Assembly: GCA_021831565.1 (NCBI GenBank)
Contig: JAKBMM010000022.1
Coordinates: 1-43,503, forward strand
Length of the DNA stretch: 43,503 nt
Direction: 5' to 3'
Origin: Planctomycetota bacterium
GTDB lineage: Bacteria; Planctomycetota; Phycisphaerae; WQYP01
Shown here piece by piece: positions 1 through 43,503 of this stretch. The translations under genes and the position numbers were made by a program. The stretch's first letter is position 1. Each line of letters begins with the position of its first letter. The notes below the pieces were generated by a model. It saw nothing but the letters and a program-made list of their open reading frames with translations, did no database searches and was not told the DNA's origin.

Positions 1-2
1 TG

Positions 3-539
3 TTACGCGACGCCGCCACCGGCGCCATTCTGCGCCGGGCTTTTCCTCCCGGCATGTCGAAGTTCACGATGCGGCAGTGGGATGTGGGTGATTTGCTCGG
101 AAAGCGGGTGATTTTTGAGGCGATCGCCGGTTCTCCCAGCGGGGGTGGATCGCTGGGTTTTGGGGGATTGGCTTTCACTCGCTGTGAACAAATGGTCGCC
201 TCAGTGGCCTTGGGCGGCAACGAGGATGGCGGCGGCGCCTGGTGTGACTGGGACGCCCACCTGCGATGTTCCGGAGCCACGCTGGTGCAATTCATGGATG
301 CCGCCTTCCGGTATGAACCGGAGGTCATCATGATCCAGCAGTGGAATGAATTTGCCGCACCGGATCAATACGGCGTGGAAGCCAGCAACGACATCGAACC
401 GACCGTGGTGCACCGGCTTGAAGGGCCTTATTCCGACGGCTGGGGTTATTACTACCTGGACCTGGTGACCAAACTGATCCGGCAGTACCGCCAGGGATTC
501 CGCGTGCCGCAGGTGCTGCTGGACACCCGCTATCCGTAA
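3..539 (+). CDS. GH71/GH99-like secreted glycosidase paralogue, C-terminal part only (gene enters from the left)
   Basis: The reading frame is already open at the window edge and ends with TAA at 537-539, so only the last 178 residues are seen. It is nearly identical to the C-terminal part of the next gene, so it is the downstream end of a tandem paralogue. It lacks three residues (Val-Pro-Tyr) that the second copy has in a Gly/Ser-rich turn, an in-frame 9-nt difference. The end holds the QWNEF...DIEPT pattern seen at the end of GH71/GH99-like and related TIM-barrel glycosidases. The ATG at 54 is internal and matches an internal Met of the full-length copy, so it should not be taken as a start. 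Whether the upstream part is intact cannot be judged here. The family assignment is inferred from motif resemblance and the substrate is unknown. Confidence 0.8.
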   Translation, partial: LRDAATGAILRRAFPPGMSKFTMRQWDVGDLLGKRVIFEAIAGSPSGGGSLGFGGLAFTRCEQMVASVALGGNEDGGGAWCDWDAHLRCSGATLVQFMDAAFRYEPEVIMIQQWNEFAAPDQYGVEASNDIEPTVVHRLEGPYSDGWGYYYLDLVTKLIRQYRQGFRVPQVLLDTRYP

Positions 540-658
540 TGATTGTAATGCGCCGGTCACGAGGAGCGGGAAAATGCGAACCGACGGATTTATACTGCAC
601 GTGGTCCCGGCAAAGTTTTGTGACCAGTACGAGATATATTAATAGGAGAATATCACAC

Positions 659-2353
659 ATGTCCGAGCGTATTCAGGATTCCAGCGGGCCGGCCGATTCG
701 CCGGATGAAATACCCGCGGAGATAATTCATGACGAGCAGGATCGTCTTGGTGATACAGCGGCCGTCGCTCCACCCGTGCCGGGCGCCATGGCGCGGCGGG
801 CCTTTCTGCAGCGCGCCGGCCTGACTGCCGCCGGCATCGCCGCGGCGTCGGCGCGCGGCGCCAACGCTCTTGCGGCGGCGAGACCGCGGATGCTCCATTC
901 GTCACTGCCCGATGATTCCCCGGCGCCCCTGCCGCCGTTATCCGGCGCCGCGCTGGAAAGGCGAAAAAAAACGCTCTTTTGCACCGAATATGAAACCTGG
1001 TTCGTGCCCCCGGTGGATGGCGGTAATTATTGGGGCAACGCGGAGGCAAAGCCAGTGCTGGGCCATTATTCATCTTTGGACCCGAAGGTAATCCGCCAAC
1101 ATGCCCGTTGGATTTACGACGCCGGGTTCGATTTTATCCAGATCGACTGGTCGAACAATCTCGGCGTTAACTGGACCAACGGGAATGCCAAAGGAATTAT
1201 GGGCGCCACCATGCGTCTGCTGGCGGAATATACGCACCTGAAGCGTCGTCCAAATTTTGTTCTGCTGCTGGGGCTGGATAACGGCAGCATTTCCACGCCC
1301 CAATTTTACGCGCAGATTCAACGCATCGAGCGGGAAATCCTGGCCAAGCCTGAATACGCCCGCCTCTGGCAGCATTTCGACGGCAAGCCGTTGTTAAACA
1401 TTTACACCGGCGCGTCATTCAGCGCGCCGCCGGCCTATTCCAATCCCCATTTCACCGTGCGTTTTGTCAGCGCGTTCCATGAAATCACCCTGAACCCGGG
1501 CGGCACCTGGAGCGATTTGGATCGTGCCGCAATTGTGAATGGACCACCCACGCCGATTTTTCCGTTCCAGGGTCATAGCCTGCGGCCCTGGAAGGCGGGG
1601 CCGGGCTGGTCGTTGGCCCACCAACCGAAGACAGGCGTCTACGCCACCCATCCGCGGGGGGTCCGCGGCGCGCTGCGCAGCGAGCCTTTTACCGTGACGG
1701 ATCGCGTCATCACCTTTAATTACTCTGGTGTGGACTTTTGGTTATATGCGAATGCAACCCGGCAGTTTCCCGGCGGCAAGATTCCCGCTAACCAAACCCT
1801 CTTCGTGTTACGCGACGCCGCCACCGGCGCCATTCTGCGCCGGGCTTTTCCTCCCGGCATGTCGAAGTTCACGATGCGGCAGTGGGATGTGGGTGATTTG
1901 CTCGGAAAGCGGGTGATTTTTGAGGCGATCGCTGGTTCTCCCAGCGGGGTTCCGTATGGTGGATCGCTGGGTTTTGGGGGATTGGCTTTCACTCGCTGTG
2001 AACAAATGGTCGCCTCAGTGGCCGTGGGCGGCAACGAGGATGGCGGCGGCGCCTGGTGTGACTGGGATGCCCACCTGCGATGTTCCGGGGCCACGCTGGT
2101 GCAATTCCTCACCGCGGCCTTCCGTTATGAGCCGCAGGTCATTATGATTAAACAATGGAACGAATTTGGCGCGCCGGATCAATACGGCGTGGAAGCCAGC
2201 AACGACATCGAACCGACCGTGGTGCACCGTCTTGACGGCCCTTATTCCGATGGCTGGGGTTATTACTACTTGGACCTGGTGACCAAACTGATCCGACAGT
2301 ACCGCCAGGGATTCCGCGTGCCGCAGGTGCTGCTGGACACCCGCTACCCTTAA
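659..2353 (+). CDS. Tat-exported GH71/GH99-like protein (putative glycoside hydrolase)
   Basis: The protein has 564 residues. I chose ATG 659 because AGGAG at 644-648 sits 10 nt upstream; the frame is open back to 539 but has no comparable site there. Residues 46-55 (RRAFLQRAGL) begin a twin-arginine signal followed by an Ala-rich hydrophobic stretch to about residue 70, which predicts export of a folded protein. The mature part opens with CTEYETWFVPP (about 108-118) and continues with GFDFIQIDWSNN (about 156-167), which looks like a beta strand of a TIM barrel with an acidic residue at its end. The C-terminal region ends with a WNEF...DIEPT pattern typical of GH71/GH99-like proteins. Between the barrel halves lies an inserted beta-rich stretch (about 340-440). 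It is a paralogue of the partial gene to its left. Function is inferred from fold-level resemblance and no substrate can be named. Confidence 0.72.
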   Translation: MSERIQDSSGPADSPDEIPAEIIHDEQDRLGDTAAVAPPVPGAMARRAFLQRAGLTAAGIAAASARGANALAAARPRMLHSSLPDDSPAPLPPLSGAALERRKKTLFCTEYETWFVPPVDGGNYWGNAEAKPVLGHYSSLDPKVIRQHARWIYDAGFDFIQIDWSNNLGVNWTNGNAKGIMGATMRLLAEYTHLKRRPNFVLLLGLDNGSISTPQFYAQIQRIEREILAKPEYARLWQHFDGKPLLNIYTGASFSAPPAYSNPHFTVRFVSAFHEITLNPGGTWSDLDRAAIVNGPPTPIFPFQGHSLRPWKAGPGWSLAHQPKTGVYATHPRGVRGALRSEPFTVTDRVITFNYSGVDFWLYANATRQFPGGKIPANQTLFVLRDAATGAILRRAFPPGMSKFTMRQWDVGDLLGKRVIFEAIAGSPSGVPYGGSLGFGGLAFTRCEQMVASVAVGGNEDGGGAWCDWDAHLRCSGATLVQFLTAAFRYEPQVIMIKQWNEFGAPDQYGVEASNDIEPTVVHRLDGPYSDGWGYYYLDLVTKLIRQYRQGFRVPQVLLDTRYP

Positions 2354-2378
2354 GCCTATCTATGTGAGATAAGCTCTT
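2351..2378 (+). terminator. Hairpin directly after the GH71/99-like stop codon (hairpin family copy A)
   Basis: The stop codon is followed at once by TATCT (2357-2361), loop ATGTG, AGATA (2367-2371). The stem extends outward through one C/A mismatch to AGC/GCT pairs. There is no T-run after it. Related hairpins follow the stops at 8957 and 23872, so it is probably a transcription end or mRNA 3'-end structure. Confidence 0.5.
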
Positions 2379-2446
2379 AATGAAATCATAACGGGTGTGC
2401 AATCATCTCAACGCCCCATACAAAAGGTTTTTAAATCAGGTGTTTT

Positions 2447-4558
2447 ATGTTCCTAAGAATTGGTAACAGCCGAGTGAACCGGCCATCCTTCCCTGTGTCA
2501 CGCGTGGGGCGGCGTTTGGTGCCGTGGATCGTGTTGTCCGGCATATTATGGCTGCAAGTATCGTCGGCGTTGTCCGCCGTACCCATGCTCAAAAACGCTG
2601 TATTCCGGGCGCCGGTGGGCAATTGGGGCGTTGGAAATAACTGGAACACGGGTAGTGTGCCTGGATTTTCGGACTATTCCGTGTTTGTCAGCGGCAACAA
2701 CACGGCGCGGATCACCGCCCGCGAGCCTGGCCCGGTCAACGTCTATATCGGCCGGGGGAACGGTAACGGAGAGGTACAGATGAGCGGCGCCGGCGCTCTG
2801 ATCAGCCGAGGGGTTTACTTGGGATGGAACCGTGGCCGCTATGGACTTTGGTACCAAACCGGTGGCTTGTTGGATACTTCGTATATGCGGTTGGGGAGCG
2901 CGCGGAGCACCCAGGGTAAATTTATCCTCAAAGGCGGCATCGTGCGGGTGGCATGGAATGTGGATGTAGGCCGGCACGGCTTGGGGGGATTTACCGTAGC
3001 CGGCGGAACGCTCCATACCGGTGCGGTCAGCGTCGCCGCACAGGCTGGTTCAGATTATTCCTACTTCAACGAGGCCGGCGGGCAAGTAACTGTCCACGGC
3101 GGCGTGAACGTCGGCGCCCGCGGCCTGCTGGATCTTTCCGGCGGTACGTTCCACTGGGGCGGAAAACTCACCGTGGCCGGCAACGGTGGCACAATGGAAG
3201 TGATGGGCCCTGGCGCTACGGCCAAATGGACTGGTCGGGGAGGGACGGCGCTAACGATCGCGGATGGGGGAATCCTGCGTTTCGATCTGATCCCCAACGG
3301 CATCGGCACGCTGAACCTGGGACGCGGCAAGCTCGCCATCGACGCCGGCGCCGTTCTAGTGGTGGATGGTTCGCGTTTCAACTTCCCCGGCAAGCGGACG
3401 CGGACCTTCAAGCTTATCACTTCCAGTGGCATGGCGGGAGAAAGCACATTCTCCCGAGTGGAATTCGTGGGGTTTGAAGACAAATCCGCCTGGGTGAGTT
3501 GCGTTGGCGGCGACGTGGTGCTGAACCTGCGCCCGGCCCCGGCGCTTTCCAGACCGGCGGTGATCAGCGCCGGGACGATCGAGCCGAATTCACGGTTTGA
3601 CTATATGTATGCGCCTTCGGCTATGTACGATCGGACTGAAGGACTTTACAAGGTCTGGACTTGTTATCTGACCAGTTCCATGACCAACGGCGGCGACCAT
3701 ATCGGCTATAAGGAATATCCGACACTCGCCGGCCTGGCCCACGCGCCGACCATGACCGCCATGAACCCCAGCGGCAACCCGTCCCGCCAGGACGACGTGG
3801 ACGCGTGCGATCCCAGCGTCTACCGTGATCCATCCACCGGCATCTATTATCTGGCTTACGACGGCAATACCCAACCGGATCCCCGCAGCCATCTGCCTTC
3901 GGCCACCCGCATTGGCATCGCCCGGTCGTGCGACGGCGGCCGAACATTCACGCCGCTCTACACTAAGAACGCCGCCACCGGTTATGCCCTGATTGCGCCG
4001 GGTCCCAGGTTTCTCGCCAACGCCTATGGCACGGGTCAGCCCGCGGTCGTGCAGGCCGACGACGGCTACTGGTACATGATCTATACCGACGACGATTCCA
4101 ATGCGCCGAACAGTTCTCATCCCAACTGTGTCAAGGTGATCCGTTCCCACTCACCGACATTTATGAAAGATGGTGCGGCCGACTACACCACGGTGAAAAG
4201 CATGCCGCTGTCAGTTGTCGGCAATGGCTCATCCTTGGATATGGCTTACGATCCGGCCACGAAGCAGTTCATCGTCATCGACGACAACATGCCGGGACTG
4301 GGTAAGCCCATCGGCGATAACTCCATTGAACTCATCTGGTTCAATGCGCATTGGAAATTGATCCGCAGTCAGTATCTGACAATCCGTCATCAGAAATTTT
4401 CTTTCGGCGAGGGGGTGGCCTTGCTGACCAATTCCCGCGGACGGGTTTTGTATCCCAATCTGCTGACCTTCTTCGGCGCCACGCAAGACCGGCATCAGCA
4501 TGTGTGGCCCTACTGGATACGCGGCAACTTCAGTTATCTAAATATTGTTTACTGGTAA
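2447..4558 (+). CDS. Secreted two-part protein: autotransporter-like beta repeats plus glycosidase-type beta-propeller
   Basis: The protein has 703 residues. A basic N-terminus and a hydrophobic stretch (about 24-45, ending ALSA) suggest a Sec signal. Residues about 50-350 are rich in Gly, Asn, Thr and Val with repeated strand-turn units (NWNTGSVPG, GGLLDTSYMRLGSA, LNLGRGKLAIDAGAVLVVDG), resembling the beta-helical passenger repeats of autotransporter-like and PEP-CTERM-associated proteins. I see no PEP-CTERM tail. From about residue 365 the style changes to DACDPSVYRDPSTGIYYLAYDG, TRIGIARSCDGGRTFTPL and GQPAVVQADDGYWYMIYTDD, which look like blades of a GH43/GH32-type five-bladed propeller. 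A role in binding or cutting polysaccharide outside the cell is inferred. The ribosome site is weak (AGGTG near 2436). The 3' end overlaps the convergent endonuclease V gene by 10 nt. Confidence 0.65.
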   Translation: MFLRIGNSRVNRPSFPVSRVGRRLVPWIVLSGILWLQVSSALSAVPMLKNAVFRAPVGNWGVGNNWNTGSVPGFSDYSVFVSGNNTARITAREPGPVNVYIGRGNGNGEVQMSGAGALISRGVYLGWNRGRYGLWYQTGGLLDTSYMRLGSARSTQGKFILKGGIVRVAWNVDVGRHGLGGFTVAGGTLHTGAVSVAAQAGSDYSYFNEAGGQVTVHGGVNVGARGLLDLSGGTFHWGGKLTVAGNGGTMEVMGPGATAKWTGRGGTALTIADGGILRFDLIPNGIGTLNLGRGKLAIDAGAVLVVDGSRFNFPGKRTRTFKLITSSGMAGESTFSRVEFVGFEDKSAWVSCVGGDVVLNLRPAPALSRPAVISAGTIEPNSRFDYMYAPSAMYDRTEGLYKVWTCYLTSSMTNGGDHIGYKEYPTLAGLAHAPTMTAMNPSGNPSRQDDVDACDPSVYRDPSTGIYYLAYDGNTQPDPRSHLPSATRIGIARSCDGGRTFTPLYTKNAATGYALIAPGPRFLANAYGTGQPAVVQADDGYWYMIYTDDDSNAPNSSHPNCVKVIRSHSPTFMKDGAADYTTVKSMPLSVVGNGSSLDMAYDPATKQFIVIDDNMPGLGKPIGDNSIELIWFNAHWKLIRSQYLTIRHQKFSFGEGVALLTNSRGRVLYPNLLTFFGATQDRHQHVWPYWIRGNFSYLNIVYW

Positions 4559-5304
4559 GACGAATACGGTCCGATGCGCGGGTTCCGATGACTCTTCGGG
4601 GTTCGCAAGCGGGCACAGAGCGCGTCAGCCAGGCGCGTCGGTTCCGGCAAGCGGTGGCCGAAGGTACAAGAGAGAACCAGATCGGCGGCTTGGCGGGGAT
4701 GGCAACGGAATCCGGGACTGACATAGATCGGTTCATCGCCGGTCCGCGTGCGCAGGGCATAACCGACAAGGCGACCGTTATGAATGATTTGTGCCCGGGA
4801 TCCCCGCCGGCGAGCCGGTTGTGCGCACCGTCCGCAAAGCAGGCTTTTGGCCGCTCCCACGGTTCCCGCGCCGGCGAGAATGCCAAGATGCGTCGCCAGA
4901 CCGCAGCCGCGCGGATGGCTGATGCCGTGCCCGTCGAACATCCACACGTCCGCTGTGGTTTTAAGTTTCCGCATGGCGGCGAGCAAAACGGGTGCTTCGC
5001 GGAAGGAAAGCAAACCTGGAACGTAGGGGAAGCGAATACGGCGGCGTGCTACGGCAACCTCAACGCAAGAGCGGGTTTTCCGATCCCACACCAGTGCGAC
5101 GGCGATGGCGCGCGACCCCACCGTGCCGGCACGACGCGGCCGCGGGGAGGGTGATTTCTCAAAAGCCAGATCCGCGCCGCCGACGAATCGTACGCTTGGC
5201 GGCCAGCCCCTGGTAGTGAAACGAAGGGACATCCGCCGCTGACGGTTCATAGCGCGGCGGACAGTTTCTGTGGAAACCCATCGTCCCAAGATTATCCAAC
5301 TCAA
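4549..5304 (-). CDS. nfi: Endonuclease V (deoxyinosine 3' endonuclease)
   Basis: The protein has 251 residues. Endonuclease V cuts the second phosphodiester bond 3' to deoxyinosine (and, in several species, inosine in RNA). The family's core is clear: VGGADLAFEK holds the first catalytic Asp (about D45), PYVPGLLSFREAP holds the catalytic Glu (about E103), FDGHGISHPRGCGLATHLG holds the next Asp (about D124), followed by TVGAAKSLLCG, YVSPGFRCHP and the end motif HRLPEPTRLAD. The start is TTG at 5304. Its position suits the family because the usual Trp-containing N-terminal helix (RWVSTETV) is included; the first ATG, at 5250, would remove it. The gene begins 10 nt after the ileS stop, so the two are probably co-transcribed. 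Its last 10 nt overlap the convergent gene to the left. Confidence 0.9.
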   Translation of the reverse strand: MSWIILGRWVSTETVRRAMNRQRRMSLRFTTRGWPPSVRFVGGADLAFEKSPSPRPRRAGTVGSRAIAVALVWDRKTRSCVEVAVARRRIRFPYVPGLLSFREAPVLLAAMRKLKTTADVWMFDGHGISHPRGCGLATHLGILAGAGTVGAAKSLLCGRCAQPARRRGSRAQIIHNGRLVGYALRTRTGDEPIYVSPGFRCHPRQAADLVLSCTFGHRLPEPTRLADALCARLRTPKSHRNPRIGPYSSYQ

Positions 5305-5314
5305 AAAAGATCAC

Positions 5315-8296
5315 TCAAGAGCCGCGTTTTTTCAATTCCCGCACCACCATCGCGTCACGGGCCGAGAGGGCCGGATATTCCGGGTCCGATCCTACGTCCG
5401 GGCGGCGTTTCCACGAGCGCGCGCAGCTTGAGTAACGCTCGCGAACGTCGAGAATCTTGATGCCCCACGTGTCCCCCGGCACGATCCGATGGTAGCCGAC
5501 ACCCAGCACGTCTTCGAGTTCCGGGCCGTAGGCGGCCATCAATTCCGATGTGCGCCGGGATTCCGGCGTCTGAGAATTCCGCGGAACCACGATCAGCGCT
5601 TCGGAGTCGAGCGGGTTGCCCAGGCCGATGGTTCGCTTCATATCGTCAAGCTGTTTGAATCCGTCCTCGACCAACGGCATAAGCAATTCCCACGGGCGCA
5701 CCAGATCCGCGGCGGGTTCGTCCGGTAGCGCCTGGAAGATTTCTTCGTGTATACTTGCGGCGCCATGCTCCTTCATCAAGGGCAATTCCCGCATTGCCTG
5801 CCAGGCTTCTTCGGCGGTGAATACCAGAATCGGGGCGATCAGATCCAGCAGATGAATCAACAATCGCCGGCACATGGTTTGCGAGGCCCGCCGTCGCGGC
5901 GATTCCGGCAGCTCGCAATAAAGCCGGTCCTTGATGGCCTTGGCGTAAACCGCGGAAATATCCACGTTGCAGAATTCATAGACTGTGCGGAACACGCGGT
6001 GGAATTCATAATTTTCATACGCGGCATGCGCGGTTCGCCGCACCGTCGAGAGCCGATGCCACATCCACGTATCGATCGAATGCGGCGGCGGCGGGGTTTC
6101 ATCTTTACCAGCGTCAAAATCAAAGAGATTTCCCAGCAGGTAGCGAAGGGTATTGCGGATTTTCCGGTACGCCTCGCCCGTGCGCGTGAAGAGTTCCTGC
6201 GAACAGGGCATGTCGTTCTGATAATCGACGCTCGCCACCCACAAGCGCAATATATCCGCGCCGTTCTGCTGGAGCGCGGCCGAAACCTTGATGTCGTTGC
6301 CCTGGCTCTTGGACATCTTGCGTCCGTGCGCATCGACAATGAACCCATGCGTAAGCACCTGCTCGAACGGCGGATGGTCGCGGTAGCCGGCCGCTTCCAG
6401 CAGCGAGGACTGGAACCAGCCGCGATGCTGGTCGGAACCTTCCAGGTACATTTTCGCCGGATAACCGAGTTCCGGGTGCGTCCCCTCGAGCACCGCCCGA
6501 TGCGAGGCGCCGGATTCAAACCAGACATCCAGAATGTCCGATCCCTGGCGCAGTTGAGATGTATGGAAACATGTGTTAGAGATGATTCGTCCGTCCGGGC
6601 CGATGCCGTCGTCCAGCCATTGGTCGCTTGCGAGTATCTTGGCCGGGGAATCGGTGAACCAACTGTCGGCTCCGTGTTGGCGGACGTGGCGGGCTGCCTG
6701 CCGGACTGATTTTTCACTTAGCAATATCGTGCCATCGGCGGCAAAAAACGCCGGAATGGGAACTCCCCAGCAACGCTGGCGCGAGATACACCAGTCGGGC
6801 CGGGTTTCGAGCATCCCGGCGATGCGGTTTTTTCCCCACCCAGGGATCCACCGGACCTGCTCGACGAACGCCTGGGCGGATGGCAACAGATCCGGCGCGC
6901 CGGAATCGCCGGGAGTCTCCGTAGCCGTCCGGCTGGCGCGGATGAACCATTGTTCCGTGGCGCGAAGAATGGTCGGTTTGCCGCATCGCCAGCAATGCGG
7001 GTAGCTATGGGTAATATTCCGGGCGGTCAGCAGCAAATCCTTCTCGCGAAGATGCGCCAACAAGGGTTCGTCGGCCCGCCAGATGCTCCGGCCGCGCAGA
7101 AATTCCGGTACGGTCTCGTCGTATCTACCATCCGGCAAAACCGGGCAATATGTCTCCAGATCGTAGCGGCGCCCTGTTCGGTAATCTTCGATCCCGTGGC
7201 CCGGCGCCGTATGCACCAGGCCGGCGCCATCCTCAAGGGTAACGTAATCGGCAAGAACAACCGGACATAGACGCGATGGTTCCAGCGGATGGCGGTAGGG
7301 TATCGCCAGGGAAGCCAGCTCGGAACCCTTGATCGGTTTGGAAATATCGTATGAAACTCCGGGATCGTGTTCCCTGATACTTGGAACCAGGCGGGCGGCC
7401 ACGATCAGCGTTTTTCTTTCAGTACGCCGGGATTCATCATGGCGCCGCACGCAGACGTAATCATGATCCGGCCCGATCGCCACCGCCCGATTTGCCGGCA
7501 GTGTCCAGGGAGTGGTGGTCCAGATCAGCAGGAAAGCTTCCGCGGGTCTGGGTCCCCATATCGGCGGCCAATTCGCTCCGGCCAGTTCCAGTTGAAATTG
7601 AACAAAAATGGATGGATCCTGTTTGGGTTTGTATTCAAGTTCCGCCTCCGCCAAAGCGGTTTGATCGAACACACACCAGTGCACCGGTTTGCGCTGACGA
7701 TAAACAAGCCGCCGCTTAAGAAGGTCCGCCAGCACGTCCAGTACACCCGCTTCGTAGGCCGGGTCCAGCGTCAGGTACGGCCGTTGATAATCGCCGAATA
7801 CGCCGAGCCTCTCAAACGACTCGGTCTGGATCGCCACGTGGCGCAACGCATAATCACGGCATAGGCGGCGAATTTCATCAGGCGGCATCTGCCGCATTTT
7901 CGGCCCAAGCTGTTTTTGCACCGCGCTTTCTATCGGCAGGCCGTGGCAGTCCCAACCGGGTACAAACGGCGCGTCATAACCCTGCATGGTGCGGAATTTG
8001 ACCACGATATCCTTGAGCACCTTGTTGACCAGGTGCCCCATGTGAATATCGCCGTTGGCGTAGGGGGGGCCGTCGTGGAGTACCCATTTGCCGCGGGGAT
8101 GCCGGCGTGCGCGAATGCGTTGGTAAAGCCCGGTCTGTTTCCAGCGGGCGAGAATCCCCGGCTCGCGCTGGGTGAGATTCGCTTTCATCTCAAAGGGGGT
8201 CTGGGGGAGATTCAGCGTTGCGCGGTAATCAACGGAATTTTCCAGCCCATCGCTTCCGTTAGCCGCCGGGTTTTTTTTTTCGTCGTGTACCGCCAT
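5315..8296 (-). CDS. ileS: Isoleucyl-tRNA synthetase
   Basis: The protein has 993 residues from ATG 8296; a GTG at 8320 would add eight. It charges tRNA-Ile and hydrolyses mischarged Val-tRNA in its CP1 domain. Visible landmarks: the N-terminal LNLPQTPFEMKANL lead, the HIGH-type motif GDIHMGH (about 82-88), the editing-domain strand TTTPWTLPANRA (about 260-270), WFESGASHRAVL, and KMSKS (about 659) in GRKMSKSQGN. The C-terminus keeps the outline of the zinc knuckle (RPDVGSDPEYP), but the usual CxRCW and CxRC pairs read CARSW and SARD, so three of four zinc-binding cysteines are missing. A run of ten A on the coding strand (8271-8280) lies in codons 6-9. No T-box-like leader is evident upstream. 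The endonuclease V gene follows in the same operon. Confidence 0.97.
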   Translation of the reverse strand: MAVHDEKKNPAANGSDGLENSVDYRATLNLPQTPFEMKANLTQREPGILARWKQTGLYQRIRARRHPRGKWVLHDGPPYANGDIHMGHLVNKVLKDIVVKFRTMQGYDAPFVPGWDCHGLPIESAVQKQLGPKMRQMPPDEIRRLCRDYALRHVAIQTESFERLGVFGDYQRPYLTLDPAYEAGVLDVLADLLKRRLVYRQRKPVHWCVFDQTALAEAELEYKPKQDPSIFVQFQLELAGANWPPIWGPRPAEAFLLIWTTTPWTLPANRAVAIGPDHDYVCVRRHDESRRTERKTLIVAARLVPSIREHDPGVSYDISKPIKGSELASLAIPYRHPLEPSRLCPVVLADYVTLEDGAGLVHTAPGHGIEDYRTGRRYDLETYCPVLPDGRYDETVPEFLRGRSIWRADEPLLAHLREKDLLLTARNITHSYPHCWRCGKPTILRATEQWFIRASRTATETPGDSGAPDLLPSAQAFVEQVRWIPGWGKNRIAGMLETRPDWCISRQRCWGVPIPAFFAADGTILLSEKSVRQAARHVRQHGADSWFTDSPAKILASDQWLDDGIGPDGRIISNTCFHTSQLRQGSDILDVWFESGASHRAVLEGTHPELGYPAKMYLEGSDQHRGWFQSSLLEAAGYRDHPPFEQVLTHGFIVDAHGRKMSKSQGNDIKVSAALQQNGADILRLWVASVDYQNDMPCSQELFTRTGEAYRKIRNTLRYLLGNLFDFDAGKDETPPPPHSIDTWMWHRLSTVRRTAHAAYENYEFHRVFRTVYEFCNVDISAVYAKAIKDRLYCELPESPRRRASQTMCRRLLIHLLDLIAPILVFTAEEAWQAMRELPLMKEHGAASIHEEIFQALPDEPAADLVRPWELLMPLVEDGFKQLDDMKRTIGLGNPLDSEALIVVPRNSQTPESRRTSELMAAYGPELEDVLGVGYHRIVPGDTWGIKILDVRERYSSCARSWKRRPDVGSDPEYPALSARDAMVVRELKKRGS

Positions 8297-8356
8297 AGCC
8301 GTAGTTTGCTCGTATACCACTGAAAATCAGTTTGCCGATAAACTTTTCGTACGCGG

Positions 8357-8377
8357 CCCAATCCTATCCGGATTGGG
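8357..8377. other. 8-bp hairpin in the ileS/bfn divergent intergenic region
   Basis: CCCAATCC (8357-8364), five-base loop TATCC, GGATTGGG (8370-8377) form a perfect inverted repeat. It lies between the divergent starts at 8296 and 8550, so it could be an operator or a 5' leader structure. There is no T-run and no gene ends here, so a terminator is unlikely. Confidence 0.45.
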
Positions 8378-8549
8378 GGTGGCGGACATGGGAGAGATGA
8401 TACCGCCGACTCCGACGCCCGCCCAGTTAACCGGCGGCGTTCCCCGAAAAATCTCCTCCGGCCGTGCCCCAGCGTATACTATACCGGTGAACAATCCGTT
8501 CGGATGGCCGGCGACCCATCCGGTTATTGCAAGTTCGGGAGTTCGTCTA

Positions 8550-8957
8550 ATGGCCGTGCAGGTTAAACTCAAACGCATCATCATCACGGAAACGTCCGAC
8601 CAGCAGTTCATCTTCCTTCAGGAAGTTGATGGCGAACGCGTGGTCCCTATCGTAATCGGCTCGGCGGAAGCTCTGGCAATTGACCATCGCCTCAAGGGAA
8701 CGCCGTTTCCCCGCCCCATGACCCACCAATTGCTGGCCAACGTGATTGATCAGCTTGGCGGAAAACTGGAGCGCATTGTGATCAACGATTTACAAAAGCA
8801 CACGTTTTTCGCCCGCCTGGTCATCCGCCACAACGGCCATTGCATTGAAGTGGATAGCCGCCCGAGCGATGCGATCGCCCTCGGCGTGGCCGGCAACGTG
8901 CCTATTTATGTCGCCGAGCACGTTCTCGAGGAAATCGGCGGTGAAAACCCGGAATAA
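8550..8957 (+). CDS. Bifunctional nuclease family protein (DUF151/BFN domain)
   Basis: The protein has 135 residues. ATG 8550 is preceded by GGGAG (8537-8541) at 8 nt; the upstream in-frame extension to 8373 is low-complexity and crosses a hairpin, so I left it out. The sequence fits the BFN/DUF151 domain throughout: VKLKRIIITETSDQQFIFLQ, RVVPIVIGSAEALAID, RPMTHQLLANVIDQLGGKLERIVINDL, TFFARLVIRH, and the family signature IEVDSRPSDAIALGV. Family members have reported DNase/RNase activity in a few species, but the physiological role is unsettled in most bacteria. TATACT near 8475 could be a -10 element. The gene ends with a hairpin shared with two other genes in the window and faces the convergent pseudopilin gene. 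Confidence 0.88.
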   Translation: MAVQVKLKRIIITETSDQQFIFLQEVDGERVVPIVIGSAEALAIDHRLKGTPFPRPMTHQLLANVIDQLGGKLERIVINDLQKHTFFARLVIRHNGHCIEVDSRPSDAIALGVAGNVPIYVAEHVLEEIGGENPE

Positions 8958-8986
8958 AGAGCCTATCTATATGAGATGGACTCTAA
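8955..8986 (+). terminator. Hairpin directly after the bfn stop codon (hairpin family copy B)
   Basis: The arm at 8958-8968 (ending CTATCT) and the arm at 8974-8984 (starting AGATGG) form an 11-position stem with one C/A mismatch, one T/G wobble and loop ATATG. There is no T-tract. It ends between convergent genes and resembles the hairpin after glmS in sequence and position, down to TCTAAC at its 3' side. Confidence 0.55.
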
Positions 8987-9008
8987 CTTCCGGTTACGCC
9001 ATTATGAT

Positions 9009-10442
9009 TCACCATGAATCCGGTATGCGGACGTTGCGCGGCTGGAAATTTTCCGACCAGCGCAACTGCCAGAGTTGCGCCAACGGCACCGTGCGAACCG
9101 AGCCGTCGACAAACGCAACGTTGATCTGCCCCATGTGCCGATTGATGCAGAACAACCCCATATCGTCATTGGCGTTGAGCGACGCATTGCCCTGCTGCAG
9201 ATTGGAAGGTACCGCATCGGTGGACTGCGGGCTGCCATCCACCCAGATACAGTCCGCCAGCAAGGGCTGATTAGCCAGCAGATGCGAGCCTTGCGCGCGC
9301 GGATCAAACGACGGCGTGCGGCCCTGCACCATGGTTCCCTTGCCGGAGTTTGAATATTGTCCATCGACCACCAGTACACCGGTGAGGTTGTACCTTCCGC
9401 TGATCGAAAAGTTCCCGGCTGTATAAATGCCGCCATTGAGGTTGCACTGGCCGGAGATGTTTACATTTCCCAGACACACAATGTTGATTTTGGCCGCGCC
9501 GCTGCCATTGGCCGGGAACCAGCCGGAAAGATCCACGTTGCCGGTGACCAACAAGGTTCCCGATCCAATGATTTGCATTTGGCCGCTGTTGGTGAAATTT
9601 CCGTTGATGAGCTGATACGGATTTTGGGTGAAATTAATCACCTGTCCAGGACCGGCGGATCCTCCGCCACCTCTGCCATCGCCATGGCCATCGCCATGGC
9701 CATCGCCGCCGTCATCGCCGTTTTCCTGGCTTCCATTGTCTTCTGACCCGCTGGCTTGTTGTGGATTATCCTGGCTGACAATCTGGTTGAATATCGCCTG
9801 TACGCTCGGCGGTTGCAGACCGGGAATATCCGGTGTCCGCGAGCCGCTGACGTTCGTGTCGCCCGAGAAGATAATCCCGCCTCCCGACTCGAGATTTCCC
9901 TGCACGGTGGTGCGTCCGCTGCCGATAATATTTGTCGCCGAGGTGATATCGCCGTAATAAGTCTGGTTTCCACTCAGCGCAATACCACCGTATGCCGCCA
10001 GGACCGATATTTGCCCGGCCGGGTTCACGTAATTATTCAGACCATAACTGGCGGTGACGTTCTGCAACCAGGGGAAGGCTTTGGAGTAGGGTTGATCGTT
10101 CGTGCCGATCGGTCCCCAAGCCAGCGTGGCGGCTCCCACGCCGGCGGATGATTCGGCCGCGTCCGGGCAAATCGAATTGGCCGCCATGTTGGTGTCGTAT
10201 GGCTGGAGTTCCGTATACCAGTATCCATTCGGAATCCGGTAATCGCTGGGCATGGAGCCGTGATTATGGACCGCATATTCGTTGGCGGCCAAAGCCAGTT
10301 GATGCAGATTGGACTCACATTCCGTGGTCTGCGCGAACTGCCTGGCCCGGTTGTACGTTGCCAACACAATCGCCATAAGTACCATCGCGCTGACAACCAC
10401 GACCAGCAGTTCGATTAGGGTAAAACCGTGCCGCGTACGCAT
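9009..10442 (-). CDS. H-X9-DG type pseudopilin with inserted beta-solenoid domain
   Basis: The protein has 477 residues. ATG 10442 is preceded by a run of six G at 6 nt and starts directly with the prepilin signal MRTRHGFTLIELLVV, where cleavage after Gly and the Glu at +5 are canonical for type II secretion/type IV pilus-like subunits. A cysteine-containing pseudopilin head follows (TECESNLHQLALAANEYA). The C-terminus carries HMGQINVAFVDG, an exact H-X9-DG motif as in the DUF1559-type proteins abundant in planctomycetes. Unusually, about 300 residues in between consist of short strand repeats (GNQTYYGDITSATNIIGSG, LVTGNVDLSG, GNVNISGQCNLNGGIYTAG) with a Gly/Asp/His linker, resembling polymer-forming or DUF7305-like repeats. 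It is probably an envelope or extracellular fibre or surface protein. It stands alone, with no pilus assembly genes nearby. Confidence 0.85.
   Translation of the reverse strand: MRTRHGFTLIELLVVVVSAMVLMAIVLATYNRARQFAQTTECESNLHQLALAANEYAVHNHGSMPSDYRIPNGYWYTELQPYDTNMAANSICPDAAESSAGVGAATLAWGPIGTNDQPYSKAFPWLQNVTASYGLNNYVNPAGQISVLAAYGGIALSGNQTYYGDITSATNIIGSGRTTVQGNLESGGGIIFSGDTNVSGSRTPDIPGLQPPSVQAIFNQIVSQDNPQQASGSEDNGSQENGDDGGDGHGDGHGDGRGGGGSAGPGQVINFTQNPYQLINGNFTNSGQMQIIGSGTLLVTGNVDLSGWFPANGSGAAKINIVCLGNVNISGQCNLNGGIYTAGNFSISGRYNLTGVLVVDGQYSNSGKGTMVQGRTPSFDPRAQGSHLLANQPLLADCIWVDGSPQSTDAVPSNLQQGNASLNANDDMGLFCINRHMGQINVAFVDGSVRTVPLAQLWQLRWSENFQPRNVRIPDSW
9676..9708. repeat. 12-bp tandem repeat inside the pseudopilin gene
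   Basis: GCCATCGCCATG occurs twice in full and once as 9 of 12 bases. On the coding strand it encodes a Gly-Asp-Gly-His linker. Such short in-frame repeats can change copy number by slippage. Confidence 0.8.
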
Positions 10443-11003
10443 AATATGCCCCCCTTTTTTAACCAAGCTGCGCATTGCGATAGCCCGCGTTCTGGGCATC
10501 CCGATCCACCGGACCGGTAAGACCTGGTGTTTCACGAAGTTCGATAAAACGGGCTACACACGCCGTTTTATGCGAGCGAACCGGCTTGGCCGGCAGCAGA
10601 TTACCATTACGTAAGATGGCGGGAGGTGTTGAGACAACGATTTTAAAACAGGCCGCCATGATGAGTTCCGAAACAAACAAAGTCGGATCATTCGTGCGAC
10701 CTCCGTGTCATCAAGCGAATACCACTTTACTACTTCGGCGGAAAGGCCCCTTGAATTCCATTAAAAATCGCCGATTGCAACATCCGCAAGCGGTAGCGGG
10801 CTGAAAAAGTGAAAAAAACCGAAAATAACCGGCATTGACCGGCCGCACACCTGTAAATATCATGTAAACGGACTTCGGTGGCCGAATAATTTGTTGGTGG
10901 CGGCCCGCAATCCCGACGGCTGTTGGGAATATAGACAGGCATCGAAAATGCCCCTCTCAAGAAGCCGGTTGTACAAGTCCCGGCGCCCCTTGGAGCTTGG
11001 AGA
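10443..11003. other. Gene-free divergent region between pseudopilin and E1 genes
   Basis: No convincing gene is visible in these 561 bp. I see two hairpins: ATAAAACGG/CCGTTTTAT with a 10-base loop (10544-10571), and TCCCGAC/GTTGGGA with loop GGCT (10911-10928, one wobble). The rest probably holds the leaders and promoters of the two divergent units, but no clear -35/-10 pair stands out. Confidence 0.5.
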
Positions 11004-13052
11004 ATGGCCCAACCGCAAAACCTGGTGAACCCGGCAACCCACGAATCGGCGAACGGGATATCCCGCGCTTTTTCCGGGGACCAAGGCTCAAATGAGACGT
11101 TGCTCGATCAAATTGGCCGTGAATCCGTCGAAAAAGCCTTTCTGATCCGGCGCGTGGAACAAACCTTTCTTCAGCTTTTTTCCGAAGGGCGGCTCTTTGG
11201 AACCGTGCATACCTGTGTTGGGCAAGAGTTGATCGGCGTCGCCGTCGCCAGGGCGCTGCGGGCGGATGACTGGATATTCAGCAACCACCGCTGTCACGGC
11301 CATTTCATAGCCAAGACGGATCTGGTGGAGGGTCTGATCGCGGAAGTCATGGGTAAACAGGCGGGCGTGTGCGGCGGCTGGGGCGGCAGCCAGCATCTAT
11401 GCGCGCGGCGTTTTTTCAGTAACGGCGTGCAAGGCGGCATTGTGCCGGTGGCCGCCGGATTGGCCCTGGCGGAGAAACTACGGGGCACGGAGAACATCGC
11501 GGTGGTTTTCATCGGAGAGGGAACGCTCGGCGAGGGCGTGATTTATGAAGCGGCGAACGTGGCCGCGCGATGGTCGCTGCCGTTGCTGATCGTTCTGGAA
11601 AACAACCATTACTCGCAGAGCACTCCCCAGGAGGAGACGATCGCCGGCAACATCGCCGCGCGCTTTGCCGCGCTGAATATTCAATGCCTGGACACGAACT
11701 GCTGGGATGCCCGCGGGCTTTTCCAGACCACGCGCGAGGCGGTTGAGTACGTCCGCGGCCAGAAGCGGCCGGCGTTTGTGCGGATTGAAACCTATCGCCT
11801 CATGGCGCATTCCAAGGGAGATGATGATCGCGATCCCCAGGAGGTGCGCAACTACTGGGAAAAGGACCTGCTGGAAACATTCCGTAAAAATTCGCCCCGC
11901 CCGACCGAGGCTATCCTGACCGCTGTTGACCTACGCGTGCAACAGGCGGTGGCCGCCGGTCAGGTTTCACCATACGCCCAGGTCCGCCCGGAACAAAGCC
12001 CCGATACCTGCGATCTAAAGCCGGTACGCTGGCATACCGCGCGGATGGAATCGAAAGAGCGGATCGGGCAGGCCATTGCCGATTGCTTCGCCCGGCGGAT
12101 GGAAATGGACGAACGCATCGTCATGCTCGGCGAGGACATCCGCTCACCCTACGGCGGAGCATTCAAGGCGACCCGGGGATTGAGCGACAAGTTTCCCGAA
12201 CGGGTGCGCAATATGCCCATCAGCGAAGCGGCCATCGTGGGCATTGGCAACGGATTGGCGCTCCATGGGATGCGGCCGGTATGCGAGATCATGTTCGGCG
12301 ACTTCCTGACTCTGGCGTGCGACCAGATCATCAATCATGCCTCGAAATTTCCACGCATGTACAATGGCCAGGTTCAGGTTCCGCTGATTATCCGCACGCC
12401 CATGGGCGGCGGACGCGGTTACGGACCCACCCACAGTCAAAGCCTGGAGAAACACTTCCTGGGCCTGCCGCAAACGTGGGTGCTGGCTCTGCACGAGAGG
12501 ATTCATCCAGCGACGATTTACGACCGGCTTTTCGATATGATCGATCGCTTCACCCTGGTGATTGAGAACAAACTCATGTACACCCGGCGGCTTTCTCCGG
12601 AGGTTCCCGATGGCTTCGTGCTGGAACATTCGGATGAGCCTTTCCCCACCACCCGGCTTCGGCCGGGAGGTCAAGCTGACGTAACCGTGGTCTGTTACGG
12701 GGGAAACCTGCCCCTGGTGGAAGAGGCGGTTCTGCGGGCATTTGATGAACACGAAATCATCGGTGAAATCATCTGTCCCACGCGGCTGTATCCCCTGAAC
12801 GCGGCGCCCATGCTGGAATCGGTTCTGCGCACCGGCCGGCTGGTGGTGGTGGAAGAGGGGCACGGCTTCGCGGCGTGGGGATCGGAATTGATTTCTCGCC
12901 TCTGCGAAGCGCGCCCGGGCGTTCCGGCCAAAGTGGTTCGCTGCGCCATGCCGGCGCACCCGATTCCTTCCAGCGGACCTTTGGAGAAAGCCCTCCTGCC
13001 GAATCCGGACTCCATTCTGAAAAACATAAGGGGGATTTGCGCCCGTGTCTGA
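11004..13052 (+). CDS. 2-oxoacid dehydrogenase E1, alpha and beta subunits fused
   Basis: The protein has 682 residues. ATG 11004 follows GGAG (10992-10995) at 8 nt. Residues about 40-330 are an E1-alpha unit with the thiamine-diphosphate motif GEGTLGEG...LENN (171-201) and the loop MAHSKGDDDRDPQEV (about 267-281). Residues about 346-682 are an E1-beta unit (MLGEDIRSPYGGAF, PISEAAIVGIGNGLAL, GYGPTHSQSLE). This enzyme decarboxylates a 2-oxoacid and reductively acylates the lipoyl group of its E2. Fused alpha/beta E1 proteins are known in several phyla. Substrate choice (pyruvate, branched-chain or other) cannot be read from sequence by eye. The next gene, an E2, starts inside the last codons of this one (8-nt overlap), which argues for coupled translation and a dedicated complex. 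Confidence 0.92.
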   Translation: MAQPQNLVNPATHESANGISRAFSGDQGSNETLLDQIGRESVEKAFLIRRVEQTFLQLFSEGRLFGTVHTCVGQELIGVAVARALRADDWIFSNHRCHGHFIAKTDLVEGLIAEVMGKQAGVCGGWGGSQHLCARRFFSNGVQGGIVPVAAGLALAEKLRGTENIAVVFIGEGTLGEGVIYEAANVAARWSLPLLIVLENNHYSQSTPQEETIAGNIAARFAALNIQCLDTNCWDARGLFQTTREAVEYVRGQKRPAFVRIETYRLMAHSKGDDDRDPQEVRNYWEKDLLETFRKNSPRPTEAILTAVDLRVQQAVAAGQVSPYAQVRPEQSPDTCDLKPVRWHTARMESKERIGQAIADCFARRMEMDERIVMLGEDIRSPYGGAFKATRGLSDKFPERVRNMPISEAAIVGIGNGLALHGMRPVCEIMFGDFLTLACDQIINHASKFPRMYNGQVQVPLIIRTPMGGGRGYGPTHSQSLEKHFLGLPQTWVLALHERIHPATIYDRLFDMIDRFTLVIENKLMYTRRLSPEVPDGFVLEHSDEPFPTTRLRPGGQADVTVVCYGGNLPLVEEAVLRAFDEHEIIGEIICPTRLYPLNAAPMLESVLRTGRLVVVEEGHGFAAWGSELISRLCEARPGVPAKVVRCAMPAHPIPSSGPLEKALLPNPDSILKNIRGICARV

Positions 13053-14481
13053 ACCCACCGCGATTTTCGCGCCCCTGAACAATGTCAATGACGAAAGCAT
13101 TCTCGTGGTGGAAATCCGCCATAAAGACGGCGATTTTGTGTCGAAAGACGCCGTCCTGCTGGTGGCGGAAACCAGCAAAGCCACTTTTGAAATTCAGGCC
13201 CCTCATGACGGATATGTTCGTTACCTGGCTAAAGTTCAACAGGACGTTCCCATCGGGGCCCCGCTGTGCCTGCTGGCGGAATCGTCCGAACAGGTTTGGC
13301 AGGCCGCGCCGCCGGTCCCGAAAGGCGCCGGGATCGCCACAGAAGACGCCGGCCATGCGGAAGAGAATTTTCCACCCACCGCCGCGCCGCAACCCGTTCC
13401 GGCGCGGCAAGAGATCGCAGCCGAAGCGACCGCACAAATCGCCGGAGCTTCGGCCGGCCGGCGGTTGAGCAAGAGAGCCTGGGAACTTTTGAAACAACAC
13501 TCCGTAGATGCCGCGGCCATCACCGGTACGGGTCTGCTACGCGGCGCTGATGTGCGGCGCTGCCTGGGAATGGCCGCGGCGGATCAACCGGAGGGCAAAC
13601 CCTCTCCGGCGGCGGGTCCGGCGCGGGCGACGGCGGCGGCTTCGCTGGTTTGCGACCACGTGGTGGAGGGCGTTGCCAGGCACGAGCAGAAGCTGCCCCA
13701 CTCCAAACGAACGGAAATATCTATATTAGCTACAGCACACGCCAGTGCGATAACCAGCCAGGTTTCCACGCTGGTTCCGTGTCAAAGAATTTTTGAACTT
13801 TGCAGTCAAAAAACGGAATTTTCCGGAGAAATGTCCAGCCGGATTATTTTTGAGACATCCCGTCTTCTCCGGCGGTATCCAATGCTCAATGCCGGTTATC
13901 GGGCTGGACACATTGTTTATTATGACGAAATCAACATCGGGTACGCCATCGACGTGGACCACGGGCTGAAGGTTCCAGTGTTTCCCCGCGCCGACGAAAT
14001 GACGCTGGAGCAAATTCATGAATACAAGCGGGATCTTCTTGAAAAGTACCTGCTCAATGCGCTTTCCCTTGATCATCTGGCCCGTGGCACATTCACCATG
14101 ACCGATCTTTCCGCCCAAGACGGCTGGATTTTCAATCCGATCATCAACAAGGGGCAGGCCGCAATACTCGGAGTCACCGGCGAACAACAGCTCGCCGCCG
14201 GGCAATTCGCTTTTGGACTGGTGCTGGCTTTTGATCACCGCCTTACGGACGGCCTGGCGGCGAGCCGGTTCCTGGCGGAGCTTAAACGCCGGTTGCTGGC
14301 CCATGAGGCCCTGCTGCTGCGACGGATGGGCGTTGCGGACGAGGGGAACCGGGAACCGTATTGCGAGGAATGTCTCCAGCCGGTCTCGGAAATCAAACGA
14401 CGGCGGAACCACCTGTTCAAAACGGTAACGGCCGATGGACGCGAGCGGTTGGTCTGCTCGGTATGCGCAGGAGGATATTAG
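13045..14481 (+). CDS. 2-oxoacid dehydrogenase E2-like lipoyl acyltransferase with C-terminal four-cysteine knuckle
   Basis: The protein has 478 residues. The start is GTG 13045, with AAGGGGG at 13028-13034. Residues 1-80 are a lipoyl domain with the modifiable lysine in AETSKA (K45). An Ala/Pro linker leads to a peripheral subunit-binding domain (about 137-176, RRLSKRAWELLKQHSVDAAAI). Residues about 215-425 are the catalytic acyltransferase core, with GTFTMTDLS...INKGQAAILGVTG and the active-site DHRLTDG (H398, D402). The core's beginning (HSKRTEISILATAHASAITS) differs from common pyruvate-dehydrogenase E2s. After the core comes an addition not usual for E2: CEEC (440-443) and CSVC (471-474) around a basic stretch, which looks like a zinc ribbon. 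It accepts the acyl group from the E1 encoded just upstream. The acceptor could be CoA or the carrier domain encoded next. The stop overlaps the next start by 1 nt. Confidence 0.9.
   Translation: MSEPTAIFAPLNNVNDESILVVEIRHKDGDFVSKDAVLLVAETSKATFEIQAPHDGYVRYLAKVQQDVPIGAPLCLLAESSEQVWQAAPPVPKGAGIATEDAGHAEENFPPTAAPQPVPARQEIAAEATAQIAGASAGRRLSKRAWELLKQHSVDAAAITGTGLLRGADVRRCLGMAAADQPEGKPSPAAGPARATAAASLVCDHVVEGVARHEQKLPHSKRTEISILATAHASAITSQVSTLVPCQRIFELCSQKTEFSGEMSSRIIFETSRLLRRYPMLNAGYRAGHIVYYDEINIGYAIDVDHGLKVPVFPRADEMTLEQIHEYKRDLLEKYLLNALSLDHLARGTFTMTDLSAQDGWIFNPIINKGQAAILGVTGEQQLAAGQFAFGLVLAFDHRLTDGLAASRFLAELKRRLLAHEALLLRRMGVADEGNREPYCEECLQPVSEIKRRRNHLFKTVTADGRERLVCSVCAGGY
14469..14474 (+). promoter_or_regulatory. 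Ribosome binding site that fixes the ACP/AcpS start
   Basis: A perfect AGGAGG lies 6 nt before GTG 14481, inside the end of the E2 gene. It supports GTG 14481, not the upstream in-frame ATG at 14361, as the start. Confidence 0.85.
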
Positions 14482-15329
14482 TGACCGCTCCGCAAGAAAA
14501 ACTCCAGGAACTGATTGCCGGGCTGCTGGATATACCGCCCGAACAAGTAACAGCCGATCTGTCGTTGGACGTGCCGAAGTTTCGCGGTTCCGTGGGAACG
14601 GCCATTTTATCCGGGGCGATCGTCTCGCGGTTGGGCAGGCGCATCAATACCCGGGGAATGAAAACCTACGGAGAGCTTCTGGCCGCGGTAATCGGCCGGC
14701 CCGCGCCAAGCGCTCTTCCAGCCGCGGCGGAAACACGGCGCGTTCCGATCCCGGCGGCAACCGGGCCTGTGCTTGCCGCCGAGGCGCGTTGGGGAACGAC
14801 CGCCCCCGCCGGCGGGAACTGGGAATTGATTTCCTGCGGCACGGACATTGAGGAAATATCGATATTTCCGGAGACGAACGACTATTGGAACCACGATTTC
14901 TATAAGGAACATTTCACGCCGGAGGAGATCGCTTATTGCGTTTCCCAAGCGGCGCCACGCGAGCATTTTGCGGCGCGCTGGTGCGCCAAAGAGGCGCTGA
15001 AAAAAACTTCCGGTCAATTGATGAATCTCCCGTTTTCGCAGATTCAGGTCGGGAAACGTCCGGATGGTTCCGTCGCGCTGCAGGTTCGGCGCAATGACGC
15101 CTGGGTTGATGCGGCTTGCCGCGCGAGTCTTTCCCATACGCCCCGCTTTGCGATTGCCATGGTGATCGCCTTTGACGCGGCGGCGCCCGCCGGCGAAAAG
15201 GGAAAACAAGTTCCTGCCGCCGTTGGGAATGGCCAGGCTCCGTTGAATTCCAACGAGGGCAAACGTTCCGCGGCAAAGGAGATTGGTGATAAGAAAAGAA
15301 CATTCCTGTTGAAACGATTCTTTGGTTGA
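14481..15329 (+). CDS. Fusion of acyl-carrier-like domain and holo-ACP synthase (4'-phosphopantetheinyl transferase)
   Basis: The protein has 282 residues. GTG 14481 shares its first base with the E2 stop TAG. Residues 3-72 follow acyl carrier protein layout: a first helix (EKLQELIAGLLDIPPEQV), a loop, then FRGSVGTAILSG, where S37 sits where the phosphopantetheine serine is expected, although the usual Asp before it is Gly. After a Pro/Ala linker, residues about 115-240 match AcpS: GTDIEEISIF with the metal-binding D122, HFTPEEIAYC, and FAARWCAKEALKKTSG with K170/E171. AcpS transfers phosphopantetheine from CoA to a carrier serine. A carrier joined to its own activating enzyme, directly behind E1 and E2, suggests that the E2 product is loaded on this carrier (inference). 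The last 45 residues are Lys/Ala-rich and unassigned. The ACP call is less certain than the AcpS call. Confidence 0.82.
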   Translation: MTAPQEKLQELIAGLLDIPPEQVTADLSLDVPKFRGSVGTAILSGAIVSRLGRRINTRGMKTYGELLAAVIGRPAPSALPAAAETRRVPIPAATGPVLAAEARWGTTAPAGGNWELISCGTDIEEISIFPETNDYWNHDFYKEHFTPEEIAYCVSQAAPREHFAARWCAKEALKKTSGQLMNLPFSQIQVGKRPDGSVALQVRRNDAWVDAACRASLSHTPRFAIAMVIAFDAAAPAGEKGKQVPAAVGNGQAPLNSNEGKRSAAKEIGDKKRTFLLKRFFG

Positions 15330-15350
15330 TAGGCGGGACCGCCAATCACC
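15328..15350 (+). terminator. Possible terminator hairpin after the E1-E2-ACP/AcpS operon
   Basis: TGAT-A-GGCG and CGCC-A-ATCA pair around a GGAC loop, with one A/A mismatch. The hairpin starts at the stop codon. No T-run follows. Confidence 0.4.
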
Positions 15351-15695
15351 GCGCCGCCCCAGTTATGCAACTGCGTGGTGGAATCCCGCGGCCGTTTTGC
15401 GTCCACCTCAGGGCGGCTTTTTACGGTCGTGGATGGTAATAGAGCGGTGGTTGGTTTAAGAGGCATGATGGTTTGCGGTTACGGACGGCCATGGATTTCC
15501 ATCCACGGCTGCGGGGGGGCGACCATGGAGCAGCCGCGAGGATCGCAATCCCGCGGCCGTTTTCCGCGCCGCCGTGAACGGTTACCTGGGACCAATGTAG
15601 GGCTGATTTCCCTCATCGGCCGTGCATGATGCCTCGCCATTCAGCCACCGCTCGATTACCATCCATATTTTCAGGAACCGCCACAGGAGCCGGCG
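15330..15695. other. Gene-free region before trpE with a 17-bp direct repeat
   Basis: No supported gene is present. AATCCCGCGGCCGTTTT occurs at 15382-15398 and again at 15547-15563, 165 bp apart, and a shorter relative (ATCCCGCGGCCG) lies near 37036. I looked for a Trp-rich leader peptide or T-box before trpE and found none that I can support. Confidence 0.5.
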
Positions 15696-17249
15696 ATGCA
15701 GGAAAATTTCAACCAGGCGGCCCATCCTTCGTTTGAAGAATTTGTCCGCTTGGCGCGCCCGGGAACCACGGTTCCCGTTTACATCACCATTACCGGCGAC
15801 TACCTGACTCCCGTGACCGCTTACGAGCGGCTGGCGAGCCTTTCCGAATATTCGTTTCTATTGGAATCGGTGGTGGGCGGCGAACGCATCGCGCGCTATT
15901 CATTTCTAGGCGCGGCGCCGCGAAGAGTCCTCCAGGCCAGAGGGCACAAGGCGCTGATCGAAGATTATCAGCCGGGCCGCTGCGAAAAAAGGGAATTTGA
16001 TTCGGTCGATCCGCTTAAGGAACTCGAAACGCTCCTGGCGCCGATTCAACCCGTGCGCTTGCCGGGGTTGCCGACATTCGTGGGCGGAGCGGTCGGCTAT
16101 GCCGGTTACGACACCGTGCGCTACCTGGAACCGGAAAAACTCGCCGCGCCGCCACCCGACAGCCGCGGATTGCCCGATCTGCTCTTCGGCATTTACGACG
16201 AGCTGGTAATTTTTGACCACGTTCAGAAAATTATTCTCGTTTTAACCAATGTCCATGTCGATTCCGGCGATCGGAAAACCGCCTACGATGACGCCCTGGA
16301 GCGAATCGACCGGATGGTTCAGGTTCTGGCCCAACCGCGGCCGGCGCGGCTGGGCATTGTGAACCTTGGGGGGAACCGCCCGCCGGCGCACCAAAGCAAT
16401 TTCACGCGCCAGGCGTTTGAAGAGGCGGTGCTGGCGGCCAAGCAATACATCGAGGCCGGCGACATTTTTCAGGTGGTGCTTTCCCAATGTCTGCGCGTGG
16501 ACACGCGCGCCGCGCCTTTCGATATCTATCGGGCGCTGCGGATGATCAATCCCTCGCCGTTCATGTTTTACCTGACCGCCAAACCCTGCACGCTGGTCGG
16601 CTCGTCGCCGGAAATTATGTGCCGGGTGCAGGATGGCGTAATCACGAATCGCCCCCTGGCGGGCACGCGGCGGCGCGGCGCGACGCCCCAGGAAGACCAG
16701 AGGCTGGAAAAGGAGCTTCTGGCCGACCCCAAGGAACTGGCCGAACATGTGATGTTGGTGGATCTGGGCCGCAACGACGTGGGGCGGGCGGCGGCGCCGG
16801 GGTCCGTCCGCATCAGCGATGCGCTGAGCGTGGAGCGCTACAGCCACGTGATGCACATCACGACGAACGTAACCGGTCGTCTGGCGGAGGGTAAGACCTG
16901 TTTCGACGCCTTGCGGGTCGCCTTGCCGGTGGGCACGGTCAGCGGAGCACCGAAAATCCGCGCCATGCAGATCATTGATGAACTCGAACCGACGCGCCGC
17001 GGCCCCTACGGGGGTGCGGTGGGATATGTGGATTATGCTGGAAACATGGATACGTGTATTGCACTTCGCACCATGGTGATCGCACCGCCGGCGGGCCGGG
17101 ACCGCGCCCCGGAACTTTCCCGCGTGTATATTCAGGTCGGCGCCGGCCTGGTGGCCGATTCCGTTCCCGCCGCCGAATACCAGGAAACTCTCAACAAGGC
17201 CGCCGGGTTGCTTCAGGCCGTGGCTCTGGCCGAGGCGGGGCTGGGCTGA
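15696..17249 (+). CDS. trpE: Anthranilate synthase component I
   Basis: The protein has 517 residues. ATG 15696 follows AGGAG (15685-15689) at 6 nt. It makes anthranilate from chorismate, using ammonia from a TrpG/PabA partner not present in this window, as the first step of tryptophan synthesis. The Trp-feedback motif LLES (55-58) followed by RYSFLGA argues for TrpE over PabB. The chorismate-binding half shows AAKQYIEAGDIFQVVLSQ, NPSPFMFYL, GSSPEIMCR, LAGTRRRG, MLVDLGRNDVGR, and VGTVSGAPKIRAMQIIDELE, with GAVGYVDYAGNMD near the end. Length and motif order are normal. It stands apart from other trp genes here. Confidence 0.96.
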   Translation: MQENFNQAAHPSFEEFVRLARPGTTVPVYITITGDYLTPVTAYERLASLSEYSFLLESVVGGERIARYSFLGAAPRRVLQARGHKALIEDYQPGRCEKREFDSVDPLKELETLLAPIQPVRLPGLPTFVGGAVGYAGYDTVRYLEPEKLAAPPPDSRGLPDLLFGIYDELVIFDHVQKIILVLTNVHVDSGDRKTAYDDALERIDRMVQVLAQPRPARLGIVNLGGNRPPAHQSNFTRQAFEEAVLAAKQYIEAGDIFQVVLSQCLRVDTRAAPFDIYRALRMINPSPFMFYLTAKPCTLVGSSPEIMCRVQDGVITNRPLAGTRRRGATPQEDQRLEKELLADPKELAEHVMLVDLGRNDVGRAAAPGSVRISDALSVERYSHVMHITTNVTGRLAEGKTCFDALRVALPVGTVSGAPKIRAMQIIDELEPTRRGPYGGAVGYVDYAGNMDTCIALRTMVIAPPAGRDRAPELSRVYIQVGAGLVADSVPAAEYQETLNKAAGLLQAVALAEAGLG

Positions 17250-17285
17250 GAATCGCCGGGCGGCATGATTCGACCGATCGCGGCG

Positions 17286-17303
17286 TCCCGATCGCCATCG
17301 GGA
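17286..17303. repeat. REP-like palindrome after trpE
   Basis: TCCCGAT-CGCC-ATCGGGA is a perfect 7-bp hairpin 37 bp after the trpE stop. The same CCCGAT/ATCGGG arms occur after polX, split there by a MITE-like insertion. It may serve as a terminator or be a dispersed extragenic palindrome. Confidence 0.5.
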
Positions 17304-17414
17304 TTGCCCAATGGTCTCCCTGCGTGTCAGAGCCAAACAGCCGGCGTTTGCGCCGCGGGCCAACCCGGACCGGGCCGCCGGCGGGACTTTCCAGAAAGAC
17401 TACGGGAACAGAAG

Positions 17415-18386
17415 ATGAAAATCGCCATCGCCATCACTCTCGGGACAGCTCTGGCGGCGGGACTCTCCGCCGGCGCGCGCAGTTTCGGATTCTCCCCGCA
17501 GAACCTTACCTTAAGCCCCTGGCGCGATGGACTCTATGTACAAACATGGAACAACGGTCTTCTGGAAAATAAAAGCCACGTGCGGAACAGCGGCGCGCCG
17601 GCCCAACTGGAATTATGGGATTTTTCAGGACGTGTTCGTCTGGCCAATACCGGCAAGTATTCTCCGACGGTGGCGGTTCATTCGTTGTATCTGGGGCTGG
17701 ATTCCAATACCGCGCTTCTGCCGCATCAATTGGTCAACGATGCCATGAGCGTCGGCATGCCACTGGGAAAATTCGCCGGATGGGGATTCGGCGTATCGGT
17801 GGGGGCGGGATATGCCGGTAACAGCCCTTTCAACGATTCTCATGCCGTCTACGGCATGGCCCGCGTAGTCGTGCAGCGTCGTCTGTCGCGGTGCGATCAG
17901 CTTGCTGTTTTTCTAGATTACAACGGCAATCGTCAACTATTGCCGGACGCGCCGCTTCCGGCCCTGGAGATTGAGCACAAACAACCCCATCTGCGCTGGA
18001 TGCTCGGTTTTCCCGACGAAGATGTCCGCTGGCGGCCATTGCCCCGGCTTGCCATTCACGTTGATTATCAACCGGTTGTTTCCGGTGTGGCGGATATCGA
18101 ATATCGCCTGCTGCGCTGGCTGCACGTGTTTGGAAAGTTTGAAAGCTCTTCCTGGGCGTTTCACCTCGATTATTACAGCAGCACCCAGCGGGTGTTTTTC
18201 GCCATCAGCCGCATAGAGGGAGGCCTGCGACTCTTCGCATGGCGCAAACGTCTGGCCGTGGAGGTGGGCGGCGGCTATGCGTTCAACCAAACCTTGGGTG
18301 AAGGCTATGATGCCCGTGATGAGCATACGGTGAGCCAGATCGCCAATTCGGCGTTTGCCCTGGTCACGCTGGCGGTGCGGTTTTAA
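17415..18386 (+). CDS. Putative outer-membrane beta-barrel protein, function unknown
   Basis: The protein has 323 residues. ATG 17415 begins a clear Sec signal (MKIAIAITLGTALAAGLSAGA); upstream in-frame sequence back to 17265 overlaps a palindrome and is unlikely to be coding. The mature part alternates polar and aromatic/aliphatic residues in many short strands (LRWMLGFPDEDVRW, LAIHVDYQPVVSG, WAFHLDYYSS, LAVEVGGGYAFN) and ends in LAVRF. A C-terminal Phe after alternating residues is the usual insertion signal of outer-membrane barrels. I do not recognise the family. The next gene on the same strand is a sugar transporter, so a role in uptake is possible but unproven. Confidence 0.6.
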   Translation: MKIAIAITLGTALAAGLSAGARSFGFSPQNLTLSPWRDGLYVQTWNNGLLENKSHVRNSGAPAQLELWDFSGRVRLANTGKYSPTVAVHSLYLGLDSNTALLPHQLVNDAMSVGMPLGKFAGWGFGVSVGAGYAGNSPFNDSHAVYGMARVVVQRRLSRCDQLAVFLDYNGNRQLLPDAPLPALEIEHKQPHLRWMLGFPDEDVRWRPLPRLAIHVDYQPVVSGVADIEYRLLRWLHVFGKFESSSWAFHLDYYSSTQRVFFAISRIEGGLRLFAWRKRLAVEVGGGYAFNQTLGEGYDARDEHTVSQIANSAFALVTLAVRF

Positions 18387-18511
18387 TGCGTGGTAAAATG
18401 CGAGCGCATTGGCCGGTATAAAACCTGAGTGAACGGTCATTTGGGATGGCGATCAGCGGAAGTTTCGCCGGTCCGCCTGCGGGCCTTGGCGTGAATGAAA
18501 GGTTATTAAGG

Positions 18512-19945
18512 ATGGCGATCAACGTGGGCACAGTCAGTGCGGGAGTTGACACGGTCGAACGGCCCGGTAACCGGACTTATCGCGGCCCGTTCACCATTAT
18601 GACCATCCTTTTTTTCATGTGGGGGTTCATGACGGTCTGGAATGACATTCTCATTCCACGCTTTAAAGAGGCGTTCACGCTGAATTACTTTCAAGTGATG
18701 CTGATCCAATTTGCGTTTTTTGGAGCTTACACTTTTGGATCGCTGGTCTATTACCTGGTTTCCATGTTCTGGGGTGATCCCATCAACCGCATCGGCTACA
18801 AGAACGGCGTAATCATCGGCCTACTTCTCGCGGCGGCGGGAAGCCTCCTATTTTACCCGGCGGCTATATTAATATCCTATCCGTTTTTTCTGATGGCGTT
18901 GTTTATCGTGGGCGTGGGATTTGCGATGCTGCAGATTGCCGCCAATCCGTACATCACCATTCTGGGGCCCGAGCGCACCGCTTCGAGTCGACTAAATCTC
19001 TCGCAAGCCTTTAATTCCTTCGGTACAACCATCGGCCCGATCATCGCGGGTTGGCTGATTTTTAAAGTGTTCAATGGTCCGGGGAGCCATGGAGCGCAGT
19101 CTGTAAAAATTCCCTACCTTTGTCTGGGGGTCGTGTTTCTGGCGCTGGCGGTGTTTTTTATGTTCGCCCATTTGCCTAACTTTACGAACACGGAACATGT
19201 CACCCGCGGAGCCGGGGCGCTTAAGCACCCGCATACCGTGCTGGGGATGCTGGCGATTTTCATGTACGTCGGCGGTGAGGTTTGCGTGGGCAGCTCCATT
19301 ATTAATTATCTCAACCTGCCCAAGCTTGGCGGGCTTAGCCATGAGGAGGCCTCCAAGTTTCTCGCGTTTTACTGGGGCGGCCTGATGATCGGCCGGTTCA
19401 TGGGTGCTTTTGCGCTGAGCGATGTCAGAAAATGGCTGCGCAATACGATAGTGGTATTGCTTCCGGTGGTGGCTTTTATCACGATCTGGGTGCTGTCCGG
19501 ACGGGCCAATGCGCTGCATTATGGCGTAATGCTGGCGGTGATGCTGGCGGCATTTTTTCTGGGCGCGGCCAGCCCGCAGCGAATGCTGGCGTTGTTCAGC
19601 TTTATTATCATCGCCCTGCTGTTGACGGGCATGCTCTCGGCCGGAGCCGCGGCGATATGGGCGATACTTGGTATCGGTCTATTTGATTCGGTCATGTGGT
19701 CGAACATCTTTTCACTGGCCATTGAGGGGCTTGGGGCACTCAAAAGCCAGGCCGCATCGCTGCTGATGATGTCGGTGTTCGGCGGGGCGCTGATGCCGCC
19801 GCTGCAGGGTATTGTGGCGGATCACATCGGCATTCAGTTATCCTTTATTGTGCCGATGGTATCCTACGTATACATTGCGTTCTATGGCTTGTATGGATAC
19901 CGTGCCGGGAGGCGGTCTAAAGCGATCCCCGCCGGGAATATTTAA
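18512..19945 (+). CDS. FucP/GluP-type sugar:H+ symporter (MFS)
   Basis: The protein has 477 residues from ATG 18512, with GAAAGG about 10 nt upstream; an earlier ATG at 18446 in the same frame is possible but lacks a spaced ribosome site. About twelve hydrophobic segments are visible. Several stretches match the fucose/glucose-galactose permease family closely: FFMWGFMTVWNDILIPRFK, FTLNYFQVMLIQFAFFGAY, GVGFAMLQIAANPYITILG and RLNLSQAFNSFGTTIGPIIAG. Near the end, FDSVMWSNIFSLAIEGLG and MMSVFGGALMPPLQGIVAD also fit. It imports a monosaccharide across the inner membrane with protons; which sugar cannot be told. It faces the convergent DUF4838 gene. Confidence 0.9.
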   Translation: MAINVGTVSAGVDTVERPGNRTYRGPFTIMTILFFMWGFMTVWNDILIPRFKEAFTLNYFQVMLIQFAFFGAYTFGSLVYYLVSMFWGDPINRIGYKNGVIIGLLLAAAGSLLFYPAAILISYPFFLMALFIVGVGFAMLQIAANPYITILGPERTASSRLNLSQAFNSFGTTIGPIIAGWLIFKVFNGPGSHGAQSVKIPYLCLGVVFLALAVFFMFAHLPNFTNTEHVTRGAGALKHPHTVLGMLAIFMYVGGEVCVGSSIINYLNLPKLGGLSHEEASKFLAFYWGGLMIGRFMGAFALSDVRKWLRNTIVVLLPVVAFITIWVLSGRANALHYGVMLAVMLAAFFLGAASPQRMLALFSFIIIALLLTGMLSAGAAAIWAILGIGLFDSVMWSNIFSLAIEGLGALKSQAASLLMMSVFGGALMPPLQGIVADHIGIQLSFIVPMVSYVYIAFYGLYGYRAGRRSKAIPAGNI

Positions 19946-19999
19946 GGCGCGACGGATGCTATTGCCCGGCAGTGAAATTATTGAGTGATTCGAATCCAG

Positions 20000-21814
20000 T
20001 TAGTATGACAATTTCTTATCGATAGCCGCGGCCCAATCGGAAACCGGACGGGATTCCGAAATATCCCCCACGCCGAACCGCCGGAGAGCTTGCACGAAAC
20101 GGTTGAACTTCTTTCGGAACGAAGCTTTCTTCGCCGCGGGAGAGTTCTTGGCGGGCATGCGGCGCATCAATTCCACATAGCGTATGCTCAAGCGCGCCTC
20201 CTGAACGCGATGGAGCTGGGCGGGATTGGACTTTACCGCCGCCTGCGCTTTTTGAAACAGGTGGTTCGCTTTTTTCAATACGTTCGAGTTCAGGTAGGGC
20301 GCCATGATGGAATCGCCTTCGCCCATCCGCACGTTCGGTCGGTGCGCCTGGTTCTGCATCAATCGTAAATACCGGTAGATATATCGACCAGCCGGACCGT
20401 AATAACCGTTGCTGAACTCCCGGACCAGCTTCCAGACGTTCTGCTTCGGGTTCCACAGCAGATGCGCTATCACCCAGGTGCGCATCGCCATCATCTCACC
20501 GATGGAATCGTGATCGCCCTCACAGAAGACGCCGGAAACCCCGTGCTCATGAAAAATTTGAAAGTCGGCGCCCAGCTCATCCCAATCGGGAAACGGCTGG
20601 AGGTAGTTGGCGAAATTCGTTACGTACTGCCAGACCTGCAGGTGACCGGGGGCCACTTTAGCCCACCCCAACAGACATTTGTACGTGAAGCGATTGTGCG
20701 GCGAAGCAAGCGAGTGCGCAAAATCCATACCAATCGGGGCCAGGCACACCAGGACATGAGGTCCCGGTTTGATGGTGCCGGGTATGGGAGGCTTCTCCGT
20801 ATATTGATAGGCCAGTGTATCGAACCAGATGTCGCGGCCCGGGAGTTGTTTCTGCACCGCGGCGGCCACCTGGTTCACGAAATTCAACAGAGTGCCTGAC
20901 GGCGCGCCGTACCGGGCGTCACTGGCCCGGGAGCGGGCGCCCTGGGAATTTCCATCTGCCGCGTCATTCGGCGAAAGCCCCAGCGTGAGCTGTTCAGGGT
21001 TGGCTTTAGCCTCCGCCACCAGCCCCGCGGTGACGATCCGGAGCACGTGGGGATTTACCAGGGAAAGTTGGGAGCCGGGAGCGTCGCTGCGCTTCCCATT
21101 GATTAAACTATAATATTCGGGGTGTTTGGCAAAATACTTCGAAGGCGGCACCAACTGGTAGAAATTTTCCGAACCCTGAAACAACCGGTTGATCCCCCCC
21201 AAATAGGCCCTGTCCGGAACGCTTACGCCGTCTAATTTCAGATGAGCATCCCACTGGGCGGACGTCTCCGCCATGTACTCATCCGTATCCCGATACGAAA
21301 AAGCGGGAGCCTGCCTTTCATGCAGTGGTGGAATCTTCACCACCCGACGGTGGGGTATAAATGTATCGTTCGGTGAATACCAGCGAACCCCGAGCCGCTC
21401 TTCCAGAAATGTGTAGACCGCATAGAGTGTTCCCCGGTCGTCGTTACCCGCCAACGCTAAATTCCGGCCGGAAGTCTCTATGAAAAATCCCTCCGCCGGC
21501 AAAGAACGCAGCGCCAGTTTGGGGAAAGCCGCCAGCAACGCGTGGCTCGGCCCGACGTAGATGGCCGGACTGCCGGTTTGCTTGGAAGTGATGACAAAAT
21601 TCGCTCCTGAAATCTGATGCAGATCCGCCGATAACTCACCGGCGGCATGTTTTACCGTCGCCGAGGCCTTCGCGCCGATCACGATCGCATACCGCGTGCG
21701 GCCATGGGCGGCCAGTGTCAGGGCGGCGCCGGCGGCCATGCGGGTTACGCTCGCCACGGCCAGGATGGGGGTCAGAAAGCAGATGAGAAGTGAATATCGC
21801 CGGCACACTTTCAT
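20000..21814 (-). CDS. Secreted DUF4838 family protein
   Basis: The protein has 604 residues. ATG 21814 follows CAAGGAG at 6 nt. A Sec signal is visible at residues 1-30 (SLLICFLTPILAVASVTRMAAGA). The N-terminal part (about 35-150) has the alpha-glucuronidase-N-terminal-like layout seen before DUF4838: AAGELSADLHQISGANFVI, AIYVGPSHALL, GNDDRGTLYAVYTFLEERLGVRWYSP. The DUF4838 region follows, with NFVNQVAAAVQKQLPGRDIWFDTLAYQYTEKPP split over two strands, then PHVLVCLAPIGMDF and HEHGVSGVFCEGDHDSIGEMMAMRTWVIAHLLWN. Such proteins are common in planctomycetes and Bacteroidetes near polysaccharide-degradation genes and are presumed carbohydrate-active, but I know of no settled activity. Confidence 0.82.
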   Translation of the reverse strand: MKVCRRYSLLICFLTPILAVASVTRMAAGAALTLAAHGRTRYAIVIGAKASATVKHAAGELSADLHQISGANFVITSKQTGSPAIYVGPSHALLAAFPKLALRSLPAEGFFIETSGRNLALAGNDDRGTLYAVYTFLEERLGVRWYSPNDTFIPHRRVVKIPPLHERQAPAFSYRDTDEYMAETSAQWDAHLKLDGVSVPDRAYLGGINRLFQGSENFYQLVPPSKYFAKHPEYYSLINGKRSDAPGSQLSLVNPHVLRIVTAGLVAEAKANPEQLTLGLSPNDAADGNSQGARSRASDARYGAPSGTLLNFVNQVAAAVQKQLPGRDIWFDTLAYQYTEKPPIPGTIKPGPHVLVCLAPIGMDFAHSLASPHNRFTYKCLLGWAKVAPGHLQVWQYVTNFANYLQPFPDWDELGADFQIFHEHGVSGVFCEGDHDSIGEMMAMRTWVIAHLLWNPKQNVWKLVREFSNGYYGPAGRYIYRYLRLMQNQAHRPNVRMGEGDSIMAPYLNSNVLKKANHLFQKAQAAVKSNPAQLHRVQEARLSIRYVELMRRMPAKNSPAAKKASFRKKFNRFVQALRRFGVGDISESRPVSDWAAAIDKKLSY

Positions 21815-21840
21815 GGAAATCTCCTTGAAAAAAGAAGCGG

Positions 21841-21856
21841 AGGACTTTTCAGTCCT
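21841..21856 (-). other. GAAA-tetraloop hairpin in the DUF4838 leader
   Basis: On the minus strand AGGACT-GAAA-AGTCCT is a perfect 6-bp stem capped by a GNRA loop, about 27 nt before the start codon and just upstream of its ribosome site. It could stabilise the mRNA 5' end. Confidence 0.4.
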
Positions 21857-21906
21857 GTAAGCTTCGGGACTCCATATTACCGCCAGCTTAGATAATTACA
21901 ATGTGC

Positions 21907-21937
21907 TTGACTTCAGGCTGCCTGATAATTTTATACC
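21907..21937 (+). promoter_or_regulatory. Possible sigma70-type promoter for glmS
   Basis: TTGACT (21907-21912) and TTATAC/TATACC (21931-21937) are separated by 18-19 bp, in a locally AT-rich stretch about 100 nt before the glmS start. The spacing is slightly long. Confidence 0.35.
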
Positions 21938-22028
21938 AAGATCCGGCAGAGTTCACCGTTGGAATCAGGCGGTTTTGATAGAGAATCCATAGAGCGATTA
22001 CCGATAATTTATCCATGTCGGATCATGT

Positions 22029-22032
22029 GGAG
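22029..22032 (+). promoter_or_regulatory. glmS: Ribosome binding site that fixes the glmS start
   Basis: GGAG lies 7 nt before GTG 22040 but only 4 nt before ATG 22037. The GTG start places the catalytic Cys directly after the initiator Met, as the enzyme requires, so GTG is preferred. Confidence 0.7.
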
Positions 22033-22039
22033 CCCGATG

Positions 22040-23872
22040 GTGTGTGGAATCATCGCATACGTGGGTTATAAGGACGTCCAACCGTTGCTGTTGGAGGGGC
22101 TCAAGCGGCTTGAATACCGCGGCTATGACTCCGCGGGCATTTGCATCAGGGGAGATTCGGGCTTCTTTGTGCGCAAGGCCGCCGGGCGCATCAGTGTACT
22201 CGAGTCCCTGCTCGACGAGGAGCGAACCGCGCCGCACGGGCGCATCGGCATGGCGCACACCCGCTGGGCGACCCATGGCGCGCCAACGGAGATCAATGCG
22301 CATCCCCATACCGATGATAAGCAACTGGTGGCCGTGGTGCACAACGGCATCATTGAAAATTACGTGGCGATCAAGCAGTTTCTTACCGACAAAGGCCACA
22401 AGTTTGTCAGCCAGACCGACACGGAGGTTCTGGCGATGCTGATCGGCCATTTTTACCAGGGCAACCTGACCAGGGCGGTGCAGGCGGCGCTGCATGAAGT
22501 AAGAGGAACCTACGGCCTGGCGGCGATGGGCGCGGAGGAACCGGAAACGCTGGTGGTGGCGCGGCGCGGTTCGCCGCTGATTATCGGTGTGGGAAAGGAT
22601 GAATATGTTGTCGCTTCCGACGCCGCGGCGATTGTCGAACATACCACGCAGGTGGTTTACCTGAACGACAACGAAATGGCGGTGTTGGCGCCCGGCACGT
22701 TCAAGACCATGACCATCGACGACATTCCCGTCACCAAGGAAGTCCAGGAAGTGGAATTCTCCCTGCAACAGATTGAACTGGGTGGCTATCCGCATTTTAT
22801 GCTCAAGGAAATTTTCGAGCAGCCGGAAGCGATCGCCAACTGCTTGCGCGGCCGGTTGGACAAGAGCGAAGGACGGGTGGTTCTGGGAGGACTTTCGCAG
22901 TACAGCCGGGATATTGTCCGGGCGCGGCGCATCATCATCACCGGGTGCGGGACCGCGTGGCATGCGGGGCTGGTGGGAGAATTTCTGTTTGAAGATCTGG
23001 CCAAAATACCAACGGAAGTGGAGTACGCCAGCGAGTTTCGTTATCGCAACCCCATTATCGAAGATGGGACGATTGTGATCGCCATCAGCCAGTCGGGAGA
23101 AACAGCCGATACGCTCGCGGCGCTGCGCGAGGCCAAGGATCGCGGCGCGCTGAGTCTGGGTATCGTCAACATTGTCGGCAGCACCATCGCGCGGGAAACG
23201 GACGCGGGCATCTATCTGCACGTGGGACCGGAAATCGGCGTGGCCAGCACCAAGGCGTTCAGCGGACAAATCGTGGTTGAAGCGCTCCTGGCGCTGACCA
23301 TCGCCCGCCGCAAGTACATGTCGCAGAGCGTGCTGGAGGAATTCCTCCGGGCTTTGGACCGAATTCCCAACCAGATGCGACTGGTGCTCCGCCAGAGCGA
23401 TCTGATTCGCCAAGTGGCGGCGCAGTACTCACACCGGGACAACTGGCTCTTCCTGGGCCGCGGCTTTAATTATCCTGTGGCCTTGGAGGGCGCGCTCAAG
23501 CTCAAGGAAATCAGCTATATTCACGCCGAGGGTCTGCCGGCGGCGGAAATGAAGCATGGCCCGATCGCCTTGATTAATCCCGGCATGCCCGCGGTATTCA
23601 TCGCCACGCGCGGCACCCAGTACGAGAAATTGCTGGGCAATATCCAGGAGGTCAAGGCCCGCGGTGCCAAGATCATCGCCGTGGCCAATGAAGGTGACGA
23701 TCATGTCAGCCACGTGGCCGATCACGTCCTGACTGTTCCCGACACCATCGAGCCTTTGCAGCCGCTGTTGACGGTTTTGCCGCTGCAATTATTGGCCTAC
23801 CATGCCGCGGTGGAACGCGGCTGCAACGTGGATAAGCCGCGGAATCTGGCCAAAAGCGTCACGGTGGAATAA
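22040..23872 (+). CDS. glmS: Glutamine--fructose-6-phosphate aminotransferase (isomerizing)
   Basis: The protein has 610 residues, the usual length. It makes glucosamine-6-phosphate, the entry to UDP-GlcNAc for peptidoglycan and lipopolysaccharide. From GTG 22040 the protein begins MCGIIAYVGY, so processing of Met exposes the N-terminal nucleophile Cys of the glutamine amidotransferase domain (about 1-240), which also shows YRGYDSAGI, HTRWATHG and HNGIIENY. Two SIS (sugar isomerase) domains follow: TGCGTAWHAGLVGEF and ISQSGETADTLAALREAK, then GRGFNYPVALEGALKLKEIS and AEMKHGPIALI. It ends KPRNLAKSVTVE, the usual terminus. I saw no glmS ribozyme core between 21815 and 22039. Confidence 0.97.
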   Translation: MCGIIAYVGYKDVQPLLLEGLKRLEYRGYDSAGICIRGDSGFFVRKAAGRISVLESLLDEERTAPHGRIGMAHTRWATHGAPTEINAHPHTDDKQLVAVVHNGIIENYVAIKQFLTDKGHKFVSQTDTEVLAMLIGHFYQGNLTRAVQAALHEVRGTYGLAAMGAEEPETLVVARRGSPLIIGVGKDEYVVASDAAAIVEHTTQVVYLNDNEMAVLAPGTFKTMTIDDIPVTKEVQEVEFSLQQIELGGYPHFMLKEIFEQPEAIANCLRGRLDKSEGRVVLGGLSQYSRDIVRARRIIITGCGTAWHAGLVGEFLFEDLAKIPTEVEYASEFRYRNPIIEDGTIVIAISQSGETADTLAALREAKDRGALSLGIVNIVGSTIARETDAGIYLHVGPEIGVASTKAFSGQIVVEALLALTIARRKYMSQSVLEEFLRALDRIPNQMRLVLRQSDLIRQVAAQYSHRDNWLFLGRGFNYPVALEGALKLKEISYIHAEGLPAAEMKHGPIALINPGMPAVFIATRGTQYEKLLGNIQEVKARGAKIIAVANEGDDHVSHVADHVLTVPDTIEPLQPLLTVLPLQLLAYHAAVERGCNVDKPRNLAKSVTVE

Positions 23873-23897
23873 GAAACTATCTCAAAAGATGGTTTCT
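23872..23897. terminator. Hairpin between convergent glmS and ThuA-like genes (hairpin family copy C)
   Basis: The arm at 23872-23882 (AGAAACTATCT), loop CAAA and the arm at 23887-23897 (AGATGGTTTCT) give an 11-bp stem with a single T/G wobble. It starts at the glmS stop and ends 5 bp from the stop of the opposite gene, so it can serve both. It resembles the hairpins at 2351 and 8955. Confidence 0.6.
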
Positions 23898-23902
23898 AAC
23901 GT

Positions 23903-24571
23903 TTATTTTCCTTCGGGGCGCGCCGCCCACAGGAATCCCCTTCGCATGAGAGTGATATGCGGTTCCTGCGCCACAACTTTCGCATCGTGCCCCACCGACG
24001 AGTAAAATACACGGCCTTTTCCCCAGAGCTTGGTCCAGACCACCGGCATATCCACAGGCCCGTTGGGCGAATGCGGACCATCCGCGCCCGGCGCGGGAAC
24101 TCGCGTATCCGCCAGGATTTTGATCGCCGGGTCCACGTGCATGTAGTATTGCTCGCTGACCACCTGAAAATCCTGAATGTCCTGGGTGATCGGATGCTTT
24201 TTGTCGGTAATTCGCACGGTGTAGGATATGCGGCCGCCGCCGGGATGGCTCACGAACTGGCCGCCAGTGATGAATTGCCAATCCCCATTGCGGAAGGCGT
24301 CGCACATGCCGCCGTGGCAGCCGGCGATTCCCACACCGCTCTGAACGGCCTGTGAAACTCCGCGGACTTGTTCGCCGGTAATGTTACCCCCCGTCCAGAC
24401 CGGTACGATCAGGTCCAGCGCCAGCAGACGTTGCCCGTCCGCCAGCGTTTCCAGCGACTCGCTGGTCTGAACCGTAAAACCGTCCCGGCTTAGGACATCG
24501 CGAAAAACCTCGGTGACCTCACGCGGGTGATGGCCGTCCCAGCCGCCGAACACGATCAAAGCATTGCGCAT
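23903..24571 (-). CDS. ThuA-like domain protein
   Basis: The protein has 222 residues. ATG 24571 follows GGAG (24580-24583) at 8 nt; upstream in-frame sequence to 24688 covers the divergent promoter and is not likely coding. The protein is one ThuA-like, glutamine-amidotransferase-type alpha/beta domain: ALIVFGGWDGHHPREVTEVF, VVPVWTGGNITGEQV, VQSGVGIAGCHGGMCDAF, ITGGQFVSHPGGG, YYMHVDPAIKILADT, PVVWTKLWGKGRVFYSSVGHD. The conserved His/Gly-rich turns are present. ThuA relatives are linked to trehalose or other sugar metabolism and are widespread in planctomycetes. No signal peptide is seen, so it is probably cytoplasmic. The exact reaction is unknown. Confidence 0.85.
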   Translation of the reverse strand: MRNALIVFGGWDGHHPREVTEVFRDVLSRDGFTVQTSESLETLADGQRLLALDLIVPVWTGGNITGEQVRGVSQAVQSGVGIAGCHGGMCDAFRNGDWQFITGGQFVSHPGGGRISYTVRITDKKHPITQDIQDFQVVSEQYYMHVDPAIKILADTRVPAPGADGPHSPNGPVDMPVVWTKLWGKGRVFYSSVGHDAKVVAQEPHITLMRRGFLWAARPEGK

Positions 24572-24681
24572 GGTAAAACTCCAAATTTCGAAAACGGATG
24601 AACTATAAAGCCCACCGTTCAGGGTGTCAAACGGCGGCGGGAATGAAGAGCGCCCAGGACCATCCTGATCGCGGAATTTCA

Positions 24682-24710
24682 TTGACAACGCGCCCGCCCC
24701 GGATGATAAT
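24682..24710 (+). promoter_or_regulatory. Near-consensus sigma70 promoter for the small membrane protein gene
   Basis: TTGACA (24682-24687) and GATAAT (24705-24710) are separated by exactly 17 bp, 67 bp before ATG 24777. It lies in the divergent region with the ThuA-like gene and is the best promoter match in the window. Confidence 0.65.
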
Positions 24711-24776
24711 TCCGTGGCGTTCTATCCGCCCGCCAGGGCGCGCGTGGTGTGTGTCTTTTCAGGAAGGAGTTTCATC

Positions 24777-25235
24777 ATGCACGGGGAAATGTTTTCCAAT
24801 AATGTAGTGGTGTATAACTATTCGGGTATATTGGCATTCTTGGCCTTATTTCTGGTTATGCTCGCGGTGCAGATTTTCATCTGTTACCTGCTGCAGACCT
24901 GCTACAGCCGCATTCCGGAGGATTTCCGCCAACTTTCTCCGGGGCTGGTATGGCTGCTGCTGATTCCGATTTTCGGCCTGGTATGGAATTTCTTTGTCTT
25001 TCTCAAGCTCGCCAACAGCTACCAGGCGTATTTTACCAGCATCGCCAAACCGCACATGGGCGACTGCGGCCGCGCCCTGGGACTGGCGTATTGCATCTGC
25101 GCGTGCTTATCGATCATTCCCTTGCTTGGCTACTTGACGGGCATTGCCGCCTTGATTCTTCTGATCATTCTGATGGTCAAGATGGTCGGCCTGCGCAACC
25201 AGATTTCCCTGGCGCCGGGGACGCCCGCCGCCTGA
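24777..25235 (+). CDS. Small integral membrane protein, function unknown
   Basis: The protein has 152 residues. ATG 24777 follows AAGGAG (24764-24769) at 7 nt. Three or four hydrophobic segments are visible: about 16-40 (GILAFLALFLVMLAVQIFIC), 55-80 (LVWLLLIPIFGLVWNFFVF), and 105-140 (LAYCICACLSIIPLLGYL followed by AALILLIILMVKMV). Between the second and third is a short polar loop ending HMGDCGRALG. The pattern resembles small DUF4870/DUF4328-like membrane proteins but I cannot assign the family. It is expressed from a strong predicted promoter and followed, 83 bp later, by leuB on the same strand; no functional link is evident. Confidence 0.75.
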   Translation: MHGEMFSNNVVVYNYSGILAFLALFLVMLAVQIFICYLLQTCYSRIPEDFRQLSPGLVWLLLIPIFGLVWNFFVFLKLANSYQAYFTSIAKPHMGDCGRALGLAYCICACLSIIPLLGYLTGIAALILLIILMVKMVGLRNQISLAPGTPAA

Positions 25236-25318
25236 GAGGTCTCGGCCGCGTGCCGGTTGCCCGCTATAGGCGATCACGCTATCGTGCTTGACTCATTGTG
25301 GTTTTGAGGAAAGCGTCC

Positions 25319-26407
25319 ATGGACATGAAGATAGCGGTATTGCCGGGCGATGGCGTCGGAAGGGAAGTCATTCAGGCGGCGATGCGCGTGCTGTACGCGA
25401 CATCCGAGGAATCCGGTCACAGAGTCCTGGCCGAACACGCCGCCGTGGGCTGGGCCGCCATAGACCAATACGGCGAGGCCTTACCCCCGGCCACGCGCGA
25501 TATTTGCCGGCGCAGCGAGGCGATTCTTTTCGGCGCCGTTGGCCTGCCGGACCGCGACAAAACTCTGCCGCAGGACCGGCGCCCGGAGCGGGTCGCTTTG
25601 CTGGAGTTGCGCAAAGGTCTTTTCGCCAATCTTCGACACATTGTTATGCCACCCAGGCTGGCCCACCGCTGTCCGCTCAAAAACGAGCTGATAACCGACG
25701 GCATCGATATTTTGATTATCCGCGAGCTTACCGGCGGGCTGTATTACGGCCAGCCGCAGGGCATCTCCGGCCAGGCGCCCAACCGCCGGGCGGTGGACAC
25801 GATGGCGTATTCGGAGCATGAAATTCGGCGGATTATCAAAGTCGGGTTTGAATCCGCCCGCAAGCGGCACAAGAAACTTGCCAGTGTGGACAAAGCCAAC
25901 ATCCTCGCCACCAGTCAGTTATGGCGCCAAACCGCCGTGGCGATGGGTAAAGAATATCCCGATGTGCATCTCGAACATATATACGTGGACAATGCGGCCA
26001 TGCAGCTATTACGCCGGCCATCGGATTTTGATGTGCTTGTGACGGAAAATACTTTTGGCGACATCCTCAGCGACGAAGCGTCGATGCTGGCTGGTTCCAT
26101 TGGACTGGTTCCTTCGGCATGTCTGGGTGAACCGGACGCGCAGGGCTCTTCCGCCACGCCATTTTATGAGCCGATTCACGGCAGCGCGCCGGATATCGCC
26201 GGCCAGGACAAAGCCAATCCGGTCGGCGCCATTCTGACTGTGGCCATGATGCTCAATCATACTTTTGGGTTGGCCAAAGAAGCCAAGGCCATTGAAACGG
26301 CCACATTTGCCGTGCTTAACGAAGGCCAATATCTTACCAGCGATCTTGGCGGCACGGCAGCATGCAGCGAAGTCGCCGAGGCAATTATCGAACGGTTGAG
26401 CTTCTGA
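25319..26407 (+). CDS. leuB: 3-isopropylmalate dehydrogenase
   Basis: The protein has 362 residues. ATG 25319 follows GAGGA (25306-25310) at 8 nt. It oxidises and decarboxylates 3-isopropylmalate in leucine synthesis. Family features: IAVLPGDGVGREVIQAAMRVL, ILFGAVGLP, LLELRKGLFANLRHI, IIRELTGGLYYGQP (substrate and NAD contacts), VDKANILATSQLWR, HIYVDNAAMQLLRRPSDFDVLVTENTFGDILSDEASMLAGS in order, and YEPIHGSAPDIAGQDKANPVGAI. RELTGG, not an isocitrate-type motif, supports LeuB. No other leu gene is in the window. The last 23 nt overlap the convergent kdpC gene. Confidence 0.95.
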   Translation: MDMKIAVLPGDGVGREVIQAAMRVLYATSEESGHRVLAEHAAVGWAAIDQYGEALPPATRDICRRSEAILFGAVGLPDRDKTLPQDRRPERVALLELRKGLFANLRHIVMPPRLAHRCPLKNELITDGIDILIIRELTGGLYYGQPQGISGQAPNRRAVDTMAYSEHEIRRIIKVGFESARKRHKKLASVDKANILATSQLWRQTAVAMGKEYPDVHLEHIYVDNAAMQLLRRPSDFDVLVTENTFGDILSDEASMLAGSIGLVPSACLGEPDAQGSSATPFYEPIHGSAPDIAGQDKANPVGAILTVAMMLNHTFGLAKEAKAIETATFAVLNEGQYLTSDLGGTAACSEVAEAIIERLSF

Positions 26408-27122
26408 CGTGATCGAATGGGGCGCCGGGTGCCGGCGGATAGGGCGCCACTCGATCCAGCGCCAGATTCAATTCCAACACGTTGACGACCTTTTCACCTA
26501 ACAGTCCAAATTGCGGTCCCGACGTATAGCGGGCGATGAGTTTTTTCAGCCGCGCCGGACTCATCCGCCGAAGCCGGGCGATACGGGGAATTTGATAATA
26601 GGCGGCGGCAACGGACTCATCCGGATCCAAACCGGAGGCGGAACTGGTCAGAAGATCCACCGGTATCGGTGCGGAGTTCCCGATGTCCGCGTTGCGCAGC
26701 GCCTGAACCCGTTGTTTGATATGCGCAATTAAAGTCGGGTTGGTCGGCCCCAGATTCGATCCGCCGGACGCCGCCGCGTTGTAGGGCACGGGCGAAGTGG
26801 CGCTGGGGCGCGGCCAGAAATACCATGGCTGGTTGAAATATTGGCCGATTTGCGCCGAACCGATGGCGCTCCTTCGGCTGAGCGTTGGCTGACCTTTGCG
26901 GTTGATCAACGAACCGGCCGCCTGCCAGGGAAACAGGACCCGGGCGATACCGGTCATGACCAGCGGATAGACAATTCCCGTCAAAACGCTGCAGAGCGTC
27001 AACAATACCAGCGCGGCGCGGAGCATGGCCAGGACGCCGCCGCGGCGCGGCAACTTCGTCTGCCTGCGTCCGCCGGGAGAGTTTGATTCATCGGCATTCG
27101 CCGAACCGTCTGTCGCGGACAT
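26385..27122 (-). CDS. kdpC: Potassium-transporting ATPase KdpC subunit
   Basis: The protein has 245 residues, longer than the usual 190 or so. ATG 27122 follows AAAGGA at 8 nt. KdpC is the single-span subunit needed for assembly and ATP binding of the high-affinity K+ pump. The transmembrane segment is at about 33-60 (AALVLLTLCSVLTGIVYPLVMTG over two halves), followed by the hallmark SAIGSAQIGQYFNQPWYFWPRPSA and SGGSNLGPTNPTL split as seen, then PVDLLTSSASGLDPD and VNVLELNLAL. The extra length is a charged 30-residue N-terminus and a Pro-rich tail. Its 3' end overlaps leuB by 23 nt, tail to tail, and nothing follows it in the operon. Confidence 0.95.
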   Translation of the reverse strand: MSATDGSANADESNSPGGRRQTKLPRRGGVLAMLRAALVLLTLCSVLTGIVYPLVMTGIARVLFPWQAAGSLINRKGQPTLSRRSAIGSAQIGQYFNQPWYFWPRPSATSPVPYNAAASGGSNLGPTNPTLIAHIKQRVQALRNADIGNSAPIPVDLLTSSASGLDPDESVAAAYYQIPRIARLRRMSPARLKKLIARYTSGPQFGLLGEKVVNVLELNLALDRVAPYPPAPGAPFDHVRSSTVR

Positions 27123-27143
27123 AATGAATTTCCTTTCTCCAGT

Positions 27144-29234
27144 TTAGAATCGAATATTCAACAGCAGATCAATCAGCTTGATCCCGATAAATGGCGCAAG
27201 CAGGCCGCCCACGCCATAGATGAGGATATTATTCCATAACAATTCATGAGCGGGCCGGGGGCGATACCGTACGCCGCGCAGCGCCACTGGAATCAGGGCG
27301 ATGATGATCAGGGCGTTGAAGATGACCGCCGAGAGTACCGCCGTTTGCGGATTCAGATCCATGATGTTCAGGCGTGTGAGCGCCGGATAGGTGGAGGCGA
27401 ACATGACCGGAATGATGGCGAAATACTTGGACACATCATTGGCGATGGAAAAGGTGGTCAGAGCGCCGCGTGTCATCAACAGTTGCTTGCCGGTTTCCAC
27501 CACTTCGATGAGTTTGGTGGGATTGGAATCCAGGTCCACCATGTTGCCGGCTTCCTTGGCGGCCTGCGTGCCGGTGTTCATGGCCACGGCCACGTCGGCT
27601 TGCGCCAAGGCGGGAGCGTCGTTGGTGCCGTCACCGGTCATGGCCACCAATTGGCCGTGCTGTTGGTAGTCGCGAATGAGCTTGAGTTTGGTTTCGGGCG
27701 TGGCCTGGGCCAGAAAATCATCCACGCCCGCTTCCGCCGCGATGGCCGCGGCGGTCAGGGGATTGTCTCCCGTAACCATCACCGTTTTAATGCCCATGGC
27801 CCGTAATTCGGCGAACCGTTCGCGAATACCTCCCTTGACGATATCTTTGAGTTCAATGGTTCCGAGCACCGCGGGCCCCTGGGCCACAAGCAAGGGAGTT
27901 GAACCTTGGCGTGAGATTTCGTCGGCTTTGGACCGGACCGCGGGAGGGAAGGATCCCCCCAGCGCACAAACGTACTTTTCAACGGCGGAGTCCGCTCCCT
28001 TGCGAATCGGCCGACCGGGCAAATCAACACCCGACATTCGCGTCTGGGCGGTGAACGGAACAAACCGCGCGCCCAAGTCGTCAATATCCCGTTGGCGCAT
28101 TCCATATTTATTTTTGGCCAGCACCACGATGGATCTTCCCTCCGGAGTTTCATCGGCCAGCGAACTTAATTGCGCCGCATCCGCGAGGTCTCGTTCCGCT
28201 ACGCCGGGAGCGGGATGAAAAGCGACCGCCTGACGATTGCCCAGTGTAATAGTTCCGGTTTTATCCAGCAGAAGCACATCGACATCACCCGCCGCCTCCA
28301 CGGCGCGTCCCGAGGTGGCAATGACGTTGGCCTGGATCATGCGGTCCATGCCCGCGATTCCAATGGCGGATAACAGCCCGCCGATGGTGGTGGGAATCAG
28401 GCAAACCAACAACGCCACGAGTGTGGTGATCGGCACCGCGCGGGCGACCATGGCCTTGCCGGCCGCGGCCAGGGCGGCGTTAACCGCAGCGGCGCTGTAG
28501 ATGGAATAGGGCAGCAAAGTGGCCGTAGCCAGAAGACACACGATTGTAAAGCCGGCCAGAAGAATGTTCAGGGCTATTTCATTGGGAGTTTTTTGCCGTT
28601 TGGCTCCTTCCACCATGGCGATCATCCGATCCAGAAACGCCTCGCCGGGATTGGCGCCCACCCGGATGATCAGCCAATCCGAGAGCACCCGTGTGCCACC
28701 CGTGACGGAAGAGCGATCCCCGCCGGCTTCTCGAATAACCGGGGCCGACTCGCCGGTAATGGCCGATTCATCGACGGAAGCGACGCCGCCGACCACTTCG
28801 CCGTCCGCCGGGATTGAATCGCCCGCTTCACATAAGATGATGTCGCCTTTGCGCAACGTGGAGGCGGGAACCTCGGTGGCCGCGGCGGCGCGCTGCGGCG
28901 CGGAAAGTTTACGCGCCGGCGTATCGCGCCGGGCCCGGCGCAGCGTATCGGCTTGGGCTTTTCCACGCCCTTCCGCCATCGCCTCCGCGAAATTGGCAAA
29001 AAACACCGTGAACCAAAGCCATACCGAAATCCAGAAAATAAACCATGTCGGCGCTTCGCCGTGTCCCGCCAGCGATTGCACAAACAGCGCCGTGGTTAAA
29101 ATAGCGCCCAGAAAAACCACAAACATCACCGGGTTTCTGATCTGATGGCGCGGGTTGAGTTTGATCAACGCGTCGCGCACGGCGCGCCTGAAAATATCGC
29201 CCTGAAACAAATTAAGGGGTTTACGAGACGCCAT
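27144..29234 (-). CDS. kdpB: Potassium-transporting ATPase ATP-binding subunit KdpB
   Basis: The protein has 696 residues, normal for the family. It is the P-type ATPase subunit that powers K+ import. Visible: [17 protein letters not shown] (actuator TGES), the phosphorylation motif [10 protein letters not shown] (Asp about residue 320), [25 protein letters not shown] in the hinge region, and the KdpB-type segment [21 protein letters not shown]. Transmembrane helices are visible near residues 35-75, 215-265 and 580-690. AGGTG lies 9 nt before ATG 29234. It sits between kdpA (33 bp upstream) and kdpC (21 bp downstream). Confidence 0.97.
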
Positions 29235-29267
29235 GATGACAACACCTAAACAAAACTCGCAGTGTGT

Positions 29268-31043
29268 TTAAAAATGGCCGGCGAATGTTTGCAATTGCTC
29301 CGCCAGAGGCCCCAGGGCCAGCGCCGGGAAAAATGTCAGCGCCACGACCACCACAATAATTCCCAACAGCACGAATACAAACAGCGGCGTGTGCGTGGAG
29401 AGCGTGCCGGATCCGGCCGGAACTATTTTCTTATTCGCCAGGGAGCCGGCGATCGCCAACGGGGGAATGATGGTCCAGTAGCGGGCTATCAGCATGATCA
29501 ATCCGCCGACAATGTTGTAAAACGGTGTATCGCCATTGAGGCCGGCAAAAGCGGAACCATTATTATTGGCCTGGGAAGTCATGGCGTAGAGGATTTCTGT
29601 AAAACCGTGCGCGCCGGGATTGGCGATGCCGGCCACGCCCTGGGCAATGACACAGGCCACCGCCGTGCCCAGCAACGCCAACGAAGGTGGAACAAGAATG
29701 GCGATCGAGGCCATTTTCATTTCGAAAGCCTCAATTTTTTTCCCCAGATACTCCGGCGTGCGGCCGATCATCAGACCCGCGATAAATACCGTCACCAGCA
29801 CGAACATCAACATGCCATAAAGCCCCGACCCGATGCCGCCCGGGGCTACTTCCGAAAGCTGGATCAACCACAAGGGAAAAAGTCCGCCCAACGGGGTAAA
29901 TGAATCAAGCATGGAGTTGACTGCTCCGGTGGATGTACCGGTGGCGGTGGAGTCGAAAATAGCCGAGTTAACAGGGCCCAAGCGTGCCTCCTTACCTTCC
30001 ATATTGCCGCCGGGTTGCAAAGCCGTCGGCCGTTGGTTGCAGTATTTGGCCAGGAGTGGATTGCCGGCCTGTTCGGTTATGACGCAGGGAATCATGAAAG
30101 CCAGAAGCAAAATCACCATGGCCGCCAGGATGGCCCAGCCTTGCCGTGTATCGCCGACCATGCGACCAAAGGTATAACAGAATGCCAGGGGTATCAGCAG
30201 AATGGCCGTTTCTTCAAGAAAGTTGGTCAGACCGGTCGGATTCTCAAATGGGTGCGCCGAATTCGCATTGAAGAAACCGCCGCCATTGGTCCCCAGTTCT
30301 TTGATGGCTTCCTGGGACGCCACCGGCCCGACGGCGATGGTTTGGCTGGCAACCGCTTCGGGACGGGACGCTGCGCCGGAGGCCACCGCCGGTGCGACAA
30401 AAGGCTCTACCAATTTCACATGGACGTAACGCTCGAGTGTTTGTGGTACGCCCTGGGATACCAGGATCAGGGAAAAAATTACACAGATGGGCAGAAGAAC
30501 ATAAAGAACGCTGCGGGTCACATCGACCCAGAAATTTCCAATTCCGGAGGTGGTTTTACGCACCAAACCGCGTATCAACGCCACCAGAATCGCCATGCCC
30601 GTCGCCGCCGAGAGAAAATTCTGCACGGTCAACGCCGCCATTTGCGTACCATAGCTCATCGTCGATTCGCCGGCGTAATTCTGCCAGTTGGTGTTGGTGA
30701 TAAAACTGGCCGCCGTATTAAAAGCCAGGGAAGGCGGCACAGCCTTCATACCGGCTGGATTCAGGGGCAACGAGCCTTGCAGTCGCTGGATGGCATATAC
30801 CGCGAGGAATCCAAGAAAATTAAATACCAGGCAAGCGGCGGCGTATTGTTTCCAGTTCTGTTCGTCATCCATCCGTATCCCGCATAACCGATAAATGCCC
30901 CGTTCCAACGGCCCGAACAATTTGTCCAGACCGAACAAGGGCTGAAACTCGTATACGCGGGCCAGAAACGCGCCGACGGGCTTGACCAGCAACAGCACGA
31001 CCAGCATAAGCAAGCCGATCGATATCCAGGCCTCACCAGTCAT
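29268..31043 (-). CDS. kdpA: Potassium-transporting ATPase K+-binding subunit KdpA
   Basis: The protein has 591 residues. ATG 31043 overlaps the kdpF stop (ATGA), with GGAGAAG just upstream. KdpA is the channel-like, SKT-family subunit that selects K+. Landmarks include VKPVGAFLARVYE at the start, SFITNTNWQNYAGE (first selectivity segment), EAIKELGTNGGGFFNANSAHPFENPT (second), MIGRTPEYLGKKIEAFEMK, and SQANNNGSAFAGL (last). About ten hydrophobic helices are visible. It is followed by kdpB and kdpC. Confidence 0.97.
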   Translation of the reverse strand: MTGEAWISIGLLMLVVLLLVKPVGAFLARVYEFQPLFGLDKLFGPLERGIYRLCGIRMDDEQNWKQYAAACLVFNFLGFLAVYAIQRLQGSLPLNPAGMKAVPPSLAFNTAASFITNTNWQNYAGESTMSYGTQMAALTVQNFLSAATGMAILVALIRGLVRKTTSGIGNFWVDVTRSVLYVLLPICVIFSLILVSQGVPQTLERYVHVKLVEPFVAPAVASGAASRPEAVASQTIAVGPVASQEAIKELGTNGGGFFNANSAHPFENPTGLTNFLEETAILLIPLAFCYTFGRMVGDTRQGWAILAAMVILLLAFMIPCVITEQAGNPLLAKYCNQRPTALQPGGNMEGKEARLGPVNSAIFDSTATGTSTGAVNSMLDSFTPLGGLFPLWLIQLSEVAPGGIGSGLYGMLMFVLVTVFIAGLMIGRTPEYLGKKIEAFEMKMASIAILVPPSLALLGTAVACVIAQGVAGIANPGAHGFTEILYAMTSQANNNGSAFAGLNGDTPFYNIVGGLIMLIARYWTIIPPLAIAGSLANKKIVPAGSGTLSTHTPLFVFVLLGIIVVVVALTFFPALALGPLAEQLQTFAGHF

Positions 31044-31132
31044 AAAAACTTCTCCGGAAATAATAGGGCGATGAATAGATAGATAAGAATCAACGCGGCC
31101 AGGATTCCGCATATCCAGTAAAGGACGCTCAT
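31040..31132 (-). CDS. kdpF: KdpF small stabilising subunit
   Basis: This is a 30-residue single-helix peptide beginning MSVLYWICGILAALILIYL and ending LLFPEKFL, with the typical KdpF end (FPEKF). ATG 31132 overlaps the stop of the upstream peptide and its own TGA overlaps the kdpA start, so translation is probably coupled along the chain. KdpF stabilises the KdpABC complex in the membrane. The gene falls below common length cut-offs. Confidence 0.9.
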   Translation of the reverse strand: MSVLYWICGILAALILIYLFIALLFPEKFL

Positions 31133-31224
31133 GGAGGCCCTCCCCTCAGATATTCGCAAAGTTTTACCAGCGCCCAGGAGACGCCGAAAAACACCGCCGC
31201 CGCCAACGGATACAACAGGTCCAT
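31129..31224 (-). CDS. 31-residue membrane peptide upstream of kdpF
   Basis: The frame ATG 31224 to TGA 31129 encodes a 31-residue peptide starting MDLLYPLAAAVFFGVSWALV, then KLCEYLRGGPP. It has one hydrophobic helix (about 3-21) and a short basic tail. AAGG about 10 nt before the ATG and a 4-nt ATGA overlap with kdpF support translation. Similar small peptides (helix, then W..V..CE.L) occur before kdpF in other bacteria as I remember them, usually annotated only as hypothetical. A Kdp-associated role is inferred from position. Confidence 0.75.
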   Translation of the reverse strand: MDLLYPLAAAVFFGVSWALVKLCEYLRGGPP

Positions 31225-31552
31225 TGAAATCACCTTCCGTTCAACATAAGAAAGCTCCATCGGATGACACGTCGCGACCCTGCACGCGTCACCAGAGCAA
31301 GCTTAGGCGGACAGAAGGAAGAGGTCTAATCAAAAAATAATCAAAAATGGGCGATTCCTCATCAAGAAAACATCAAGACGCCAAGGAAGAGGCCGGCGCG
31401 GGAATCTTTTCAGGCATGGGGACACTTATGGCGCCGGTCCACGCGGGCATTCCCGAAGAAATTGTCATACCCCGGAAGGTAATAAGAAACATTCATCATT
31501 TTGCGGCGGCCGGCGGACCTGTTACCATATTTTACAAGAACCAGGCGTAAAC
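31225..31552. other. Gene-free kdp upstream region
   Basis: These 328 bp separate the kdp operon (-) from tRNA-Ala (+). They contain the TTGAT repeat array described separately and an AT-rich stretch that suits a promoter. An in-frame stretch on the plus strand (31347-31550) has no ribosome site or recognisable domain. I see no ydaO-type c-di-AMP riboswitch core. Confidence 0.5.
31327..31378 (-). promoter_or_regulatory. Two pairs of 11-bp-phased TTGAT repeats upstream of kdp (putative operator)
   Basis: Read on the kdp strand, TTGAT occurs four times. In plus coordinates its complement ATCAA starts at 31329, 31340, 31361 and 31372, giving steps of 11, 21 and 11 bp. The left pair is a perfect 10-bp direct repeat (TAATCAAAAA). 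Direct repeats one helical turn apart are the usual binding pattern of OmpR/PhoB-type regulators, the family of KdpE. Confidence 0.5.
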
Positions 31553-31625
31553 GGGGACGTAGCTCAATTGGGAGAGCACTGCCTTTGCAAGGCAGGGGTT
31601 GCCGGTTCGAGCCCGGTCGTCTCCA
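31553..31625 (+). tRNA. tRNA-Ala (anticodon TGC)
   Basis: The acceptor stem GGGGACG pairs with CGTCTCC and contains the G3:U70 wobble that identifies alanine tRNAs. The D arm (GCTC/GAGC), the anticodon stem CTGCC/GGCAG with loop TTTGCAA (anticodon 31586-31588) and the T arm with TTCGAGC are all present. The discriminator is A, and CCA is not encoded (CTT follows). Confidence 0.97.
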
Positions 31626-31641
31626 CTTCGTTGAAAAAAAG

Positions 31642-31763
31642 TGAGGTTCACCAGGCGCCGCCGCGCTCTCGTTGAGCGCGGCGTTGACGTGGGCAATAGA
31701 ACCTCAGGCTTTCTACAGCAGGCCCCAACAGGAGCTTAACGACTCGCCCATGTCGTTGGTGCT
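31642..31763 (+). ncRNA. Candidate structured RNA downstream of tRNA-Ala
   Basis: An outer helix TGAGGTTC/GAACCTCA (31642-31649 with 31699-31706) encloses a perfect 10-bp GC-rich hairpin CGCCGCGCTC/GAGCGCGGCG (31659-31683, loop TCGTT). A second hairpin follows, AACGAC/GTCGTT (31738-31757). It begins 17 nt after the tRNA and ends before the peroxiredoxin gene. It matches no RNA class I can recognise (not SRP, tmRNA, RNase P or 6S as far as I can see), so it may be a small RNA or an mRNA leader. Confidence 0.4.
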
Positions 31764-31834
31764 TACACAAGACAAACCCATTTCCTTGGCATAAAATACC
31801 GCCTACGGCGTTGATTAGGACTCAAGCGGCGCTT

Positions 31835-32353
31835 ATGGCGAAAAATACGGATAAATCAAAAAAGCCCAAAGTCCGTGCCGGTGGGATTGAACCGGGGCGG
31901 CTGGCGCCGGATTTCACTTTGTGCGACGGGCCGGAGCGAATGTGGTCGCTGGCGGCCATGCGCGGCGGACCGGTGATCCTGGCGTTTTATCCGGCCGATT
32001 TCAGCCCGGTCTGCGGCGAACAGCTTGCTCTATACAACGAAATACTTGATGAATTTCAGAAATTCGGCGCCCGGCTCGTTGGCATTTCGGTCGATGGACC
32101 ATGGTGCCATCAGGCCTACGCCGCGGCGCAGCGCCTGGAGTTTTCACTGCTGGCGGACTTTGAACCCAAGGGGGCTGTGGCTCGCCGGTATGGCGTGTAT
32201 CGGGCCGGGGACGGCGTGTGCGAACGGGCGCTGTTCGTCATCGACGGCCGGGGCGTGGTTCGCTGGAAACATATTTCGCCGATTGAGATCAATCCCGGCG
32301 CCGACGGAATTCTCGCGGCTCTGGAAGCATTGCCTTCGGAGAAAACGGCGTGA
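31835..32353 (+). CDS. Peroxiredoxin (AhpC/TSA, Bcp/AhpE-like)
   Basis: The protein has 172 residues from ATG 31835; TTG 31811 would add eight. Neither start has a well-spaced ribosome site (AGGA lies 14 nt before the ATG). The thioredoxin-fold core is clear: RLAPDFTLCDG, VILAFYPADFSPVCGEQL with the peroxidatic Cys in the PxxxS/TxxC motif, ARLVGISVDGPWCHQAYA, and FVIDGRGVVRWKHI. A second Cys in GPWCHQ could be resolving. It reduces peroxides using an external thiol donor; the next gene, a CxxC DsbA-like protein overlapping by 4 nt, is a possible redox partner (inference). No signal peptide is present. It opens the operon that continues with der, ispD and polX. Confidence 0.87.
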   Translation: MAKNTDKSKKPKVRAGGIEPGRLAPDFTLCDGPERMWSLAAMRGGPVILAFYPADFSPVCGEQLALYNEILDEFQKFGARLVGISVDGPWCHQAYAAAQRLEFSLLADFEPKGAVARRYGVYRAGDGVCERALFVIDGRGVVRWKHISPIEINPGADGILAALEALPSEKTA

Positions 32354-32928
32354 AAATTAGCGAGGCGCCGTGCCCGGCTCTGGCGCCTTCGCTGGGACCG
32401 GCGGACCATATCCTGGGTTCCATTGGCGCGCCGGTGGAACTGGTCGAATACGGCGATTATGAGTGCCGGTACTGCGGTCTGGCGCGCCTGGCGGTACGGG
32501 ATATTTTGAAGCGGGCGGGATCGCAAATATGTTTTGCCTGGCGGCATTTTCCCTTTGGAAAGATTCATCCGCGTGCCCGTCTGGCGGCCCTGGCGGCGGA
32601 AGCGGCGGGAGAAAATTTCTGGTTGATGCACGATCTGCTCCTGCGACACCAACGCTCTTTGCAAATGGAAAAGTTGCTGGAATACGCCCGGCGGATTGAT
32701 CTGGACGTGGAGAAATTTCGGGCGCAGTTGGAAGATAAGCGGCATGCGGCGCGGTTGCGGGAACATCGGATCGGCGGTATTCGCAGCGGTGTAAACACGA
32801 CGCCGACGTTTTACGTCCAGGGCCGGCGTCACAACGGAGGATTCGATGCGGCGGCGCTGTGGGCGGCCATCCTTCCGCATCTGGACGCGGCGCCGCGGCG
32901 CCGCTGGTGCAACGATTCTGGAAAATAA
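32350..32928 (+). CDS. DsbA-family thioredoxin-fold protein (cytoplasmic-type)
   Basis: The protein has 192 residues, starting at GTG 32350, which overlaps the preceding stop (GTGA). The core is DsbA-like: VELVEYGDYECRYCGLARLAV with the redox motif CRYC, a helical insert (AARLAALAAEAAGENFWLMHDLL over two helices), and GVNTTPTFYVQGRRHNGG with the cis-Pro motif TTPTF. It resembles the thioredoxin domain sometimes fused to NhaA antiporters and other DsbA_4/FrnE relatives. There is no signal peptide, so it probably acts in the cytoplasm, plausibly with the peroxiredoxin encoded upstream. The stop is 2 nt before the der start. Confidence 0.87.
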   Translation: MKISEAPCPALAPSLGPADHILGSIGAPVELVEYGDYECRYCGLARLAVRDILKRAGSQICFAWRHFPFGKIHPRARLAALAAEAAGENFWLMHDLLLRHQRSLQMEKLLEYARRIDLDVEKFRAQLEDKRHAARLREHRIGGIRSGVNTTPTFYVQGRRHNGGFDAAALWAAILPHLDAAPRRRWCNDSGK

Positions 32929-32930
32929 GG

Positions 32931-34286
32931 ATGACTTTACCGACTGTTGCCATTGTGGGCCGTCCCAATGTGGGCAAATCGAGCCTGTTGAACTTTCTGG
33001 CCGGCCGGCGGATCGCCATTGTCGCTCCGATCGCCGGAGTTACGCGCGACCGCATCGCCGCCGCGGTCGAACACGAAGGCCGCTGGTTTGAATTGATCGA
33101 CACCGGCGGCTACGGCGTGCAAGATGCTGACAATCTCACTGAGGAAATTCAACTCCAGATTCGCCGGGCCATGGAAACGGCTTGTCTCGTGCTTTTCGTG
33201 GTGGACGCGCGAACCGGGCCGGTGCCGCCGGATCAGAGCGTGGCGGCCCTGTTGCGGGAATTCGGCAAACCGGTGATCTTGGTGGCCAACAAGGTGGACA
33301 GTTCGGCGCTCCAGAGTCGGTGCGCCGACCTGTTTTCACTTGGCTGGGGAGAACCGCTGGCGATCTCGTGCCAGGAACGCCGCGGTCGTACCGATTTGCT
33401 CGCGGCGATTATCGCCCGGCTCGGCGCCGCGGCCGCCGCGGCCCTTCCGGAGCCGGAACTGAAACTGGTTGTCGTGGGCAAGCGCAATGTCGGCAAAAGC
33501 ACGTTGATCAACGCCCTGGCCGGGCAGCCGCGCGTGATCGTGTCGGAAATCCCCGGCGCCACGCGCGACAGCATCGATGTGCGGCTGGAATTTGATGGGC
33601 ATGACATTTTGATTATCGATACGGCGGGCGTGCGCAAGCGATCGCGCATGACCGGCAACGATCTGGAATTTTACAGCCTGCATCGCGCCGAGCGTTCCAT
33701 TCGGCGGGCGGACCTGGTGCTGTTGATGATCGACGCCACGCAGGAAGTCGGTGATGTGGATCAGAAGCTGGCCGGCTATGTCCTGGCGCAGTTCAAACCG
33801 GTGATTGTCGCCCTCAACAAATGGGACTTGGTTGGATCGCGCGCGGATCCTTCGGAATACGCCGATTATGTCGCCCGCCGATTTCCCCAGCTCGAATTCG
33901 CGCCGGTGGCGTGCCTCAGCGCCAAAACACAGGATAATCTTTACGGGATTATGCGACTGGCGCTGGCGCTGCATCGGCAGGCGTCCACCCGCCTGACCAC
34001 CGGACAACTGAACCAGGCGGTGGAGGATATTCTCGCGCGGCGCGGTCCCGGCGGCACGGGAGCCAAACCGGTCAAGGTTTATTATGCAACACAGATTGGC
34101 GTGCTTCCGCCGACGATTGTTCTTTTTGTCAATCATCCCCAATTGGTAACCGAGGAATATCGGCGTTATTTTCTGCGGCAGTTGCGGCAGCGCACCGCAT
34201 TGTCGGAGGTTCCGATTCGGCTTCTGCTCCGCGGGCATCGTGACCGGAACCGGCACTTATCCTCCGCCGGAGTGCAAAATAAATGA
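32931..34286 (+). CDS. der: Ribosome biogenesis GTPase Der (EngA)
   Basis: The protein has 451 residues. It is the double-GTPase factor for 50S assembly. ATG 32931 is chosen because the protein then opens MTLPTVAIVGRPNVGKS, the usual Der start; the frame extends upstream into the DsbA-like gene. First G domain: GRPNVGKS (10-17), then DTGGYGV and VANKVD. Second: GKRNVGKS (about 183-190), GATRDSIDV, DTAGVRKRS, ALNKWDLVG. The C-terminal KH-like domain (VYYATQIGVLPPTIVLFVNHP over 21 residues in all, then RLLLRGHRDR) is present. The stop overlaps the ispD start (ATGA). Confidence 0.96.
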   Translation: MTLPTVAIVGRPNVGKSSLLNFLAGRRIAIVAPIAGVTRDRIAAAVEHEGRWFELIDTGGYGVQDADNLTEEIQLQIRRAMETACLVLFVVDARTGPVPPDQSVAALLREFGKPVILVANKVDSSALQSRCADLFSLGWGEPLAISCQERRGRTDLLAAIIARLGAAAAAALPEPELKLVVVGKRNVGKSTLINALAGQPRVIVSEIPGATRDSIDVRLEFDGHDILIIDTAGVRKRSRMTGNDLEFYSLHRAERSIRRADLVLLMIDATQEVGDVDQKLAGYVLAQFKPVIVALNKWDLVGSRADPSEYADYVARRFPQLEFAPVACLSAKTQDNLYGIMRLALALHRQASTRLTTGQLNQAVEDILARRGPGGTGAKPVKVYYATQIGVLPPTIVLFVNHPQLVTEEYRRYFLRQLRQRTALSEVPIRLLLRGHRDRNRHLSSAGVQNK

Positions 34287-34996
34287 GCCGGCACGCCTTT
34301 ACCGTTATTCTGCCCGCAGCCGGCCGGAGCCATCGCTTCGGCTCCGGCGATAAACTCCTGGCGGATTTGGCCGGTATGTCGGTCCTGCAGCGGGCGGCGC
34401 AAATTTTCACCCGGCGGGACGATGTCACGGCGATTGTAGTCGCCACCGGTGTCGACCGTATCGAATCTTACCGCCGGCATCTGGAACCGGTGCTTTTCGG
34501 CAAAAGCCTGGTTGTTATTTCCGGCGGCCGGGCACGGTGGGAAAGCGTGTATTTCGCCCTGATCAACGGCGCGATCCGGACCGATTATGTCGCCGTCCAC
34601 GATGCCGCTCGGCCCTTGACCCCGCCGGGGGTTATTGATGCCGCTTTCGCCGGCGCCGTGGAATATGGCGCGGCGGTTCCCGTGATTCCGGAACCCACCA
34701 CGCTCAAGCGCCTGGATGGACGGCAAATGGTTGAGGCGACTGTGGACCGGGCGGGACTCTATCAGGCACAAACGCCGCAGTGCTTTCGCACGCGATTGCT
34801 GCGCGAGGCGTTTGAAAAATTGCGGGCGCTCGGCCTCTTGGCGGACGTTACCGACGACGCCCAGGTGGTTGAATTGACCGGGGGCCGCGTGGCCGGCTCG
34901 GCAGGTTCATCGCGCAACATGAAAATAACCGTGGGGGAGGATTTGTCGCTGGCGCGGGCGTGGGTCGGCTTAGGCATCAGCGGGAATGAACCATGA
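34283..34996 (+). CDS. ispD: 2-C-methyl-D-erythritol 4-phosphate cytidylyltransferase
   Basis: The protein has 237 residues. It forms CDP-methylerythritol in the non-mevalonate isoprenoid pathway. The start overlaps the der stop by 4 nt. Motifs: VILPAAGRSHRFGSGDK (nucleotide-binding loop with a slightly long GRSHRFGSG), ISGGRARWESVYFALI, YVAVHDAARPLTPP, AAVPVIPEPTTLK, LYQAQTPQCFRTRLL, and VTDDAQVVELTGG; the end GSSRNMKITVGEDLSLA fits the family. The stop overlaps the polX start (ATGA). Confidence 0.95.
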   Translation: MSRHAFTVILPAAGRSHRFGSGDKLLADLAGMSVLQRAAQIFTRRDDVTAIVVATGVDRIESYRRHLEPVLFGKSLVVISGGRARWESVYFALINGAIRTDYVAVHDAARPLTPPGVIDAAFAGAVEYGAAVPVIPEPTTLKRLDGRQMVEATVDRAGLYQAQTPQCFRTRLLREAFEKLRALGLLADVTDDAQVVELTGGRVAGSAGSSRNMKITVGEDLSLARAWVGLGISGNEP

Positions 34997-36792
34997 ATCA
35001 AAACCGTCGAATCGCGGATATTTTCAGCCAGGCCGCCGATGTCATGGCTCTATTGGAAGAAAACGCTTTTCGTGTGCTGGGAACACGCAAGGTCGCTCGG
35101 ACGATCGAGGATCTTCCCGAAGATGTCGCCATCCTGGCCGAGTCCGGCCGGTTGGAAGAAACCCCGGGCATAGGCCAACACTCCGCCGAGAGAATCCGTG
35201 AATATCTTCGCACCGGCCACATCACGGAGTTTGAACAGCTCGCCGGCCAGGTGCCGCCGGGCGTTCTGAAAATGATGGCGATTGCATCGGTGGGCGTAAA
35301 GACCGCTCACCTGTTCTGGAAAGAGGGCGGCATCACCACCATGGAGGAGCTCAAAAAGCGGCTTCAGGATGGCACTTTCCCCAAACTCAAAGGACTCGGG
35401 GAAAAAAAACTCTCCCGTATCCGCCAGAATATGGAGTTTCTTGAGTCCGGCGCCGGGCGCATCGGCATTGGATGGGCGCTGCCGCTGGCCGAGGAATTTT
35501 GCCGGCTCCTGCGCCGGCTCGCCGGTGTCAACAACGCGCAATTTTGCGGCAGCTTGCGGCGGGGCAGGGAGGACGTCGGTGACATTGATATTCTTGTCAG
35601 TGCGGAAAAATCCGCCGTTGCGACCATCGGCAGGGCGCTGGGGGAATACCCCCGGACCGCCGAAGTGATCGCCGCCGGAGAAACCAAAATCAGCCTGCGA
35701 ACGAACATGGGCCTGCAAGTTGATTTTCGCATAGTACCCGCCGATAGCTGGGGCGCGGCGCTGCAATATTTCACCGGCTCCAGGGAACACAATGTGCGGG
35801 TGCGGGAGCTGGCGGCGAAAAAAGGCCTCAAACTCAACGAATGGGGTCTGTTCCGAGGCTCGGACCGCATCGCCGGCGAAAGCGAGCCGGGTGTCTATCA
35901 GGCGTTGGAACTCACCTGGCTGCCGCCGGAAATGCGGGAGGACAAGGGCGAAATAGAACTATCCGCGGCCATGCACCGGGTGGCGCAGGGGCAAGACGCC
36001 GGTATTTCCGATCCGCGCCTGGAATTTCTCGGCGCGAAAATTCCCGCGCAGTGGGCTACGCTGGAAATCGCCGATATCCGCGGCGACATGCACGTGCATA
36101 CCACCGCCAGCGATGGTACGCTCGCCCTGGAAGACATGGTTGCGGCCGCCAAGCGCCGCGGCTATCAATACCTCGCCATTACGGATCACAGCAAATCGCA
36201 GATTCAGGCCAATGGATTGCAAGTTCCACGGTTGCTGGAGCATATCGCGGCGATCGGCGCCCTGGCCGGAAAAGTCAAAGGCATTACGGTTCTCTCCGGC
36301 AGCGAGGTCGATATTCTTGCCGATGGTTCGCTGGATTATCCCGATGAGATTCTGGAAAAGCTCGACTGGGTGGTGGCTTCGCCGCATTCGGCGCTGAGTC
36401 AGGAGAGCCAGGCCGCCACGCGCCGGCTCGTGCGCGCCGCGTCGCATCCGCTGGTGGACGTGGTGGGCCACCCGACGGGCCGCCTGCTGGCCGGCCGCCG
36501 CGGCCTGGAGCCGGATATGGCCGATGTGATTTCCGCCGCCGCCCGCAGCGGCGCGGCGCTGGAGATCAACGCCCAGGAACTTCGCCTGGATTTACGCGAT
36601 GCGCACGCCCATCTGGCGGTGCGGGCCGGGGTGCCGCTGTGCATCAATACCGATGCCCACAGCCTCGAAGATATGGATAAGATAATATATGGAATCTTAA
36701 CCGCCCGCCGCGCCTGGGCGCGGGCGGATGATGTGCTCAACACCTGGCCGCTGGAGAAGATCCGCCGCCGCCGCTGGCAGCGCCGTTCCTGA
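34993..36792 (+). CDS. polX: PolX-type DNA polymerase/3'-5' exonuclease with PHP domain
   Basis: The protein has 599 residues, normal for bacterial PolX. It acts in gap filling during base excision repair. Order of domains: an 8-kDa-like N-terminal part with helix-hairpin-helix (ETPGIGQHSAERI, about 54-66), fingers and palm with the nucleotidyltransferase signature CGSLRRGREDVGDIDILV (about 187-204) and the third acidic residue in LQVDFRIV, then from about 360 the PHP domain with DMHVHTTASDG, ITDHSKSQ, LSGSEVDIL, SPHSAL, VVGHPTGRLL and CINTDAHSLEDM, which carry the metal-binding His/Asp residues of the exonuclease. It is the last gene of the overlapping der-ispD-polX run. Confidence 0.95.
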   Translation: MNQNRRIADIFSQAADVMALLEENAFRVLGTRKVARTIEDLPEDVAILAESGRLEETPGIGQHSAERIREYLRTGHITEFEQLAGQVPPGVLKMMAIASVGVKTAHLFWKEGGITTMEELKKRLQDGTFPKLKGLGEKKLSRIRQNMEFLESGAGRIGIGWALPLAEEFCRLLRRLAGVNNAQFCGSLRRGREDVGDIDILVSAEKSAVATIGRALGEYPRTAEVIAAGETKISLRTNMGLQVDFRIVPADSWGAALQYFTGSREHNVRVRELAAKKGLKLNEWGLFRGSDRIAGESEPGVYQALELTWLPPEMREDKGEIELSAAMHRVAQGQDAGISDPRLEFLGAKIPAQWATLEIADIRGDMHVHTTASDGTLALEDMVAAAKRRGYQYLAITDHSKSQIQANGLQVPRLLEHIAAIGALAGKVKGITVLSGSEVDILADGSLDYPDEILEKLDWVVASPHSALSQESQAATRRLVRAASHPLVDVVGHPTGRLLAGRRGLEPDMADVISAAARSGAALEINAQELRLDLRDAHAHLAVRAGVPLCINTDAHSLEDMDKIIYGILTARRAWARADDVLNTWPLEKIRRRRWQRRS

Positions 36793-36805
36793 TGGCCATC
36801 CCGAT

Positions 36806-36985
36806 CCCGATGGTTAGGGGCCGTCAAGAAATAAGGTTTACAAATATGACGCGGGGATTTTGGCCTCTGGCAAGGCGCCAGCGAAGAGCACATCCGCGGG
36901 GATCTGTAACGAGCGAGCAACTTAGCCAGAGGCCAAAAGACCAAGTCAGATTGGAAAGGTTATTTCTTGACGGCCCCTTATCGGG
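36806..36985. repeat. REP-like palindrome interrupted by the MITE-like element
   Basis: Removing 36817-36977 plus one TTA copy rejoins CCCGAT-GGTT-ATCGGG, a perfect 6-bp hairpin with the same arms as the intact palindrome at 17286-17303. Confidence 0.5.
36817..36977. mobile_element. 161-bp MITE-like element with 18-bp terminal inverted repeats
   Basis: The ends are perfect inverted repeats, GGGGCCGTCAAGAAATAA at 36817-36834 and its complement at 36960-36977. A second perfect inverted pair, TTTTGGCCTCTGGC, lies at 36858-36871 and 36925-36938, so each end is a roughly 55-bp imperfect inverted repeat. TTA flanks both sides (36814-36816 and 36978-36980), consistent with a 3-bp target duplication. 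There is no coding capacity, so movement would need a transposase elsewhere. I cannot name the parent IS family. Confidence 0.7.
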
Positions 36986-37148
36986 CCGGTTCGCAATTGC
37001 GCGCCGGGCAGCCCCGCTGGCTATCGGGAATCGCCATCCCGCGGCCGCCCAGCGCAATCCGTCATTCTCCCTGTAGAAAATTCCCGTAGCGCGTGGCTGG
37101 CAAGCCTTGGTGTGGATATGATCCTCCTTGCCTCCTGGGGAATTCGTT

Positions 37149-38246
37149 ATGCCCGCACCGAGCGGCCTGGTTCAACAGCTCGATCAGTACCTGCATCGCC
37201 GGCGTCTTTTACCGCGTAGCCGCCCGATCCTTGTGGCCTGCTCCGGTGGTGCCGACAGCGTGGCGCTGTTGCGCCTTCTCTGGGCCGTCAATCAATCGCG
37301 CTATTGGAATTGGCGGATTGTCGTCGCCCACGTCAACCACGCTTTGCGAGGCCGGCAAAGCGACGCGGACGAACGATTCGTTCGCCGTCTGGCCGCGCAG
37401 CTTGCCTTGCCCATTCGGGTCAAACGCCTTCGTCTTACAAGGGCGGCCAAAGCCCCGGATCGTGTCAGCGAAGCCCGGGCTCGCGCGGCCCGCATAGCCG
37501 CGCTGGCGGCTATGGCCAAACGCCACCGGTGCGACGTGGTCGTTCTGGCCCACCACGCGGATGACCAGGCGGAGACCGTATTGTTGCGTTTGCTGCGTGG
37601 CGCCGGTCCGCGTGGTTTGGGCGGCATGCTCCCACGTCGGCGGATGCGGGGAATTTGGTTCGTCCGACCACTGCTCGGCTGGCCGCGAAATACGTTGCGA
37701 CAATGGCTGACCCAAGGCGGTTGGAATTGGCGGGAAGATTCCAGCAACGCCACGGGGCGGTTCCTGCGGAACCGTATCCGCCACGAGTTGCTGCCGCTGC
37801 TGGAAACCTATCAGTCTGGAATCCGCCGCATTCTTCATCGAACCGCGCGGACGCAGCGAAGCGTTTACCGGGTATTGTCGCGCCAGGCGGAAGAACTCCT
37901 TCGCCGCGCCGCGGCGCGCCGATCCGGCGGCGCTCTCCTGCTGGATCGCGGGGCGTTTGCCGCGGCGCCGCAAGCCGTGGCGGCGCTGGCGCTGCGCCGC
38001 GCGATCGAATCCCAGGGCGGCGGCGGGGATCGTATCGACCAGTCCAGTCTGATTGAAGCCCTGCGCCGTATCCGCAAACCCGCCGGCCGGCGGGGCCGGC
38101 AAACCGTCGCGATGCCGTTCGCGGATGGAATTCTTCTGCATTTGCGCGGACAAACCATCCGTGTGGTTCGCGGGAACGCGGGCCGGCCGTTCCCGGCCGA
38201 ATCACTGCGCTTATTGAAATTCAATGATTTTGGGAAAAGGCGGTAG
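37149..38246 (+). CDS. tilS: tRNA(Ile)-lysidine synthetase
   Basis: The protein has 365 residues. ATG 37149 follows GGGGA; a TTG at 37128 would add seven residues. It converts C34 of the CAT-anticodon tRNA-Ile to lysidine so that it reads AUA. The PP-loop ATPase motif SGGADSVALL (32-41) is followed by VVAHVNHALRGRQSDADERFV, VLAHHADDQAETVLLRLLRGAGPRGLGGM split across a strand and helix, and FVRPLLGWPRNTLRQWL, then WREDSSNATGRFLRNRIRHELLPLL in the substrate-binding part. The C-terminal region is short and Arg-rich, without a clear third domain. The following glycosyltransferase gene starts at or before its stop. Confidence 0.93.
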   Translation: MPAPSGLVQQLDQYLHRRRLLPRSRPILVACSGGADSVALLRLLWAVNQSRYWNWRIVVAHVNHALRGRQSDADERFVRRLAAQLALPIRVKRLRLTRAAKAPDRVSEARARAARIAALAAMAKRHRCDVVVLAHHADDQAETVLLRLLRGAGPRGLGGMLPRRRMRGIWFVRPLLGWPRNTLRQWLTQGGWNWREDSSNATGRFLRNRIRHELLPLLETYQSGIRRILHRTARTQRSVYRVLSRQAEELLRRAAARRSGGALLLDRGAFAAAPQAVAALALRRAIESQGGGGDRIDQSSLIEALRRIRKPAGRRGRQTVAMPFADGILLHLRGQTIRVVRGNAGRPFPAESLRLLKFNDFGKRR

Positions 38247-38257
38247 AATCAACCGCC
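38239..38257 (+). other. Hairpin over the tilS stop, just before the glycosyltransferase start
   Basis: GGCGGT-AGAATCA-ACCGCC is a perfect 6-bp stem. It contains the tilS TAG and ends 2 nt before ATG 38260, so it could mask the AAAAGG sequence beside it and couple translation of the two genes. Confidence 0.4.
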
Positions 38258-38259
38258 GT

Positions 38260-39684
38260 ATGACCAGGCTTCTGGTTCAATGGTGGAACACTCTGGAGGA
38301 GTGGGCGCAATCGCCGGGATTTCGCCTGTGTGCGCTGGCGCTGATTGTTCTGGCGGCCTTGATCGTGCGCGCGTTGGTCGCCTGGATTCATCCGTTTCTA
38401 TTGCCGGACTCGTTCGATTATGACACCCTGGCCCGGCGCCTTCTGTTGGGAAAATCGTATCAAGTCACGGGAATGCTGGCCAAGCGCATGCCGGGTTATC
38501 CCCTGTTTATCGCCGGCGTTTACGCGATATTCGGTATATCGCATTTGGCTCTGCTGTTGATACAGGCGTTTGCCGGGGCGCTACTTTCGTGGGTTGTTTA
38601 CCTTATCGGCCGGCGTATTTCTCCGGTGGTGGGTCTGGTTGCCGCAGCGCTCACGGCGGCGGATCCATTGCTGATCGGTTTCTCTGCGGCGCTGCTGAGT
38701 GAAATACCTTTCACGCTTGTTTTTATGATCAGCTTGCTGATGCTGGTGGAAATTTTGGAATCCCGACACGCCGGTGGAAATCTCTGGCGATGGGTGCTGT
38801 TCGGCTTGTGCTTTCTGATCGGCGTTTATATCCGTGCGGAGGTCGCGCTGTGCATTTTTCCTTTGCTGGCATGGGTGTTGTTTGCCGACTGCCGGAGAAA
38901 TTTGCCGGTGGCGGACGCCGCTTCCAACGCCGCCGGATTAAAAAGCAACGAACCGGATCAGCCGGCCAGGCAGTCAAGGATTCAAAACTTTTTTCACTCG
39001 CCGCGCTGGGGCGGTTTAGGAGTCGGCGCAGGTACGGCCCTGGCGATCGTATTTGTCGGGCTGTTGCCCTGGTGGATTCGCAATGATCGATTGTTTGGTC
39101 ATGATTTTTTCCGCTTCACCACGTTGCAGGGAATTAGTCTCTATGAATCCGTCTATTCGGGCGCCACGGGCGGACCCCGGCAATCCCATATACCGTTGCC
39201 GGCCTATATGAGAAAAATGAATGAAAGTCAGCGGGACCTGGCCTGGACCCGCCGGGCGTTCGGCGACATCTTTGACCATCCTCTTCGCATCGCCCGCCTG
39301 GCGGTGGTGAAGATTGCGCGCACCTGGTCGCCCTGGCTGCACGCGCGCGGTTACGCTCGTCCCTGGATAAATATTTCGCTTACGCTCTGGTACGCGCCAA
39401 TATTTTTACTGGCGATAATCGGCGTGTTCGCCCGCGGATTACCGTCGCGACTGCTTGGAGTCCTGCTGATCCCCATCCTATACTTTACGGGGATGCACGC
39501 GTTGTTCCTCGGCAGTGTGCGCTACCGTGTGCCTGTGACTCCGCTGGTCATGCTGCTGGCCGCGGCGGGGCTGAATCGCTTGCGCGGGCTCTGGAGTGCC
39601 GCGGACCTGCGCCGGCGGAAAGCCGGCTTGCGCGGAGGCTCAACAGACCGCGATCGTTCCGGCCCGCCGGTCGTCTTGCCCTAA
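38260..39684 (+). CDS. GT39/ArnT-like membrane glycosyltransferase
   Basis: The protein has 474 residues from ATG 38260; ATG 38224 in the same frame overlaps tilS and adds twelve. It is a polytopic membrane protein with ten or more hydrophobic segments. Features of dolichyl- or polyprenyl-phosphate-sugar-dependent transferases of the GT39/PMT_2 type are seen: an early loop DSFDYDTLARRLL with acidic residues, KRMPGYPLFIAGVYAIFG, and the helix LLSEIPFTLVFMISLLMLVEI over two turns of the pattern. Later loops contain WWIRNDRLFG and a final periplasmic-type segment SVRYRVPVTPLVMLLAA, typical of the family's end. It probably transfers a sugar from a lipid carrier to an envelope acceptor; neither donor nor acceptor is known. 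Confidence 0.82.
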   Translation: MTRLLVQWWNTLEEWAQSPGFRLCALALIVLAALIVRALVAWIHPFLLPDSFDYDTLARRLLLGKSYQVTGMLAKRMPGYPLFIAGVYAIFGISHLALLLIQAFAGALLSWVVYLIGRRISPVVGLVAAALTAADPLLIGFSAALLSEIPFTLVFMISLLMLVEILESRHAGGNLWRWVLFGLCFLIGVYIRAEVALCIFPLLAWVLFADCRRNLPVADAASNAAGLKSNEPDQPARQSRIQNFFHSPRWGGLGVGAGTALAIVFVGLLPWWIRNDRLFGHDFFRFTTLQGISLYESVYSGATGGPRQSHIPLPAYMRKMNESQRDLAWTRRAFGDIFDHPLRIARLAVVKIARTWSPWLHARGYARPWINISLTLWYAPIFLLAIIGVFARGLPSRLLGVLLIPILYFTGMHALFLGSVRYRVPVTPLVMLLAAAGLNRLRGLWSAADLRRRKAGLRGGSTDRDRSGPPVVLP

Positions 39685-39698
39685 GACAGGTTCCCAAC

Positions 39699-42600
39699 AT
39701 GGCCCACTATCCACGAGCCAATCCCGCCAAGTGGTGGAAAACACGTTCGATAGGCTCGGTGCGCCGTTCGCCGCATGCGATGTTTGTCAGTCGATTTCGG
39801 CGCTGGACGTCGATTCTGGCGTTGATTGTGTTGACCGGAATGGTGGGGGGGGCATGGTATCTGACCAATCCGAATCGCATCAGCGCCATGGCGGGGATTG
39901 TCCTCTCACACGTTCTGGGCGGTCGCGTCACCGTGAAAACAGGGCATCTTTCGCTGGCGGGTACGCTGAGCCTTGCCGGGGTGCGATTAATAACCCGCGG
40001 CGACGAACCCGTGCTCTTTGCCGCCGACCGGGTGGAAATGCAATTCAACTGGCTAAGTCTCTTCACCGGAAGACTGCTTGCGACGCGAATATCGGCTCTT
40101 CGCCCGACGCTGAACCTGATTGAGAACCGCAAGACTGGCCGATGGAACTATCAAAGCCTTCTCCAGTCGCACCCGCTCTCGTCAGGCGCGGCTGTTTCCA
40201 CCGTTACCACACTCCGCCCGCGCTTGCCGACGATTGTTTTGCGCGACGCGCGAGTCCGCTGGGGACGCATCATGCACGGCGTTTACCGTCGGACGGGTCA
40301 AAGCGTTATCAACGCCCGCCTGGGACCATTCAAAAATTCCCATTCCACATACGTCATTGAGATGGAGCAGCGCAGCGTCGGTGGAACGCCGGGAATCACT
40401 TTGAAAGGTCGCTGGAATCTCCTCGCCCACCGTTTTACCGCGCGAATTCATCGGCTCAACCTCACGCCCACTTTCCGCCGTACGCTGCCGCTGGTTATCC
40501 AGCGATGGTGGAATCGCTTTGCGCTTCGCGGCAGTCTGCGGCATATTATTTTTCGTGTTTCGCCCAAAATGGGAGCCGGTGTATCCGCCCAACTCCGCAG
40601 AGTGTCGATGCGCCTGGAACTCAATAGCAAGCGATTCGGGACGATGCGTATTCCCGTCCGCGGCATGAGCGGTTCGGTAGTCCTGGCGGGGTCCGGTCTG
40701 ACCGTCAAGGCCCTGCGGGGGCGGATCATGAATTATTCTTTTCGCGTGCCCAGCGCCGCTTTCACCGACTTCGACGATGGCCTTGGGTCACCGGCCTTTC
40801 ACCTTACGATTGAACTGCCGCATTGGCGTGTTTCCCGGCGCTATCCGCGTATTGTTTCCACGCGCGCTTTCCGGGCGGCGCGCGGGATCATTTACCAGCT
40901 TCGCCCCAGTGGTCTGATGGATGTGCGCGTACAGGTCAACCGGGCTCTTGGCAGCGCCACGCCGCGGGTGCGAGGGCAAATCCTATGCCGGCGAGTACGA
41001 GCGCGTTACGCGCTTTTTCCCTATCCCATGCACGATATCCGGGGCGTGATTCGTTTCAGCAGACACGAGATCGATTTCGTTCATCTGCACGGCCTGGCGG
41101 AGACGTTTCCGGTTGCGCTTGATGGCGAAGTGGCCATCAATGGAAATAACGGTCCGGTGGACCTGCGCATCTCTTCCAACCGGGCGTATTTTGATCGGCG
41201 CCTGGAGGCTTGTCTGCCGCGGGCGATCCAGCCGATCTGGCGGCGATTAAATCCGGTCGGTTGGGGGCGCTTCGTATGCCACGTCCGGCGGGCGGCCGGA
41301 GTAACGGGTATTCCGAAAATCACGCTGCACATTTTTCCCACCGACGTTCAGGCGCGCTACGTGGGTTTTCCTTATCCCCTGCGGCATGTGCACGGCGAGT
41401 TGTACTTTACCCGGCGGCAGACACGCATCATTCGTCTGACGGCGCCGACGCCCGCCGGCGGCGCCATCACTTTTACCGGCGCGGTGGATTACTCCCCCGG
41501 CGATTTGCGCGATCTGCAGCCCCACATACGCGTGGTGGCTCAAAATATTCCCATGACACGCACGCTGCGCCAAAGTTTGCCGCGCCAGTATGCCCGCTGG
41601 ATTCGTTCGCTCCACGCGCGGGGAAACGTTGGCCTGAACGCCATGATCACGCGTGGTCCCGGAGGCCGGCCTTCCGTACGCGGGCTGCTGACAATCCACG
41701 GCGGCCGTCTGCAACCGTCCGCCCTGCCTTGGCCGATGCGGGATGTGTCGATGCGAGCACTCCTGGCGCCCGATCATTTGCAAATTCTCCAGTTGACCGG
41801 TCGCACCGGTGCTGACGGGAAAGGGACTTTCACCGCCAAGGCCGACATTCATCAGTTGCGCAAGTCCCGGAGAAATGGGATTCAGGTTCAGGCGACCGGC
41901 CAGTGGCAAAAGGTGGCTGTGACGCCCGTTCCGCCGCTGGCGCTGCCCCCCGCCTGGCGAGCCGAATGGTTGCGATTCAAACCGAGCGGTCCGCTGGACG
42001 GCGCTCTTTCTATCGCCATGACGCTTCATCCGGGTACGCCGGTAGGCATTAACATGAAAGCATTTCACCTGGTGCTCCAGCCGGAGAACATGCGCGCGTC
42101 GCCCGCGTTTTTGCCCGGACCGCTTACCAACATTCTGGGAACTCTCACAATAGACCCCCGCTTATGGCGGGTAAAACAACTGAACGCTCTGGCCGGCGCC
42201 ATTCATTTGCAGGTCGCGGGCAGCTACGTCCCGGCCACACAGTCTGTGAATGATTTTTCCCTGTCCGCCAGCGCTGACCAGGTTGATAAAAAATGGCTTT
42301 CCGCCCTGCCGCCGCCGGCCAAAAATTTCCTTCTACCGCTGGCGCTGCAGGGGACCTGGACCCTGAAAATAAATAAGTTGTCCCGGACCATGCGGGCCGG
42401 CATGGCCCATTGGAGCTTCACCAGCGCGCTGGTTTTGCGGCATCCCCGTACGGCGGGGGCGCTTCCCGCGCAGGCGAACAACATCTCTCTGACCATGGCC
42501 TGCGATTGGACGACCGGACAATCCATGCCCAATCTGCTGGGTCATTTCTGGGTGCAAAAGTTGTTACTGGCGGGGAAAATGATCGATTCGCTCAAGGGAA

Positions 42601-43271
42601 AATTCTCCGCCGACGCTCTGAAGAACACCATTTCCGTGGGCCAGGTGCGCGGCGTGATCGCCGGCGGCACGCTGACCGGATACGTCCATATCCATGCCGC
42701 CAATAAAACAAACTATCACGCCGCGTTCCTGCTCAACCAGGCGCAACTCGCCGGGCTTCTTGCCGCGACACCCATCTCTGCGGCCGCCGCCACGACCGGG
42801 AGGAATGGCGACACCGGCATAGTGGACGCGAATTTGACTCTCCGTGGCCGTCTGGACAAGCCGCAAAGCCGTACCGGAAATGGTAAACTGGTGGTGCGCA
42901 AGGCCAATATCTACAACGTGCCTTTGGCCATGGGGCTTCTGCAGATCGCCACGCTGCGGCTCCCCATCAGTCTTGCGTTCAAACACGCGCAAATTCTCTA
43001 TCGGATTCACAACCATACGGTGCACTTCACCAACATTCGCTTGGAAAGCGGCGGCGTCAATGTTGTTGGCCGGGGAACCATGAACCTGACCAATCGTCGG
43101 CTGAATTTGCACCTTGTCACCGAGTCGCCGCAGGGGACGCGATTGCCGATCATCGGCCTTTTTTTTGGCCTGGCGCGCTCGCAGTTGCTCCAGTTGCGCG
43201 TAGGTGGCACGATTGAAAAGCCTAACATCCATGTGTTACCGTTGCACTTTTTAACCTGGCCGTTTGAGTAA
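39699..43271 (+). CDS. AsmA-like/TamB-related envelope protein
   Basis: The protein has 1190 residues. ATG 39699 follows ACAGG at about 9 nt; an internal ATG at 39780 is an alternative. One N-terminal transmembrane helix (about 37-55, SILALIVLTGMVGGAWYL) anchors it. Next comes the AsmA-type start, with VTVKTGHLSLAGTLSLAGVRL and FAADRVEMQFNWLSLFTGRL. The long middle is a repetitive beta-rich series (for example VRARYALFPYPMHDIRGVIRFSR and VQARYVGFPYPLRHVHGELYFTR, here clipped by strand, which are clearly internal repeats at about 431 and 547). It ends in an AsmA C-terminal unit: VNVVGRGTMNLTNRRLNLHL and VGGTIEKPNIHVLPLHFL. Proteins of this superfamily form long grooves that carry phospholipids between membranes; that role here is inferred. 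Confidence 0.82.
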   Translation: MAHYPRANPAKWWKTRSIGSVRRSPHAMFVSRFRRWTSILALIVLTGMVGGAWYLTNPNRISAMAGIVLSHVLGGRVTVKTGHLSLAGTLSLAGVRLITRGDEPVLFAADRVEMQFNWLSLFTGRLLATRISALRPTLNLIENRKTGRWNYQSLLQSHPLSSGAAVSTVTTLRPRLPTIVLRDARVRWGRIMHGVYRRTGQSVINARLGPFKNSHSTYVIEMEQRSVGGTPGITLKGRWNLLAHRFTARIHRLNLTPTFRRTLPLVIQRWWNRFALRGSLRHIIFRVSPKMGAGVSAQLRRVSMRLELNSKRFGTMRIPVRGMSGSVVLAGSGLTVKALRGRIMNYSFRVPSAAFTDFDDGLGSPAFHLTIELPHWRVSRRYPRIVSTRAFRAARGIIYQLRPSGLMDVRVQVNRALGSATPRVRGQILCRRVRARYALFPYPMHDIRGVIRFSRHEIDFVHLHGLAETFPVALDGEVAINGNNGPVDLRISSNRAYFDRRLEACLPRAIQPIWRRLNPVGWGRFVCHVRRAAGVTGIPKITLHIFPTDVQARYVGFPYPLRHVHGELYFTRRQTRIIRLTAPTPAGGAITFTGAVDYSPGDLRDLQPHIRVVAQNIPMTRTLRQSLPRQYARWIRSLHARGNVGLNAMITRGPGGRPSVRGLLTIHGGRLQPSALPWPMRDVSMRALLAPDHLQILQLTGRTGADGKGTFTAKADIHQLRKSRRNGIQVQATGQWQKVAVTPVPPLALPPAWRAEWLRFKPSGPLDGALSIAMTLHPGTPVGINMKAFHLVLQPENMRASPAFLPGPLTNILGTLTIDPRLWRVKQLNALAGAIHLQVAGSYVPATQSVNDFSLSASADQVDKKWLSALPPPAKNFLLPLALQGTWTLKINKLSRTMRAGMAHWSFTSALVLRHPRTAGALPAQANNISLTMACDWTTGQSMPNLLGHFWVQKLLLAGKMIDSLKGKFSADALKNTISVGQVRGVIAGGTLTGYVHIHAANKTNYHAAFLLNQAQLAGLLAATPISAAAATTGRNGDTGIVDANLTLRGRLDKPQSRTGNGKLVVRKANIYNVPLAMGLLQIATLRLPISLAFKHAQILYRIHNHTVHFTNIRLESGGVNVVGRGTMNLTNRRLNLHLVTESPQGTRLPIIGLFFGLARSQLLQLRVGGTIEKPNIHVLPLHFLTWPFE

Positions 43272-43324
43272 GCGCTCGGTGGGGGAGGACTTCCCTGCCG
43301 CCATTTTCCTCATGCACACTCGGG

Positions 43325-43356
43325 CCGGGCGCCTGCCTGTCGGCAGGCCTGGCCCA
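43325..43356 (+). terminator. Terminator-like hairpin after the AsmA-like gene
   Basis: GCCTGCC-TGTC-GGCAGGC (43331-43348) is a perfect 7-bp stem, extended outward by GGCC-type pairs. A five-T run follows about 15 nt later. It is the most conventional terminator candidate in the window. Confidence 0.5.
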
Positions 43357-43390
43357 ACCACTTTTTGGTCCCCCGTTCGCGGGCCTGTGA

Positions 43391-43434
43391 CAGTTTCTGT
43401 CCGGGGTCGGCGATTGGTAGAATGGGAGAAACTG
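43391..43434 (+). promoter_or_regulatory. 8-bp inverted repeat around a -10-like box before the last gene
   Basis: CAGTTTCT (43391-43398) and AGAAACTG (43427-43434) are perfect inverted repeats. TAGAAT (43418-43423) between them resembles a -10 element. This looks like a promoter with an operator, but the -35 is unclear. Confidence 0.35.
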
Positions 43435-43486
43435 ATCCACAGGAAGTGGTTCGGAAGTTATGGCTTCTGTTCAAGGAGGAACCATC

Positions 43487-43503
43487 ATGCCCGCGACAAC
43501 CAC
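43487..43503 (+). CDS. Start of an unidentified gene, cut by the window edge
   Basis: ATG 43487 follows a strong AAGGAGG (43473-43479) at 7 nt. Only the first five codons (Met-Pro-Ala-Thr-Thr) are in view, so nothing can be said about its product. Confidence 0.6.

Follow-up and report, generated by a model that had tools for sequence, protein, structure and literature searches.

Three overlapping genes in the window, by which we mean the whole 43,503-nucleotide stretch of planctomycete DNA that was analysed (contig C77 of the 2.8-Mb genome G000), encode a fused 2-oxoacid dehydrogenase E1, a lipoyl E2 and a protein that joins a carrier domain to an AcpS-type phosphopantetheinyl transferase. 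We consider the chances about even that this trio is a dedicated accessory complex that loads acyl groups from a 2-oxoacid onto its own, probably orthogonal carrier, the acyl group probably being spent on a surface glycan or glycolipid. The domain identities, the carrier fold, the conservation of the three genes as a unit, the charge inversion of the carrier, the glycan-type neighbourhood in four relatives and the membrane helix in three are supported by computation.

In the proposed scheme E1 would decarboxylate a 2-oxoacid and transfer the acyl group, by reductive acylation, to the lipoyl group on K45 of E2. We infer that the catalytic domain of E2 would then pass it directly to the phosphopantetheine of the carrier, which the fused AcpS domain would attach at S37, and that the acyl group would finally be used at the membrane on a cell-surface glycan or glycolipid. 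E3 would be borrowed from the ordinary complexes of the host. Counting in favour of this scheme are the catalytic residues retained in the lipoyl domain, in E2 and in AcpS, the co-occurrence of the three genes and their non-housekeeping status.

Organisation and occurrence of the trio

All three genes lie on the forward strand. E1, with its alpha part preceding its beta part, occupies 11004..13052 (682 aa), E2 13045..14481 (478 aa, GTG start) and the carrier-domain/AcpS fusion 14481..15329 (282 aa, GTG start); as originally stated, E1 and E2 overlap by 8 nt, E2 and the third gene by 1 nt. A ribosome-site-like sequence precedes each start, which the original prediction had noted for the two internal ones, namely GGAG at 10992-10995 (+), AAGGGGG at 13028..13034 (+) and AGGAGG at 14469..14474 (+). 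The motifs named in the original prediction are likewise present: GEGTLGEG...ENN in E1, the lipoyl K45 and DHRLTDG in E2, and GTD and WCAKEA in the AcpS domain. Between the window genome and a congeneric species (G001), Ka/Ks is 0.14 for E1, 0.26 for E2 and 0.27 for the carrier/AcpS gene, and all three genes are thus under purifying selection.

The trio is rare: a search of 397 sampled genomes of the class with an E2 profile gave six positives (G000, G001, G012, G089, G099 and G550). In 6/6 of these E1 stands before E2 and the carrier/AcpS gene follows directly after it, so the co-occurrence of the three genes that had been proposed as a check extends to every sampled genome of the class with a match. 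Chance neighbourhood is ruled out by the homology of these genes, their adjacency and their constant order in 6/6 genomes. Among the genomes searched, no fusion bearing this N-terminal carrier domain was found without the trio E2 nearby. Across the phylum (392 genomes), the window gave the only match spanning the N-terminal carrier domain; the other five genomes were not among the matches. Relatives outside the class were sought and none was found, the search of genome contigs returning the congener alone. A plasmid search with the lipoyl domain returned 15 records, all below 60% identity, and the three loci inspected turned out to be E1/E2 operons of the ordinary kind, each including an lpdA.

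The host carries two further, canonical E2 genes (contigs C74 and C38), at least two genes over the TIGR01350 (lipoamide dehydrogenase) cut-off (C63, in a frame with one TAA, and C53), a canonical AcpS (C36) and other PP-binding carriers. These copies of E2, E3, AcpS and ACP elsewhere in the genome rule out the trio as the housekeeping complex. They also bear out the remark that no E3 is adjacent to the trio, since the E3 genes sit elsewhere.

E2, its acceptor and the genomic setting

E2 matches PF00364 (Biotin_lipoyl) and PF00198 (2-oxoacid_dh) over cut-off, and a peripheral-subunit-binding-like segment between these two domains aligns with canonical E2s, with no Pfam match to such a domain at E 0.1. 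The lipoyl lysine K45 (13177..13179, +), in the context ETSKA, is invariant in the relatives according to the alignments; the residues around it read SKA in the trio and DKA in the canonical E2s of the host. In the catalytic domain, the alignments place His398 and Asp402 within DHRLTDG (14236..14250, +). His398 is invariant, and Asp402 is replaced by Glu in G012, G089 and G099, a substitution that counts against the proposed scheme. The protein ends in a CxxC...CxxC tail (C440, C443, C471 and C474; 14362..14466, +), present also in G550 and absent from the canonical E2s of the host, that is a putative zinc ribbon. This tail had escaped the original prediction, as had the membrane anchor described below for three relatives.

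The acceptor of the E2 reaction separates the loading scheme from its main rival. Characterised E2s of 2-oxoacid dehydrogenases usually transfer the acyl group to CoA, and the trio E2 keeps the standard catalytic fold and its His. E1 and E2 might therefore make ordinary acyl-CoA, with the carrier being loaded later from acyl-CoA or by another enzyme and the operon representing one pathway. A possible parallel is the polyoxypeptin operon, in which a KAS III and a small protein that may be a carrier accompany the E1 and E2 genes, direct transfer not having been demonstrated (PMC3943440). Nevertheless, no second acyltransferase, ligase or ketosynthase was found to be common to the six loci, and the 1-nt overlap of the E2 and carrier genes suggests that the two products are made in a coupled manner. 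We regard this rival as unlikely, while taking it seriously.

Where the acyl group might go is suggested by the gene neighbourhoods. In G089 the trio is preceded by genes for GT2 and GT4 glycosyltransferases, an asparagine-synthase-like protein, a methyltransferase, an FAD oxidoreductase, an epimerase and a hexapeptide acyltransferase, and is followed by an LPG_synthase_TM gene; G099 and G550 have a closely similar arrangement. The trio of G012 is surrounded by glycosyltransferase, flippase-like and acyltransferase-like genes, named from their translations. In the window the trio lies next to a DUF1559 prepilin-like gene and a gene for component I of anthranilate synthase. As these are not of glycan type, the glycan link rests on the relatives, and the lack of known glycan genes beside the trio in the window and the congener counts against the proposed scheme. 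So does the search for a glycan acyltransferase common to all six loci, which found none: the hexapeptide acyltransferase adjoins the trio in G089, G099 and G550 only, with no close orthologue in G000, G001 or G012. A branched-chain starter unit for lipids or a secondary metabolite, the example offered originally, finds no support nearby, as the neighbours in four of the five relatives belong to glycan or glycolipid assembly and are not ketosynthases. As a whole, the original interpretation is supported in part.

The C-terminal tail of the third protein (15174..15326, +) is basic in the window (KKRTFLLKRFFG). In G089, G099 and G550 it is instead a membrane helix, hydrophobic with Kyte-Doolittle means over 19 residues of 1.64-2.50. 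The window and G012 proteins end in the basic tail LLKRFFG/LLRRIFG.

The fold of E2 is shared with acyltransferases of the chloramphenicol acetyltransferase type. E2 could thus act in that manner on a hydroxyl or amine of a glycan or lipid, while the carrier brings another building block or tethers the acceptor. The Asp-to-Glu exchange in relatives, the extra four-cysteine tail and the glycan neighbourhood would all fit such a role. Set against it are the retention of E1 and of the lipoyl domain and lysine, all of them required for a loading route, and the fact that no other carrier-loading enzyme is adjacent. We give this alternative a low probability.

Other features of the window include a DUF1559/prepilin-type protein with a Gly/Asp/His-rich stretch, encoded divergently from the trio at 9009-10535 (-), and, at 20000-21814 (-), a DUF4838 protein whose N-terminal domain is GH67-like, next to an MFS transporter at 18446-19945.

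The carrier/AcpS fusion and E1

Residues 1-73 of the third protein (14481..14699, +) form an acyl-carrier-like domain according to an AlphaFold model, Foldseek and a profile alignment with ACPs. The model (pLDDT 81) contains helices at residues 4-16, 32-35, 37-51 and 63-71. The best 50 Foldseek matches listed from the PDB are all acyl carrier proteins, some of them within complexes, with query TM scores of 0.62-0.78 and probabilities of 0.94-1.00 at weak E-values of 0.012 and up. Ser37 (14589..14591, +), at the start of helix II (37-51), is the predicted site of phosphopantetheine attachment from alignment and model. It is invariant in 6/6 genomes within the local motifs GSV/TSA/SSI/GSL, and hhalign pairs it with the serine of the ACP DSL motif. 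Alignment with the carriers of the same genomes scored 25.7, compared with at most 18.7 for column-shuffled controls (n=100). We therefore predict an acyl-carrier fold for the N-terminal domain, and model, Foldseek, hhalign and the invariance of S37 agree with the carrier fold originally proposed.

The domain is nonetheless far from an ordinary ACP. Its match to PF00550 (PP-binding) stays below cut-off (12.6 bits vs 20.8, E 0.17), a sequence-profile search against PDB sequences returned chance or repeat-driven matches only, and both the DSL motif and an acidic helix II are missing. The lack of DSL and the sub-threshold PP-binding match count against the proposed scheme. Given the absent DSL, the basic helix II and the sub-threshold Pfam score, we class it as carrier-like and strongly divergent.

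The AcpS-type domain (residues 117-231; 14829..15173, +) is recognised by several criteria, with PF01648 scoring 53 bits vs a cut-off of 25, Foldseek matches to AcpS and to the phosphopantetheinyl transferase (PPT) domain of fungal fatty acid synthase (FAS), and D122, E171 and K175 invariant in the alignment. Profile and structural matches here concur with the original assignment.

The two domains differ in charge from their usual counterparts. Helix II carries a net charge of +1 to +3 in the six dedicated carriers; the corresponding values are -1 to -7 for E. coli AcpP and the remaining carriers of these genomes. On the AcpS side, the stretch that follows the catalytic Asp averages a net charge of +0.9 (range -3 to +8) across 53 other AcpS domains from the phylum, and its charge is -4 or -5 in the five dedicated domains measured. 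Arg occupies position D+6 in 52/53 of the former; the latter have I, I, T, N and N. In AcpS-ACP complexes (e.g. PDB 1F80), the acidic helix II of the carrier docks onto the face of AcpS that bears this Arg. This basic face with Arg at D+6 is missing from the five dedicated AcpS domains measured. The joint change of charge on both sides suggests that carrier and AcpS are probably an orthogonal pair, separate from fatty-acid synthesis, which would explain the need for a second, fused AcpS. The apparent charge inversion, read from the aligned sequences, was not part of the original prediction and is new here.

The same features could be read as those of a structural or docking helix bundle that is no working carrier, with the AcpS domain serving another carrier. 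Such a bundle would account for the missing DSL motif, the sub-threshold Pfam match and the basic helix II. It is harder to reconcile with the invariance of S37 in six genomes and its alignment with the ACP serine, with the ACP fold in all of the best 50 PDB matches listed, and with an AcpS acceptor side that changed its charge together with the carrier, and we consider it improbable. The loading scheme in its narrowest form is a CoA-independent, charge-inverted line in which the acyl group passes from lipoyl directly to a private, self-modified carrier, insulated from fatty-acid metabolism, and acylates a surface glycan at the membrane. This form is plausible, but we lean somewhat against it.

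A lipoyl protein beside AcpS is also found apart from the trio. Three planctomycete genomes from two families (G158, G398 and G391) encode a stand-alone protein with lipoyl and subunit-binding-like segments and no catalytic domain that directly adjoins a canonical AcpS (loci L070, ~12.6-13.6 kb; L071, 4218-5157; L072, 1733-2625). In two of the three a FabF-like KAS adjoins the pair. This adjacency is an independent link between lipoyl proteins and AcpS.

E1 contains PF00676 (E1_dh, residues 44-295), PF02779 (Transket_pyr, 355-497) and PF02780 (Transketolase_C, 557-671), all over cut-off, so that the Pfam domains uphold the E1 as well as the E2 assignment. The thiamine-diphosphate motif region GEGTLGEG...ENN, located from sequence and alignment, spans 11511..11608 (+), and E1 is 54-95% identical among the relatives. 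The gene is split between two frames in G550 (contig C218; L098, 10.2-12.2 kb), possibly through an assembly fault or a real frameshift. Because the best score of the alpha part is to PDH E1 alpha, pyruvate or a close relative is weakly favoured as the most likely substrate. E1 also matches the profiles of transketolase and DXS, though less strongly, and has sugar-type neighbours in relatives. These features would allow a transketolase- or carboligase-like E1 that adds two carbons to a sugar or lipid and for which the lipoyl protein and carrier are oxidative accessories, but the PDH E1 alpha and beta matches are much stronger (206 and 154 bits) and the lipoyl E2 would be unnecessary, making this very improbable.

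Comparison with known systems

Cells normally obtain their acyl-ACPs from acyl-CoA or through the action of ATP-dependent ligases. Direct carrier loading by a 2-oxoacid complex, if true, would be a different entry point, powered by oxidative decarboxylation, and a carrier/AcpS pair of reversed charge, if true, would be a natural orthogonal carrier channel of the kind wanted by pathway engineers. Our literature search of open-licence papers found no characterised E1-E2-carrier loading system.

The trio resembles the PDH, BCKDH and OGDH complexes in its thiamine E1, in its lipoyl E2 with a subunit-binding-like segment and a catalytic domain, and in an E3 available in trans. It differs in the fusion of E1 alpha and beta, in an E2 that has SKA instead of DKA around its lipoyl lysine and a four-cysteine tail, and in a third gene that encodes a carrier/AcpS protein in place of E3. 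The polyoxypeptin genes orf5-orf10 encode an alcohol dehydrogenase, a KAS III, two proteins of 82 aa (orf7 hypothetical, orf8 E2-type) and E1 beta and alpha, and like the trio they bring genes for a 2-oxoacid dehydrogenase and for acyl chemistry linked to an ACP together in a single operon; in contrast to the trio, the genes are separate, a KAS III is present, the setting is that of a secondary metabolite and no AcpS fusion is reported (PMC3943440).

The alpha subunit of fungal type I FAS also carries a carrier and an AcpS-type (PPT) domain on one polypeptide, and among solved structures its PPT domain is the nearest to the trio AcpS domain in sequence and fold. The trio protein, however, is small, stand-alone, two-domain and charge-inverted, and its partners are E1 and E2 rather than FAS domains. 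In the Dlt system, the carrier DltC delivers D-alanine to teichoic acid after DltA has adenylated the amino acid. No MBOAT gene was recognised among the trio neighbours examined. As we propose for the trio, Dlt uses a dedicated carrier for the acylation of a cell-surface polymer, but the trio carrier would be loaded from a 2-oxoacid instead of an adenylated amino acid.
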